Positions 1-43,065 of a stretch of DNA of 43,065 bases are shown one piece after another. The stretch comes from a virus. Where the stretch lies: IMG/VR virus record IMGVR_UViG_3300038713_000045, positions 1 to 43,065 of that record. The stretch is one strand, 5' to 3'. How positions within the stretch are numbered: position 1 is the stretch's first letter; every line of letters begins with the position of its first letter. The translations under genes were made by a program, and so were the position numbers. Under the pieces are notes generated by a model that was not told the origin of the DNA, made no database searches, and worked only from the letters and a program-made list of their open reading frames with translations.

Positions 1-102
1 TGTTTTTGCCATTTCATCAGAAGCTAACTTATCCATCATTTGACTTTTTATAGCATCAGCTTGTGTTTCAGCTGCCTGTACTAACATTTCTTTAATACCC
101 AT
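1..102 (-). CDS. small hypothetical protein, cut by left edge
   Basis: The frame opens at an ATG at 102 and stays open for all 34 codons to the window edge (starts MGIKEMLVQAAETQAD). It looks soluble and helical, with no motif I recognise. Its start overlaps the end of the holin-like gene by 11 bases, so it is probably translationally coupled. If the window is circular, the frame continues into the right end and stops after six more codons, giving a 39-residue protein. Function unknown. Confidence 0.6.
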   Translation of the reverse strand, partial: MGIKEMLVQAAETQADAIKSQMMDKLASDEMAKT

Positions 103-253
103 TGTTCTTTTCCTTTAACTCTTTAATTATTTTTATGATTAAGTAGATTAGAGTAGCCATAGAAACTGCCATTTGTAGTACCATCGGTAGGTTTACCCAC
201 CATACTCCTACACCTATCGCACCATTTATTACAGCTTTGGTTGAGTCTATCAT
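92..253 (-). CDS. 53-aa membrane protein, holin-like
   Basis: This short gene starts at an ATG at 253 inside an ATGA overlap with the upstream gene and ends TAA at 92. The protein begins MIDSTKAVINGAIGVGVWWV. It has one or two short hydrophobic stretches (about residues 8-20 and 24-41), a WW pair at 18-19 and a charged lysine/glutamate tail. Size, topology and position after the tail fibre fit a small phage holin that permeabilises the inner membrane, but no diagnostic motif proves it. It could be another small membrane protein of the lysis region. Confidence 0.6.
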   Translation of the reverse strand: MIDSTKAVINGAIGVGVWWVNLPMVLQMAVSMATLIYLIIKIIKELKEKNNGY

Positions 254-552
254 CCTTTACCGTTCATCCTTCCTTTGATGTATGATAAATCATCAGTTAC
301 ATCATTTAATTCAGAAACTATAGCTTCTCTGTGTCTTTGACTTGTGTCGTCAGATTTATTCCATCTGTCTAACATTTTTAATACTATGCTTTCAACATTA
401 GCCATTTTGGTTTCTAGTTTTGCGTTAGCTTGTCTTATTTGGTCTAGGTCTTCGTTTTGTAGTTTTTGACTTTGCATCAAGTTTAACACCATATAACCAA
501 ACAAAACTATAACTACACCTACTGCTCCATATTCTGCATATGTCTCAAGCAT
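250..552 (-). CDS. membrane-anchored coiled-coil protein (spanin- or BhlA-holin-like)
   Basis: The 100-residue protein has one N-terminal membrane segment (about residues 9-25, GAVGVVIVLFGYMVLNL). A long charged helix predicted as coiled coil follows (about 30-90). That architecture is shared by inner-membrane spanins and by small BhlA/UviB-type holins, so a role in lysis is plausible but inferred from shape and position only. It lies between a DUF6447-like gene and the holin-like gene, with a stop/start overlap to the latter. Confidence 0.6.
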   Translation of the reverse strand: MLETYAEYGAVGVVIVLFGYMVLNLMQSQKLQNEDLDQIRQANAKLETKMANVESIVLKMLDRWNKSDDTSQRHREAIVSELNDVTDDLSYIKGRMNGKG

Positions 553-561
553 TTTATCATC

Positions 562-783
562 CTATTTTTCTTTAGGCTTTTCGTTCAAGGATGCTTTGAG
601 TTGTTGTAGAAAAGCATTTTTACCAACTTCCATTTGTTCTAAATTAAATTTCATAGACGCTGTTTTCTTTTCTAAATCAAATAAATGATTGACCATTAAC
701 ATTTGTCTATCATCTAAATCTTCTTTAAAATACTCTTTATCATCCAATGTAAGTAGTGGTTGTTTTTTTTCTTTTTTAACCAT
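562..783 (-). CDS. DUF6447-like small protein
   Basis: A 73-residue soluble protein. Its layout of a short beta-like start (PLLTLDDKEYFKEDL) followed by a long helix ending in NAFLQQLKASL resembles the DUF6447 family found beside phage structural genes. That family has no known function. No membrane segment or catalytic motif is visible. It sits in the tightly packed row of small genes downstream of the tail fibre. The family assignment is from memory of the pattern. Confidence 0.65.
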   Translation of the reverse strand: MVKKEKKQPLLTLDDKEYFKEDLDDRQMLMVNHLFDLEKKTASMKFNLEQMEVGKNAFLQQLKASLNEKPKEK

Positions 784-792
784 TTTATACTC

Positions 793-1050
793 CTATTTTT
801 GTACTGAACTAGAATCACCTAGTATTATTTTAATATTACCCATTAACGAGTCTACTTCAAATATAGACCTCATCAATTCTTCTTCAATTTGTTGTTGACT
901 TTTTCCAAAATAAAAACTATCACAAGCCCAAAAGAATACACAACTAATAAACAAAGTAAACAACATACCATGAAAAAACTTGTCAATTCTTCTAAAAAAA
1001 ATTGTAATCGTCTCATTCATCTTTGCAACTACAGCAACAACAACATTCAC
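793..1050 (-). CDS. small membrane protein, possible lysis role
   Basis: This frame starts with GTG at 1050; an in-frame ATG at 1020 (MNETITIFFRR) is an equally good start and neither has a clear ribosome site. The protein has a basic N-terminus, one strong hydrophobic segment (roughly residues 28-43, containing LFISCVFFWAC) and a helical polar tail. A cysteine follows the hydrophobic stretch, but FFWAC is a poor lipobox. With neighbouring small membrane proteins it may belong to a lysis cassette. No family recognised. Confidence 0.55.
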   Translation of the reverse strand: MNVVVAVVAKMNETITIFFRRIDKFFHGMLFTLFISCVFFWACDSFYFGKSQQQIEEELMRSIFEVDSLMGNIKIILGDSSSVQK

Positions 1051-1059
1051 AATTATTTT

Positions 1060-1530
1060 TTACCAAGGTAACCCACTTTCTTCTACTGGTGCAGGTGGAT
1101 TTTCTTGATTGCTTATTTGTAAAGCAACATCGTCTTCTATTTCTTTAACTTTATCATCGCCTAAATTTGATTTTACCCAGCCTAAAACTACATCTTCTTT
1201 TAAATCGTTGTAAGCAACGAAGTCTGCATCAGACCAAGGGTTTTTACCTTTTACTTCTTCTACAGCTGGTGTTTTAGTATCGCCTACTTTTACTGCTTTG
1301 TCAGCGAGTAAAGTGTCTTTATCTGTATACAATACTGCATCCTTAGCTTCTACAGCTTCTACTATTTCTAAATCATGTATTATGTTACCAACATAAATAC
1401 CTTTATATGTATCATCTCCAACAGTTTTTGAATCTGTAACTTGATAATTTGTTTTATAAACAACTTTATCTTTACCATCTACTTTGTTTAAATGGTAGAT
1501 TAAATTATTAATTTTCCACGTTGCTGCCAT
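1060..1530 (-). CDS. DUF7936-like protein downstream of tail fibre
   Basis: A 156-residue acidic protein. It opens with a beta-rich domain (MAATWKINNLIYHLNKVDGK). Later it contains the pattern FVAYNDLKEDVVLGWVKSNL and a C-terminus ending in GLPW. These are typical of a small family (DUF7936, assigned from memory) that follows fibre genes in marine phages; its function is unknown. It begins just after the tail-fibre stop, so it is in the same late transcript and may be a tail-associated or chaperone-like protein. Confidence 0.7.
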   Translation of the reverse strand: MAATWKINNLIYHLNKVDGKDKVVYKTNYQVTDSKTVGDDTYKGIYVGNIIHDLEIVEAVEAKDAVLYTDKDTLLADKAVKVGDTKTPAVEEVKGKNPWSDADFVAYNDLKEDVVLGWVKSNLGDDKVKEIEDDVALQISNQENPPAPVEESGLPW

Positions 1531-1531
1531 T

Positions 1532-4243
1532 TTATTCTCCTAATTTGCTTTCTAATTCTGTTACTTTTGCTGATAGTTCCTGTACTGCTTTTACTAAAGG
1601 AACAACAAACATTGCATATTGTAATTGTTGTTTTTTATTGTTTTCATCTATTTGCCAAGCAGAAAATGTTGTTTTACTTTCATCTACAATAGCTTTTACT
1701 TCTTGTGCAATAAAACCATCAAATACTTTTTGACTTTTTTCTTCTAAATCTTCAGAGCCAGATGTTGATAAAAACTCTTGAGGCCAATCTTTTTTTGGTC
1801 TTTCTTCGTATTTAACAGCTCTTAACTTATTTACAAAACCTAACCCTAAATCACTATCAACAATATTTTCTTTTACTCTTACATCTGAAGTATTTGCCCA
1901 ATTATTTCCACTTGTACTATGGTCAAGTTCAACATAATTACTACCAGCACCGATGCGACTTCTTTGTGTAGCAGTACCTGTTATGTTATGCCCAATCACA
2001 TTAGCGTAATTAGAATCACTTACTGCATCTGAATTATGACCAATAATTACATTACCATTTGCATCTTGCAATCCATCACCAGCTGCGTTTCCAACGCAAA
2101 CATTATCATTCCCAGAAGTAATAGATACTCCAGCTTGATAGCCAACGCATGTATTTCTATTAGAGGTTAAAGTTTGACCAGCATTATATCCTAATAAAGT
2201 GTTTTGAGAAGTTGTTGTAATTGATTGACCAGATAAGTATCCAATAGCTGTGTTTCCTTGACCAGTTGTATTTGCTGTTAAGGCATCATATCCAATAGCC
2301 ATTAAACCAGTATTACCATGTGAACCAGTAGAATTTAAAGCATTATTTCCAATAGCGATATTTTTTACAAAACTAGCACTTGAACCAATCTCTCCACCTG
2401 TCATTGCATCAACACCTATCGCAATATTACTATCAACATCACTACTACTTGCGTTTTCCATTAAAGATAACATTGCTCTTGTACCTATTGCAATATTATC
2501 AGCTTCACCTCTACCTATACTTGCAGCCGCTTGGTAACCAATACCCATGTTTCCATCTCCACCAGCTACGTCATGCAAGGCTTGAAATCCAATAGCTAAG
2601 TTTTTATTTCCATCTGTTAAAGCATTTAACGCTTGTTGTCCTATTGCAATAGTTCCATCAGCATCAGTATTTGAAGCGTTTATGTTAACTCCAGCACCAG
2701 AACCAATCAGAACACAATCGCTTGTTACAGTCATATTTAAACCTACACTATCACCTATTGCAACATTCTCTTCACCAGTTGTTACATTTGTTAATACATT
2801 AGTTCCAATAGCTATATTATAATGACCTCCAGTTGTAACAGCATCTAATGCACCAGAACCAATAGCAATAGAGTTAATTGTATTTGTAGCTGCAAATCCA
2901 GCTCCGAATCCTACAAAAACATTTTTATCTCCATTAACTAAATCCTTACCAGTTTGGTATCCAAAAAGTGTGTTATGGTCTGTATTACTATTTAATGCAA
3001 TACCAGCATCTTCTCCAAAAGCAGTATTCCCAGAACCGCCTGGATTTGCTACTAAAGAACCATTGCTTTTAATTGTTAGCCTTGTGCTTCCAGAAACAGT
3101 TGTTGCGTTTGCTGATGTATAAAATTTTATACTTGTTGCAGCATTATGACTGCTAGAGCCACCTCCAATTTGAACTATATTATCAGTTGCAGAAGCTCCA
3201 CTTCCACTTGAAAATAAACCGATTATTCTTACATCTTCTTCTGCTGATAAATAATGTTGACTATTTACGCCTATTCTTTGCGTTGTTTGGTTTGAGTTAG
3301 TGTCGACTAATCTTACTTGGTTATAATCAGTTCCACTTGTAAATGTTGAAGTTCCAGAGCTGTCTATTCTCATGGCTTCTGTTATATTGTCACTTATTCT
3401 TGTTTTAAATATTAAAGCACCTTTAGTTGCACCACCATCCCTATCAGCAGCAATACTTGCTCTTGCAGTTACCCCATCGCCTTGGTCGCTTTGAAAACTA
3501 ATAGCTGGTACATGGCTTTCAGCAGTAGATGATGTTCCTAATGCTCTTAATTTTATTCCTACATCATTTCCCCCAGTTTTACTAAAAACTTCAAGCTCTT
3601 CATCTGGATTATTGCTGTTTATACCAACTTCACCATCTGCAGTTATTCGCATCCTTTCAGTCATAGTTCCACCATTAGCCTGTGTCAAAAAGTCTATATA
3701 AGCATCATCAGAATTAGCTTCTCTTTTAATATTTATTGCACCAACAGAATCACTTCCTTGTGATGCAAGTAGTGACATAATTTCTTCATTATTACTTGCA
3801 GATGTATTTTTAAACAATATACCTGGCACATCATCAGTTCCACCAGCACCTTCAATATTTAATAAAGTGCTGTAACCTTCATCAGTTGTACCACCAATAA
3901 ATGTTTGACCATCAACGGTTAGCGTTGATGACATGTCTACTGCACCGTTTATATCAATAGTAGTTGCATTTAATTCTATTTCTGTATCAGATACTAAGTC
4001 TAAAACTCCATCTGCTGATTGATGTATATATGAAGCATTGTCACCAAATTCTAAACGATTGGTACTAGTAATCATTAATGCATCAGCTGCCGCTGAAAGT
4101 GGGAAAGGGTTTCCGTCTCCATCTTCTATTACTTTTTGAGTTGTAGCGTGGAGTGTTTCACCTCCAGCTGTAGTACCAGTAATCTTTAACAAAGATTTAT
4201 AGGTATTAGCTATTGTTTGTCCTGTTAATGTTCCTGTTGCCAT
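1532..4243 (-). CDS. tail fibre/spike with YadA-like repeats and peptidase S74 chaperone
   Basis: A 903-residue receptor-binding tail fibre. Residues 1-400 are a beta-rich shaft. Residues about 404-755 carry at least a dozen repeats of the form N-x-A-I-G-x-x-A, the left-handed beta-roll seen in trimeric YadA-like adhesin heads. Residues about 785-903 form a peptidase-S74 intramolecular chaperone with the signature SDVRVKENI (Ser786, Lys791) and FDGFIAQEV, then a closing coiled coil. In this family the chaperone trimerises the fibre and cuts itself off before the conserved serine. The ribosome site AAGGA lies 8 bases before the ATG. Specificity for a host receptor is inferred. Confidence 0.93.
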   Translation of the reverse strand: MATGTLTGQTIANTYKSLLKITGTTAGGETLHATTQKVIEDGDGNPFPLSAAADALMITSTNRLEFGDNASYIHQSADGVLDLVSDTEIELNATTIDINGAVDMSSTLTVDGQTFIGGTTDEGYSTLLNIEGAGGTDDVPGILFKNTSASNNEEIMSLLASQGSDSVGAINIKREANSDDAYIDFLTQANGGTMTERMRITADGEVGINSNNPDEELEVFSKTGGNDVGIKLRALGTSSTAESHVPAISFQSDQGDGVTARASIAADRDGGATKGALIFKTRISDNITEAMRIDSSGTSTFTSGTDYNQVRLVDTNSNQTTQRIGVNSQHYLSAEEDVRIIGLFSSGSGASATDNIVQIGGGSSSHNAATSIKFYTSANATTVSGSTRLTIKSNGSLVANPGGSGNTAFGEDAGIALNSNTDHNTLFGYQTGKDLVNGDKNVFVGFGAGFAATNTINSIAIGSGALDAVTTGGHYNIAIGTNVLTNVTTGEENVAIGDSVGLNMTVTSDCVLIGSGAGVNINASNTDADGTIAIGQQALNALTDGNKNLAIGFQALHDVAGGDGNMGIGYQAAASIGRGEADNIAIGTRAMLSLMENASSSDVDSNIAIGVDAMTGGEIGSSASFVKNIAIGNNALNSTGSHGNTGLMAIGYDALTANTTGQGNTAIGYLSGQSITTTSQNTLLGYNAGQTLTSNRNTCVGYQAGVSITSGNDNVCVGNAAGDGLQDANGNVIIGHNSDAVSDSNYANVIGHNITGTATQRSRIGAGSNYVELDHSTSGNNWANTSDVRVKENIVDSDLGLGFVNKLRAVKYEERPKKDWPQEFLSTSGSEDLEEKSQKVFDGFIAQEVKAIVDESKTTFSAWQIDENNKKQQLQYAMFVVPLVKAVQELSAKVTELESKLGE

Positions 4244-4262
4244 AATTTATTCCTTATAAAAT

Positions 4263-4385
4263 TTAACCTGTATGTTCATTCCACTTAACATTATCTTCTT
4301 CCCAGTTAAGTTTTGATACATTCCAGATAACGTCATATATTGACCTTAAAAAATTTAATCCAGTTCTTTTCCATCCTAAAGGCAT
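4263..4385 (-). CDS. 40-aa hypothetical protein between fibre and spike base
   Basis: An ATG at 4385, one base after the spike-base stop, opens a 40-residue frame (MPLGWKRTGLNFLRSIYDVI) ending TAA at 4263. GAAAG sits upstream and the spacing to both neighbours is tight, as for real genes here. The protein has four tryptophans and a basic N-terminus, with no known domain. It may be a small tail-assembly factor, but this is only context. Confidence 0.55.
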   Translation of the reverse strand: MPLGWKRTGLNFLRSIYDVIWNVSKLNWEEDNVKWNEHTG

Positions 4386-4386
4386 A

Positions 4387-5337
4387 TTAAGCTTTCAATG
4401 CTATCATGTTTGTTGCTGTAGTGTTTGTATTTATTACATGTGTAAATCTAATTGGTAATAATTGACCACTTGCAACATTTTTAAACGTAAAATTACCAGT
4501 CCCTACCATAGTAACCACAACATCACCACCAGTTCCAACATATAATGCTTCGTATGTACCTGATAAATCTTGTGTACTTCCTCCATCAACAGCTGTTATA
4601 ACTAATGCATTTCCATATAACATTTTATTTAGAGATGACACTGCTGGGTCGTCAGATGCTAGTGTAACTCTTTGTACACCAGAAGCAACTGCTCCAGCTC
4701 CACCAACAAAATCTGTACCTGCTATGTTAGCATTTACATTTAAATAATTACCATCAACAGCATTGTCTAATAATTCTACAGCAGTTTTTATATTGTTTGT
4801 ATCAGCATCAATTCCTGTTAATAAAGTCTCTTGTGCGTTTGCTGTTGTTTCTAATGTATCTAACTTGGAATTAGTTGATGTTATTAATGTTTCTATTGCA
4901 TCTGCGTCAATTTTTATTGCATTTGTATCTGCATCAATACCAGTTAATAACGTTTCTAATGCGTCTGCTGTGGCTTCTAGTGTGTCTAGTTTAGTGTTTG
5001 TAGAACCTATTAAGGTTTCTATTCCATCTACATGACCTATAATAGTCGATTGGTTAGATGCGGTAGCAGCTCCACTAGGAAGAGCACTTGTAAGAACATC
5101 TAATTGTAAATGTCCGTCACTATCTACTAACGGAACGTAACTTGTACCACTACCATCTTTAGTAGTGTTACTAAATACTAACATACTATCTTCAGCTTTG
5201 TCAGTATGTACTTCTATTGTTATATCAGAGCCTTCCGTTTTAAGTGTGACATTATCTATGTCAACTTTTAACGCATCTCCTCCACTATTGAGTACTTTGT
5301 TTAGTACCTCTTTAGTTTGAAATTCTGGAAAAGCCAT
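4387..5337 (-). CDS. spike base-like protein with coiled-coil repeats (RCAP_Rcc01079 type)
   Basis: A 316-residue structural protein. Residues about 1-85 are beta-rich. Residues about 105-190 hold two copies of a 42-residue repeat (STNTKLDTLEATADALETLL), six heptads each, predicted as a trimeric coiled coil. The C-terminal 85 residues (YEALYVGTGGDVVVTMVGTG, then LLPIRFTHVINTNTTATNMI) match the spike base protein family RCAP_Rcc01079, a small beta domain found on phage and gene-transfer-agent spikes. It probably connects the tail fibre to the tail or forms a short fibre. Family recognition is by pattern. Confidence 0.75.
   Translation of the reverse strand: MAFPEFQTKEVLNKVLNSGGDALKVDIDNVTLKTEGSDITIEVHTDKAEDSMLVFSNTTKDGSGTSYVPLVDSDGHLQLDVLTSALPSGAATASNQSTIIGHVDGIETLIGSTNTKLDTLEATADALETLLTGIDADTNAIKIDADAIETLITSTNSKLDTLETTANAQETLLTGIDADTNNIKTAVELLDNAVDGNYLNVNANIAGTDFVGGAGAVASGVQRVTLASDDPAVSSLNKMLYGNALVITAVDGGSTQDLSGTYEALYVGTGGDVVVTMVGTGNFTFKNVASGQLLPIRFTHVINTNTTATNMIALKA
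4796..5047 (-). repeat. two tandem copies of a 126-bp coding repeat
   Basis: Copies start at about 4796 and 4922 within the spike-base gene. The period is 126 bases (42 codons), so the frame is kept. The copies differ at many third positions, which points to an old duplication under protein-level constraint. Confidence 0.75.
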
Positions 5338-5377
5338 TATTTACTCCTAATCCCTCCACCACCGTCTCTAAGACAAG

Positions 5378-6199
5378 TTATCTAAAGTCAGCAGGTCTAA
5401 TACGTCTAGTCCCACCTACTTTTTCTCTTTTACGATTACCAAATTTTACCAAAGCGTCTTTCCACTTTCTTTCATGTAAAGTAGATAAATTTATACTAGA
5501 CGATACTATATTAGCATCTCCAGTTTTAGACGCTCTATCCATAAAAAGTCTTGATTTTACATAATCAACAACAAACAAGTGTAATGAGTTATCTATATCT
5601 AACACTCCACCATTAGGACTTGTAAGACTAATAAGTGTATCAGGTTCAGCTGAATAATGTATTAACAGTCCTTCTATTACTGATTCGTTAAATCCTTTCA
5701 AATCACCTAATTTAGAGTGTTGACTAGTTGAGTCAGAACCTTCTGTTGTTACTAATGCTAAATTATCACCTTCTACAAACCAAACTACATCATTTTCTGG
5801 ATGTAGATGTGTGCTGTTCTTCAATCCTGTACCTTCTGTAAGTGTTGTAATTGTAAATCCAGTATTAACGTCAGAAGCATTTGTAACTGCTCCTCTTACT
5901 GCATTTGTTATATCAACTGTACCACTTGCGTTAGATGCTGAAAAATCAGTTTGATTACCAACTTGTGTAGTTACAACTCCACCAACATCAGACGCTGAAC
6001 TTACACCACTAATATCACATTCTATACCAGTTGACGACAATCCAGATGGTTCTGAGTCACTACCACCTACGTTAAACCATACATGATACTCATTTTGTAA
6101 AAAGTCACTACCCATACCATTGAGTAGAAAATAATCACTAGCACTTATACTAGCTTTTGTACCACATACTACTCTTGTTACTTCTGCTGCTAAAGCCAT
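5378..6199 (-). CDS. structural protein, head-tail or tail region
   Basis: A 273-residue protein with a beta-rich, Ser/Thr-rich N-terminal part. It begins MALAAEVTRVVCGTKASISA and continues through a domain with several aspartate/glycine turns (about 50-150). The basic C-terminus (about 205-273) includes LHLFVVDYVKSRLFMDRASK and ends in a cluster of arginine and lysine. I do not recognise a named family. Position between connector-like proteins and the spike base suggests a tail component. Start and upstream stop share TAATG. Confidence 0.6.
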   Translation of the reverse strand: MALAAEVTRVVCGTKASISASDYFLLNGMGSDFLQNEYHVWFNVGGSDSEPSGLSSTGIECDISGVSSASDVGGVVTTQVGNQTDFSASNASGTVDITNAVRGAVTNASDVNTGFTITTLTEGTGLKNSTHLHPENDVVWFVEGDNLALVTTEGSDSTSQHSKLGDLKGFNESVIEGLLIHYSAEPDTLISLTSPNGGVLDIDNSLHLFVVDYVKSRLFMDRASKTGDANIVSSSINLSTLHERKWKDALVKFGNRKREKVGGTRRIRPADFR

Positions 6200-6507
6200 T
6201 ATACTGTATCCATTTTTAATGTTTCTCCATCTAACAATCTAGCGCATTTTATATAGTCACCACTAGAGTCTTTTACAGATACTCTATACACTTTATTAAT
6301 TTTTTGACCAGAAGAGTCATCACTGAGAGTATACCATGTCTGGTCTTCTACTATGTCTGCTTTTGCGTACTCTATTTTAGTGTGATATGTACCAGCTTCT
6401 ACTAATGCATCATTAATAAGATTTAGTACATATGTTTCTCCTGCGTCTGGAAAAACTTGTCTAACCCTAGATAAAACTTGTTTTGCTGTTATTGTATGTA
6501 CTGCCAT
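6199..6507 (-). CDS. small structural protein of the connector region
   Basis: I chose the ATG at 6507 (MAVHTITAKQVLSRVRQVFP), two bases after the upstream stop (TAATTATG). An in-frame ATG at 6528 would overlap that gene by 19 bases. The protein of about 102 residues has an N-terminal helical part (VLNLINDALVEAG) like small phage head-tail adaptor proteins, then a beta sandwich-like part with DQTWYTLSDD. No firm family assignment. Confidence 0.6.
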   Translation of the reverse strand: MAVHTITAKQVLSRVRQVFPDAGETYVLNLINDALVEAGTYHTKIEYAKADIVEDQTWYTLSDDSSGQKINKVYRVSVKDSSGDYIKCARLLDGETLKMDTV

Positions 6508-6509
6508 AA

Positions 6510-6791
6510 TTATACCAGTTGATTCCATTTGAATGAGAATGCTTCAAAATTCTCGTTAATATTATTCCAATGATTTAATCCGTCTATATCAGGTGTTACT
6601 CCTGAACTTTCAATGTATGTTATTGGGTTTGATACTGTAACAGATTCCCATGTAGGTGTAGTGATTCCACTTACAACATCCCAACTAGGAGATGTTATAG
6701 TTGATATTTTTTCCCATGTAGGTGTAGTAATTTCATTGACTACAGTCCAACTAGGTGTTGCTACAGTTGTTATCTTTTCCCAAATAGCCAT
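6510..6791 (-). CDS. tryptophan-repeat structural protein
   Basis: In this 93-residue protein, Trp4, 15, 26, 37 and 48 are spaced exactly 11 residues apart, with alternating units of type TWEKIxTITSPSW and WDVVSGITTPTW (a 22-residue super-repeat). The remaining 45 residues are non-repetitive and end in FSFKWNQLV. The repeats look like a beta-solenoid or extended fibre, and function is unknown. A start at 6791 leaves six bases to the upstream stop, consistent with coupled late translation. Confidence 0.65.
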   Translation of the reverse strand: MAIWEKITTVATPSWTVVNEITTPTWEKISTITSPSWDVVSGITTPTWESVTVSNPITYIESSGVTPDIDGLNHWNNINENFEAFSFKWNQLV

Positions 6792-6797
6792 TATATA

Positions 6798-7295
6798 TTA
6801 ACCACCATCATCTATTATAGCTGCAACTGTACATCTAACAGTACCAGAAGAAGTAACTGCGTGCAAGTTGTCAACATCTACCCCAGTAGCGGATTTAAAC
6901 TTTAGATTTATAGCTTCATTAGCTCCTATTTCTATAGCATCAGCCACAGAGGCTCCATCACCTCCGTCTAAAGTCAAATATAACTTCGCAGTTGTTGCAG
7001 TAGAACCATCAGTAGTTCCACTATGTTTTACAAATAAATACCTAACGTCATCACTTGTAGCCGCTGTTCCTCCTTCAGTAAAATCTCCACTAATTAAATT
7101 TGCGTGTGAAGCGGTAACGTCTTTTGACGTTGTATAAAACCATTTATCATTAGCATCTGCTTTAGCATACTCAAGTTTACCACCTAAAGTAGATTTTATA
7201 TCATGATGTATAGCGTCTACTGCATCAGCATCTGCGTCAGCGGCGATAGTTACAACTGGTGTCATTGAAACAACTCCTCTTGCTGTATCAGCCAT
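6798..7295 (-). CDS. beta-rich structural protein
   Basis: A 165-residue Ala/Thr/Asp-rich protein with a beta-sandwich-like composition (KLYLTLDGGDGASVADAIEI). There is no membrane segment or enzymatic motif. It is placed between the adaptor/coiled-coil protein and the Trp-repeat protein and is close-packed with both. It is probably a virion component such as a tail or decoration protein. I do not recognise a family. Confidence 0.55.
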   Translation of the reverse strand: MADTARGVVSMTPVVTIAADADADAVDAIHHDIKSTLGGKLEYAKADANDKWFYTTSKDVTASHANLISGDFTEGGTAATSDDVRYLFVKHSGTTDGSTATTAKLYLTLDGGDGASVADAIEIGANEAINLKFKSATGVDVDNLHAVTSSGTVRCTVAAIIDDGG

Positions 7296-7298
7296 AGA

Positions 7299-8738
7299 TT
7301 ACCTCCTTTGCTCTTGTTGTGGTGTAGGTACACCTCTTAATAATTGTAAACCACGTTGATAATCAACAGATAGTTGTTGATGTTGACTTTGTAACCAATT
7401 GTAGTCTGTTGTGTGTTTTTGTAATTTTGTGTTAAAATCTTGTACTGATTTGTTAACTTCAGCACTATATTTTTGTAAATCGTTAGTAAATTTTTGTATT
7501 TGAGCAGAATATTCAGATGTATCTTTACCTTGTTGATTATTTGCTTCTTGTATTTTTTCTTGTAACTCATTTTGATACACAGTATTAGCTTCGTTAAATT
7601 TATTTAAAGAATTTTGAAGGTTAGAGTTGTATTCTTGTAATAAAGATGAATAATCTTGTTGATATTTTTGAAAATTTTGATTCCACTCTTCATTAATCCA
7701 TTTTTGTACTGTAGCATTTACTGTAGTTGAGTATTCTTGTAGTTCATTTGAGTATTGTTGAAGTTTACGGGCTTCGTTACTGTCACTTAGTTGAGCGTTT
7801 TGTATATCTTTTTGTAGATTTGCTTGATATTCTACGTTACCATCATTAAATCTATTTAACGAATCTCTTGCTTCGTTACTTACCTGTTGTATTTTTACAG
7901 AAGCTAACTCTACATCTTCATCTGTTTCAATAAAACTTGTTACTTTACTGTAATCAGGAGCTATATATACAGGAGCATCTCCAGTAAGAGTTACTGATTG
8001 TGTTGTTAACGAGGGAGATACAGGTGGAGTTGGTAAAGTTAAGTCACCTACCGTTCCTAATGTCGGTGGATTAAAAACTGGTTGAGTATATGTAGGTACA
8101 GAAGCTGATATACTTATTTCACCAGAATCAAACGAAGGACTAACAGGACTTGCAGGTATAGTTGGTAGTGTCATGTCAGCTGGTAACGTAGAAGTTTTGT
8201 TACCCATCGCATTTTGTAAAGATTTTATAGATGCGTATAAAACTACTAAATATTCACAATCTAATGGAAAAGAAGATAAAGCGGTAGACATATTAGTATG
8301 GTTATAATTAACATCTGGTCTATTTATTTCTAAAAATTTACAATCTCCAGAATCTGGTAATGCATTTATTCTACCATTGTATATATACCATACTGGGTCT
8401 GTATCAGTTGCTTTTTCCATATGAGCTGATGCAAAGTCAGAACTGTCAGAGGCTCTTCCAGCTAACTCAGCTGGTATTTGTCTACATGGTTCACCTGCTC
8501 TTGTAACAGATAATACTTCACTAGATGTTAATATTTGTGAAACACCTTCACTACCAAAAGCTGTACTAGTAAACGTATCTTCAGTTGCACATAGTATTTT
8601 CTTTTCTCTAGGCATAGCATTTATTACTTCGATAGCTCCATCAGATAAAAATTGAGATAATTCTGATTGAGTAGGAGCAGTACCACTACTATCTATAGAT
8701 ATACTAGTTAGTCCTTCTACTTGTGTTTCAAATGACAT
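7299..8738 (-). CDS. adaptor-like protein with long coiled-coil C-terminus
   Basis: A 479-residue protein. Residues 1-185 look like a helical phage head-tail adaptor: TQSELSQFLSDGAIEVINAM at the start, then FLEINRPDVNYNH and a closing helix YLVVLYASIKSLQNAM. A proline-rich linker (about 186-265) follows. Residues about 280-465 form a Gln/Asn-rich coiled coil with repeated units of type YxxELQxYxxxVNxxVQxF. It probably sits at the portal-tail junction. The coiled coil could reach into the tail or capsid. The roles are inferred from order and shape. Confidence 0.6.
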   Translation of the reverse strand: MSFETQVEGLTSISIDSSGTAPTQSELSQFLSDGAIEVINAMPREKKILCATEDTFTSTAFGSEGVSQILTSSEVLSVTRAGEPCRQIPAELAGRASDSSDFASAHMEKATDTDPVWYIYNGRINALPDSGDCKFLEINRPDVNYNHTNMSTALSSFPLDCEYLVVLYASIKSLQNAMGNKTSTLPADMTLPTIPASPVSPSFDSGEISISASVPTYTQPVFNPPTLGTVGDLTLPTPPVSPSLTTQSVTLTGDAPVYIAPDYSKVTSFIETDEDVELASVKIQQVSNEARDSLNRFNDGNVEYQANLQKDIQNAQLSDSNEARKLQQYSNELQEYSTTVNATVQKWINEEWNQNFQKYQQDYSSLLQEYNSNLQNSLNKFNEANTVYQNELQEKIQEANNQQGKDTSEYSAQIQKFTNDLQKYSAEVNKSVQDFNTKLQKHTTDYNWLQSQHQQLSVDYQRGLQLLRGVPTPQQEQRR

Positions 8739-8741
8739 TTA

Positions 8742-8924
8742 TTATCTTTTCTTCTTACGTTTCTTTGCAGTTTTAGCTGCTCTTTTAAAGTTTGCGGCTG
8801 TAGGAGCTCCTTTTGAGCCTGGTTTTCTCATCTTTTCACCAGAACCAGCTTTAATACGTCTCCTTTTAGCGTGTATGTTTGCGTATAAACCTTTAGGTTT
8901 CTTTTTAGTTTTTTTTCTAGCCAT
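8742..8924 (-). CDS. 60-aa lysine-rich basic protein
   Basis: A highly basic 60-residue protein that begins MARKKTKKKPKGLYANIHAK, has a GSGEKMRKPGSKGAPT core and a lysine-rich tail. The conserved-looking core suggests a real family, but its function is unknown to me. It could bind DNA or scaffold the capsid. Start and upstream stop overlap, and it lies in a run of such proteins between the capsid genes and the adaptor gene. Confidence 0.65.
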   Translation of the reverse strand: MARKKTKKKPKGLYANIHAKRRRIKAGSGEKMRKPGSKGAPTAANFKRAAKTAKKRKKKR

Positions 8925-9256
8925 TATTTTTTCTTCTTTTTCTTTTTATTTTTGTTTCTTTTAGAAATAGCTGCAGCTTTCTTTTTAGCATCTGCCTTAC
9001 TACTAGCTCCCCAAGCTCTTAATGATAACAACAATCTTGTTGGTTTACCATTTTTATATTCTGGCCCTGGCATACCACCCATACGAGCTAAGAACGACGC
9101 TCGTCTAGGATTGTCACCACTTTTAACAGGAGCTTTAAGAGTACCACCTTTATAAGAAGCCCTACCCTTTGCATTCAAACCACCTTTTGGATTCTTACCA
9201 GCTTTTCTAGTCCAAGCTGCGGTTTTATACTTTCTTTTGGGTTTCTTTTTAGCCAT
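8924..9256 (-). CDS. DUF6321-like basic protein
   Basis: A 110-residue basic protein with the pattern AWTRKAGKNPKGGLNAKGRA followed by KSGDNPRRASFLARMGGMPG, which I recognise as the DUF6321 family of marine phages and some bacteria. The last 20 residues are nearly all lysine, alanine and asparagine. The function is unproven; nucleic-acid binding is suggested by charge. It starts in a TAATG overlap with the upstream 59-residue gene. Confidence 0.8.
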   Translation of the reverse strand: MAKKKPKRKYKTAAWTRKAGKNPKGGLNAKGRASYKGGTLKAPVKSGDNPRRASFLARMGGMPGPEYKNGKPTRLLLSLRAWGASSKADAKKKAAAISKRNKNKKKKKKK

Positions 9257-9435
9257 TACTTACCCCAGTGTTTACGAGCCATTTCTTTAGATTTCTTAGA
9301 TAGTTCTCCGTAATGAAACAAAGGTTTACTATTTTTACCATGAGATGCTCCTGAATGTAATTTACCATTAGGCATCTTGTGAGTTTTTCCTTTAAAAACT
9401 TTACCGTCTTTAAAATAATGATTAACACCTTTCAT
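9256..9435 (-). CDS. 59-aa basic hypothetical protein
   Basis: An ATG at 9435 opens a 60-codon frame (MKGVNHYFKDGKVFKGKTHK) that ends TAA at 9256, sharing TAATG with the next gene. The core HKMPNGKLHSGASHGKNSKP resembles small histidine/lysine-rich proteins seen among structural genes of marine phages. Without this gene there would be an unexplained 180-base hole in a tightly packed block. Function unknown; basic charge suggests DNA or virion binding. Confidence 0.7.
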   Translation of the reverse strand: MKGVNHYFKDGKVFKGKTHKMPNGKLHSGASHGKNSKPLFHYGELSKKSKEMARKHWGK

Positions 9436-9437
9436 AT

Positions 9438-9569
9438 CTATCTCTTCTTTTTCATTTTAGACTTCATAATTTTTTTTTGTAAAAATTTAGGTAAAGTCTT
9501 TTGAGCGGCAGTCAACATACCTTTTCCGTTTTTCTTTTTCATTTTTTTCTTACCAGTATGTTTAGGCAT
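9438..9569 (-). CDS. 43-aa lysine-rich protein
   Basis: I start this gene at the ATG at 9569 (MPKHTGKKKMKKKNGKGMLT). The longer frame back to 9701 reads through two other short frames and has no better ribosome site. The protein is over one third lysine, with a short AAQKTLPKFLQKKI helix. It begins one base after the stop of the 28-residue lysine-rich frame. Likely nucleic-acid-binding or virion-associated, on charge alone. Confidence 0.6.
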   Translation of the reverse strand: MPKHTGKKKMKKKNGKGMLTAAQKTLPKFLQKKIMKSKMKKKR

Positions 9570-9570
9570 A

Positions 9571-9657
9571 TTACTTACTACCTTTCTTTTTTGACTTTTT
9601 CTTCTTTTTCTTTTTGGTTTTCTTGGATTTCTTTCCGTATCCCATTCCGTAAGCCAT
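9571..9657 (-). CDS. 28-aa poly-lysine mini-protein
   Basis: A strong ribosome site (GAGGGT) lies 7 bases before the ATG at 9657. The peptide starts MAYGMGYGKKSKK and has 16 lysines in 28 residues. Similar MAYG...KKK peptides occur in marine phages as I recall them. The frame overlaps two other open frames, but only this one has a clear ribosome site of its own. Confidence 0.5.
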   Translation of the reverse strand: MAYGMGYGKKSKKTKKKKKKKSKKKGSK

Positions 9658-9736
9658 AATTTACCCTCATATCTTTCTTCATACCTTCTGTTAAGGTACA
9701 ATTTTTTACAGTACTCAAACCTTTACCAAATCTCAT
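9578..9736 (-). CDS. possible 52-aa overlapping gene
   Basis: An ATG at 9736 in an ATGA overlap with the zinc-ribbon gene opens a 52-residue frame (MRFGKGLSTVKNCTLTEGMK) ending TAG at 9578. It would fill an otherwise empty 76-base gap but overlaps nearly all of the poly-lysine mini-gene in another frame. The overlapping portion is low complexity, so openness there proves little. Either this frame, the mini-gene, or both may be translated. Confidence 0.3.
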   Translation of the reverse strand: MRFGKGLSTVKNCTLTEGMKKDMRVNYGLRNGIRKEIQENQKEKEEKVKKER

Positions 9737-9963
9737 AATGGTTTTACTCCTAAATTTTTCAATCTAGTATCCATTGTATTTTTAGCCATTCGTGATGTAC
9801 TTTGTTCTAAAGTCATAGAATCTAATTCTATATCAGTTCTTTTAGAAAACTCACCTCTCATAAAAGAGTTGGTTGTGAATTTAGGAGGATGAGCTCTTTT
9901 ACCACATTCCCTACAATAAAACCAACCACCATCATTAGAAACATTACAATGTTGACAATTCAA
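9733..9963 (-). CDS. zinc-ribbon protein with TTG start
   Basis: The 76-residue frame starts with TTG at 9963. A strong ribosome site (GGAGGAG), embedded in the last codons of the upstream gene, lies about 7 bases away and decides this start. The N-terminus has CxxC...CxxC (NCQHCNV then FYCRECGKRA), a zinc ribbon. The remainder is helical and polar. Such proteins are often small nucleic-acid or protein adaptors; its role among capsid genes is unknown. Confidence 0.7.
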   Translation of the reverse strand: MNCQHCNVSNDGGWFYCRECGKRAHPPKFTTNSFMRGEFSKRTDIELDSMTLEQSTSRMAKNTMDTRLKNLGVKPL

Positions 9964-9964
9964 C

Positions 9965-10168
9965 CTACGCTCCTCCGACTACCATAGTTAAGATTCTGTC
10001 ACCACGTAATTGTGTATGAGTAATAGACAGTACCTTGTTATTAGTAGAGTCTAGAGTAACAATATAATCTTTTATATCACGAGCCATCGTTCCAACAGCA
10101 CCATCTTCTTCAGCTGGATTAGCTGGGTGTATAAAAGTTTTTACTTTAACATTTGAATATACTGCCAT
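9965..10168 (-). CDS. 67-aa hypothetical protein
   Basis: A small beta-rich protein (begins MAVYSNVKVKTFIHP, ends GDRILTMVVGGA) with no recognised motif. It is preceded by GGAG and is the first gene after the hairpin pair at 10199-10239. It is probably a minor virion component or tail subunit, by position only. Confidence 0.6.
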   Translation of the reverse strand: MAVYSNVKVKTFIHPANPAEEDGAVGTMARDIKDYIVTLDSTNNKVLSITHTQLRGDRILTMVVGGA

Positions 10169-10198
10169 AATTACTCCTTAATTTAATTTTGGATTTTT

Positions 10199-10239
10199 GG
10201 GGCTACCTTTTATTGATAGCCCCACAGTATCCATACTGT
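10199..10239 (-). terminator. two adjacent hairpins after the capsid genes
   Basis: Two perfect inverted repeats abut. GGGGCTA (10199-10205) pairs with TAGCCCC (10217-10223) around an 11-base loop. ACAGTAT (10224-10230) pairs with ATACTGT (10233-10239) across two bases. Both lie in the only larger gap between the capsid and downstream late genes. No U-run follows on the minus strand, so this is not a standard rho-independent terminator. A partial terminator or an RNA processing/stability site is more likely, recalling the terminator after the capsid gene in T7. Confidence 0.5.
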
Positions 10240-10258
10240 TAATCCTTATTTATTCGGA

Positions 10259-10690
10259 TTATGATATTGTGATATGGTCGTGGTCGTGAGCAACTGCTTT
10301 TGCAAAGTAATTAGTTCCATTGCAAAAAAGTTCTACTGTATCACCTAACTGTGCACCACTAATAAATACAATCTCATCTACAGCTGTGCTATCTGTTGAA
10401 CTACCTGCACTACCATTACTACCGACAACATACCCTACAATTGTATCTTCAGCGGTATTGTTAGCAATAGTTACTGCATTAGCTGCAACTTCAGTAAGAA
10501 TAAACTTACAGTTCCAACCTTGGCCAGCAGCTGATGCTAAAGGTAATGTTATTTCATAAGCACTGTCTTGTTCTACTCCAAATACTTTTCCTGAATCTGC
10601 TGCAGTTAAAGTTTTCGCAGCACTTATAACTTCGTATTTTGAAGCAAGGTCACTAACACCACTATTCTCATTTAAATAATCATTTAACAT
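10259..10690 (-). CDS. capsid decoration-like beta protein
   Basis: A 143-residue protein immediately downstream of the major capsid gene. The central part follows the pattern AAKTLTAADSGKVFGV, ITLP, then DTVELFCNGTNYFAKA, a small beta domain common in phage head-decoration or fibre proteins. It ends in a His/Asp-rich tail (AHDHDHITIS). Decorating or stabilising the capsid is the likely role by position and fold pattern; it is not proven. A GGAGG-like ribosome site precedes the ATG. Confidence 0.6.
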   Translation of the reverse strand: MLNDYLNENSGVSDLASKYEVISAAKTLTAADSGKVFGVEQDSAYEITLPLASAAGQGWNCKFILTEVAANAVTIANNTAEDTIVGYVVGSNGSAGSSTDSTAVDEIVFISGAQLGDTVELFCNGTNYFAKAVAHDHDHITIS

Positions 10691-10701
10691 TCAGAACCTC
10701 C

Positions 10702-12102
10702 TTATAAGTCACTTAAGTTGTACATCATCTGAGTCTCAGGTAAAGTAATCTCAAGACCACCTTCGGTCAAAATCATATCTTTACGCAAGTCTTCATCATC
10801 TGATTGTACGTTAGTGGTAATAAAAGTATCACGATTAATACCGTTACCAACTAATGGTCTATATGAAAGTTTGCTCATATCAGCAAAAGCCATAAAACCA
10901 CTAGAGATACCTCTAAACAATGGTTCCTTGACTAAGTGAATTGTTCCATGAATAGTTTCGATAGACATAACTTTGTGTCCAAATGCACCTTCGCCTGGTT
11001 CAGACATTAGTCTAAATGGTGAATCACCATATCCTAATGAAGCATCCATAAATGCGCCGTTACCAAGTTTGTTAAAGAAGGTAATAACTGGTAAACCAGC
11101 TAAACACAATCTATCTCCACTACCACCCCTTGCTGGGTCAAATAGAACTTCAAGGTCAGATAACAACTGGTCATAAGTTAATGCTGAAGAAGCTAGTGTA
11201 CGTAAGTACGCTTTTCCAGATGTATAACTTAAATCACCAGAAACAGTAGGTGTAGAATTAACTAAAATATGTCCAACCAAACCTTCTGTGTATTGTACAG
11301 AACCTTGACGTTGTTTTTGTGAGAACAACATAGCTCTCTCAATATCAACCTTATGTTCACGTAATTTTATAGCCCACACTCTTTCCCACTCATTTGCATA
11401 TCCACGATAACGAGTAGCGTAAGCTGTATTTGTCATCTCAGCTGCAGTTTTAAAGATTTGTGTGTAACCATAGTTATCTTCTATTTGATTAGAAAATACG
11501 TCTGGTGACGCAGTTCCTTCAGCAAAAGCAGTTCCGATTACTTGACAACGTGAATTGTCTTTCAATTTATTATAATCAGTACCAGCTCCTGAATTAGAAA
11601 CACTAATTACTTTACCAGTAAATGTAGTAGTTGCTCCATTATCAACAGGTGCACTTTCTATTCTCATAATTACTTGAGCAACTGATTTGTCTGCAGCGTC
11701 ACTTGCGCCTGCACTTCCATCAGCAGTCTCAACTGCAAATACCATTCCCTTAATCAAATAATCAATAGATGTGCTTCCATCATCTACTGTTACTGTGTAT
11801 GTTGTACCAGCTGAAACAGCAGAACCACCATTTACAGCTCCGCTTAATAGAAAGTTACGACTTGTCCAATCAATTTTTGAACGGTCTTCTAAATAACGGA
11901 ATACTGAATCATCTGTTGGTACTTTACTTACTTTGCTTAAATAAACAAAGAAAGGTGACTCTTCAGGGGCTAAGTCTGCTACTCTATCACCAAAGTTATA
12001 GATTCTTCTTACGTCAGGAGTACCGCCTTGGGCGCTATCATGAGCGTTTGAAGAAGCTTGAACCATGTCAGTAGCTTTTACGATGCCTGAATTTATAGCC
12101 AT
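10702..12102 (-). CDS. major capsid protein, SU10/DUF5309 family
   Basis: A 466-residue major capsid protein of the SU10 (DUF5309) HK97-fold type. The N-terminal arm includes FGDRVADLAPEESPFFVYLS, the typical motif of this family. An inserted beta-rich region (about 85-190) probably forms a surface domain. The core contains RGYANEWERVWAIKLREHKV, and the C-terminal part has IHGTIHLVKEPLFRGIS. The gene follows the scaffold gene and precedes the decoration-like gene, as expected. The ribosome site AAGGAG is 8 bases from the ATG. Confidence 0.9.
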   Translation of the reverse strand: MAINSGIVKATDMVQASSNAHDSAQGGTPDVRRIYNFGDRVADLAPEESPFFVYLSKVSKVPTDDSVFRYLEDRSKIDWTSRNFLLSGAVNGGSAVSAGTTYTVTVDDGSTSIDYLIKGMVFAVETADGSAGASDAADKSVAQVIMRIESAPVDNGATTTFTGKVISVSNSGAGTDYNKLKDNSRCQVIGTAFAEGTASPDVFSNQIEDNYGYTQIFKTAAEMTNTAYATRYRGYANEWERVWAIKLREHKVDIERAMLFSQKQRQGSVQYTEGLVGHILVNSTPTVSGDLSYTSGKAYLRTLASSALTYDQLLSDLEVLFDPARGGSGDRLCLAGLPVITFFNKLGNGAFMDASLGYGDSPFRLMSEPGEGAFGHKVMSIETIHGTIHLVKEPLFRGISSGFMAFADMSKLSYRPLVGNGINRDTFITTNVQSDDEDLRKDMILTEGGLEITLPETQMMYNLSDL

Positions 12103-12131
12103 TGTAAACTCCTTATTGTTAAATTACAAGT

Positions 12132-12902
12132 TTACGGTAATTTTCCATGTACGGCTGCTCCCATAATACCTTCCCAAGCTGAATCTGATTCACTCTTAGG
12201 TCTAGTTCTAGGGTCAGCCCCCTGTATTGCGCCTGGCGTTACAGGATTTTTTCTGGACTGTTTTACCGCTTCCAATGAGTTATAAACGCCTTGTTGCCTT
12301 TTTTTACCATTCACATCCATCCAAAGTTTTACTAGATTGTCTAATCCAACATTTTCTCTTGGTTGGGTAACGAATTGTAAGAAGTCTTTTACATCTTCAT
12401 CAGGCATTTTATGTACGTTTTTTAACTCGTTTATAGTGTTATTCAAGGCAATATTCTCATTCATTTTACTCATATGTCCTTCAATAGCACTTTGCACCGA
12501 CTGTTGTTCTTGAGCTACTCTCATTTTATAAGACGGTGATTCTGGCTTGTAATAGGCGTCCCAAGGATTAAATTCTTCCTCGGATACCTGAGGCACTTGT
12601 TCTTTTTGTTGATTAACAGCTGTATTGTTGTTTTGCATCTGAACCGCTGTTTCCAAAGCTCCTTCGAGTTTTGATAAACTAGATTGTGATTTGTCATACA
12701 ATGACTGCCATTTTTTACTTTCGTTTTCCCAATCTACGTGTGTTGTTGTTGATTCAGTTGACTGTTCAGGAATATCATTGTACTCCTGACCTTGTACGCT
12801 ATTATCATCAGCAAAAGGATTGTTCTCCTCAGTCCCAACTACTGCATCTACTACAGATGCGTCGTTGGAATTTGCTTCAGCTTCAGTTGTGTAATCTTCC
12901 AT
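12132..12902 (-). CDS. capsid scaffolding protein
   Basis: A 256-residue, acidic, polar protein located directly between portal and major capsid genes, the usual place for a scaffold. It has a disordered acidic N-terminus, a coiled coil from about residue 60 (WENESKKWQSLYDKSQSSLS), further Gln-rich helices, and a basic C-terminal region. No protease domain is visible. The assignment rests on position, size and composition. Confidence 0.8.
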   Translation of the reverse strand: MEDYTTEAEANSNDASVVDAVVGTEENNPFADDNSVQGQEYNDIPEQSTESTTTHVDWENESKKWQSLYDKSQSSLSKLEGALETAVQMQNNNTAVNQQKEQVPQVSEEEFNPWDAYYKPESPSYKMRVAQEQQSVQSAIEGHMSKMNENIALNNTINELKNVHKMPDEDVKDFLQFVTQPRENVGLDNLVKLWMDVNGKKRQQGVYNSLEAVKQSRKNPVTPGAIQGADPRTRPKSESDSAWEGIMGAAVHGKLP

Positions 12903-12916
12903 TACTATTTTCCTTT

Positions 12917-14995
12917 CTACAATGTTTCGTTGTTTTCAGGAGCAGGACTAATCTCTTCTTCTGGTGTATCTACACCAACTGTTGGATTTTGCAACCCATT
13001 CATAAGAGGTTTTAATCTCTCCAACTCGAACTTCACTGTATCGGCAAACTTATTTGTTTGCACTTTTTTGTTAGCTTTTGCGTCCGCCCTTACTTCATTC
13101 AAGTCACGTTTAAATTTCTCAACTGCGACTCGTTTCTTGTCTTGGACAGACTCCCTTTGTGCCGTTTGCAAGTCACCTTGCAATTTTTTGATTTCTTGTT
13201 GCATCTGTTGATTCATTTGTTGCAACTGAGCAATCTCACTCATTCTCGTCATGACACCCTCTTTGTCAAATATTTCTGGATTCTTTTTTAATACTTCTGT
13301 TCTATCAACAAGTCCAGCTTGATATGCTTCTAGGTATACACCATACTCTGCATATTTACTTTGCGGTAATGTAGAACCAGCTTCTATACGAATATCATGT
13401 TGTCCGATATTGTTTCTATCTTTAACAATATCAATAATTGTAGAATTATAATCATCGTATAAAGAATTTACAGACACTTCATTTATGTTATTATTTGGTT
13501 GTACCAACCTAAACATTTTTTGGAATGTGTAATGTCCTTTACTAAAAGAATACATAACTCTACCTAAAATATTTACACTGAACTCAATGTCACGTAATTT
13601 AGATTTTGGTCTTTCCGAACCAAGTAACATCATACGTTCAGTTCCCCTAACTGTGTCAGGAGCTTTATCTGCAAAACCATGCATCATTTCTGGTAACCCA
13701 AATATAAAATCTATATAAAACTCAGCTTTGTCTATTAATCTATAAAATTCTGCTGCTAATGGTGTAGGTGATGGATAGTGTGGTTCTCCCTGTGATGTAT
13801 CTATTTCTATAACCGCATTAGGATTAGCCCAGTCTCTTTCTAGTTGACTTAGACCGTTAACAGCACTGCCTAAAGGTACTAATAGTTTTAATCCAGCAGA
13901 CGCTTGAGCGTGTGACAACGAAAGTGAGAACAACTTATTTAAAAGACGTTGCATTGGTCGAGTTCGAGAAACATCCGATTTCGGATAGGGTGTACCTGAC
14001 CATACATTAGGTAGAGGAACAATAGGATATACATCAGTATTGAGGACTGTTTCATACAAGAGAACCTCACCTACGGTGGCAACGACACCGATTCTTGTTT
14101 GCATCACTTCTTCAAACATCATAAGACCACGCTCAAAAACGCCTGGATTTTCTTTTAAGAAATTAGAAAATTCCTCTTCACTCATAACCATCTCTTCACC
14201 ACTACGAGAATCTACTACTCTATAAAAAGGAACTTTAGTTTTATAAAATCTTTCTAATATTTGATATTTATCTTGATTGTAATAATCAAAGTCTTTTGTT
14301 TCTGCTGGAGTTTTTACATCCATACTGTTTTTGTTTTGACCGTATGGATAATCTTCTTCTTGGTATGTAGATATGTCTTGTATCATACCTGGCATTAACT
14401 CTCCAGTCTCTTCGTCAATAGAAGGCCCAAGAAAAGGATATAGATTTACAATTTGGTCACCAGTTAATATCGTAGATAAAATAATAGCATCAGCATCTTG
14501 AAAGAATCTATCGCGTGAAGATGGAGGTACATAAACCCTAAACGGGTTAACAGACGTAAATTTAACCTCACCTTTTCCAAAGTCAGCTTCGTTGTCGATA
14601 TACACATATAAATACCCTAACCCTGTTATAGCGTAATCATGTATTGCATCTTTCATCTGTACATCACCGTCAGACAATTGCCATATGTATCCTAGTATAG
14701 TTCTCCAAGCAGATGCAATTTTAACATCAGAGTCTTCTCTAGGTATAGCTGTAAATACTGGAGGTTTAGATGTGAGTACGCTTTTTAATTTTTCGACAGC
14801 TGGAGATATTCTGTCCATAGGAACGTCAGCCTGATTACGAGATTGCATCTCTTCAGACTCAGCGTTTGTAAAATGATTACCATGATAGAAGTCAATATCA
14901 TTACGAGCTTCTATTTCCCAATCTTTCCTAGCGTCTCTCCACCTACGATGTAACTCTTGATTTTCTAAAGAAAGAGGGTGTTGTTCTAATGCCAT
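12917..14995 (-). CDS. portal protein
   Basis: A 692-residue portal protein, the dodecameric ring at the capsid vertex through which DNA is packaged and ejected. The N-terminal part has RRWRDARKDWEIEARNDIDF and FYHGNHF; the middle shows WSGTPYPKSDVSRTRPMQRL and LPEMMHGFADKAPDTVRGTE, typical of large portals of podovirus-like phages. The C-terminus (about 590-680) is a Gln-rich coiled coil. The gene lies between TerL and scaffold. No clear ribosome site is seen before the ATG. Confidence 0.88.
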   Translation of the reverse strand: MALEQHPLSLENQELHRRWRDARKDWEIEARNDIDFYHGNHFTNAESEEMQSRNQADVPMDRISPAVEKLKSVLTSKPPVFTAIPREDSDVKIASAWRTILGYIWQLSDGDVQMKDAIHDYAITGLGYLYVYIDNEADFGKGEVKFTSVNPFRVYVPPSSRDRFFQDADAIILSTILTGDQIVNLYPFLGPSIDEETGELMPGMIQDISTYQEEDYPYGQNKNSMDVKTPAETKDFDYYNQDKYQILERFYKTKVPFYRVVDSRSGEEMVMSEEEFSNFLKENPGVFERGLMMFEEVMQTRIGVVATVGEVLLYETVLNTDVYPIVPLPNVWSGTPYPKSDVSRTRPMQRLLNKLFSLSLSHAQASAGLKLLVPLGSAVNGLSQLERDWANPNAVIEIDTSQGEPHYPSPTPLAAEFYRLIDKAEFYIDFIFGLPEMMHGFADKAPDTVRGTERMMLLGSERPKSKLRDIEFSVNILGRVMYSFSKGHYTFQKMFRLVQPNNNINEVSVNSLYDDYNSTIIDIVKDRNNIGQHDIRIEAGSTLPQSKYAEYGVYLEAYQAGLVDRTEVLKKNPEIFDKEGVMTRMSEIAQLQQMNQQMQQEIKKLQGDLQTAQRESVQDKKRVAVEKFKRDLNEVRADAKANKKVQTNKFADTVKFELERLKPLMNGLQNPTVGVDTPEEEISPAPENNETL

Positions 14996-15081
14996 AATGT
15001 ATGTGACTCTGGGTTTACCTATAAGTTAAACAACTTTTTATATAATACAAACAAAAAACGCTAAAATCGACTAAAAGTTCC

Positions 15082-16665
15082 TTAGTTCCTTGCACCAGTC
15101 ATCCAATTGTAGTAAGTTTTTAACTTTCCACCTCTTTTTTTACCAGAATTCATTTCACTAACAGATATACTAGAACTTAGTGGTGATTTAGCGTAATAAT
15201 CAGAATAATACAAAGCATCCATCAAGTCATCGTTCTTTGGAACAGGATGTTCAAACATTTCATCTACTAACTCTGTCATTTCTCTACGTATGTATAATTT
15301 TTTACTATTTACTATCGGGCCTAAAGAAGTTTCTAGTCTGTCAGCTTTTTTAATGCCTGGCGGTGGTTTGACCCCTTTAAATATGCCAGGTATAAGTTTT
15401 CTATCAGAAGATGCCATCCTCGTAACCATATCACGTACCATCTCCTGAGCTGCAACTGTTTCTATAGTAACTCTTCTAACTGGACTATATTTTTTTGACA
15501 TCTTGATAATTTCTTGTGGTAAATCAAATGTAGGTATACGTTCTCTGTAATACTCTAGTACATATCTGTTTTTATTAGAGTCAACACCTATAACCATAAT
15601 AACTTGGAAATCTGATTGTTGTGTAGCGGTAGCTGCAATATCTACACCCATGTAAACGTTTATAGGTATAGCTTCGTTACGTATGACTAAATATGTGTAG
15701 TTATCCATAGATTTGAATACACCATCATGATATTGTATTCTATCTGTTTTAAACGCAGCAGATGACAAGTCACGAGCATCGTTCATATACTCTTGAGCAA
15801 ACTTGTTAACTAGACCTGCTTCTATAAATTCTCTTTTTTTAGATTCTAATTTAGATATAGGGAATTGTTCAGGCCATATAGACTTACCATCTTCTAGAGC
15901 TCTATAGAACGTTACATTCCATGGATACTGTCTACCTTCTTTTTCTGCATTCTTACTACCATCTACTACCATTTGTAAAAAACTATCGTAGTGTACAATA
16001 GTACCACACAACCATATCCAACCCTCTTTGCCTGGCGATTCTTCTAACGCTGGGAATACTGTAGACACAATCCACTTTTTAATCTCATCTCTTCTTTCTG
16101 GTGTCTTAGTATTTAGTTCTGATTCAAAGTCATCAAGTATGATACCAGTATAACGAACATCTATCTCTGTTCTACCTCTAAGTCTTTGTGATGTACCTTT
16201 TGCAATAAGTCTATCACCTTTTGTAGTAACAATATCTTTCTCTGTCCATCTGTTACCTACACTATCACCAGATAGATTACCGAAGTAATATCTTATAGAC
16301 TCATTGTACTCTAGATGACTCTTAACATATTTTAGGTGGTCAATAGCCTGACCTTGTTCTTCTGCTACCCAAGCTATAAATTGTCTTTGTCCTTTCGGCG
16401 CAAAACATATCTTGTGTAAGATTGCAGCTTTTGATAAAATTGATTTACCGAACCCTCGTGGTAAAATATTGCATATCCTAGCTCCTGGCTTAGTGTCGAT
16501 AAGTTTTTTACTAACTTCTGCGTGAAATACAGGAGAGGAGCTTTTATTGAGGAAATCAGAAGGGAGAAAAGCCCTTCCAAAATAAAGTAAGTCATTATAA
16601 CTACGCGCAAGAACTTCATCTTTTTCTTTCAAGTTTGATATTATATTTATTTCTTTATTAGTCAT
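15082..16665 (-). CDS. terL: terminase large subunit
   Basis: The 527-residue DNA-packaging motor and nuclease. The ATPase domain has Walker A RGFGKS at 70-75, Walker B GIILDDFE at 174-181 and motif III-like LCGTIVHYDS at 219-228. The RNase H-like nuclease domain has the three expected acidic residues: Asp342 in VYMGVDIAAT, Glu402 in RVTIETVAAQ and Asp483 in LMDALYYSDY. The length is normal for TerL. It overlaps the end of terS by 8 bases and lies upstream of the portal gene. Confidence 0.95.
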   Translation of the reverse strand: MTNKEINIISNLKEKDEVLARSYNDLLYFGRAFLPSDFLNKSSSPVFHAEVSKKLIDTKPGARICNILPRGFGKSILSKAAILHKICFAPKGQRQFIAWVAEEQGQAIDHLKYVKSHLEYNESIRYYFGNLSGDSVGNRWTEKDIVTTKGDRLIAKGTSQRLRGRTEIDVRYTGIILDDFESELNTKTPERRDEIKKWIVSTVFPALEESPGKEGWIWLCGTIVHYDSFLQMVVDGSKNAEKEGRQYPWNVTFYRALEDGKSIWPEQFPISKLESKKREFIEAGLVNKFAQEYMNDARDLSSAAFKTDRIQYHDGVFKSMDNYTYLVIRNEAIPINVYMGVDIAATATQQSDFQVIMVIGVDSNKNRYVLEYYRERIPTFDLPQEIIKMSKKYSPVRRVTIETVAAQEMVRDMVTRMASSDRKLIPGIFKGVKPPPGIKKADRLETSLGPIVNSKKLYIRREMTELVDEMFEHPVPKNDDLMDALYYSDYYAKSPLSSSISVSEMNSGKKRGGKLKTYYNWMTGARN

Positions 16666-17413
16666 CTACTTGTTTTTCAGCATGAGCCAACATTTTGACA
16701 TCATTAGAACCAATCTTGTCTAATTGTTCTTTGGTAAATCCTTGGAAAACAGTTAACGACTCAGTTTTCTTTTCATTAGGAAACATACCAGCAATTTTCA
16801 TCATTAGTTCTATTGCTCTAAGTTTATCAGAATCCTTACCATCATAGTTATCTATAATACCTTTTGTCATTTCTAGTAGGTATTGTTTAGATGCACCTAT
16901 CTCACTTAGGATAACTTCTATTTCTTCTTCTACCAATTTCTGTATCCTTTCTGTTTTTAACAGTCCACGTGACGTTTCTTTAGCATATTCTTTGTTTTTT
17001 GTACTAAAAACACGTAAATAAGCGTCTGTAGGACTCATTCCTTTAGCTACGTATTTTGCAAATAAAAACTCTTTATTGGTCGGTTTTTCACGTTTATGAC
17101 GTAGTTCTTTAGCAAATTTCTTGTTTGAAAAGGAGTAAATGTTCTTAGGTGGTACTCCACTCATACAAACACTAGGTTTTACAGTGTAAGTCCCTAGTAT
17201 CGTTCTAACATAATCTATATCCTTGCCACCGTTAGATTTCATTTGACTTTTTTTTAATATCCTGCAAACTTTATCATCATCAGTCACAACCCAATCACCC
17301 TCATCTGCAAGTCTCCAGTTATCATTTACTACCGTATCTGGGTATACACTATGAAATTCTTGTACGTTATCGTATAGAACTTCTTTCTTGCGGGAAATTT
17401 GTTTGACCAACAT
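16658..17413 (-). CDS. terS: terminase small subunit-like DNA-binding protein
   Basis: A 251-residue protein just upstream of terL. The N-terminal half (about 30-100) contains GDWVVTDDDKVCRILKK and YVRTILGTY, a domain often fused in phage TerS-like proteins. The middle (about 110-165; FLFAKYVAKGMSPTDAYLRV) looks like the helix-turn-helix of small terminases that bind the packaging start site. The C-terminus is helical and acidic. An in-frame TAG stands immediately before the ATG at 17413, so the start is fixed there or later. Confidence 0.75.
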   Translation of the reverse strand: MLVKQISRKKEVLYDNVQEFHSVYPDTVVNDNWRLADEGDWVVTDDDKVCRILKKSQMKSNGGKDIDYVRTILGTYTVKPSVCMSGVPPKNIYSFSNKKFAKELRHKREKPTNKEFLFAKYVAKGMSPTDAYLRVFSTKNKEYAKETSRGLLKTERIQKLVEEEIEVILSEIGASKQYLLEMTKGIIDNYDGKDSDKLRAIELMMKIAGMFPNEKKTESLTVFQGFTKEQLDKIGSNDVKMLAHAEKQVDD

Positions 17414-17469
17414 CTACACTGCACCCAACCGATTGATTTCCAGTCCCATGCCGCCCCTCCGAGTGTAGA
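17413..17469 (-). promoter_or_regulatory. GC-rich hairpin just upstream of terS
   Basis: TCTACACT (17413-17420) pairs perfectly with AGTGTAGA (17462-17469), closing a 41-base loop that is markedly GC-rich for this genome (on the minus strand it includes GGAGGGGCGGCATGGGACTGG, cut here to its key G runs at 17440-17460). It touches the terS start codon. It may be a packaging recognition site or an RNA structure controlling terS. There is no direct evidence for either role. Confidence 0.4.
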
Positions 17470-17499
17470 CGTGTAAGGAAACAATAGACATAATAACTC

Positions 17500-18294
17500 C
17501 TATCTGTTTCCATCTATCGCCTGCCCCCAGACGAAAGTCTTTCCCTTGTGGATGTCAACCACATCCAATCTAAATTCTCCTGTAGGAAACCAGTCAATGA
17601 TACCAAAACAATGTGACCAGTTGTGTAATCTACCACGTAACCACTTGTTCTGTTCTTTCGACATATCCTTTAAACAACCCATACTCCAAGCTGCAATAGT
17701 ACCGTCTAGTTTAGTTTGTGTATTGCGTTGTATGTCATGGGTATGACCGTACACTATGTTAGAACCATACGAGTCTAAATGTTTTTTAGAATGGTTTACA
17801 GTTGCGTAGGCACCATGTATAAAGATTAGTTTACCTATTTTTAACGGATAGTTGTATGGTAGATACTTGTAACCACGTTCATCCCACTTACATGCTTTTC
17901 TAAATGTGTAGTCTTTCATGTAGGGATACTTTTGGACAAATGCATCTAACCATTCGTCATGATTACCAGCACAGATATATCGTTCTTTACACTTGACCTT
18001 GTCTAACACTTTGTCAAACATATCTAAACCTTCGTTGACCAACCTAATCTCTTCGTCAATGATAGGTAGTTGATACTCTAGTGGTGGTTGTTTTATTTTT
18101 TGGTATTTCCAAGACGAGACAGATTCCCACTCTCCTACATCTCCTAGATTGATAAAGATGTTAGGTTTTACAATCTCAATAGCTTTTAACACAACATTCA
18201 CAGCACTTTGGTCGTGAATAGGAAAGTGTTGGTCAGGTATTACTATCGCTCTTCTATGTTTGCGTTTTCTCATCTCTTTTAATTTCCACACCAT
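17500..18294 (-). CDS. calcineurin-like metallophosphoesterase
   Basis: The 264-residue protein contains the full set of metallophosphoesterase motifs: Asp21 and His23 in IPDQHFP, Gly-Asp at 51-52 in NLGDVGEW, GNHDE at 110-114, His160 in IFIHG and GHTHD at 183-187. Family members hydrolyse phosphodiesters or phosphomonoesters using two metal ions. The substrate here is unknown; phage examples are thought to act on nucleic acids or nucleotides. It sits at the head of the late block, upstream of terS. Confidence 0.9.
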   Translation of the reverse strand: MVWKLKEMRKRKHRRAIVIPDQHFPIHDQSAVNVVLKAIEIVKPNIFINLGDVGEWESVSSWKYQKIKQPPLEYQLPIIDEEIRLVNEGLDMFDKVLDKVKCKERYICAGNHDEWLDAFVQKYPYMKDYTFRKACKWDERGYKYLPYNYPLKIGKLIFIHGAYATVNHSKKHLDSYGSNIVYGHTHDIQRNTQTKLDGTIAAWSMGCLKDMSKEQNKWLRGRLHNWSHCFGIIDWFPTGEFRLDVVDIHKGKTFVWGQAIDGNR

Positions 18295-18520
18295 CTTTTA
18301 GAACTTTAATGTTTAATTTTTCTCTAGCCATCTCTGTTGACTCTCTGTCACACAACATACCTATAGCTAGTTTACCATTTTGTTTCTTAAATTGTTCCCC
18401 AGCTTTTCCTATTGGTTCTATAAGAACCATATGACGTAGACTACAGTCACAACACCATAAGTGGAAAAACGTCTCACCGTCTACAACAAAAGCTTCGTCA
18501 TCAAATGTTCTAAGTTCCAT
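18254..18520 (-). CDS. small Cys-rich protein, first gene of the late block
   Basis: An 88-residue protein with the motif FFHLWCCDCSLRHMVLIEPI. This resembles small phage proteins that carry a single CxxC/His metal-binding pattern (DUF6527-like, from memory). The C-terminal half is basic and helical. It overlaps the metallophosphoesterase gene by 41 bases, and no clear ribosome site is seen before its ATG. As the gene nearest the divergent control region it is probably the first expressed of the minus-strand block. Function unknown. Confidence 0.6.
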   Translation of the reverse strand: MELRTFDDEAFVVDGETFFHLWCCDCSLRHMVLIEPIGKAGEQFKKQNGKLAIGMLCDRESTEMAREKLNIKVLKDGVEIKRDEKTQT

Positions 18521-18628
18521 ATTTTCTAATTTACAGTACAGAATATCCCATTACAATAACTTTCGTAAAAATCTGCCTATATATAATATATATATAATAA
18601 ATAACTAAACTATAAACTTAAATAATAT

Positions 18629-18646
18629 AAGCTTAAGCTTAAGCTT
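18629..18646. repeat. (AAGCTT)3 palindromic repeat, copy 1
   Basis: Three perfect head-to-tail AAGCTT hexamers. An AT-alternating tract lies about 30 bases to the left. Related blocks occur at 25924-25947 and 32829-32846, the only other large non-coding gaps. Confidence 0.85.
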
Positions 18647-18760
18647 CAGAAATTTTTTTGCAATATTTTTGTGAAGGTTGCTAGTGTTGATACAGTAAAA
18701 AGAAGGTGAGTCCGTATAAAAAGTTGAAAATAATTTTATTATGTATGTGGGTCTTTTATA

Positions 18761-18780
18761 CCCGCCCCATACCCCGACCC
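18761..18780 (-). other. G-quadruplex motif on the minus strand
   Basis: The minus strand reads GGGTCGGGGTATGGGGCGGG: four runs of three or four G separated by loops of 2, 3 and 1 bases. This meets the standard intramolecular G4 pattern with short loops. It is an isolated GC-rich patch in a very AT-rich region between the two transcription blocks. Formation in vivo is inferred. Confidence 0.7.
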
Positions 18781-18957
18781 TAGTTTACGACAGATTTAGG
18801 ATTTGGTTGAAAACCATATATCTCGATAAATTTTTTTTATGTCGTATAATATATATTATGAATAGTAAATAATAGGGTCTCCCCTGAATTTTTTTAGGTA
18901 TTAAAAATACAGTGAGGTACTAAAATTTTTCAAATTATCTAGGATTATAACAATATT

Positions 18958-18977
18958 ACATGTATTATTGTACATGT
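18958..18977. promoter_or_regulatory. operator-like dyad upstream of first early gene
   Basis: ACATGTA (18958-18964) and TACATGT (18971-18977) are a perfect 7-base inverted repeat with a 6-base spacer. It stands about 30 bases before the early ATG and next to a TTAATTAA palindrome. This is the shape of a dimeric repressor or activator site. The binding protein is unknown; the ribbon-helix-helix protein at 26081-26269 is one candidate. Confidence 0.4.
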
Positions 18978-19007
18978 TAATTAATAATATAGGAAGGAAT
19001 ACAGACA

Positions 19008-19379
19008 ATGGGTGAAACAGCACAAAATAGTGTTTCAATCAGTACTCCGACCACTACACCAAAGAATACTAAACTTAGTAAGAAGAATGTTGACAACGTT
19101 CTGAACAACTTAAACGGATTCTCAAAGGATGAACAAGAACAGATTAAGAAAATGTTTGGGAAGTTACAAAGTAAAGGTTTAGTGACTAATGGTCAAGGTG
19201 GTGGTACAAGTTATGATACACCAGAGATTGTTGAGTTTAGAAATAAATTTAACAAAGAAGTTGAAAAGGTAAGTAATGGTACAGTCGTGACAAGTACTGG
19301 TATTAAGAAACACTACATCTTAGATAACAAAGGAAAAAAGCGATTTCCAATGTTATACCTTAGAACTGAAACTAAGTAG
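19008..19379 (+). CDS. first early gene, hypothetical
   Basis: A 123-residue protein with no recognised family. The N-terminal 30 residues are Ser/Thr-rich and likely disordered. A lysine-rich helical part (about 25-62, LSKKNVDNVLNNLNGFSKDE) follows, then a C-terminal part ending KRFPMLYLRTETK. The ribosome site AGGAAGG is well placed. It is a single-gene unit closed by a strong terminator, so it is likely expressed strongly and first, as expected for a host-takeover or regulatory protein. That role is inferred. Confidence 0.65.
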   Translation: MGETAQNSVSISTPTTTPKNTKLSKKNVDNVLNNLNGFSKDEQEQIKKMFGKLQSKGLVTNGQGGGTSYDTPEIVEFRNKFNKEVEKVSNGTVVTSTGIKKHYILDNKGKKRFPMLYLRTETK

Positions 19380-19393
19380 TAAAACCAACAATC

Positions 19394-19427
19394 AAGGGTT
19401 ATATATGAAAGTATGTAACCCTTTTTT
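19394..19427 (+). terminator. rho-independent terminator after first early gene
   Basis: AAGGGTTATATAT (19394-19406) pairs with GTATGTAACCCTT (19411-19423) through 13 pairs, two of them G-U, capped by a GAAA tetraloop. It is followed by a run of six T (19422-19427). This is a textbook intrinsic terminator. Read-through would be needed to reach the downstream early genes unless they have their own promoter. Confidence 0.85.
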
Positions 19428-19451
19428 GTACCTAAAATAAGAGTAACTTAC

Positions 19452-19868
19452 ATGAAACAATGTATTATAGAAAATATTACTGATACTAAAGTTAAAATGA
19501 CTATCTACACAGAAAACACTAGTAAAAGTAAAACAACAGAATTTATAAGTAAAAGAAGTACTTCCGAGTACTTTAAGAGATTACGCAGAGACTTACACAT
19601 GTGTAAAGATAACGTAAAAATAATTGACCATATCAACAAAATTACAACTACACATGAACCTAAAGTAGAGCCTGTAGAAAATATAACTGACATAAACCCC
19701 ACCGAGCAAAAGAAAAAGAAAACAAAGTATTTTCCTAATGTACTCGTAACTATAGAAAAAACAGATAACGAAATAAACAGACAACGTATACAAGATATTA
19801 TGCTCGACCTATCAATGGGTAATGTAAAACGTGCAAAAGCACAGATAAAGAAATATTATGGAATTTAA
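19452..19868 (+). CDS. hypothetical early protein
   Basis: A 138-residue lysine-rich protein with no recognised family. The N-terminal 60 residues mix beta strands and a helix (STSEYFKRLRRDLHMCKDNV). A Lys/Pro/Glu linker follows, then a C-terminal helical part ending GNVKRAKAQIKKYYGI. It lies between the first terminator and a structured leader, so it is probably a short transcription unit of its own. Confidence 0.6.
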   Translation: MKQCIIENITDTKVKMTIYTENTSKSKTTEFISKRSTSEYFKRLRRDLHMCKDNVKIIDHINKITTTHEPKVEPVENITDINPTEQKKKKTKYFPNVLVTIEKTDNEINRQRIQDIMLDLSMGNVKRAKAQIKKYYGI

Positions 19869-19952
19869 GGTAGTATGTCGCCCACATCAAAACCAAGCTG
19901 TCTCTCTCCTTCCACAGCGCAGATGTACTACCTTGAACTTAACAAGGAAGGA
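19867..19952 (+). promoter_or_regulatory. structured leader able to mask a ribosome site
   Basis: AAGGTAGTA (19867-19875) pairs perfectly with TACTACCTT (19926-19934). Inside the loop GCTGT (19897-19901) pairs with ACAGC (19914-19918). The pyrimidine loop TCCTTCC (19907-19913) is complementary to GGAAGGA (19946-19952), the ribosome site of the next gene. The two pairings suggest an RNA switch or an attenuated leader. This is inferred from complementarity only. Confidence 0.45.
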
Positions 19953-19960
19953 AACACACA

Positions 19961-20587
19961 ATGACAAGTAACACAAAACAATCCAAAGAGTATTGGAAAG
20001 AAAATGTAGTTATGCTTGAGTCTGTTGGTTCTGCTCTTGACACTAAGACGCAACTTATACATCCATTGTTTAAAAATGGTGTTGTAGAGTTTGACGTTGA
20101 TGTAAAAGTAGAAAAAGTAACAGAAGAGTTTACAGGCAAACTTAATGAACAAGATGCTCTTACGTTTAGAAAACATGCAATCATGAATCAATGTGACTTA
20201 TGTGTAGGTTACATAGACCTATTACGTAACGCAGAAGATGAAGTGATATGGAACGCTGGACACAATGCAGCACCACTAAGTGAAGGTAGATGTTGTACAT
20301 CATGCAACGACTTACATGTTGTGCCTGCGCGTCTTGCTAGTTTTACCAATACTACACCAAAGTACATTGCAGATTGTTTAAGACAAGAGGCTGACATGGT
20401 AGAGAAGTTCGCAAAAGAAGTAGATGTACATAGTATGAAACGTATGCTTATCAGATTACGCAAGTATACTGACATGGTAAAAAAGATGAAGAATGACATT
20501 GAAATGGAAGAATATGCTCAAGACATTGAAAGTCAAGCAGTTGCTCAAGGTAGGGTATCACTATCAAAAAATACTCATAAACAATAA
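19961..20587 (+). CDS. zinc-binding early protein
   Basis: A 208-residue protein. The central part has CDLCVG (about 75-80) and GRCCTSCNDLHVVPARLA (about 108-125), a zinc-finger-like pattern that recurs in phage early proteins. Flanking regions are helical and charged, with a coiled-coil-like segment near the end (RLRKYTDMVKKMKNDIEMEE). DNA or protein binding is likely; the specific role is unknown. A strong ribosome site (GGAAGGAA) lies about 8 bases before the ATG. The stop overlaps the next ATG. Confidence 0.65.
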   Translation: MTSNTKQSKEYWKENVVMLESVGSALDTKTQLIHPLFKNGVVEFDVDVKVEKVTEEFTGKLNEQDALTFRKHAIMNQCDLCVGYIDLLRNAEDEVIWNAGHNAAPLSEGRCCTSCNDLHVVPARLASFTNTTPKYIADCLRQEADMVEKFAKEVDVHSMKRMLIRLRKYTDMVKKMKNDIEMEEYAQDIESQAVAQGRVSLSKNTHKQ

Positions 20588-21030
20588 TGCAGACGTTCTT
20601 ACCATATCCTGACTTCAATCGTAGTGCTCATGTACTTGATGACAAACGACTAGGTAAGCAACGTGTAGAAGCAATGCAAATATACAAGTCTTGTGTCCTT
20701 GATGACTATGGGTGGAAACAACACCCAGCAGTCAAAATGTGGAAGGGATACGAGACTGCATTGCTAATGTACATGGATACTATGATACATGAATGGGAGC
20801 AACGAGGATTCAAAAATACTATGGGATATGCACGTGTGCAGACAACTATTGCTCCCCCATGGTTAGGTGATGAGATGTTACATTCATCGCATCGTTCTAA
20901 CCTTTTACGTAAAGATAAAGATTTCTACTCAAGATGGAATTGGACAGAGAAAGATAACATGCCGTACTTTTGGTGCGGTTATGCGCAACAAGATACACAA
21001 ATACTGGAGGATATAAATGCAGTTCAATGA
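20587..21030 (+). CDS. pyrimidine-dimer glycosylase-like protein (MSMEG_6728 family)
   Basis: The 147-residue protein starts MQTFLPYPDFNRSAHVLDDK, then RLGKQRVEAMQI, HPAVKMWKGYE and PPWLGDE...SHRSNLLRKD. This matches the MSMEG_6728 family, related to T4 endonuclease V (Pyr_excise). T4 endonuclease V cuts at UV-induced pyrimidine dimers. Activity of this branch is not well established, so a DNA-repair role is inferred. It could protect phage DNA in sunlit water. Its start overlaps the preceding stop. Confidence 0.85.
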   Translation: MQTFLPYPDFNRSAHVLDDKRLGKQRVEAMQIYKSCVLDDYGWKQHPAVKMWKGYETALLMYMDTMIHEWEQRGFKNTMGYARVQTTIAPPWLGDEMLHSSHRSNLLRKDKDFYSRWNWTEKDNMPYFWCGYAQQDTQILEDINAVQ

Positions 21031-21277
21031 TGATGATTTACATAAAATGTGTAAAGATAAGAATGTTGAAGAGATTGCTAGTTTGATACACGAAGCAAAA
21101 CTTAATCATGCTCCTCGTATCGTGATACAACAATTGCAACAACATTATGATAAACTTATTAAACAAAAAAAAAGAAATGAAATAACCTTGAAGCCTGTAG
21201 TTGTTATGTCTGCATGGCGTAACTATTGCAGAGAGTCATGGTTATACAGATTTCTTGAAAGGATAGGTTTAAGATGA
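21017..21277 (+). CDS. 86-aa hypothetical protein
   Basis: A helical, basic 86-residue protein with two amphipathic helices (about 15-52) and a positively charged C-terminus rich in Trp and Arg (SAWRNYCRESWLYRFLERIG). No known family. A GGAGG ribosome site precedes the ATG, and the start overlaps the preceding gene by 14 bases, so the two are co-translated. Confidence 0.6.
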   Translation: MQFNDDDLHKMCKDKNVEEIASLIHEAKLNHAPRIVIQQLQQHYDKLIKQKKRNEITLKPVVVMSAWRNYCRESWLYRFLERIGLR

Positions 21278-21519
21278 GTAAAAAACTTACACCCGAACAA
21301 CATGCTCTTGCGTTGTTTCCCGATATTTTTATTGGGAAGGAAACAGAGGAAGTTGCTAATCCATACACAGGCTCAAAGACAGTACTTACACCAGATGCCG
21401 TTGCTGTATATGATTTAGTAAAGGGTGCAGAGATGCTCCAATTATATCATATAGTTCGTGCTGGTTTAGATTGGTTTAAAGAACACTATGCAAAAGAATA
21501 TATGATACTATTGGATTAA
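21274..21519 (+). CDS. 81-aa hypothetical protein
   Basis: A small soluble protein. It has a motif of type ALALFPDIFIGKET, then NPYTGSKTVLTPDAVAVYDL and a helical tail (LQLYHIVRAGLDWFKEHYAK). I have seen this pattern in other phages next to replication or chaperone genes but know no function. It begins with an ATGA overlap and precedes the AAA+ gene by 25 bases. Confidence 0.6.
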   Translation: MSKKLTPEQHALALFPDIFIGKETEEVANPYTGSKTVLTPDAVAVYDLVKGAEMLQLYHIVRAGLDWFKEHYAKEYMILLD

Positions 21520-21544
21520 CAATAAACAACAAAGGTAACGATAA

Positions 21545-23671
21545 ATGCAAAAAATCACCGTTAAGAACATACACAAGTCGCTTAACGAAAACGGTTATAT
21601 TTGTAATCTACCCTTCGCAGCTAGTGTAACTAGTGCCATGCACAGTAAACCTGTAAGTGGTGCATTTTTATACGGCCCTGCGGGTACTGGTAAGAGTTAT
21701 CTACCTATTGTACTAAGCAAAACACTCGGAGTAGAAATGTTTTTCTATCAATGTGCGCCAGGTACAAGAGAAGATGACCTAGTACTCAAAATGCTTCCTA
21801 GCGAAGATACTAAAAGTGGAGTAGAGATAAAAAAGTCAACTGTTTTTAAAGCTGCTGAAGCGTCACACAAACGTAAAGTGATGCTAGTGCTTGACGAGTG
21901 GGATAAGACTAGACCGACTGCTGATGGATTCTTTCTAGACTTTTTACAATATGGTAGGTTATCTATTCCTGGCAATACTGTCGAAGCTAATCTAGAGAAT
22001 ATGTTTATATTCTTTACAGCTAACGATGAACGTGAATTTCACGAAGCATTGCTACGTAGATTTCCTAAAATAGATGTAGACCCACTTGCACCAAGTCTTG
22101 TTATGTCTGCGTTGAGAATAACACATGATGGTCATCCGCATTTAGGTAACGCTATAAAGTTGTATGAGAAAGCAGTTGTTAGTGGTATGTCAAAACCCGC
22201 TACAATACAAGAACTCAGACAACTCTTAGATGCTATATCTTTGCTTGGTAATGGTGCAGATTGGAATGATATGGTATACCAATTTGTAACTAAAACGCCT
22301 GAGAATCACAAACTGTTAAAAGATGCAGAGAAGTTAGAGTACAAAAAGGACGATAAAGATAAGTTGCGTCTACAAGCTGACAGTTTTACAGGCGAGGTAA
22401 AAGAAGAAGAAGAAGAAGAGATAAACACAATAATGCCTACCAAGATAGCGTACCTTACACAATCAGAGCTTATAGATACTAACAAAGATGAGATTGCTGA
22501 CGATAGTATTTATGGAGTATATGATTACAATGAAGATAACTATTCTATGTTAGCTCATAAAGACATGCAACGAGACATAGTCAATGATGATGCTGGTATT
22601 GTTGGTGGTTTTGAAGCTATAGGTGACAAACTTGTAGCTAGTAAACCATTCCAACTTACAGATATTAGCTTTAATCAATTTCAAATAAGTGAGAAAACTG
22701 GTAATCAAAAGATATGTAATGGAGAGATTGCTCTTGTAGATAAAGATTGTAAGTTTCACGACCTACAAAGCTTATTTCAATGGAAATCTTATATTATCAG
22801 AAAATACTCACGTAATGAGGTTGTTGCTAGGCATCATCATGGGTACACTACTGATGATGATGGGTACAATGAGATGCTTATAGATTTAAAATGGACGCGT
22901 GAAAATGGTTTGATTATGATTTTCACATATAAACATTTTTATGCTGTAACACAGTATTTGAGTGGTTATAGTTCACGTAAATTTGTAGAAGTTAGTATTA
23001 TTGATGAAGACCCAACAGCATTGGTACTATTATCCGCAAACAAAGATGTATATCAGTGCGGTATACTTAATTTGCGTAAGTTAGTTAACCATAATCACAT
23101 TCAATTTTCATTTACGCTAAGAGACAACGATGATAGTTATTTGGATGGTAAGTATGGTTTTGCTGACATACAAAAACATGCAAGTACAATCATAAACAAT
23201 GGTAATGCTGATGTTATGTTTGTAGGCAAGAATTTTGATATTCGTGTCAAGAAAAACGTTACAGCGTCAAACAATCATCATTTATGTTATATTAACATAT
23301 ACGGTACTATACATCATGAAGTCGCAGCTAACATGACAAAAATGACATACAATGCATATGTTAGAAATGTAAGTAATGATAAAATGTATGGTTTGCCTGT
23401 TTACAAAGCAGTTAAATGTGATGGTAAAAAACTATCTACGCATTTAAAATCTAAAGGATGGACTTTTGCTGGTACTCGTAAAGGTTTGATGCAAAAGAAC
23501 TATGATAAATTAGGTATATGTAGATGCTTTGTATTTGATGATTTTGCTGTGTTTGGTTTTACAATGCTTAGTGAGCCTGAAATGGATAAAGAGTATGTTG
23601 ATTACTACAAATCTTTCGGCAACATGTGGAGAACAGTACACTCACTAGGAAAGTCAGCACAAAATGTCTAA
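21545..23671 (+). CDS. MoxR-type AAA+ ATPase with large unknown C-terminal region
   Basis: A 708-residue protein. The N-terminal AAA+ module has Walker A GPAGTGKS (44-51), Walker B VMLVLDEWD (112-120), sensor FFTANDE (156-162) and an arginine-finger-like RRFPKID (171-177). This is the pattern of MoxR/CobS ATPases, which remodel or load cofactors into target proteins together with VWA partners. Residues after about 280 start with an acidic linker (EEEEEE) and continue as a long region of no family I recognise. The gene overlaps the VWA-like gene downstream by 8 bases. Confidence 0.82.
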   Translation: MQKITVKNIHKSLNENGYICNLPFAASVTSAMHSKPVSGAFLYGPAGTGKSYLPIVLSKTLGVEMFFYQCAPGTREDDLVLKMLPSEDTKSGVEIKKSTVFKAAEASHKRKVMLVLDEWDKTRPTADGFFLDFLQYGRLSIPGNTVEANLENMFIFFTANDEREFHEALLRRFPKIDVDPLAPSLVMSALRITHDGHPHLGNAIKLYEKAVVSGMSKPATIQELRQLLDAISLLGNGADWNDMVYQFVTKTPENHKLLKDAEKLEYKKDDKDKLRLQADSFTGEVKEEEEEEINTIMPTKIAYLTQSELIDTNKDEIADDSIYGVYDYNEDNYSMLAHKDMQRDIVNDDAGIVGGFEAIGDKLVASKPFQLTDISFNQFQISEKTGNQKICNGEIALVDKDCKFHDLQSLFQWKSYIIRKYSRNEVVARHHHGYTTDDDGYNEMLIDLKWTRENGLIMIFTYKHFYAVTQYLSGYSSRKFVEVSIIDEDPTALVLLSANKDVYQCGILNLRKLVNHNHIQFSFTLRDNDDSYLDGKYGFADIQKHASTIINNGNADVMFVGKNFDIRVKKNVTASNNHHLCYINIYGTIHHEVAANMTKMTYNAYVRNVSNDKMYGLPVYKAVKCDGKKLSTHLKSKGWTFAGTRKGLMQKNYDKLGICRCFVFDDFAVFGFTMLSEPEMDKEYVDYYKSFGNMWRTVHSLGKSAQNV

Positions 23672-24653
23672 GATAGTACGTAACTGGAGAAATTGGAAAG
23701 AACCACAAGCTCCGAGTGGTCATAAAGAGCCCCGCCATCCGAATATTATGGGTGGTGGGGTTAAAGCTGACTCAGACTTTACAACATTAAAAGATAAAGT
23801 ACAAGCACATTCGACTAATAATGTTACAAGAGTAGCTAAAAAATCATTCAAACAAACTAAATTAGCAAAACCTAGTTTTAATATGACTAGCACAATAAAA
23901 AATCAACTAAAAGACATGACCAAAATGTCACAAGAAAGGAAAATTGCTAAATTTGAAGACCATGTTGCATGGTCAGAGGGTGTGCAACGTGACTTAACTC
24001 ATAAAACTAATCAGAACAGAGTCGTTAGCATGTTAAATACTGTAGAAATTACTAAAAATAAGAGGCTCGCATCAAGTTTAGCTGTTATGATTAGTAAATT
24101 AGCTGAGGATATGATAGGTGAGCCTGTTATTGGTGATGATGAGTGGGATTTTGACGCGTTATTAAACAGAAGTTTTACAAAACGCAACATCAATCATTGC
24201 AAACAGTCACGCGAAATGGACAAGATTGTTATAAGTCTTGATACATCACCTAGTTGCAGACATTTGTCAAAGTTTTACACGACCATTGCACATTTAAGTT
24301 GTAAGTTAGGATTAGTTGACATATACGCTAGTCCCAATGGTTATGTAACCCACATGTTTAATAGCAGAACAATGAAATATGAACCTATCTTTGACATAGA
24401 AAAAGACCAAGACTATATAAAAGCAGGTTTGCAAACACTAGATAACTTTTTTCATAACAGAGCTATTATACATTTCTCAGATTGCGATGGTTATGAATAC
24501 ATAATAAATTCATCAGCAAACAATACTATGCATTGGTTTTCATGTGATTATGTTGACTCTAAGTGGTATGCACGTCGCAACCAATGGCATGGTACATTGT
24601 ATGAAGTTTATGATGAAGAAAGCTTTTTAACAACAATAAGAAAAATGAGGTAA
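23664..24653 (+). CDS. VWA-like partner of the MoxR ATPase
   Basis: A 329-residue protein. The N-terminal 100 residues are basic and probably disordered. Residues from about 185 look like a von Willebrand factor A domain: a strand then DTSPS (Asp193, Ser195, Ser197), matching the DxSxS metal site. Later come an internal strand GLVDIYASPNG and IIHFSDCDGYEY, in the place of the third metal-site loop. The rest of the fold is divergent. With the overlapping ATPase this resembles MoxR-VWA pairs such as CobS-CobT and RavA-ViaA. The pairing is inferred from gene overlap and the motif. Confidence 0.7.
   Translation: MSKIVRNWRNWKEPQAPSGHKEPRHPNIMGGGVKADSDFTTLKDKVQAHSTNNVTRVAKKSFKQTKLAKPSFNMTSTIKNQLKDMTKMSQERKIAKFEDHVAWSEGVQRDLTHKTNQNRVVSMLNTVEITKNKRLASSLAVMISKLAEDMIGEPVIGDDEWDFDALLNRSFTKRNINHCKQSREMDKIVISLDTSPSCRHLSKFYTTIAHLSCKLGLVDIYASPNGYVTHMFNSRTMKYEPIFDIEKDQDYIKAGLQTLDNFFHNRAIIHFSDCDGYEYIINSSANNTMHWFSCDYVDSKWYARRNQWHGTLYEVYDEESFLTTIRKMR
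23730..23760 (+). other. GC-rich hairpin inside the VWA gene
   Basis: CCCCGCCATCC (23730-23740) pairs with GGGTGGTGGGG (23750-23760) through 11 pairs, two of them G-U, with a 9-base AT-rich loop. It starts 67 bases into the VWA-like gene. Such a strong stem stands out against the AT-rich coding sequence. It might tune expression of the VWA protein relative to the ATPase. Confidence 0.5.
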
Positions 24654-24655
24654 TA

Positions 24656-25159
24656 ATGAATGCAGATAAAGAACAAATAGAAAATACACAAGCAGTCCAA
24701 GTTAACATAATGATAAAAAGTGGTAACTACGAAAACCATGATTTGAATGGTAAAACCGCTTCTCATGTAGCAGCAGATTTACATGAGTTTATGAACGTAT
24801 CAAACTATCAAATTGTAAAGTTTTACGTATTTGTTAAGAGTTATCTACAAGAGCGTAAAGGTATTGAAAGATATTTGAATGGTGATACTTTGATTGAGAA
24901 AATCATAAATGCTTGTATGACAAATGTAGCTACAGATATGGCACACAAAACGTTTAGTAAGTTATTAAATAAACATACTGTTAAGTTTAAGGTTAGTAAA
25001 AGATACAATAAACTTTTTAAAGAACTTGCATTTGCAAAATCAACAGAATTAACACAGAAAGCATTTGATAAGTTTTGTCATAGTAAATATGGTGTAGTAG
25101 GAGAAGTAGCTGGTGATGATTATCCACAAGTAGATATGCACATGAAAGGTCAAAGTTAA
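24656..25159 (+). CDS. hypothetical third gene of the MoxR-VWA operon
   Basis: A 167-residue soluble protein, mostly helical (HEFMNVSNYQIVKFYVFVKS), with a basic second half. No family recognised. It begins two bases after the VWA stop, and its own stop overlaps the next ATG. It may be an adaptor or substrate of the ATPase system, but only adjacency supports that. Confidence 0.55.
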   Translation: MNADKEQIENTQAVQVNIMIKSGNYENHDLNGKTASHVAADLHEFMNVSNYQIVKFYVFVKSYLQERKGIERYLNGDTLIEKIINACMTNVATDMAHKTFSKLLNKHTVKFKVSKRYNKLFKELAFAKSTELTQKAFDKFCHSKYGVVGEVAGDDYPQVDMHMKGQS

Positions 25160-25776
25160 TGGGATTTGATATTTATGGTATGCAACCTAGTGGTGAGCAA
25201 AAACCAGATGTAAATTGGTATGATGAACCTACTGTAAAAGCGTATTTTGCATGGCAAAACAATACCAAAGGTGCTTATTTTCGCTCAAATGTATGGGGAT
25301 GGCCTGGTATATGGTCGTATATAACTACGCAATGTGGTGACATATTGACAGTAAAAGATGCTGAAGGTGGTTGTCATAACGGTGGTCACATCATTACAAA
25401 GACAAAAGCGTTAGCTATACATAAAAAACTGTCTGAATTAGATAAACAAGGTTTAATAGATGCCTATGAAAAAGAAGAGAAGGACAGAGTAGATGCTATG
25501 CCTGATATTGATTGTAGTATATGTGATGGTACTGGCACACGTCATGAATGGGTAGGATGGGAGAGTGAAGAAGAGTGGTTAAAACATAATGATTCGCTTG
25601 AGAGCAACAATCGCATGGTCTCTGGATATGAATGGGCTAACAAATGTAAAGGGTGTAATGGGTGTGAAGGTACAGGCAAAAGAAGACCTAATAGAGCGTC
25701 TTACTTTTTTAGTGCAGATTTGATGCGTGAGTTTATAGATTTCTGTAAATACTCAGGAGGTTTTCAGATATGCTAG
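25159..25776 (+). CDS. phage zinc-finger protein with DnaJ-like CxxCxGxG motifs
   Basis: A 205-residue protein. The N-terminal part has MGFDIYGMQP and YFRSNVWGWPGIWSYI, a signature I know from a widespread phage hypothetical family. Residues 118-124 (CSICDGTG) and about 163-173 (CKGCNGCEGTG) form DnaJ-type CxxCxGxG zinc motifs. The family is uncharacterised; protein folding or nucleic-acid binding are guesses. It overlaps the next small gene by 7 bases. Confidence 0.7.
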   Translation: MGFDIYGMQPSGEQKPDVNWYDEPTVKAYFAWQNNTKGAYFRSNVWGWPGIWSYITTQCGDILTVKDAEGGCHNGGHIITKTKALAIHKKLSELDKQGLIDAYEKEEKDRVDAMPDIDCSICDGTGTRHEWVGWESEEEWLKHNDSLESNNRMVSGYEWANKCKGCNGCEGTGKRRPNRASYFFSADLMREFIDFCKYSGGFQIC

Positions 25777-25904
25777 AATATGTAAAACACTTGTTAGGTT
25801 TATGCGGTGAACCACATGGATTGATATTTACGCTCAAGACTTTGTTTACTGTTGGTGGATTATCTCTAATAGTTAATTACATCAAAACAAAAACAAACAA
25901 ATAA
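25770..25904 (+). CDS. 44-aa membrane protein
   Basis: A perfect AGGAGG lies 10 bases before the ATG at 25770. The frame ends TAA at 25904 and overlaps the preceding gene. The protein (starts MLEYVKHLLGLCGEPHGLIF) has one predicted membrane segment (about 18-38) and a short Lys/Asn tail. Conserved-looking and well initiated, but of unknown function. It is the last gene before the internal non-coding gap. Confidence 0.65.
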   Translation: MLEYVKHLLGLCGEPHGLIFTLKTLFTVGGLSLIVNYIKTKTNK

Positions 25905-25923
25905 ACCATAAAAATATAGGCTT

Positions 25924-25947
25924 AAGCTTTAGTTTAAGCTTAAGCTT
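25924..25947. repeat. (AAGCTT)n repeat, copy 2
   Basis: AAGCTT at 25924-25929, a degenerate unit TAGTTT, then AAGCTT twice (25936-25947), all in one 6-base register. It lies in the 25905-26080 gap between two groups of early genes, followed by AT-rich DNA with three TATAAT hexamers. Confidence 0.8.
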
Positions 25948-26033
25948 ATATTTGTTATAGCTAAGTATAATTATTAATTATAATATGCGTCAAGTGTAAT
26001 TTTAAATACAAAAAAACATAAAAAAAGTATTGA

Positions 26034-26061
26034 TTGTATTGCAATTAGAATGTAATATAAT
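26034..26061 (+). promoter_or_regulatory. candidate sigma-70 promoter for second early operon
   Basis: TTGTAT (26034-26039) and a perfect TATAAT (26056-26061) are separated by 16 bases. They stand 20 bases before the ribbon-helix-helix ATG. Two more TATAAT boxes (25966, 25979) lack good -35 partners. Transcription from this gap would restart the early block. Confidence 0.45.
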
Positions 26062-26080
26062 CGTAACTATTGAGGACAAA

Positions 26081-26269
26081 ATGAGTAATATGAGAACATT
26101 CAGATGCGACAATAACTTGTGGCGTAGATTTAAGTTGATATGCACTGTAAACAACATATCAATGCAATCTAAACTACAGAACTTAGTCAACAACTTTGTA
26201 GAAAAAGAATATCCTAAAGTATCATCGGAGATTAAAAGTGACGACAAAAGCGATAAAGATTTACGATGA
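26081..26269 (+). CDS. ribbon-helix-helix DNA-binding protein
   Basis: I start this gene at the ATG at 26081, with GAGGAC 4-9 bases upstream. A TTG further up at 26030 would place the promoter inside the gene. The 62-residue product begins MSNMRTFRCDNNLWRRFKLI and fits the Arc/CopG ribbon-helix-helix pattern: a short strand, then two helices (LWRRFKLICTV and MQSKLQNLVNNFVEKE). Such dimers bind palindromic operators, often repressing their own promoter. Targets here are unknown; dyads near 18960 or the AAGCTT repeats are candidates. Confidence 0.7.
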   Translation: MSNMRTFRCDNNLWRRFKLICTVNNISMQSKLQNLVNNFVEKEYPKVSSEIKSDDKSDKDLR

Positions 26270-26972
26270 CTACATTGAGCATTTAAACCAACAAAAATCG
26301 CAACGTTATGTTGGTAAAGAAGAATGGTTTCATTCTTCATCAGCTGGTTTATGTGCTCGTAAACATTATTATTCTGCTATAGATAAACATCCACAAAGTG
26401 ATAAAGATGCAGATACTATGCGTTTATTCAGACTAGGTGATGTTATTCATGCTGATATACAAGATGCTGTAGAATGGTATGCAAAAGAAAATGGTGCTAG
26501 AATATTTATAGAAAAAGAATTGTACATAAAAGAATTGAATGTGCGTGGTTTTATAGACTTAGTTTTAGTTGATGATGGAGAGTTAATAGATATAAAGTCT
26601 TGCAATGATTTTAAATGGAAAACAATCTTTGGTAAAAAATATTATGACCCTAAGTCTGTAAACAACTACATGTTGCAAACAGCAACTTATGCGTATTGGT
26701 ACAATGGATATGCTCATAGTAATGATTTACCTACAGTAGATAAAATGAAACTGTTGTTCTACAATAAAAACACATCTAAGATGCAAGAACTAGAAGTTCC
26801 TAATCACAAGATAGAAGAAGCTTTTATGTATTGGAATAGAGTCTTAGATACAACTAAAGCAGGATTGCCTGACATAGAGTTAGGTTTTGCACCTGCTATG
26901 AAATGGGAGTGTAATGTTAAGTATTGCTCGTATTATGATGTTTGTGGAGGTGGTATAAATGGCAAAGGGTAA
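26238..26972 (+). CDS. Cas4/RecB-like PD-(D/E)XK exonuclease with Fe-S cysteines
   Basis: A 244-residue protein starting GTG at 26238, with GGAG 8 bases upstream. The motifs follow the Cas4/AddB nuclease pattern: Cys39 in SSAGLCARKHYY, a GDVIHA histidine (71), Asp107 in RGFIDLV, Asp118-x-Lys120 in LIDIKS, Gln147 in MLQTATYAYW, and three cysteines 225, 230 and 236. Together the four cysteines can hold a 4Fe-4S cluster. Such enzymes digest DNA ends for recombination. It precedes an annealing protein, as in Red-like pairs. Confidence 0.85.
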   Translation: MTTKAIKIYDDYIEHLNQQKSQRYVGKEEWFHSSSAGLCARKHYYSAIDKHPQSDKDADTMRLFRLGDVIHADIQDAVEWYAKENGARIFIEKELYIKELNVRGFIDLVLVDDGELIDIKSCNDFKWKTIFGKKYYDPKSVNNYMLQTATYAYWYNGYAHSNDLPTVDKMKLLFYNKNTSKMQELEVPNHKIEEAFMYWNRVLDTTKAGLPDIELGFAPAMKWECNVKYCSYYDVCGGGINGKG

Positions 26973-27174
26973 GTTGAAGTTTCCTCACCAAGCATTTCCT
27001 AATGGTTGGCCGTACAGTTCTAGCCCACCAAACAATAGACTATGGAGACAACACAGAGATGAGTTGTTTGAAAAACATGGTAATGGGTGGTGGTATACAG
27101 CTGGTGTTCCACAATACGACTTTAAAGAAAGATACAGAAAACGTAAACAAGAAAAATTAGATAAAGCTCAGTGA
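26959..27174 (+). CDS. 71-aa hypothetical protein
   Basis: A basic, Trp/Pro-rich 71-residue protein (FPHQAFPNGWPYSSSPPNNR near the start). A GGAGG ribosome site sits inside the end of the nuclease gene, which it overlaps. No family recognised. Its 3' end forms one arm of the hairpin at 27160-27230. Confidence 0.6.
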   Translation: MAKGKLKFPHQAFPNGWPYSSSPPNNRLWRQHRDELFEKHGNGWWYTAGVPQYDFKERYRKRKQEKLDKAQ

Positions 27175-27230
27175 TGGGGGTTTGTTACCTTTTCCCCTCG
27201 TTTATTAATGTTATTCCGCTGGGCTTTATC
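27160..27230 (+). other. large hairpin between two early genes
   Basis: GATAAAGCTCAG (27160-27171) pairs with CTGGGCTTTATC (27219-27230) over 12 positions with one G-U. Inside, a run of five G (27176-27180) faces four C (27194-27197). No clean U-run follows, so termination is doubtful. An RNA processing, pausing or translation-control element is possible. Confidence 0.45.
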
Positions 27231-27263
27231 ATCTTTATCATATTTTTAATGAAAGGATATATT

Positions 27264-27401
27264 ATGAAAATGAAAGAAGCTATTTTAGAACAAGCTGAAA
27301 TAGAAGCAGTAGACCACTATCAAAAAGAATTTGGTGAGTTAAATAGATATGAGCAAGAAGAGTGTATTAGAATTGCTGAAAACAAACTGTTAGGAATATA
27401 A
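27264..27401 (+). CDS. 45-aa hypothetical protein
   Basis: I choose the ATG at 27264 (MKMKEAILEQAEIEAVDHYQ), with AAAGGA 7-8 bases upstream. The longer frame from 27171 would encode the hairpin as an implausible hydrophobic tract and has no ribosome site. The product is a short acidic helical protein of unknown function, co-transcribed with the annealing protein gene. Confidence 0.55.
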   Translation: MKMKEAILEQAEIEAVDHYQKEFGELNRYEQEECIRIAENKLLGI

Positions 27402-27403
27402 AT

Positions 27404-27874
27404 ATGAGCGAAAAAAAGAATGACCATATGAATTTATGGAATAAAGTAGAAACTACTGACCCAGAGTTTACAACTACAGTAAATCAAAGAGGTGGCTTCA
27501 CAGCTATAGGAGCTCAATATCAGATTAAAAACGCTACAGAGGTATTTGGGCCTTTTGGTGCTATGTGGGGTGTAAAGGATGAGAACTATGAATTGATATT
27601 AAGCAATCAAATGGTATTGTATACTGCAACGTTTTGGTACAAACACGAAGGTAAGAGCGGTGAGTTTCCAATTGCTAGTTCTATAAAGACTATGATGGGT
27701 AAAAGAGTAGATGATGATTGCATTAAAAAGGTACAGACAGATGCTTTGACTAAAGGTTTGTCTAAGTTAGGTTTTAATGCTGATGTATTTATGGGTAGGT
27801 TTGATGATAACAAGTATGTTGCAACAGACAAGGTACAACAAAGTATAGATGACAAAGCAGAGGAATGGATATGA
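27404..27874 (+). CDS. putative single-strand annealing protein (Rad52/Sak-like)
   Basis: A 156-residue protein with the conserved pattern NLWNKVETTDPEFTTTV, then RGGFTAIGAQYQIKNATEVF and VQTDALTKGLSKLGFNADVF. This matches a widespread phage family thought to be Rad52-like single-strand annealing proteins. They pair complementary single strands during recombination-dependent replication and repair. The name is from pattern memory; a direct fold test was not possible. It follows a Cas4-like exonuclease and precedes a DUF669-like gene, a typical recombination module. Confidence 0.65.
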   Translation: MSEKKNDHMNLWNKVETTDPEFTTTVNQRGGFTAIGAQYQIKNATEVFGPFGAMWGVKDENYELILSNQMVLYTATFWYKHEGKSGEFPIASSIKTMMGKRVDDDCIKKVQTDALTKGLSKLGFNADVFMGRFDDNKYVATDKVQQSIDDKAEEWI

Positions 27875-28383
27875 GTAACATAGATGATTTGCTAGATAAT
27901 TTCGATGATGAGAAAGATATTTATTTTGACCCTGATTTATCAACTCTTGTGCCTGAAGGTACATATCAAGCAAAGATTGTAGGTTTATTTACAAAAAAAA
28001 TACACACGAAAAAAGGTGGCTCTGGTTTATTGTATAAACCTAAGTATCAAATTATTGCAGAATCAAAACCATCAATACACAACAAAGAAATAGATGACCA
28101 AGGCGTATGGAGATTCAATGGCGTAAAAGATAAAAATGGTAAAAGAGTTACTGGTGGTAGCAACATCAACTATAAAAGATTTCTAGACAAGCTCAACATA
28201 CCTATGTCAGAATTAGAGTATGAAGGCAAGATAGTATATAAATTACCTACAATAGACAGTTCTACAATAAAAGGTAGAAGTGTTGTAATTAGCGTTACTC
28301 ATGATGAATGGCAAGGTAGATATGGTAGGAATGTCACTGCTCTAGCGATGTTAGTTAGAGAGATGAGTTCTGACAATGGATAA
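27871..28383 (+). CDS. DUF669-like, possible ssDNA-binding protein
   Basis: I start at ATG 27871 in an ATGA overlap, with AGAGGA upstream; an ATG six bases earlier is possible. The product of about 170 residues has an acidic N-terminus (MSNIDDLLDNFDDE) and a beta-barrel-like part beginning PEGTYQAKIVGLF. This resembles phage DUF669-type proteins suspected of binding single-stranded DNA. The role is inferred from position beside the annealing protein and helicase. Confidence 0.55.
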   Translation: MSNIDDLLDNFDDEKDIYFDPDLSTLVPEGTYQAKIVGLFTKKIHTKKGGSGLLYKPKYQIIAESKPSIHNKEIDDQGVWRFNGVKDKNGKRVTGGSNINYKRFLDKLNIPMSELEYEGKIVYKLPTIDSSTIKGRSVVISVTHDEWQGRYGRNVTALAMLVREMSSDNG

Positions 28384-28567
28384 GGATGCTCACCGTTTAT
28401 TAAATTTTCTCTATCAAAATAATGAAGCTAATGAATTAGATATACACATGCTAGGTATATGGGATGTTAGTTCAACAGTTAAAAGGTTAAACAAAGTTGG
28501 ATATGGTATCAAAAGCAAAACTTATGGAAGCATATGGCAAAGAAAAAAGATATATTATATGGATTAA
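28376..28567 (+). CDS. small helix-turn-helix protein
   Basis: A 63-residue protein with a winged-helix-like pattern: LNFLYQNNEANELDIHMLGI as the first helices, then DVSSTVKRLNKVGYGIKSKT as recognition helix and wing. Such phage proteins probably bind DNA near replication genes. It overlaps both neighbours (8 bases upstream, 34 downstream). Confidence 0.65.
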   Translation: MDKDAHRLLNFLYQNNEANELDIHMLGIWDVSSTVKRLNKVGYGIKSKTYGSIWQRKKIYYMD

Positions 28568-29883
28568 CAAAACAATCTGATTTTGTAATGCCTACAGCTG
28601 AAAATGTAGAGTCTGAGCTGTTAGGTCAAATGATTGTTGATAATAAAATTATAGATAAGATTAGTCACTACTTACACACAGAGACTATTTTCTACAACAA
28701 TTTTCATAGAAGCGTATGGAGAGGTATAAATGACTTACGTAAAAAAGGCATAGATGATATTACAGTCAATGCATTATTGTCAGAAATACCACCTTCTATG
28801 ACTAATGATAACATAGCTTACAAAATAACTGGGTTACTTGATATACCAACTATTAATAACTACGAAAGTAATGCAAAGATATTGTATGAAAAATGGTTGC
28901 TTAGAAAAGTAATTACTAAAGCAGAAGAAGTTAAAAAAGTTATTAATGTAAAAGCTTCTGATGCTCGTACTGTATTAGAACAATTAGTCAGAGAGATTGA
29001 ATCTGTATTAGATATGCAGATAGGTAACGAGTTTGACATAGACTCAATCCTAGACGAAACATTAGATAAAATGTTTGATAAAGATGCCCTAGTAAAGTTT
29101 GGTTACCCAGAGCTAGATGAGTTGACTGGCGGTATGACAAGGGGTGAGATAACAGTCATAGCTGGTAGACCAGGCCATTTTAAATCAACTACTATGTTAA
29201 ATGTTGTACGCAATTTGATACATGGTGGGTACAAAGTTCTTGTTATGAACAGAGAAATGAGCAACGTAGAGATGATGAAAAAACTCATTGTACTAGAATC
29301 ACAAAATTTATCATACGAAAAAATAAGAATGGGCGTACTAGACGAAGAAGATAACAATATGTTAGACAAAGCAAAACAAAACATACGAGATAAATACAAG
29401 AATCTAATTATGTTTGATAACATATTTGATATAGATGGTACTATGCGAGAGGTACGTAAACACAAACCTGATGTTGTTGTTGATGATTACATAGGATTAG
29501 TAAGTGTATCAGGAGTAGATGATAATAGATTGCGTATAGATAATATTATGAAACAATATAAATGGGCAGCTAAAAGTCATAACATGGCTGTATTGTTAGT
29601 ATCTCAGTTAAATAGAGAGTGTGAGTCTAGAGCAAACAAAAGACCGTTATTAAGAGATTTAAGAGATAGTGGTAGTATAGAACAAGATGCAGAGATAATA
29701 TTGTTTATGTACTATGAATGGAGATACTACCTAAAAGAATCAGAGATGGGTGAGTATGGCATAGAGATTATACTAGGCAAGAATAGATATGGTAAGAGTG
29801 GTAAAGTTAAGATGGGTGTAGCAGGTGATAGATGTAAAATTTACTCATCGTCAGAAGAAGCATTATCGGAGGCATTTAAATGA
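28534..29883 (+). CDS. DnaB-type replicative helicase
   Basis: A 449-residue hexameric helicase of the DnaB family. An N-terminal helical domain (about 20-120, ENVESELLGQMIVDNKIIDK) binds neighbouring subunits. The RecA-like core has Walker A GRPGHFKST (211-219), NREMS (239-243), Walker B VVVDDYIGLV (314-323), SQLNRE (357-362) and LRDLRDSGSIEQDAE. Position 215-216 reads His-Phe where Gly-Met/Gly is more usual in GxxGxGK; the key Lys217 and Ser218 are intact. No primase or helicase loader is recognised beside it. It unwinds the phage fork, presumably with host polymerase. Confidence 0.93.
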   Translation: MAKKKDILYGLTKQSDFVMPTAENVESELLGQMIVDNKIIDKISHYLHTETIFYNNFHRSVWRGINDLRKKGIDDITVNALLSEIPPSMTNDNIAYKITGLLDIPTINNYESNAKILYEKWLLRKVITKAEEVKKVINVKASDARTVLEQLVREIESVLDMQIGNEFDIDSILDETLDKMFDKDALVKFGYPELDELTGGMTRGEITVIAGRPGHFKSTTMLNVVRNLIHGGYKVLVMNREMSNVEMMKKLIVLESQNLSYEKIRMGVLDEEDNNMLDKAKQNIRDKYKNLIMFDNIFDIDGTMREVRKHKPDVVVDDYIGLVSVSGVDDNRLRIDNIMKQYKWAAKSHNMAVLLVSQLNRECESRANKRPLLRDLRDSGSIEQDAEIILFMYYEWRYYLKESEMGEYGIEIILGKNRYGKSGKVKMGVAGDRCKIYSSSEEALSEAFK

Positions 29884-30089
29884 AAATAACATATGGTAAA
29901 AACGATTCTGTATTGATTAGAGAGTGTTTAAAAATAGCTCTAGGTCAAATAGAAAAAATAAAAGCTATAAATGGAGAACAAGAAACAAAACGAATAAGAG
30001 AGATAGTACAAGAACTAAAAGATGCAGATAAAAAGAAAGAGATTAGTTCTTCTTCTTCTCCTATAGATTGCGAGGATTGTGACGTATGA
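29880..30089 (+). CDS. 69-aa hypothetical protein
   Basis: A helical lysine/glutamate-rich protein with a Ser-rich tail ending SSPIDCEDCDV. GGAGG lies 9 bases upstream and the ATG overlaps the helicase stop. No family known; the CxxC-like end may bind metal. Confidence 0.55.
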   Translation: MKITYGKNDSVLIRECLKIALGQIEKIKAINGEQETKRIREIVQELKDADKKKEISSSSSPIDCEDCDV

Positions 30090-30331
30090 AAAAGAAACCA
30101 AGCGTAAGAGAATCCATAACTAAACTTAGTAACACATCATTACATCTTATAAAATCAGTGCAAATTGTAAGCAAGGCTTTTGAAGAGTATGTAGAGATGA
30201 AAGGTGACACAAAAGAATTTGTTAAATATTTAGATAGTAAGGTTAAAAATGAAAACAACAGCACAAAAAAGAGGCAGACGAAACAGACAAAGAGGAGCGG
30301 AGCTACAAAGACAAGCGGTGAACATAGCTAA
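30086..30331 (+). CDS. 81-aa hypothetical protein
   Basis: The first 55 residues are helical (RESITKLSNTSLHLIKSVQI). The last 26 are low-complexity Lys/Thr/Ser and overlap the start of the next gene by 83 bases in another frame. That overlap is unusually long for this genome. The gene is plausible because of its tight ATGA coupling, but the true end or function is uncertain. Confidence 0.45.
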   Translation: MKKKPSVRESITKLSNTSLHLIKSVQIVSKAFEEYVEMKGDTKEFVKYLDSKVKNENNSTKKRQTKQTKRSGATKTSGEHS

Positions 30332-30572
30332 AGAATATGGTCTTAAAGCTTTTAACAGAGATAGGGGTGGAGCTCAACATGAGCAAGGAGATATTGAAAT
30401 TGAAGATAAATACTATGGTTGCAAAAGAAGAAAGAAAGTTCCAGCTTGGGTGTTGCCTGAAAAAGAGGAACATGGAGTAGTATTTAGAATGGACAGAGAC
30501 ATACCTTACATATCAATTCCTTTTGACATGTTTTGTTTTTTACTGAAGGTGGCAAAGAAATGGAAAAAATAA
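30249..30572 (+). CDS. resolvase-like PD-(D/E)XK family protein
   Basis: A 107-residue basic protein. The pattern RNRQRGAELQRQAVNIAKEY, FNRDRGGAQHEQGDIEIEDKY, then YGCKRRKKVPAWV and a hydrophobic C-terminus resembles small phage PD-(D/E)XK proteins of Holliday-junction-resolvase type. The Asp of GDIE and the Lys of CKRR are present, but the usual Glu of ExK aligns with Gly in YGCK. It may be inactive, or use the Glu of EIED. The ribosome site AAGG is 5 bases upstream. Confidence 0.55.
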   Translation: MKTTAQKRGRRNRQRGAELQRQAVNIAKEYGLKAFNRDRGGAQHEQGDIEIEDKYYGCKRRKKVPAWVLPEKEEHGVVFRMDRDIPYISIPFDMFCFLLKVAKKWKK

Positions 30573-30727
30573 TGGGCAAACATGAAAAGTATTTAATGGT
30601 TAGAGCTTACAAAGAAGCTATAGAAAATATTAGAAAGAAAGGCAGAGAACCTAATCAAGAGACATTAGATAGGTACAAAAGATTAAGAGAATCATTAACA
30701 TTTGGTTTGAACGGCAAACTAAAGTGA
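30560..30727 (+). CDS. 55-aa hypothetical protein
   Basis: I chose ATG 30560 (MEKIMGKHEKYLMVRAYKEA), with AAGGTGG upstream; an ATG at 30533 has no ribosome site. The product is a charged helical protein of unknown function, ending in a GTGA overlap with the next gene. Confidence 0.5.
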   Translation: MEKIMGKHEKYLMVRAYKEAIENIRKKGREPNQETLDRYKRLRESLTFGLNGKLK

Positions 30728-31095
30728 ATAATTTTGACATAGATTTAGACTTTGGTCAAGTGTATGAGCAAAAGGTAAAAGACATATTTCAAGGTAGGGG
30801 TGCAATAGAGGTAAAGACAGAGAGAGATATGTGGAAGATTACTGGTAACATAGCTATAGAAGTATCGTACAAAGGTTATCCTAGTGGTATATCTGTTACA
30901 AACGCTGATTGGTGGATACATATATTGTCAGACAATGGTGATATAGATACATTGTTTATGTTTAAAGTCAGTAAGTTAAGAAAAAAAATTAGAAGATTAG
31001 TCTCAAGAAAAGAAGCCCGAGTAGTTATGGGTGGAGACAATAACGATAGTAAGATGGTGCTAGTTCCGATTAGCAAACTATCTTACATAACCTAA
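30724..31095 (+). CDS. possible PD-(D/E)XK nuclease
   Basis: A 123-residue protein with GTG start at 30724. The core EQKVKDIFQGRGAIEVKTER, DMWKITGNIAIEVSYKGYPS and GISVTNADWWIHIL fits a family of small phage proteins with a likely PD-(D/E)XK nuclease fold. Candidate metal ligands are the Asp before MWK and the paired Glu residues. The name is tentative. It lies with other nucleic-acid genes. Confidence 0.5.
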   Translation: MNNFDIDLDFGQVYEQKVKDIFQGRGAIEVKTERDMWKITGNIAIEVSYKGYPSGISVTNADWWIHILSDNGDIDTLFMFKVSKLRKKIRRLVSRKEARVVMGGDNNDSKMVLVPISKLSYIT

Positions 31096-31112
31096 ACAAG
31101 GAGCAATAGAAT

Positions 31113-31352
31113 ATGGCTGAATATGATAATACCAATTCAGGTGTGCTTTTTGCTAACCAATACAAAGAACAAGGTGATAGTAGACCTGATTTTGTAGGCA
31201 ACATAAATGTCGATGGTAATCAGTTCAAACTAGCAGGGTGGAAAAATGTATCACAAGGTGGTAAAAGATACATATCTGTAAAGGTATCAGAGGACACACA
31301 AGAAGGTCAACAAGAACAAAAAAAGCAGAGTGAAGAAGAATTACCTTTTTAA
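31113..31352 (+). CDS. DUF736-like small protein with SSB-like acidic tail
   Basis: A 79-residue beta-rich protein (MAEYDNTNSGVLFANQYKEQ, then FKLAGWKNVSQGGKRYISVK) that resembles DUF736. The C-terminus EEELPF is like the acidic tip of single-strand-binding proteins, which recruits partners. A strong AAGGAG lies 9 bases upstream. A ssDNA-associated role is inferred. Confidence 0.6.
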   Translation: MAEYDNTNSGVLFANQYKEQGDSRPDFVGNINVDGNQFKLAGWKNVSQGGKRYISVKVSEDTQEGQQEQKKQSEEELPF

Positions 31353-31410
31353 CTCTAAGAAGCAGACTTTTTAGCAGTATATAGTCTAGAAACTGAAACT
31401 GCAAAGAATT

Positions 31411-32238
31411 ATGAAAAACACAATATTACATGGAGATGTTTTGCAACGTCTAAAAGACATACCTGATGATTATGTACAAATGGTTTGTACAAGTCCACCT
31501 TATTGGGCTTTACGTGATTATCAAGCTGATGGTCAGTTTGGTCTGGAAAAAACACCAGAATTGTACGTAGAAAAATTAGTAGAGATAGGTCAAGAGATAA
31601 AACGAGTCTTACGTAAAGATGGTACATTTTGGTTGAATATAGGGGATACATACAGAGATAAACAGTTAGTTGGTATACCATGGAGGTCAGCTCTAGGACT
31701 ACAAAAAGATGGGTGGTACTTACGTCAAGACATCATATGGGATAAGCCTAATCCTATGCCTGAGTCAGTCAAAGATAGGTGTACAAAATCTCACGAGTAT
31801 ATCTTTTTATTCTCACAATCTACTGACTATTACTTTGACTGTGAGTCTATAAAACAACCATACGCAGAGGGTACAACTGGTGGTTCACAGTTCGGTGGTA
31901 AGAAGGGTAATTCAGAGTTAGGTATGAAAACTAAGTTACAATCTACACCTCAGGGCTTTTTTGAAATGAAGGATGGTGCAAATATGAAAAGTGTATGGAA
32001 GATACCAGTCAAACCATACGCAGGTGCTCATTTTGCCACGTTTCCCGAAAAACTACCTGAACTATGTATAAAAGCTGGTTCTAAAAAAGATGACATCGTA
32101 TTAGACCCATTCTTTGGTAGTGGTACAACTGGTTGGGTAGCTCAAAGATTAGGTAGGAAATGGTTAGGTATAGAGTTAAACTCAGATTACATAGACGTTG
32201 CAAACGAAAGATTTAGACAGCAGGAGTTATTTGTATGA
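31411..32238 (+). CDS. orphan DNA methyltransferase (N4-C or N6-A)
   Basis: A 275-residue methyltransferase of the beta arrangement. The catalytic motif TSPPYW is at 28-33, and the AdoMet site DPFFGSGTTG is near 231-240, with the target-recognition part between them (about 125-200). SPPYW is compatible with N4-cytosine or N6-adenine methylation. No restriction enzyme is adjacent, so it is likely an orphan enzyme protecting phage DNA from host restriction or marking it. Specificity cannot be read from sequence. The start has a weak ribosome site. Confidence 0.9.
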   Translation: MKNTILHGDVLQRLKDIPDDYVQMVCTSPPYWALRDYQADGQFGLEKTPELYVEKLVEIGQEIKRVLRKDGTFWLNIGDTYRDKQLVGIPWRSALGLQKDGWYLRQDIIWDKPNPMPESVKDRCTKSHEYIFLFSQSTDYYFDCESIKQPYAEGTTGGSQFGGKKGNSELGMKTKLQSTPQGFFEMKDGANMKSVWKIPVKPYAGAHFATFPEKLPELCIKAGSKKDDIVLDPFFGSGTTGWVAQRLGRKWLGIELNSDYIDVANERFRQQELFV

Positions 32239-32432
32239 CTGATACACCAAGAGAATGGTATTTAACAAATGATGGTTTTATAGTAAAAGATATAGAAGAT
32301 GTAAATACTAAATGTGAACACAGAAATAGATATTACCAACCTTACGAACACGACACAAACACACCTGAGTCTTACACTTGTGAAGATTGTGGTGTAGAGT
32401 TGTATGTGCCTGAGATAGAGGATATGATATGA
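32235..32432 (+). CDS. 65-aa zinc-finger-like protein
   Basis: A small acidic protein with CEHRNRYYQ...YTCEDCGVELYV, a C-H...CxxC metal-binding pattern. GGAG precedes the ATG inside the methyltransferase end. No named family. Confidence 0.65.
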   Translation: MTDTPREWYLTNDGFIVKDIEDVNTKCEHRNRYYQPYEHDTNTPESYTCEDCGVELYVPEIEDMI

Positions 32433-32827
32433 ACGTTGATGATTTTTTTAAGTTTTCTAAACAAGAATACAGAAAAGAAATGGTTTTGATGCGTGATAAA
32501 GGCGTTGAGTATACTGTATCAAATGTAGACAAGTTAGCTAACTTCCATTCATTGGGAGAAAGAATGAAATGTAAATCTTCTTTTGTCGCAATGATATATT
32601 TATTGAAACACATGGACAGTATACGTAACTACGTATTAACAGGCAAAGAATTTTGTGATGAAAGTATATCAGGTAGGATTAGAGATGCTAGAAATTACTT
32701 AATGTTATTACACGCTATAATATTAGAAGAAGAGGGGTGGAAAGAAAAAGTTGATAAAAAACCAGTTGGCGCTGGAAACAAATCTTCTACCTCTCTAAAA
32801 TTTACACACTTAGAAAAGGTTGACTAA
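32429..32827 (+). CDS. helical protein resembling Nmad1/DUF1599
   Basis: A 132-residue helical protein. The pattern KGVEYTVSNVDKLANFHSLG, then MIYLLKHMDSIRNYV and ESISGRIRDARNYLMLLHAI resembles the MazG-like DUF1599 family (nucleotide-modification-associated domain 1) common in phages. A link to nucleotide metabolism is inferred. It is the last gene of the early block, next to the methyltransferase. Confidence 0.6.
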   Translation: MNVDDFFKFSKQEYRKEMVLMRDKGVEYTVSNVDKLANFHSLGERMKCKSSFVAMIYLLKHMDSIRNYVLTGKEFCDESISGRIRDARNYLMLLHAIILEEEGWKEKVDKKPVGAGNKSSTSLKFTHLEKVD

Positions 32828-32828
32828 T

Positions 32829-32846
32829 AAGCTTAAGCTTAAGCTG
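32829..32846. repeat. (AAGCTT)n repeat, copy 3
   Basis: AAGCTT at 32829-32834 and 32835-32840, then AAGCTG. It begins just past the stop of the last early gene. An AT-alternating tract follows to the right, the reverse of the order seen around copy 1, so copies 1 and 3 flank the early block in mirror fashion. Confidence 0.85.
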
Positions 32847-32879
32847 TTAATAGCTTATATAGCTTATATTATATAATAT

Positions 32880-33030
32880 ATATATAATAGGGTTTGGACA
32901 TAAATAAGTTTTGGGATTTCAATTGAGTTTGATATTGCAGGGCTTTGAGCTTCTTTCTATTTTTTAGAAATGTACTCATTAATTTCACAAATTAACAAAT
33001 ACAAATAACCGTTTAAACCCTGTTATATAT
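32880..33030. repeat. inverted repeat spanning the convergence point
   Basis: ATATATAATAGGGTTT (32880-32895) pairs with AAACCCTGTTATATAT (33015-33030), 16 positions with one G-U. The intervening 119 bases are AT-rich. It could fold in transcripts from either side and slow or stop polymerases, or protect 3' ends. Confidence 0.55.
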
Positions 33031-33095
33031 TGTAGACGACTTGTATATCAAGTTTGCAATAAAAGTCTTGTATGCTAAGAGTTAGACACCTTCTG

Positions 33096-33263
33096 CTACC
33101 ATCCTTGTCTTATATCTTGTATCCTATCTAGACAAACTTGTAGATTTTTGAGAGTAATCTTGCCATCTTTGAACGCTTGTAATATTTCTGCTCTTTTTTT
33201 TACTGGTAATCCTTCTGACTCCCAAGATAGTAAAGCTTTTACCCATAACTGCTCATTTGTCAT
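33096..33263 (-). CDS. 55-aa hypothetical protein
   Basis: ATG at 33263, close after the upstream gene stop; the frame ends TAG at 33096. The product (starts MTNEQLWVKALLSWESEGLP) is a small helical protein, compatible with a helix-turn-helix-like fold (VKKRAEILQAFKDGKITLKN). It is the last gene of the minus-strand block before the convergent gap. Function unknown. Confidence 0.6.
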   Translation of the reverse strand: MTNEQLWVKALLSWESEGLPVKKRAEILQAFKDGKITLKNLQVCLDRIQDIRQGW

Positions 33264-33265
33264 TA

Positions 33266-33634
33266 TTACTGAAGAATTGGTCTAAAATCTATTTTTCTTA
33301 AATCAGTTTCCCACATATTTTTTAAATGATTTGGATTAGGATTTTTTCCAAAATAACCTGTTTGCAATAAGTTTATCATTAATTTTGTTTTATTGTTTAA
33401 CGCTGCTGAATTTTCTGACATTGGGTCATCATCGTATTCAGGGGCATCAGCAATTCTTATAGGTCTGTTGGGTTGAGTAGAAAAGGTAAATAAACTATTC
33501 ATATAATTTACTAATTCTTCTTGGTCTGTATATCTACCCCCTTCAGCAAATTCTAAAGGCGTTGTTTGTTTCTGGTCTCCAAATTGACCACGTAATTGCA
33601 TAGGGTTTCCTAATAATGATAATAAATTTTCCAT
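33266..33634 (-). CDS. 122-aa hypothetical late protein
   Basis: A soluble polar protein (MENLLSLLGNPMQLRGQFGD) downstream of the giant gene, with AGGA upstream of the ATG. No family recognised. It is part of the putative internal-virion operon and may be a minor virion protein. Confidence 0.55.
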   Translation of the reverse strand: MENLLSLLGNPMQLRGQFGDQKQTTPLEFAEGGRYTDQEELVNYMNSLFTFSTQPNRPIRIADAPEYDDDPMSENSAALNNKTKLMINLLQTGYFGKNPNPNHLKNMWETDLRKIDFRPILQ

Positions 33635-33635
33635 T

Positions 33636-34130
33636 TTAAAATCCTAACTTTCTATATCTTTCAAGAAAATCTATAAGAGATTTAGTTTTTTCTATCTCCG
33701 CTTCTCTGTCTATTGCCATTTGCATCATTGATTTGTTTGCATCTAAAGCTTTTTTTATGTCTTCAGGACTCATTGAGTCGTAATCCCTATTATTAGCTAT
33801 ATCTACTAGTTTTTTTCGTGTACCAATTTTTAAATTTTCTAATCTTTTTAGATAACCTTTGCTTTCTTTTAACATTCTTGGTAATCTCTGAACCGATGCA
33901 GGTGAAATCATTTTACCAGCTAATTCTAATAATCCTAATCCTGTTCCTTCTACTTGAGGTTGCATTTGACTCATACTACCTATTTCTTTGTCAATAAATG
34001 AATGAGCTGTATCAGGAATATTAAGTGTTTCTTCTTCTTCCATAATTGGTAAATCCATACCATATTGTGTAGCGTCAGCGGGAGCCATAGCTGATGGTTG
34101 TCCCATAATCATTTCTAATAAATTTTGCAT
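33636..34130 (-). CDS. 164-aa hypothetical, probable minor virion protein
   Basis: A Met/Gln-rich N-terminus (MQNLLEMIMGQPSAMAPADA) and a helical basic C-terminal half (LKRLENLKIGTRKKLVDIAN). It resembles small proteins encoded with phage internal virion proteins, but has no named domain. AAGGA is 9 bases before the ATG. Confidence 0.55.
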   Translation of the reverse strand: MQNLLEMIMGQPSAMAPADATQYGMDLPIMEEEETLNIPDTAHSFIDKEIGSMSQMQPQVEGTGLGLLELAGKMISPASVQRLPRMLKESKGYLKRLENLKIGTRKKLVDIANNRDYDSMSPEDIKKALDANKSMMQMAIDREAEIEKTKSLIDFLERYRKLGF

Positions 34131-34139
34131 AATATTTCC

Positions 34140-37100
34140 TTAATATTGGAGTTGTGGAATTTTAGATTCTGCTGATGGTCTAATTTGAGAACTAACACTA
34201 GAATCAGTATCCATAGGTGGTAAAAATGGGTCTTTGTCAAATTGATTTCTAAATTTGCTTATCGCAAAATTCATTTCTCTTAATCTTTTTTGATAAATAT
34301 TTTCTATTTCCATTTCTTCTGCTTTTGTTTTATCATCTATTTTTGACATATATAAATCATATCTTGTCTTACCCTCAGTTGCGCGTCTTTTACGCCAAGA
34401 ACTAGGTATTGGTCTTTGTGACGTGAGTATAGTTTTAAGATTTGACTTAGCTTCTTTTTTAGCTTTATGTGGTATTTTTATTAATGATGGATTACTATTT
34501 ACAACAGATTGAGCTACATAGTTTCTAGCCGCATAATAAACTCGAGCTTTTTCTTCTGGACTAGCGTTAGACCAAAAAACTTCTTTTACCGCTCTGTAAT
34601 ATGGACTTTTAGTAGTTAATGATGATAGCTCATCACCAAGATATGGTGTCTTTTTAAAATATACGTTAACAAATTGTCTTTGTCTTCTTTGGGAATCATT
34701 GTATTTTTTTCTGTCAGGCAAATTTTGATTTTCATACACAGTTAAAAGTCTATCAAAAAAAACTACATTTTCTGTCGTTAAATCTTTTAATGTTTGACCT
34801 ACAAACTTTTTACCACTAACTAAAGCTAACGTATTAGTAACTAATGATTTAACAGCTCTTACTGTAGCTGGTTGAAAAGAATCAACAACGTTACCATAAT
34901 CATCCATAGCATTGCTTGCTATACCTAAACCCTCAGCTCTTAAAGCTAATTCATATAATTGTTCTGATTGTGTTTTAAATCTATTCCTTGTGTCTTCTCC
35001 TAGAGCCCTGTAATGAGCACTAAATATAGCAGCTCCTGTAACAGGTAACATTGATATGTATCTTAATATAGGAACAGGATTACCATCTGTTATAATTGGT
35101 TTTATAACTGAGTTTGCTATATTTTCTGACATTCTATACGCTACTCTATAAAATAGAGTTAATGGTTTAGCCCAATTCTTACCCATCCATTTTGGTACAA
35201 AAGGTAAACTTGGGCCACCTTGAGTTATTAAATGTGACATTTGTTGAGCTTGTTGTATTAACTCTGGTCTTGTGTGCATTTGTGTACTACCTAAGTTCAC
35301 TAAGTCAGAAATTTGTTTGTCTGTAAATTTGAAAACATCAGTCAATGTTCTCATAGAAGATTCTTTAGACACTCCTTTATTCATAGGACTTTTAACATCA
35401 TTTAGATTGTCTATATGCATTCTTAACGCTGGTTCTGCTATCGACGCACTAACTATTCTATTTATAATCTCAGTTTGTCTCATCATGCCTGGATTATATT
35501 TTGAATATACAATCCTACCTGACAACAACTCGTGTACACCTGCGTCCTTACCACCAATTCTACCAGTTAAATTTGACATACTTTTAGGATTTGCTAAAGC
35601 GTTAAACAAACCATTTATAGCTCCTCTAAAACCAAATACCGTTGCATTACTTTGTTGACCTAAAATAAAGTTTTTGTAACCAGATAGAGGAGAAGATAAA
35701 CCTATTTGAGCTGTAACAGATGTTAGTCTACTAGCCGCCCTGTAATACCAAGCGTCTTTTTGGACTGCGTTAAGTTGTAATTCTAACGACTCTTTTGCCC
35801 AGTTAGCAAATGACTCATTAGATTCTAAAGCTATTTTATTTATCTCCTTTAAAGATTGGTCACTTTTTGCTCCACCTCTACCAAAATATTCAAAAGTAGG
35901 TGATATGTGAGCAATGTTTTGTCCATACCTACTAAGTATCTTATCAAAACTTCTTTCATATACATCTATGACCCTGCCTACATCTCTACCTACCCCATCT
36001 TTATCTACAACTCTAGAACCTTTAGATACAGGATTACCATTACTATCTTTGAAAGATGTTAATTTGATAATTCTGTTAGTTCCTTGTTCTATCGCTATTA
36101 CAGGTGGTAAATCAGCTATTCTAGTGTATTGTGTACCAAATACTCCAGATTGGTCTCTCCAAAATTTATCTATATTATTAATATATTTTAATGCTTCTTG
36201 TTGTTTAAATGATTGACTACCTTGCATTTTCATAAACGTCGGGTCTGTAGTAGCTATAACATCAGCTACACCCAATCTAAAATCTTCATTTAGACCGACT
36301 AATTCTTTGAACTCGTTTGTAATCATTCTGGTCAAGTAGTTTTTTTCTATATGATGATTAAATTTTCCATAAGCTCCATCTTTATTATGTACAACAACAT
36401 ACCTATCAGATTCTTTTTTTGGATTTTTTCTTTCTACTCTGTTAGTTAATTCTGTAACTGAATAATTATTTTTATCAGTCCAGTTAAAAGCATATCTAGT
36501 CTTATCGACTATAACCCAACCACCATCATACTTTCCTGTTTGAGGATTAAAAGTTCTTAATGTTTTTATGTAGTCATCTGCTATTGGAAATTTAGTAGTT
36601 AAAGTCTCTCTACCTTCTTGATTTAAAGAAATCAACTTGTTCTTTTCTGTATTTTTTAAAACTTTTGCAAATCCTTTTGGCATTGCTAAAGCTCCATTAC
36701 TATCTAGAAATGATATACCTTCTACTAATCTTATAGCATCATATCCATTTTCTAATTCTATAAACTTTCCTTTTGAATCATAAGACTCAAATAGTTTTTC
36801 ATGTTGAGCATTTGTTGTTTTTGCGTTACGAACCTCTACTCCTTTGTTTATCATATACTCAGCTAATACTTTGTGTCTAAAAGCAGTATAAACTCTTATC
36901 ATACTATTTGTATCATACTTGTCTAAAGATTTATCATAAAAATCTTTATATTTTCTGTCAATCAAAGTTGAAAAATTGTCAAAGTCTTTATTTGTTAAGT
37001 TAAAAGCTTTTTTAAATTCTATCTTAAATTGAGAAAAATCTCCTGTTATAGATTGTCTAGCTAACTCATGTTTTACCATTCTTCTTCCTAATAATTGAGC

Positions 37101-40100
37101 AGCTTTTGATAAAGACATCATTAACTGTGTATAAATAGGTAGAACATATTCAGATGCTTTTTGAGTAAATCTTCTATATTTGCTTTGTATATTACTTTGC
37201 ATTGTTACTGGGGGCACAATAGATGTCTGTTTACTATTATATGTTATGGAGTTTCCATCATTACTAATAATGCTTGTAGCTCCTTTTAATTCATCAAACG
37301 TCATATTTTTAGAAGAACCTCTGCTTTCAGGATATATATTTTCTAATAAAAATCTATATTCTGCATCAGGCATTTTTTCTTCTTTTTGTACTTGTTTTAA
37401 TTTTCTACGTTGTTTTTCCCATATTGCATATTCAGGGCCTTGTAAATTTTTAGCAGTTTGAACTGTATTAGACAACATAGATTCTAAAGAATTAGCGTTT
37501 AACCAATATTCTCTAGCAAACGCTTCAGCGTCTGCCTCTGTTTTAAACGTAGCAATCTTTCCATTTCTCATAGCTACAGCTGATTTTGGTTGTATTTTAT
37601 TTGTAGTTCTATAATCCCATTGAAAGTTTACAGTAAAAGGAGCGTCATTGGATGGATTTAACTCTGGATAAGACTCATAAACTTCTTTATCTATCTTAGC
37701 AGTTTTTTCTAATTTATTTATATCAGGGTATTGAGATATGTCAGCATTCCTAAATTGTTCAAATCTTATTCTTTCTTTTATACGTTCATCAGATAATCTT
37801 CTAGCAAGTAATTCTAGTTGGTCTTTTTGATAAGCTAAAGCTCTATCTGGAGTAACATCTCCTTTTGGAAAAGCAGATTTACCATTAGAAAGTTTTAATT
37901 TTGTAAGTCTATTAGGAGCGTAAAAGGTATATTCTTTTTCTACAAATTCTGTAACTTGTTTATCTACATTCTTATATTTACCTTCTGTGAAATCTTCATA
38001 CAATTGTTTTCTAGATTTATTATATCCTGCTTTTACCGCTGAAGCGTGTATATCTTTGAACATTTGTGTATTGTATGGAAATGTTTGTTTAGCTCCAAAA
38101 AATCCACCTCTATTTTCTTCCCAAGCTCTTTTATAAGCTTTTACTTCTTGAGCATGATATGTAAAATTATCTTCAGCTGTTCTACCTGATACTTCTTTTT
38201 CTATAGCAAATTTACCTTTTTCACTTTTATAGAAAGTAGATTCTTGATTATCCTTAAAACCAGTTTCTTTAATAAACTTAGATAATTCTTTTTTATTTGG
38301 AGGTCTACTTTTAGGAACCGTAACTAATTGTGTAATTTGTTTATTAGCTCCACCTCTAGGCTTATCAGTCATTAATAATTTTAATAATGGACTATTAACA
38401 TTCCATTGAAAAGTTCTTTGTCCTTGTTGGTATTGTTCAAAAAGAATAGGATTTTCTGATATTTCTTTAAATCTTGGATTTTCTTTGTTCTTATCTAAAG
38501 ATGGTCTTTCTTGTTGATTTGCTTTTTCTATAGCTTCTCTTACTCTTTTTGGTATTTGACCATCTAATGCTATTATCTGTTTTCTAGAACCACCATGGGT
38601 TTTAATTTCAAATATAGGAACATTTCCAAAAAAATTAACACCTTTATATGGTTCTCTTTTCATCCATTCAGGCATAATAAAATTTTGTCTATCAGCGTTT
38701 TTAAAATCTTTCATTCGACCTATATATTTACCAAAACCTGCTTTTGTATAATCAATTTGACCTGTAGCGGTATCATATTTAGGTATTCTTACCATATCAC
38801 CAACTTTAAAACTTATTCCTTCTAAACCTTTATCTGCAACTTGTTTAGTTTTGTCCACACTTATTGCTTGTCTATTGTCAAAAGGTTGTTCCCCTCTACG
38901 TTTTAGAGGGTCTACAAATAACTGCTCTGTTGGTTTTTGTACATTTTCAGTTACTTTATAACCTCTATTAGATTCAAGAGCTTCTCTTAACTCTTTTTCA
39001 TGTAATTTTATATCTTTAAGTTTTTGTTTTTCAGATGGAGATAGGTCTTTACCTTGTGGTGTTGTTCTGAGAGGAGCTATGTTTTTACTAAATTTGTCTT
39101 GAAATTTTTTCAATACATCTGGCCTACTGCCACCAAGAACAGTAGATACTTGTCCTGTGTCTATGTCCCTATATACAGCCCTATGTTTTGCGTTATCTTT
39201 AGTTGGTGTTTCTATTCTTAGTAACTCAACCACTCTTTCTGGATTATTTTTTTCTGAATATGTTGGTTTTTTTATAGACTCTTTCATAGAAGCTTCTACA
39301 ACATTATTCATTCCTTTAGATGCCATAACATCATTTAACCTAGACTCAGAAAGTTTAGGGTTTGCAAGTCTTAAAGCGTATCCTATTTTTTCCTTGATTT
39401 GTAATGAATTTAATCCTTGTCTAGCGTAATGAAATCCAACTAAAGCAGAACCATGTATCATTCTTTCTTCTAAACTCATGTCAGTTTGACCCAAATCAGA
39501 ATACATACCAGCTCCCATCAATGACAAAGGTTCTGCACCGTATTTAACACCCTTAGAAGCATATCCTAACATAGTAGGTAAACCAGCTACAGAAAATACA
39601 ACTCCTGAAGCTGCGTCAAAAGTAAGTTGTTCTAACCTACCTTCTAATTGTAATGGTAATTTAGTTTGACCTACAAGAGCCATAGTCCCCATATTATTAG
39701 CAAAAAGATTTAAAGCTCGTGCGTGTTTAGGATTTTTTGCAGCTAACTTCATTATTGTATTTTCATATCCAGGCAATGCTTTTCCTAAAAACCCTGATGC
39801 ATTAGGAACCATTCCTTCTCTATGAGCACTTGCAAATACGTCATCATGTTTGTTAGCATAATGAGAAGCTCGATTTCTTATTTTTTTAGCTAAATTAATT
39901 CTTCCAGCTTTCTGAGCTGCTTCAGATTTTTTTATTAGTTTATTAAATTGATGATATTTTTTATATATACTTGCAGCTCTAGTTCCTCCAAGAGCTATAC
40001 CTCCTACTCCACCCATCGCCAGAGACGCACCTATCATTAAAGGAGTCGTACCAGCTATACTTCCTAAAGCTTCAGCAAGTATTTCTGAACGTTCATCAGC

Positions 40101-40427
40101 TGGTGAAAATTGTGATTCCATTGTTCCAAAATGAGGTACAGCAGCTAATTTTGCAGCTTCACCAAATCTTTCCCAAAAAGTTGCATCTTGATAATCGTTT
40201 TCATTCATTATAGTACCAACTTGTTCAGAATTTCTTTTAGCCCTATCATAAGCTGATTCTACGTTACCTATGTCGAATGTTTTCATAGGTTCAGGTTCTT
40301 GAATTTGTTTGTTTACAATAGAATCAAGATATAATTTTTCTACATCTTGTTCAGTAGGAGCATTGAAACCATCTAATGTAAAACGATAACCTTTGTAGTC
40401 TACTGTATATCTGTATTTTTGTTGCAT
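34140..40427 (-). CDS. giant 2095-aa putative internal/ejection protein
   Basis: The largest gene of the window. The N-terminus (MQQKYRYTVDYKGYRFTLDG) is a short beta domain seen in large phage virion proteins. Gly/Ala-rich hydrophobic stretches occur at about 120-148 and 270-310, and another at about 1790-1810, all able to insert in membranes. Long helical, charged regions fill the rest. No lysozyme, protease or polymerase motif was recognised by eye. Size, composition and place fit an ejection protein like T7 gp16, which leaves the capsid to help DNA cross the cell envelope. The start is coupled to the upstream stop. Confidence 0.65.
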   Translation of the reverse strand: MQQKYRYTVDYKGYRFTLDGFNAPTEQDVEKLYLDSIVNKQIQEPEPMKTFDIGNVESAYDRAKRNSEQVGTIMNENDYQDATFWERFGEAAKLAAVPHFGTMESQFSPADERSEILAEALGSIAGTTPLMIGASLAMGGVGGIALGGTRAASIYKKYHQFNKLIKKSEAAQKAGRINLAKKIRNRASHYANKHDDVFASAHREGMVPNASGFLGKALPGYENTIMKLAAKNPKHARALNLFANNMGTMALVGQTKLPLQLEGRLEQLTFDAASGVVFSVAGLPTMLGYASKGVKYGAEPLSLMGAGMYSDLGQTDMSLEERMIHGSALVGFHYARQGLNSLQIKEKIGYALRLANPKLSESRLNDVMASKGMNNVVEASMKESIKKPTYSEKNNPERVVELLRIETPTKDNAKHRAVYRDIDTGQVSTVLGGSRPDVLKKFQDKFSKNIAPLRTTPQGKDLSPSEKQKLKDIKLHEKELREALESNRGYKVTENVQKPTEQLFVDPLKRRGEQPFDNRQAISVDKTKQVADKGLEGISFKVGDMVRIPKYDTATGQIDYTKAGFGKYIGRMKDFKNADRQNFIMPEWMKREPYKGVNFFGNVPIFEIKTHGGSRKQIIALDGQIPKRVREAIEKANQQERPSLDKNKENPRFKEISENPILFEQYQQGQRTFQWNVNSPLLKLLMTDKPRGGANKQITQLVTVPKSRPPNKKELSKFIKETGFKDNQESTFYKSEKGKFAIEKEVSGRTAEDNFTYHAQEVKAYKRAWEENRGGFFGAKQTFPYNTQMFKDIHASAVKAGYNKSRKQLYEDFTEGKYKNVDKQVTEFVEKEYTFYAPNRLTKLKLSNGKSAFPKGDVTPDRALAYQKDQLELLARRLSDERIKERIRFEQFRNADISQYPDINKLEKTAKIDKEVYESYPELNPSNDAPFTVNFQWDYRTTNKIQPKSAVAMRNGKIATFKTEADAEAFAREYWLNANSLESMLSNTVQTAKNLQGPEYAIWEKQRRKLKQVQKEEKMPDAEYRFLLENIYPESRGSSKNMTFDELKGATSIISNDGNSITYNSKQTSIVPPVTMQSNIQSKYRRFTQKASEYVLPIYTQLMMSLSKAAQLLGRRMVKHELARQSITGDFSQFKIEFKKAFNLTNKDFDNFSTLIDRKYKDFYDKSLDKYDTNSMIRVYTAFRHKVLAEYMINKGVEVRNAKTTNAQHEKLFESYDSKGKFIELENGYDAIRLVEGISFLDSNGALAMPKGFAKVLKNTEKNKLISLNQEGRETLTTKFPIADDYIKTLRTFNPQTGKYDGGWVIVDKTRYAFNWTDKNNYSVTELTNRVERKNPKKESDRYVVVHNKDGAYGKFNHHIEKNYLTRMITNEFKELVGLNEDFRLGVADVIATTDPTFMKMQGSQSFKQQEALKYINNIDKFWRDQSGVFGTQYTRIADLPPVIAIEQGTNRIIKLTSFKDSNGNPVSKGSRVVDKDGVGRDVGRVIDVYERSFDKILSRYGQNIAHISPTFEYFGRGGAKSDQSLKEINKIALESNESFANWAKESLELQLNAVQKDAWYYRAASRLTSVTAQIGLSSPLSGYKNFILGQQSNATVFGFRGAINGLFNALANPKSMSNLTGRIGGKDAGVHELLSGRIVYSKYNPGMMRQTEIINRIVSASIAEPALRMHIDNLNDVKSPMNKGVSKESSMRTLTDVFKFTDKQISDLVNLGSTQMHTRPELIQQAQQMSHLITQGGPSLPFVPKWMGKNWAKPLTLFYRVAYRMSENIANSVIKPIITDGNPVPILRYISMLPVTGAAIFSAHYRALGEDTRNRFKTQSEQLYELALRAEGLGIASNAMDDYGNVVDSFQPATVRAVKSLVTNTLALVSGKKFVGQTLKDLTTENVVFFDRLLTVYENQNLPDRKKYNDSQRRQRQFVNVYFKKTPYLGDELSSLTTKSPYYRAVKEVFWSNASPEEKARVYYAARNYVAQSVVNSNPSLIKIPHKAKKEAKSNLKTILTSQRPIPSSWRKRRATEGKTRYDLYMSKIDDKTKAEEMEIENIYQKRLREMNFAISKFRNQFDKDPFLPPMDTDSSVSSQIRPSAESKIPQLQY

Positions 40428-40428
40428 A

Positions 40429-41910
40429 TTAATCTATTTTTTCTATACTAATAACTTTCAAACCTTCATTAATATCATCAATAACCATTTGTGGTACTTT
40501 TATTTCCTCTCTTTCATAGAGTGGTTTACCGTATTGTCTGGTAAATTCTTGCCATGTTAATCTTTTTCCATTAATCCTAAATTTTATTTGGTCAAAAGAC
40601 TGAACTTCTCCACCACCTGTAGTAGGATATTCAAAAAATACTTGAGTTCTTTTGTTTGTAGATTTATTAACTACTGTATCACCATCTTGCAAATCAATTC
40701 TTTTATGTCTACGTTCTCCCCTAGCTACAACGTTTAACATGCCAGGTTTTTGTGGTTCTTGATATGTAATTGCTCTTCTAGTTATATTCTCATCGCTTAC
40801 TGTTAATTCTAATGGAACCACAGCTGACTCTTTAATAAGTTGTCCTTTTCCACTATTTATCATTTGAACTGCAGATGTACCACTAAATTTTTGATTATAA
40901 GGTTGATTAGTTTGAGGATTCATTAATGAAACCATAGCGTTAGGTGGTAATAAAACATCTTCATCTGGTATATCGTTTATAGCGTTATATCTAAATTCAG
41001 TTCTTGGTGGGTCTTTTGGTAGTGGTGGGTCATTATCACCTTTTTTTGGTGCATCTGTCTGAGTTCTACTCATTTTCCATTGTTCCAATCCTCTTTCAAA
41101 ATTTTCTGCATTTTGATATTGAGGTGGAAAATATCTAAAAGTATTTCTTTTCCATGATTGAAATTCTTTAGTTATTGATTCAGACTGTTGACTTCCTGCT
41201 CCAAATTCTCTATCTATTTGATTTATATATTTTCTATAATTATTAGCAGCTTCTTCTATAACTGAAATATCTGAAGCGTTTTTATTTACAATAGTGTTTA
41301 CATAATTTTTCATTCCAACAGTATTGTTATCACTACTTAATTTGTCAAAAATTTCTGCATCTTGTTCAGTAACAAATCCTCGTTTTACCAAACTGTCGTA
41401 CAACAAAATTGTACTATTTCTATCTAATAAATTACTATACTCAATTTTTCTTCTATTTAATACATTACCAGCAAAAGATTGGTCAGCTGCATTATCAGCA
41501 TTGTCATAAAATTCTTGAGCATTTTTAAAGTCTGTTACAATATCTCCAGTACGTTTTAATGCCGCATTTCTTTGATTTCTTTTTCGTAGAATTTCTTTAT
41601 TTGAGTCTATTATAGGGCCAACATCTACACCTATATCTCCAGCATGCCTTACAAGATTTCTTTCAGCATCATTTTTAAACTCTAAGGATGTAGCGTTGTA
41701 AACTTGAAGAGAATTTTCAAAAGCTTCTTTTCTAGCTCTAGCTTCTTCTCTATTTCTTTTATCATCTAATTCAGCTAACAATACATCTCTTTTCATTTTA
41801 ATATTAGCTAACTCAAATAAATTGTTAGAAATATTATTTGTTGCTTCAGCCCATGGGTCTCTATAACCAGCTCTAGATAAATATCTTAAATCATCTGTTA
41901 AACTTGCCAT
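40429..41910 (-). CDS. 493-aa putative internal virion protein
   Basis: The first 270 residues are helical and charged (KMKRDVLLAELDDKRNREEA). A proline/aspartate-rich linker (about 285-310, GDNDPPLPKDPPRTEF) joins a beta-rich C-terminal part containing RRHKRIDLQDGDTVVNKSTN. No named family. With the giant gene and the 280-residue gene it forms a likely three-protein ejection set, by analogy with podoviruses. It starts in a TAATG overlap. Confidence 0.55.
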   Translation of the reverse strand: MASLTDDLRYLSRAGYRDPWAEATNNISNNLFELANIKMKRDVLLAELDDKRNREEARARKEAFENSLQVYNATSLEFKNDAERNLVRHAGDIGVDVGPIIDSNKEILRKRNQRNAALKRTGDIVTDFKNAQEFYDNADNAADQSFAGNVLNRRKIEYSNLLDRNSTILLYDSLVKRGFVTEQDAEIFDKLSSDNNTVGMKNYVNTIVNKNASDISVIEEAANNYRKYINQIDREFGAGSQQSESITKEFQSWKRNTFRYFPPQYQNAENFERGLEQWKMSRTQTDAPKKGDNDPPLPKDPPRTEFRYNAINDIPDEDVLLPPNAMVSLMNPQTNQPYNQKFSGTSAVQMINSGKGQLIKESAVVPLELTVSDENITRRAITYQEPQKPGMLNVVARGERRHKRIDLQDGDTVVNKSTNKRTQVFFEYPTTGGGEVQSFDQIKFRINGKRLTWQEFTRQYGKPLYEREEIKVPQMVIDDINEGLKVISIEKID

Positions 41911-42752
41911 TAAACATCTCCTTGTTCAGAATCAAAAATTTCTCCAGCAACAAACTCAGTACCATTCCATACATAACGTTCACCACCTATTGTAATTTCT
42001 TCACCTACTCTATATCTTTGATTGTATGGTGTAGATGTTGTTGATGGGTCTTCAGCTATAATATCAGCTGCAGTACTAAATCCTCTTCCTACACTACGAT
42101 TAAAATCTTGTAAAAGCTGGTCATATCTTCTACCAGTATCCTCTTGTACATTTGCAATTCTTTGTCTATAGGTATCTTGCAATTGTCTTCTAGCTAATGA
42201 ATTTCTTTCACCTCTTCCTAATCCTCGACCCATAACTGGTGAACTTAAAACTTGTTGTAGTCTAGCTTGCCTTGCATTTTCTTGTTCAAATCCTGTTTGT
42301 TGTGCCTGATAAGCAAATACATTATCAATGTTAGAAGCTAAATCCATAAAATTCGGTAAACCTTGAAATCTACCTGCGTAATCATCTGAGACTCCAAACA
42401 ATTGAGCGTATTCTATAGGTTCCACTCCTCCATCAGATTTAACAAATTGTAACAATAGATTTTTTTGATTTTCTGACAATCCTTGTACTTGACCTACAAA
42501 TTGAGCTACTAAATCATTTTGATTTTTTTCTTGTGAAGAATAATTATCATCATCATTACTTTGATTTTCTGTCCGCATAAAAGGTGCTCCTCCACCTTGA
42601 AGTGTAGGCATCCCCATCATTGTAGACAAATTATTATTACCCATCGGCATAGTTGCTTGATTTGTACCTAAGTAATTAGAAACTGTATTCATAGTTTCTG
42701 ACGGTCTACGATACATATTCTCTGGATTTAAAAAATTATCATATAATGCCAT
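41910..42752 (-). CDS. 280-aa putative internal virion protein
   Basis: A Gln/Asn-rich protein. The middle (about 90-215) is helical, with RQLQDTYRQRIANVQEDTGR. The C-terminus contains YRVGEEITIGGERYVWNGTE, a short beta motif. No known domain. It begins the group that includes the giant protein, so a role in the internal core or DNA ejection is a reasonable inference. Confidence 0.55.
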   Translation of the reverse strand: MALYDNFLNPENMYRRPSETMNTVSNYLGTNQATMPMGNNNLSTMMGMPTLQGGGAPFMRTENQSNDDDNYSSQEKNQNDLVAQFVGQVQGLSENQKNLLLQFVKSDGGVEPIEYAQLFGVSDDYAGRFQGLPNFMDLASNIDNVFAYQAQQTGFEQENARQARLQQVLSSPVMGRGLGRGERNSLARRQLQDTYRQRIANVQEDTGRRYDQLLQDFNRSVGRGFSTAADIIAEDPSTTSTPYNQRYRVGEEITIGGERYVWNGTEFVAGEIFDSEQGDV

Positions 42753-42764
42753 AATATATTCCTT

Positions 42765-43065
42765 TTAATATCTCATAGGACTTGTAGTCATCCCTCTAGG
42801 AAACATAGGACTTTTCATAGAATTTGCAAATGCGTTTATTTGTTGTTGTGACATTCCTCCGTAATTTTCCGAAATTCCTAGTCCTACTCCTTTATTATAA
42901 AGTTCACGAAGTTGTTCGTTTAATATATCCATTTTAAACAAATCTGTACCAGTGTCAAACGCTGCGGTCAGAGCTTGTGGTACGGGAGCTTCTTTAAAAA
43001 ATTTTACATTTTTGTCTATAGACTCTTGAGCTCTTCTTAATTGTTGTTTACCATATTTTACTTTT
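42765..43065 (-). CDS. hypothetical late protein, cut by right edge
   Basis: The frame is open from the right edge to TAA at 42765 (99 codons seen). The product is helical and Gln-rich (GKQQLRRAQESIDKNVKFFK), with a C-terminus of MSQQQINAFANSMKSPM type. If the window is circular, it starts at an ATG at position 17 on the minus strand and is 105 residues long, overlapping the small gene at 1-102. Function unknown; position suggests a virion protein. Confidence 0.6.
   Translation of the reverse strand, partial: KVKYGKQQLRRAQESIDKNVKFFKEAPVPQALTAAFDTGTDLFKMDILNEQLRELYNKGVGLGISENYGGMSQQQINAFANSMKSPMFPRGMTTSPMRY

Follow-up and report, generated by a model that had tools for sequence, protein, structure and literature searches.

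A phage AAA+ ATPase with a VWA-type partner, a large C-terminal extension and a third gene: a probable remodelling machine resembling NorQ-NorD

Gene pairs encoding an AAA+ ATPase and a VWA protein have been widely reported in phages (PMC8651126, PMC7824862, PMC2784036, PMC7911831) and, of the gene pairs in tailed phages that still lack an explanation, are among the more common. The locus described here raises the question of what such a pair might do when its ATPase carries a large C-terminal extension and a third gene follows directly. It lies in an uncultivated virus record of 47,056 bases (IMGVR_UViG_3300038713_000045), of which we analysed positions 1 to 43,065, a stretch of 43,065 nucleotides that we call the window. 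An initial annotation had described a module of three successively overlapping genes, and open reading frames for all three were located. The features considered in this study are the following:

21545..23671, + strand: AAA+ ATPase gene, 708 aa (open reading frame; Pfam AAA_5)
ATPase residues ~34-265, + strand: AAA_5 domain (Pfam, conserved motifs)
21791..21868, + strand: putative helix-2 insert of the ATPase, residues ~83-108, containing LPSEDTKSG (near-invariant stretch)
22358..23668, + strand: ATPase C-terminal extension, ~410 residues, residues 272-708 (AlphaFold2, Foldseek)
23664..24653, + strand: predicted VWA-fold adaptor gene, 329 aa (open reading frame; AlphaFold2 model and Foldseek)
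24117..24224, + strand: putative pore finger of the VWA protein, residues 152-187 (conserved, directly before the MIDAS strand)
24240..24254, + strand: MIDAS motif DTSPS (DxSxS), residues 193-197, D193-T-S195-P-S197 (sequence)
24656..25159, + strand: third gene, 167 aa, no known family (open reading frame; position kept directly 3' of the VWA gene)
25159..25776, + strand: fourth gene, 205 aa, cysteine-rich, no known family (open reading frame)
25910..25955, no strand assigned: hairpin with a 20-pair stem, 3' of the fourth gene, the longest found in the record

The annotated overlaps are correct for the ATPase and VWA genes, which share 8 nt, but the third gene begins 2 nt past the VWA stop without overlapping it, and instead overlaps the fourth gene by 1 nt. 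The module is part of a + strand block (~19.0-32.8 kb) where its neighbours encode a pyrimidine-dimer glycosylase, a Cas4-like nuclease, an exonuclease, a DnaB helicase, RusA and a DNA methyltransferase, while the genes for a P22-type portal, an SU10-type major capsid protein, the terminase and the tail are on the - strand. The terminase is less than 27% identical to those of isolates among the matches listed, and the portal had no match at E<=1e-10 in 50,697 phage records. Expression timing, early versus late, is read here from gene order only; in a scan for sigma-70 promoters, sites were rarer than in shuffled sequence. The structural-gene strand also encodes a 2095-aa protein (34140-40427) that has no Pfam or PHROG match.

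The clear AAA+ motifs initially noted in the 708-residue protein are well supported. AAA_5, its best Pfam family, matches residues 41-173 above the curated cut-off (E=1.3e-11), and Walker A (G44-S51), Walker B (D117-E118), the sensor-1 residue N160 and the arginine pair R171/R172 are invariant in nine aligned homologues, including those at 37% identity. The protein therefore has the AAA_5/AAA_3-type core, complete with Walker A, Walker B, sensor 1 and arginine finger, by which MoxR-like ATPases are recognised. Between Walker A and Walker B, residues ~83-108 form a near-invariant stretch whose length and position fit a helix-2 insert, and we infer from the alignment that it may be one; in NorQ, the helix-2 insert (H2i) contains the motif GRXLL/IXXXXT (PMC13036017). 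Membership of the MoxR clade is nevertheless not proven, because the AAA domain, searched by sequence against the PDB, retrieved ClpA (best match, E=1.5e-6) and Vps4 rather than MoxR proteins. The best PHROG match of the ATPase is a clamp loader (E=1.5e-8), and PHROG 249 (porphyrin biosynthesis) matches at E=1.6e-6 over residues 32-126, which is the P-loop region only. A match to the MadB ATPase in NCBIfam was rejected since its 33 bits are far below the cut-off of 475. We also observed a stand-alone AAA_5 ATPase with the same N-terminal NENGYIC motif (L022:5947-6918) in large virus contigs of 54-224 kb; in the fetched flanks of ATPases of this type, no VWA gene was recognised.

The 329-residue protein has no credible family in Pfam, PHROG, NCBIfam or PADLOC, such that the family searches initially proposed returned AAA_5 for the ATPase but neither a VWA nor a CobT family for its partner. 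Evidence for a VWA fold comes from structure prediction. The AlphaFold2 model has an overall pLDDT of 60.7 (mostly 67-88 in the C-terminal VWA part) and a pTM of 0.62, and its residues 188-329 follow the strand and helix order of VWA domains, with DTSPS closing the first strand. The best PDB match of this model in Foldseek is NorD (chain 9qhe_G, E=3e-3, probability 0.93), followed by a VWA protein and then by TFIIH entries. The TFIIH subunits p34 and p44 have VWA folds. As the Foldseek E-values miss 0.001 and the model is of middling confidence, we assign the VWA fold with moderate confidence. The DxSxS site reported in the initial annotation is real, since its D, S and S, as well as FxDxD and the later aspartates, are invariant in 11 VWA homologues. 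A candidate for the MIDAS threonine, T229, is kept in close relatives and lost in the distant locus L047. Outside these motifs, the segment directly preceding the MIDAS strand is among the best-conserved parts of the protein, with six invariant residues and a mean pairwise identity of 0.50 compared with 0.24-0.33 across most of the VWA fold; this putative finger has low pLDDT in the model. An N-terminal tryptophan-rich motif, (N/D)WR(N/D/K)W, is conserved too, in contrast to the linkers, and the last residue, a K/R, falls at one and the same position in all 11 VWA proteins.

The ATPase and VWA genes co-occur without exception. A single VWA sequence used as query against viral contigs gave no match, but profile searches succeeded. 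A VWA profile yielded eight more loci with 27-34% identity, which represent about four distinct lineages, and at all eight of them an ATPase gene lies directly upstream of the VWA gene and overlaps it. Likewise, the VWA gene is present in five of five further records chosen for the ATPase, and the gene order and exact 8-nt overlap were found in each of the six close genomes measured. Because order and overlap recur, and because the pair is intact in homologues as low as 27% identity, the arrangement is more than chance, and it gives the ATPase the adjacent VWA partner typical of MoxR-like systems. The initial annotation had proposed a MoxR-type ATPase with a VWA partner, naming a missing VWA fold and homologues that never co-occur as observations that would speak against it; the VWA-ordered model topped by NorD and the strict co-occurrence support the pairing instead.

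In isolated phages, the VWA protein had no match at E<=1, a distant homologue of it had none either, and the ATPase matched through its AAA core only. A scan of cellular genome contigs gave at least two matches, restricted to the ATPase core among the matches listed, and plasmids had no match to the module. A search with the fourth gene, independent of the pair, returned 11 records, of which one (L047) has both the ATPase and VWA genes. The other ten lack both, and among them are contigs of 55,665 and 45,052 bp in which the fourth gene, the nuclease and the terminase are all shared; records may be fragments, so any single absence is weak, but the joint pattern is clear. Since it is found in relatives without the pair, the fourth gene is separable and not part of the machine. 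A lineage whose pair comes with an extra large domain and an accompanying third protein, and whose relatives lack it, offers a clean comparison for identifying the targets of such machines in infected cells.

Based on the AAA_5 match, the NorD-topped VWA model, the invariant DxSxS site and the strict co-occurrence of the overlapping genes, we consider it probable that the two proteins constitute a remodelling machine of the MoxR-like AAA+/VWA kind, in a phage form that operates as NorQ-NorD does. In that system, a finger of NorD enters the NorQ ring, iron insertion is abolished when the finger is deleted, and binding is abolished when NorD lacks its last two residues (PMC13036017). The phage pair resembles it not only in composition and in the structural match to NorD, but also in having a conserved segment before the MIDAS where NorD has its finger, and a fixed end of the VWA protein, which agrees with the requirement for the NorD C-terminus. 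There are also clear differences. NorD has a large N-terminal domain that is lacking in the phage protein, NorQ consists of one AAA+ module and has no extension of ~410 residues, the pairs have no sequence similarity outside the motifs, and no nitric oxide reductase gene was recognised in the phage. By analogy, the phage ATPase would form a hexamer, with the segment before the metal site of the VWA protein entering the ring pore as a finger and its C-terminus anchoring it to the ring; ATP hydrolysis would then turn or pull the VWA protein, which would grip the target through its metal site, while choosing or holding that target is probably the task of the ATPase extension and of the third protein, which evolves fast. 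Given that the genes lie with DNA-processing genes, and that the structural genes are on the other strand, the target is more likely to be a complex involved in host or phage DNA metabolism or in host takeover than the virion or a corrin chelatase. Remodelling of host proteins, one of the roles initially suggested, is possible.

The large C-terminal region that had been reported as unmatched holds up as such: residues ~266-708 had no match, and a profile search of the extension against the PDB gave nothing credible. The extension is preceded by a charged linker and has a mean pairwise identity of 0.20-0.25 among 13 ATPase homologues, compared with 0.56-0.85 in the AAA regions. AlphaFold2, run with 13 sequences, modelled it with a pLDDT of 75.6 and a pTM of 0.76 as three successive beta-alpha-beta3/4-alpha units (secondary structure read by eye). 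Foldseek placed TBP chains at the top of the PDB matches (E=3.6e-4, probability 0.94), yet with TM-scores of at most 0.28, and the matches in a viral library included proteins named TBP or TFIID. As hhalign found no internal sequence repeats, the repeat reading derives from the model, and given the low TM-scores as well, we regard the tentative assignment of the folded part to TBP-like units as a lead rather than a result. It would be a further step, and one we think unlikely, that tandem TBP-like beta-alpha-beta4-alpha units bind nucleic acid or nucleoprotein and so aim the machine at DNA-bound complexes. If true, this would be the first AAA+/VWA machine directed at such complexes, for instance a host transcription or replication complex dismantled early in infection.

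Known viral pairs suggest other functions. In Acidianus two-tailed virus (ATV), the MoxR-type ATPase p618 binds the VWA protein p892 (PMC4124505), and an assembly role has been proposed for a jumbo-phage pair (PMC7824862), from which one could argue that the window pair is a virion-assembly chaperone. p618, however, is part of the virion and has been connected with tail development, whereas the window genes are surrounded by genes of DNA metabolism, with the terminase, portal, capsid and tail genes on the other strand, a location that speaks against virion assembly; moreover, the pair is absent from more distant relatives with a homologous terminase, which makes this function unlikely. It is less plausible still that the pair is a CobS-CobT that joins host CobN to form a cobaltochelatase and raise cobalamin supply. 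Viral CobST has been proposed for other tailed viruses (PMC8651126), and the phage CobS-CobT pairs of cyanophages and haloarchaeal tailed viruses are likewise phage-borne AAA+/VWA two-gene clusters whose AAA region matches PHROG 249. Nonetheless, the match to this family is confined to the P-loop region, CobS and CobT families are absent from the Pfam results even at E=1 and from those of NCBIfam, the ATPase bears the ~410-residue extension, a third gene is present, and no corrin-linked gene was recognised nearby and no CobN-like gene in the window. The cofactor control first envisaged is thus disfavoured, at least in its CobST form. Another such arrangement is that of gp24-gp25 of N4, noted in 2009 (PMC2784036), and its kin in Schitoviridae and other phages, where an AAA_5-type ATPase precedes a VWA protein near nucleotide-metabolism genes; AAA+/VWA pairs also occur in Hardycor1 and other haloviruses (PMC7911831). 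VWA proteins of the N4 gp25 type are present in 678 of 50,697 phage records. N4 gp25 has a DUF2201_N metallopeptidase-like and a DUF2201 VWA-like domain, neither of which is present in the window VWA protein and three homologues, and a profile comparison of the two proteins aligned only 27 residues around the metal site, which is not significant. By the sequence features examined, the window family would therefore fall outside both the CobST and N4 gp25 types. Phage AAA+/VWA pairs are already known as a kind, so that the initial description as unusual fits the extension and the third gene but would be too strong for the pair itself; what is new here is these two features and the lack of a relative among the isolates searched.

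Two further readings concern the module itself. Its restriction to one phage lineage, with relatives lacking it, and its fast-evolving third gene, as an arms race would predict, could point to a counter-defence or superinfection-exclusion device that takes apart a host immune complex. Against this, conservation of the ATPase core is extreme, the genes belong to the core set of the lineage, and the PADLOC defence library had no match to the module; the defence evasion initially proposed found no positive evidence, and we rate it as quite improbable. The matches to ClpA and the clamp loader, together with the lack of a VWA family match by sequence, would also fit a ClpA-like unfoldase or clamp-loader relative next to a protein that is not a functional VWA and whose DxSxS is coincidental. 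This is very unlikely given that strands and helices alternate in VWA order in a model whose top structural match is NorD, that DxSxS and FxDxD are invariant, that the linkage to the ATPase is strict, and that AAA_5 is the best Pfam family of the latter.

The third gene evolves fast, with 22-34% identity among close relatives. It has no Pfam or PHROG match, and a profile search against the PDB gave nothing credible; third-position genes of distant loci match it weakly, as in L050 and L049, or not at all. The fourth gene is 48-53% identical in close relatives and has a wider distribution than the ATPase/VWA pair. In the distant branch, a gene located between the third and the fourth (L047:7209-7997) has a weak ParB-domain match, under the curated cut-off. 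The long stem 3' of the fourth gene is retained in five relatives with altered sequence, and the hairpin is possibly the end of a transcription unit or an operator. A tandem palindrome, AAGCTTAAGCTT, is found at three intergenic junctions of the window, namely the late/early divergence (18629-18647), the region 3' of the fourth gene (25918-25948) and the end of the + strand block (32829-32844). In relatives, the corresponding sites carry AAGCCTAGGCCTAGGCTT, in whole or in part (L007, 3127 and 11024-11042; L006, 4498 and 12238), and the palindromes vary together within each genome, as putative sites of one phage regulator would.
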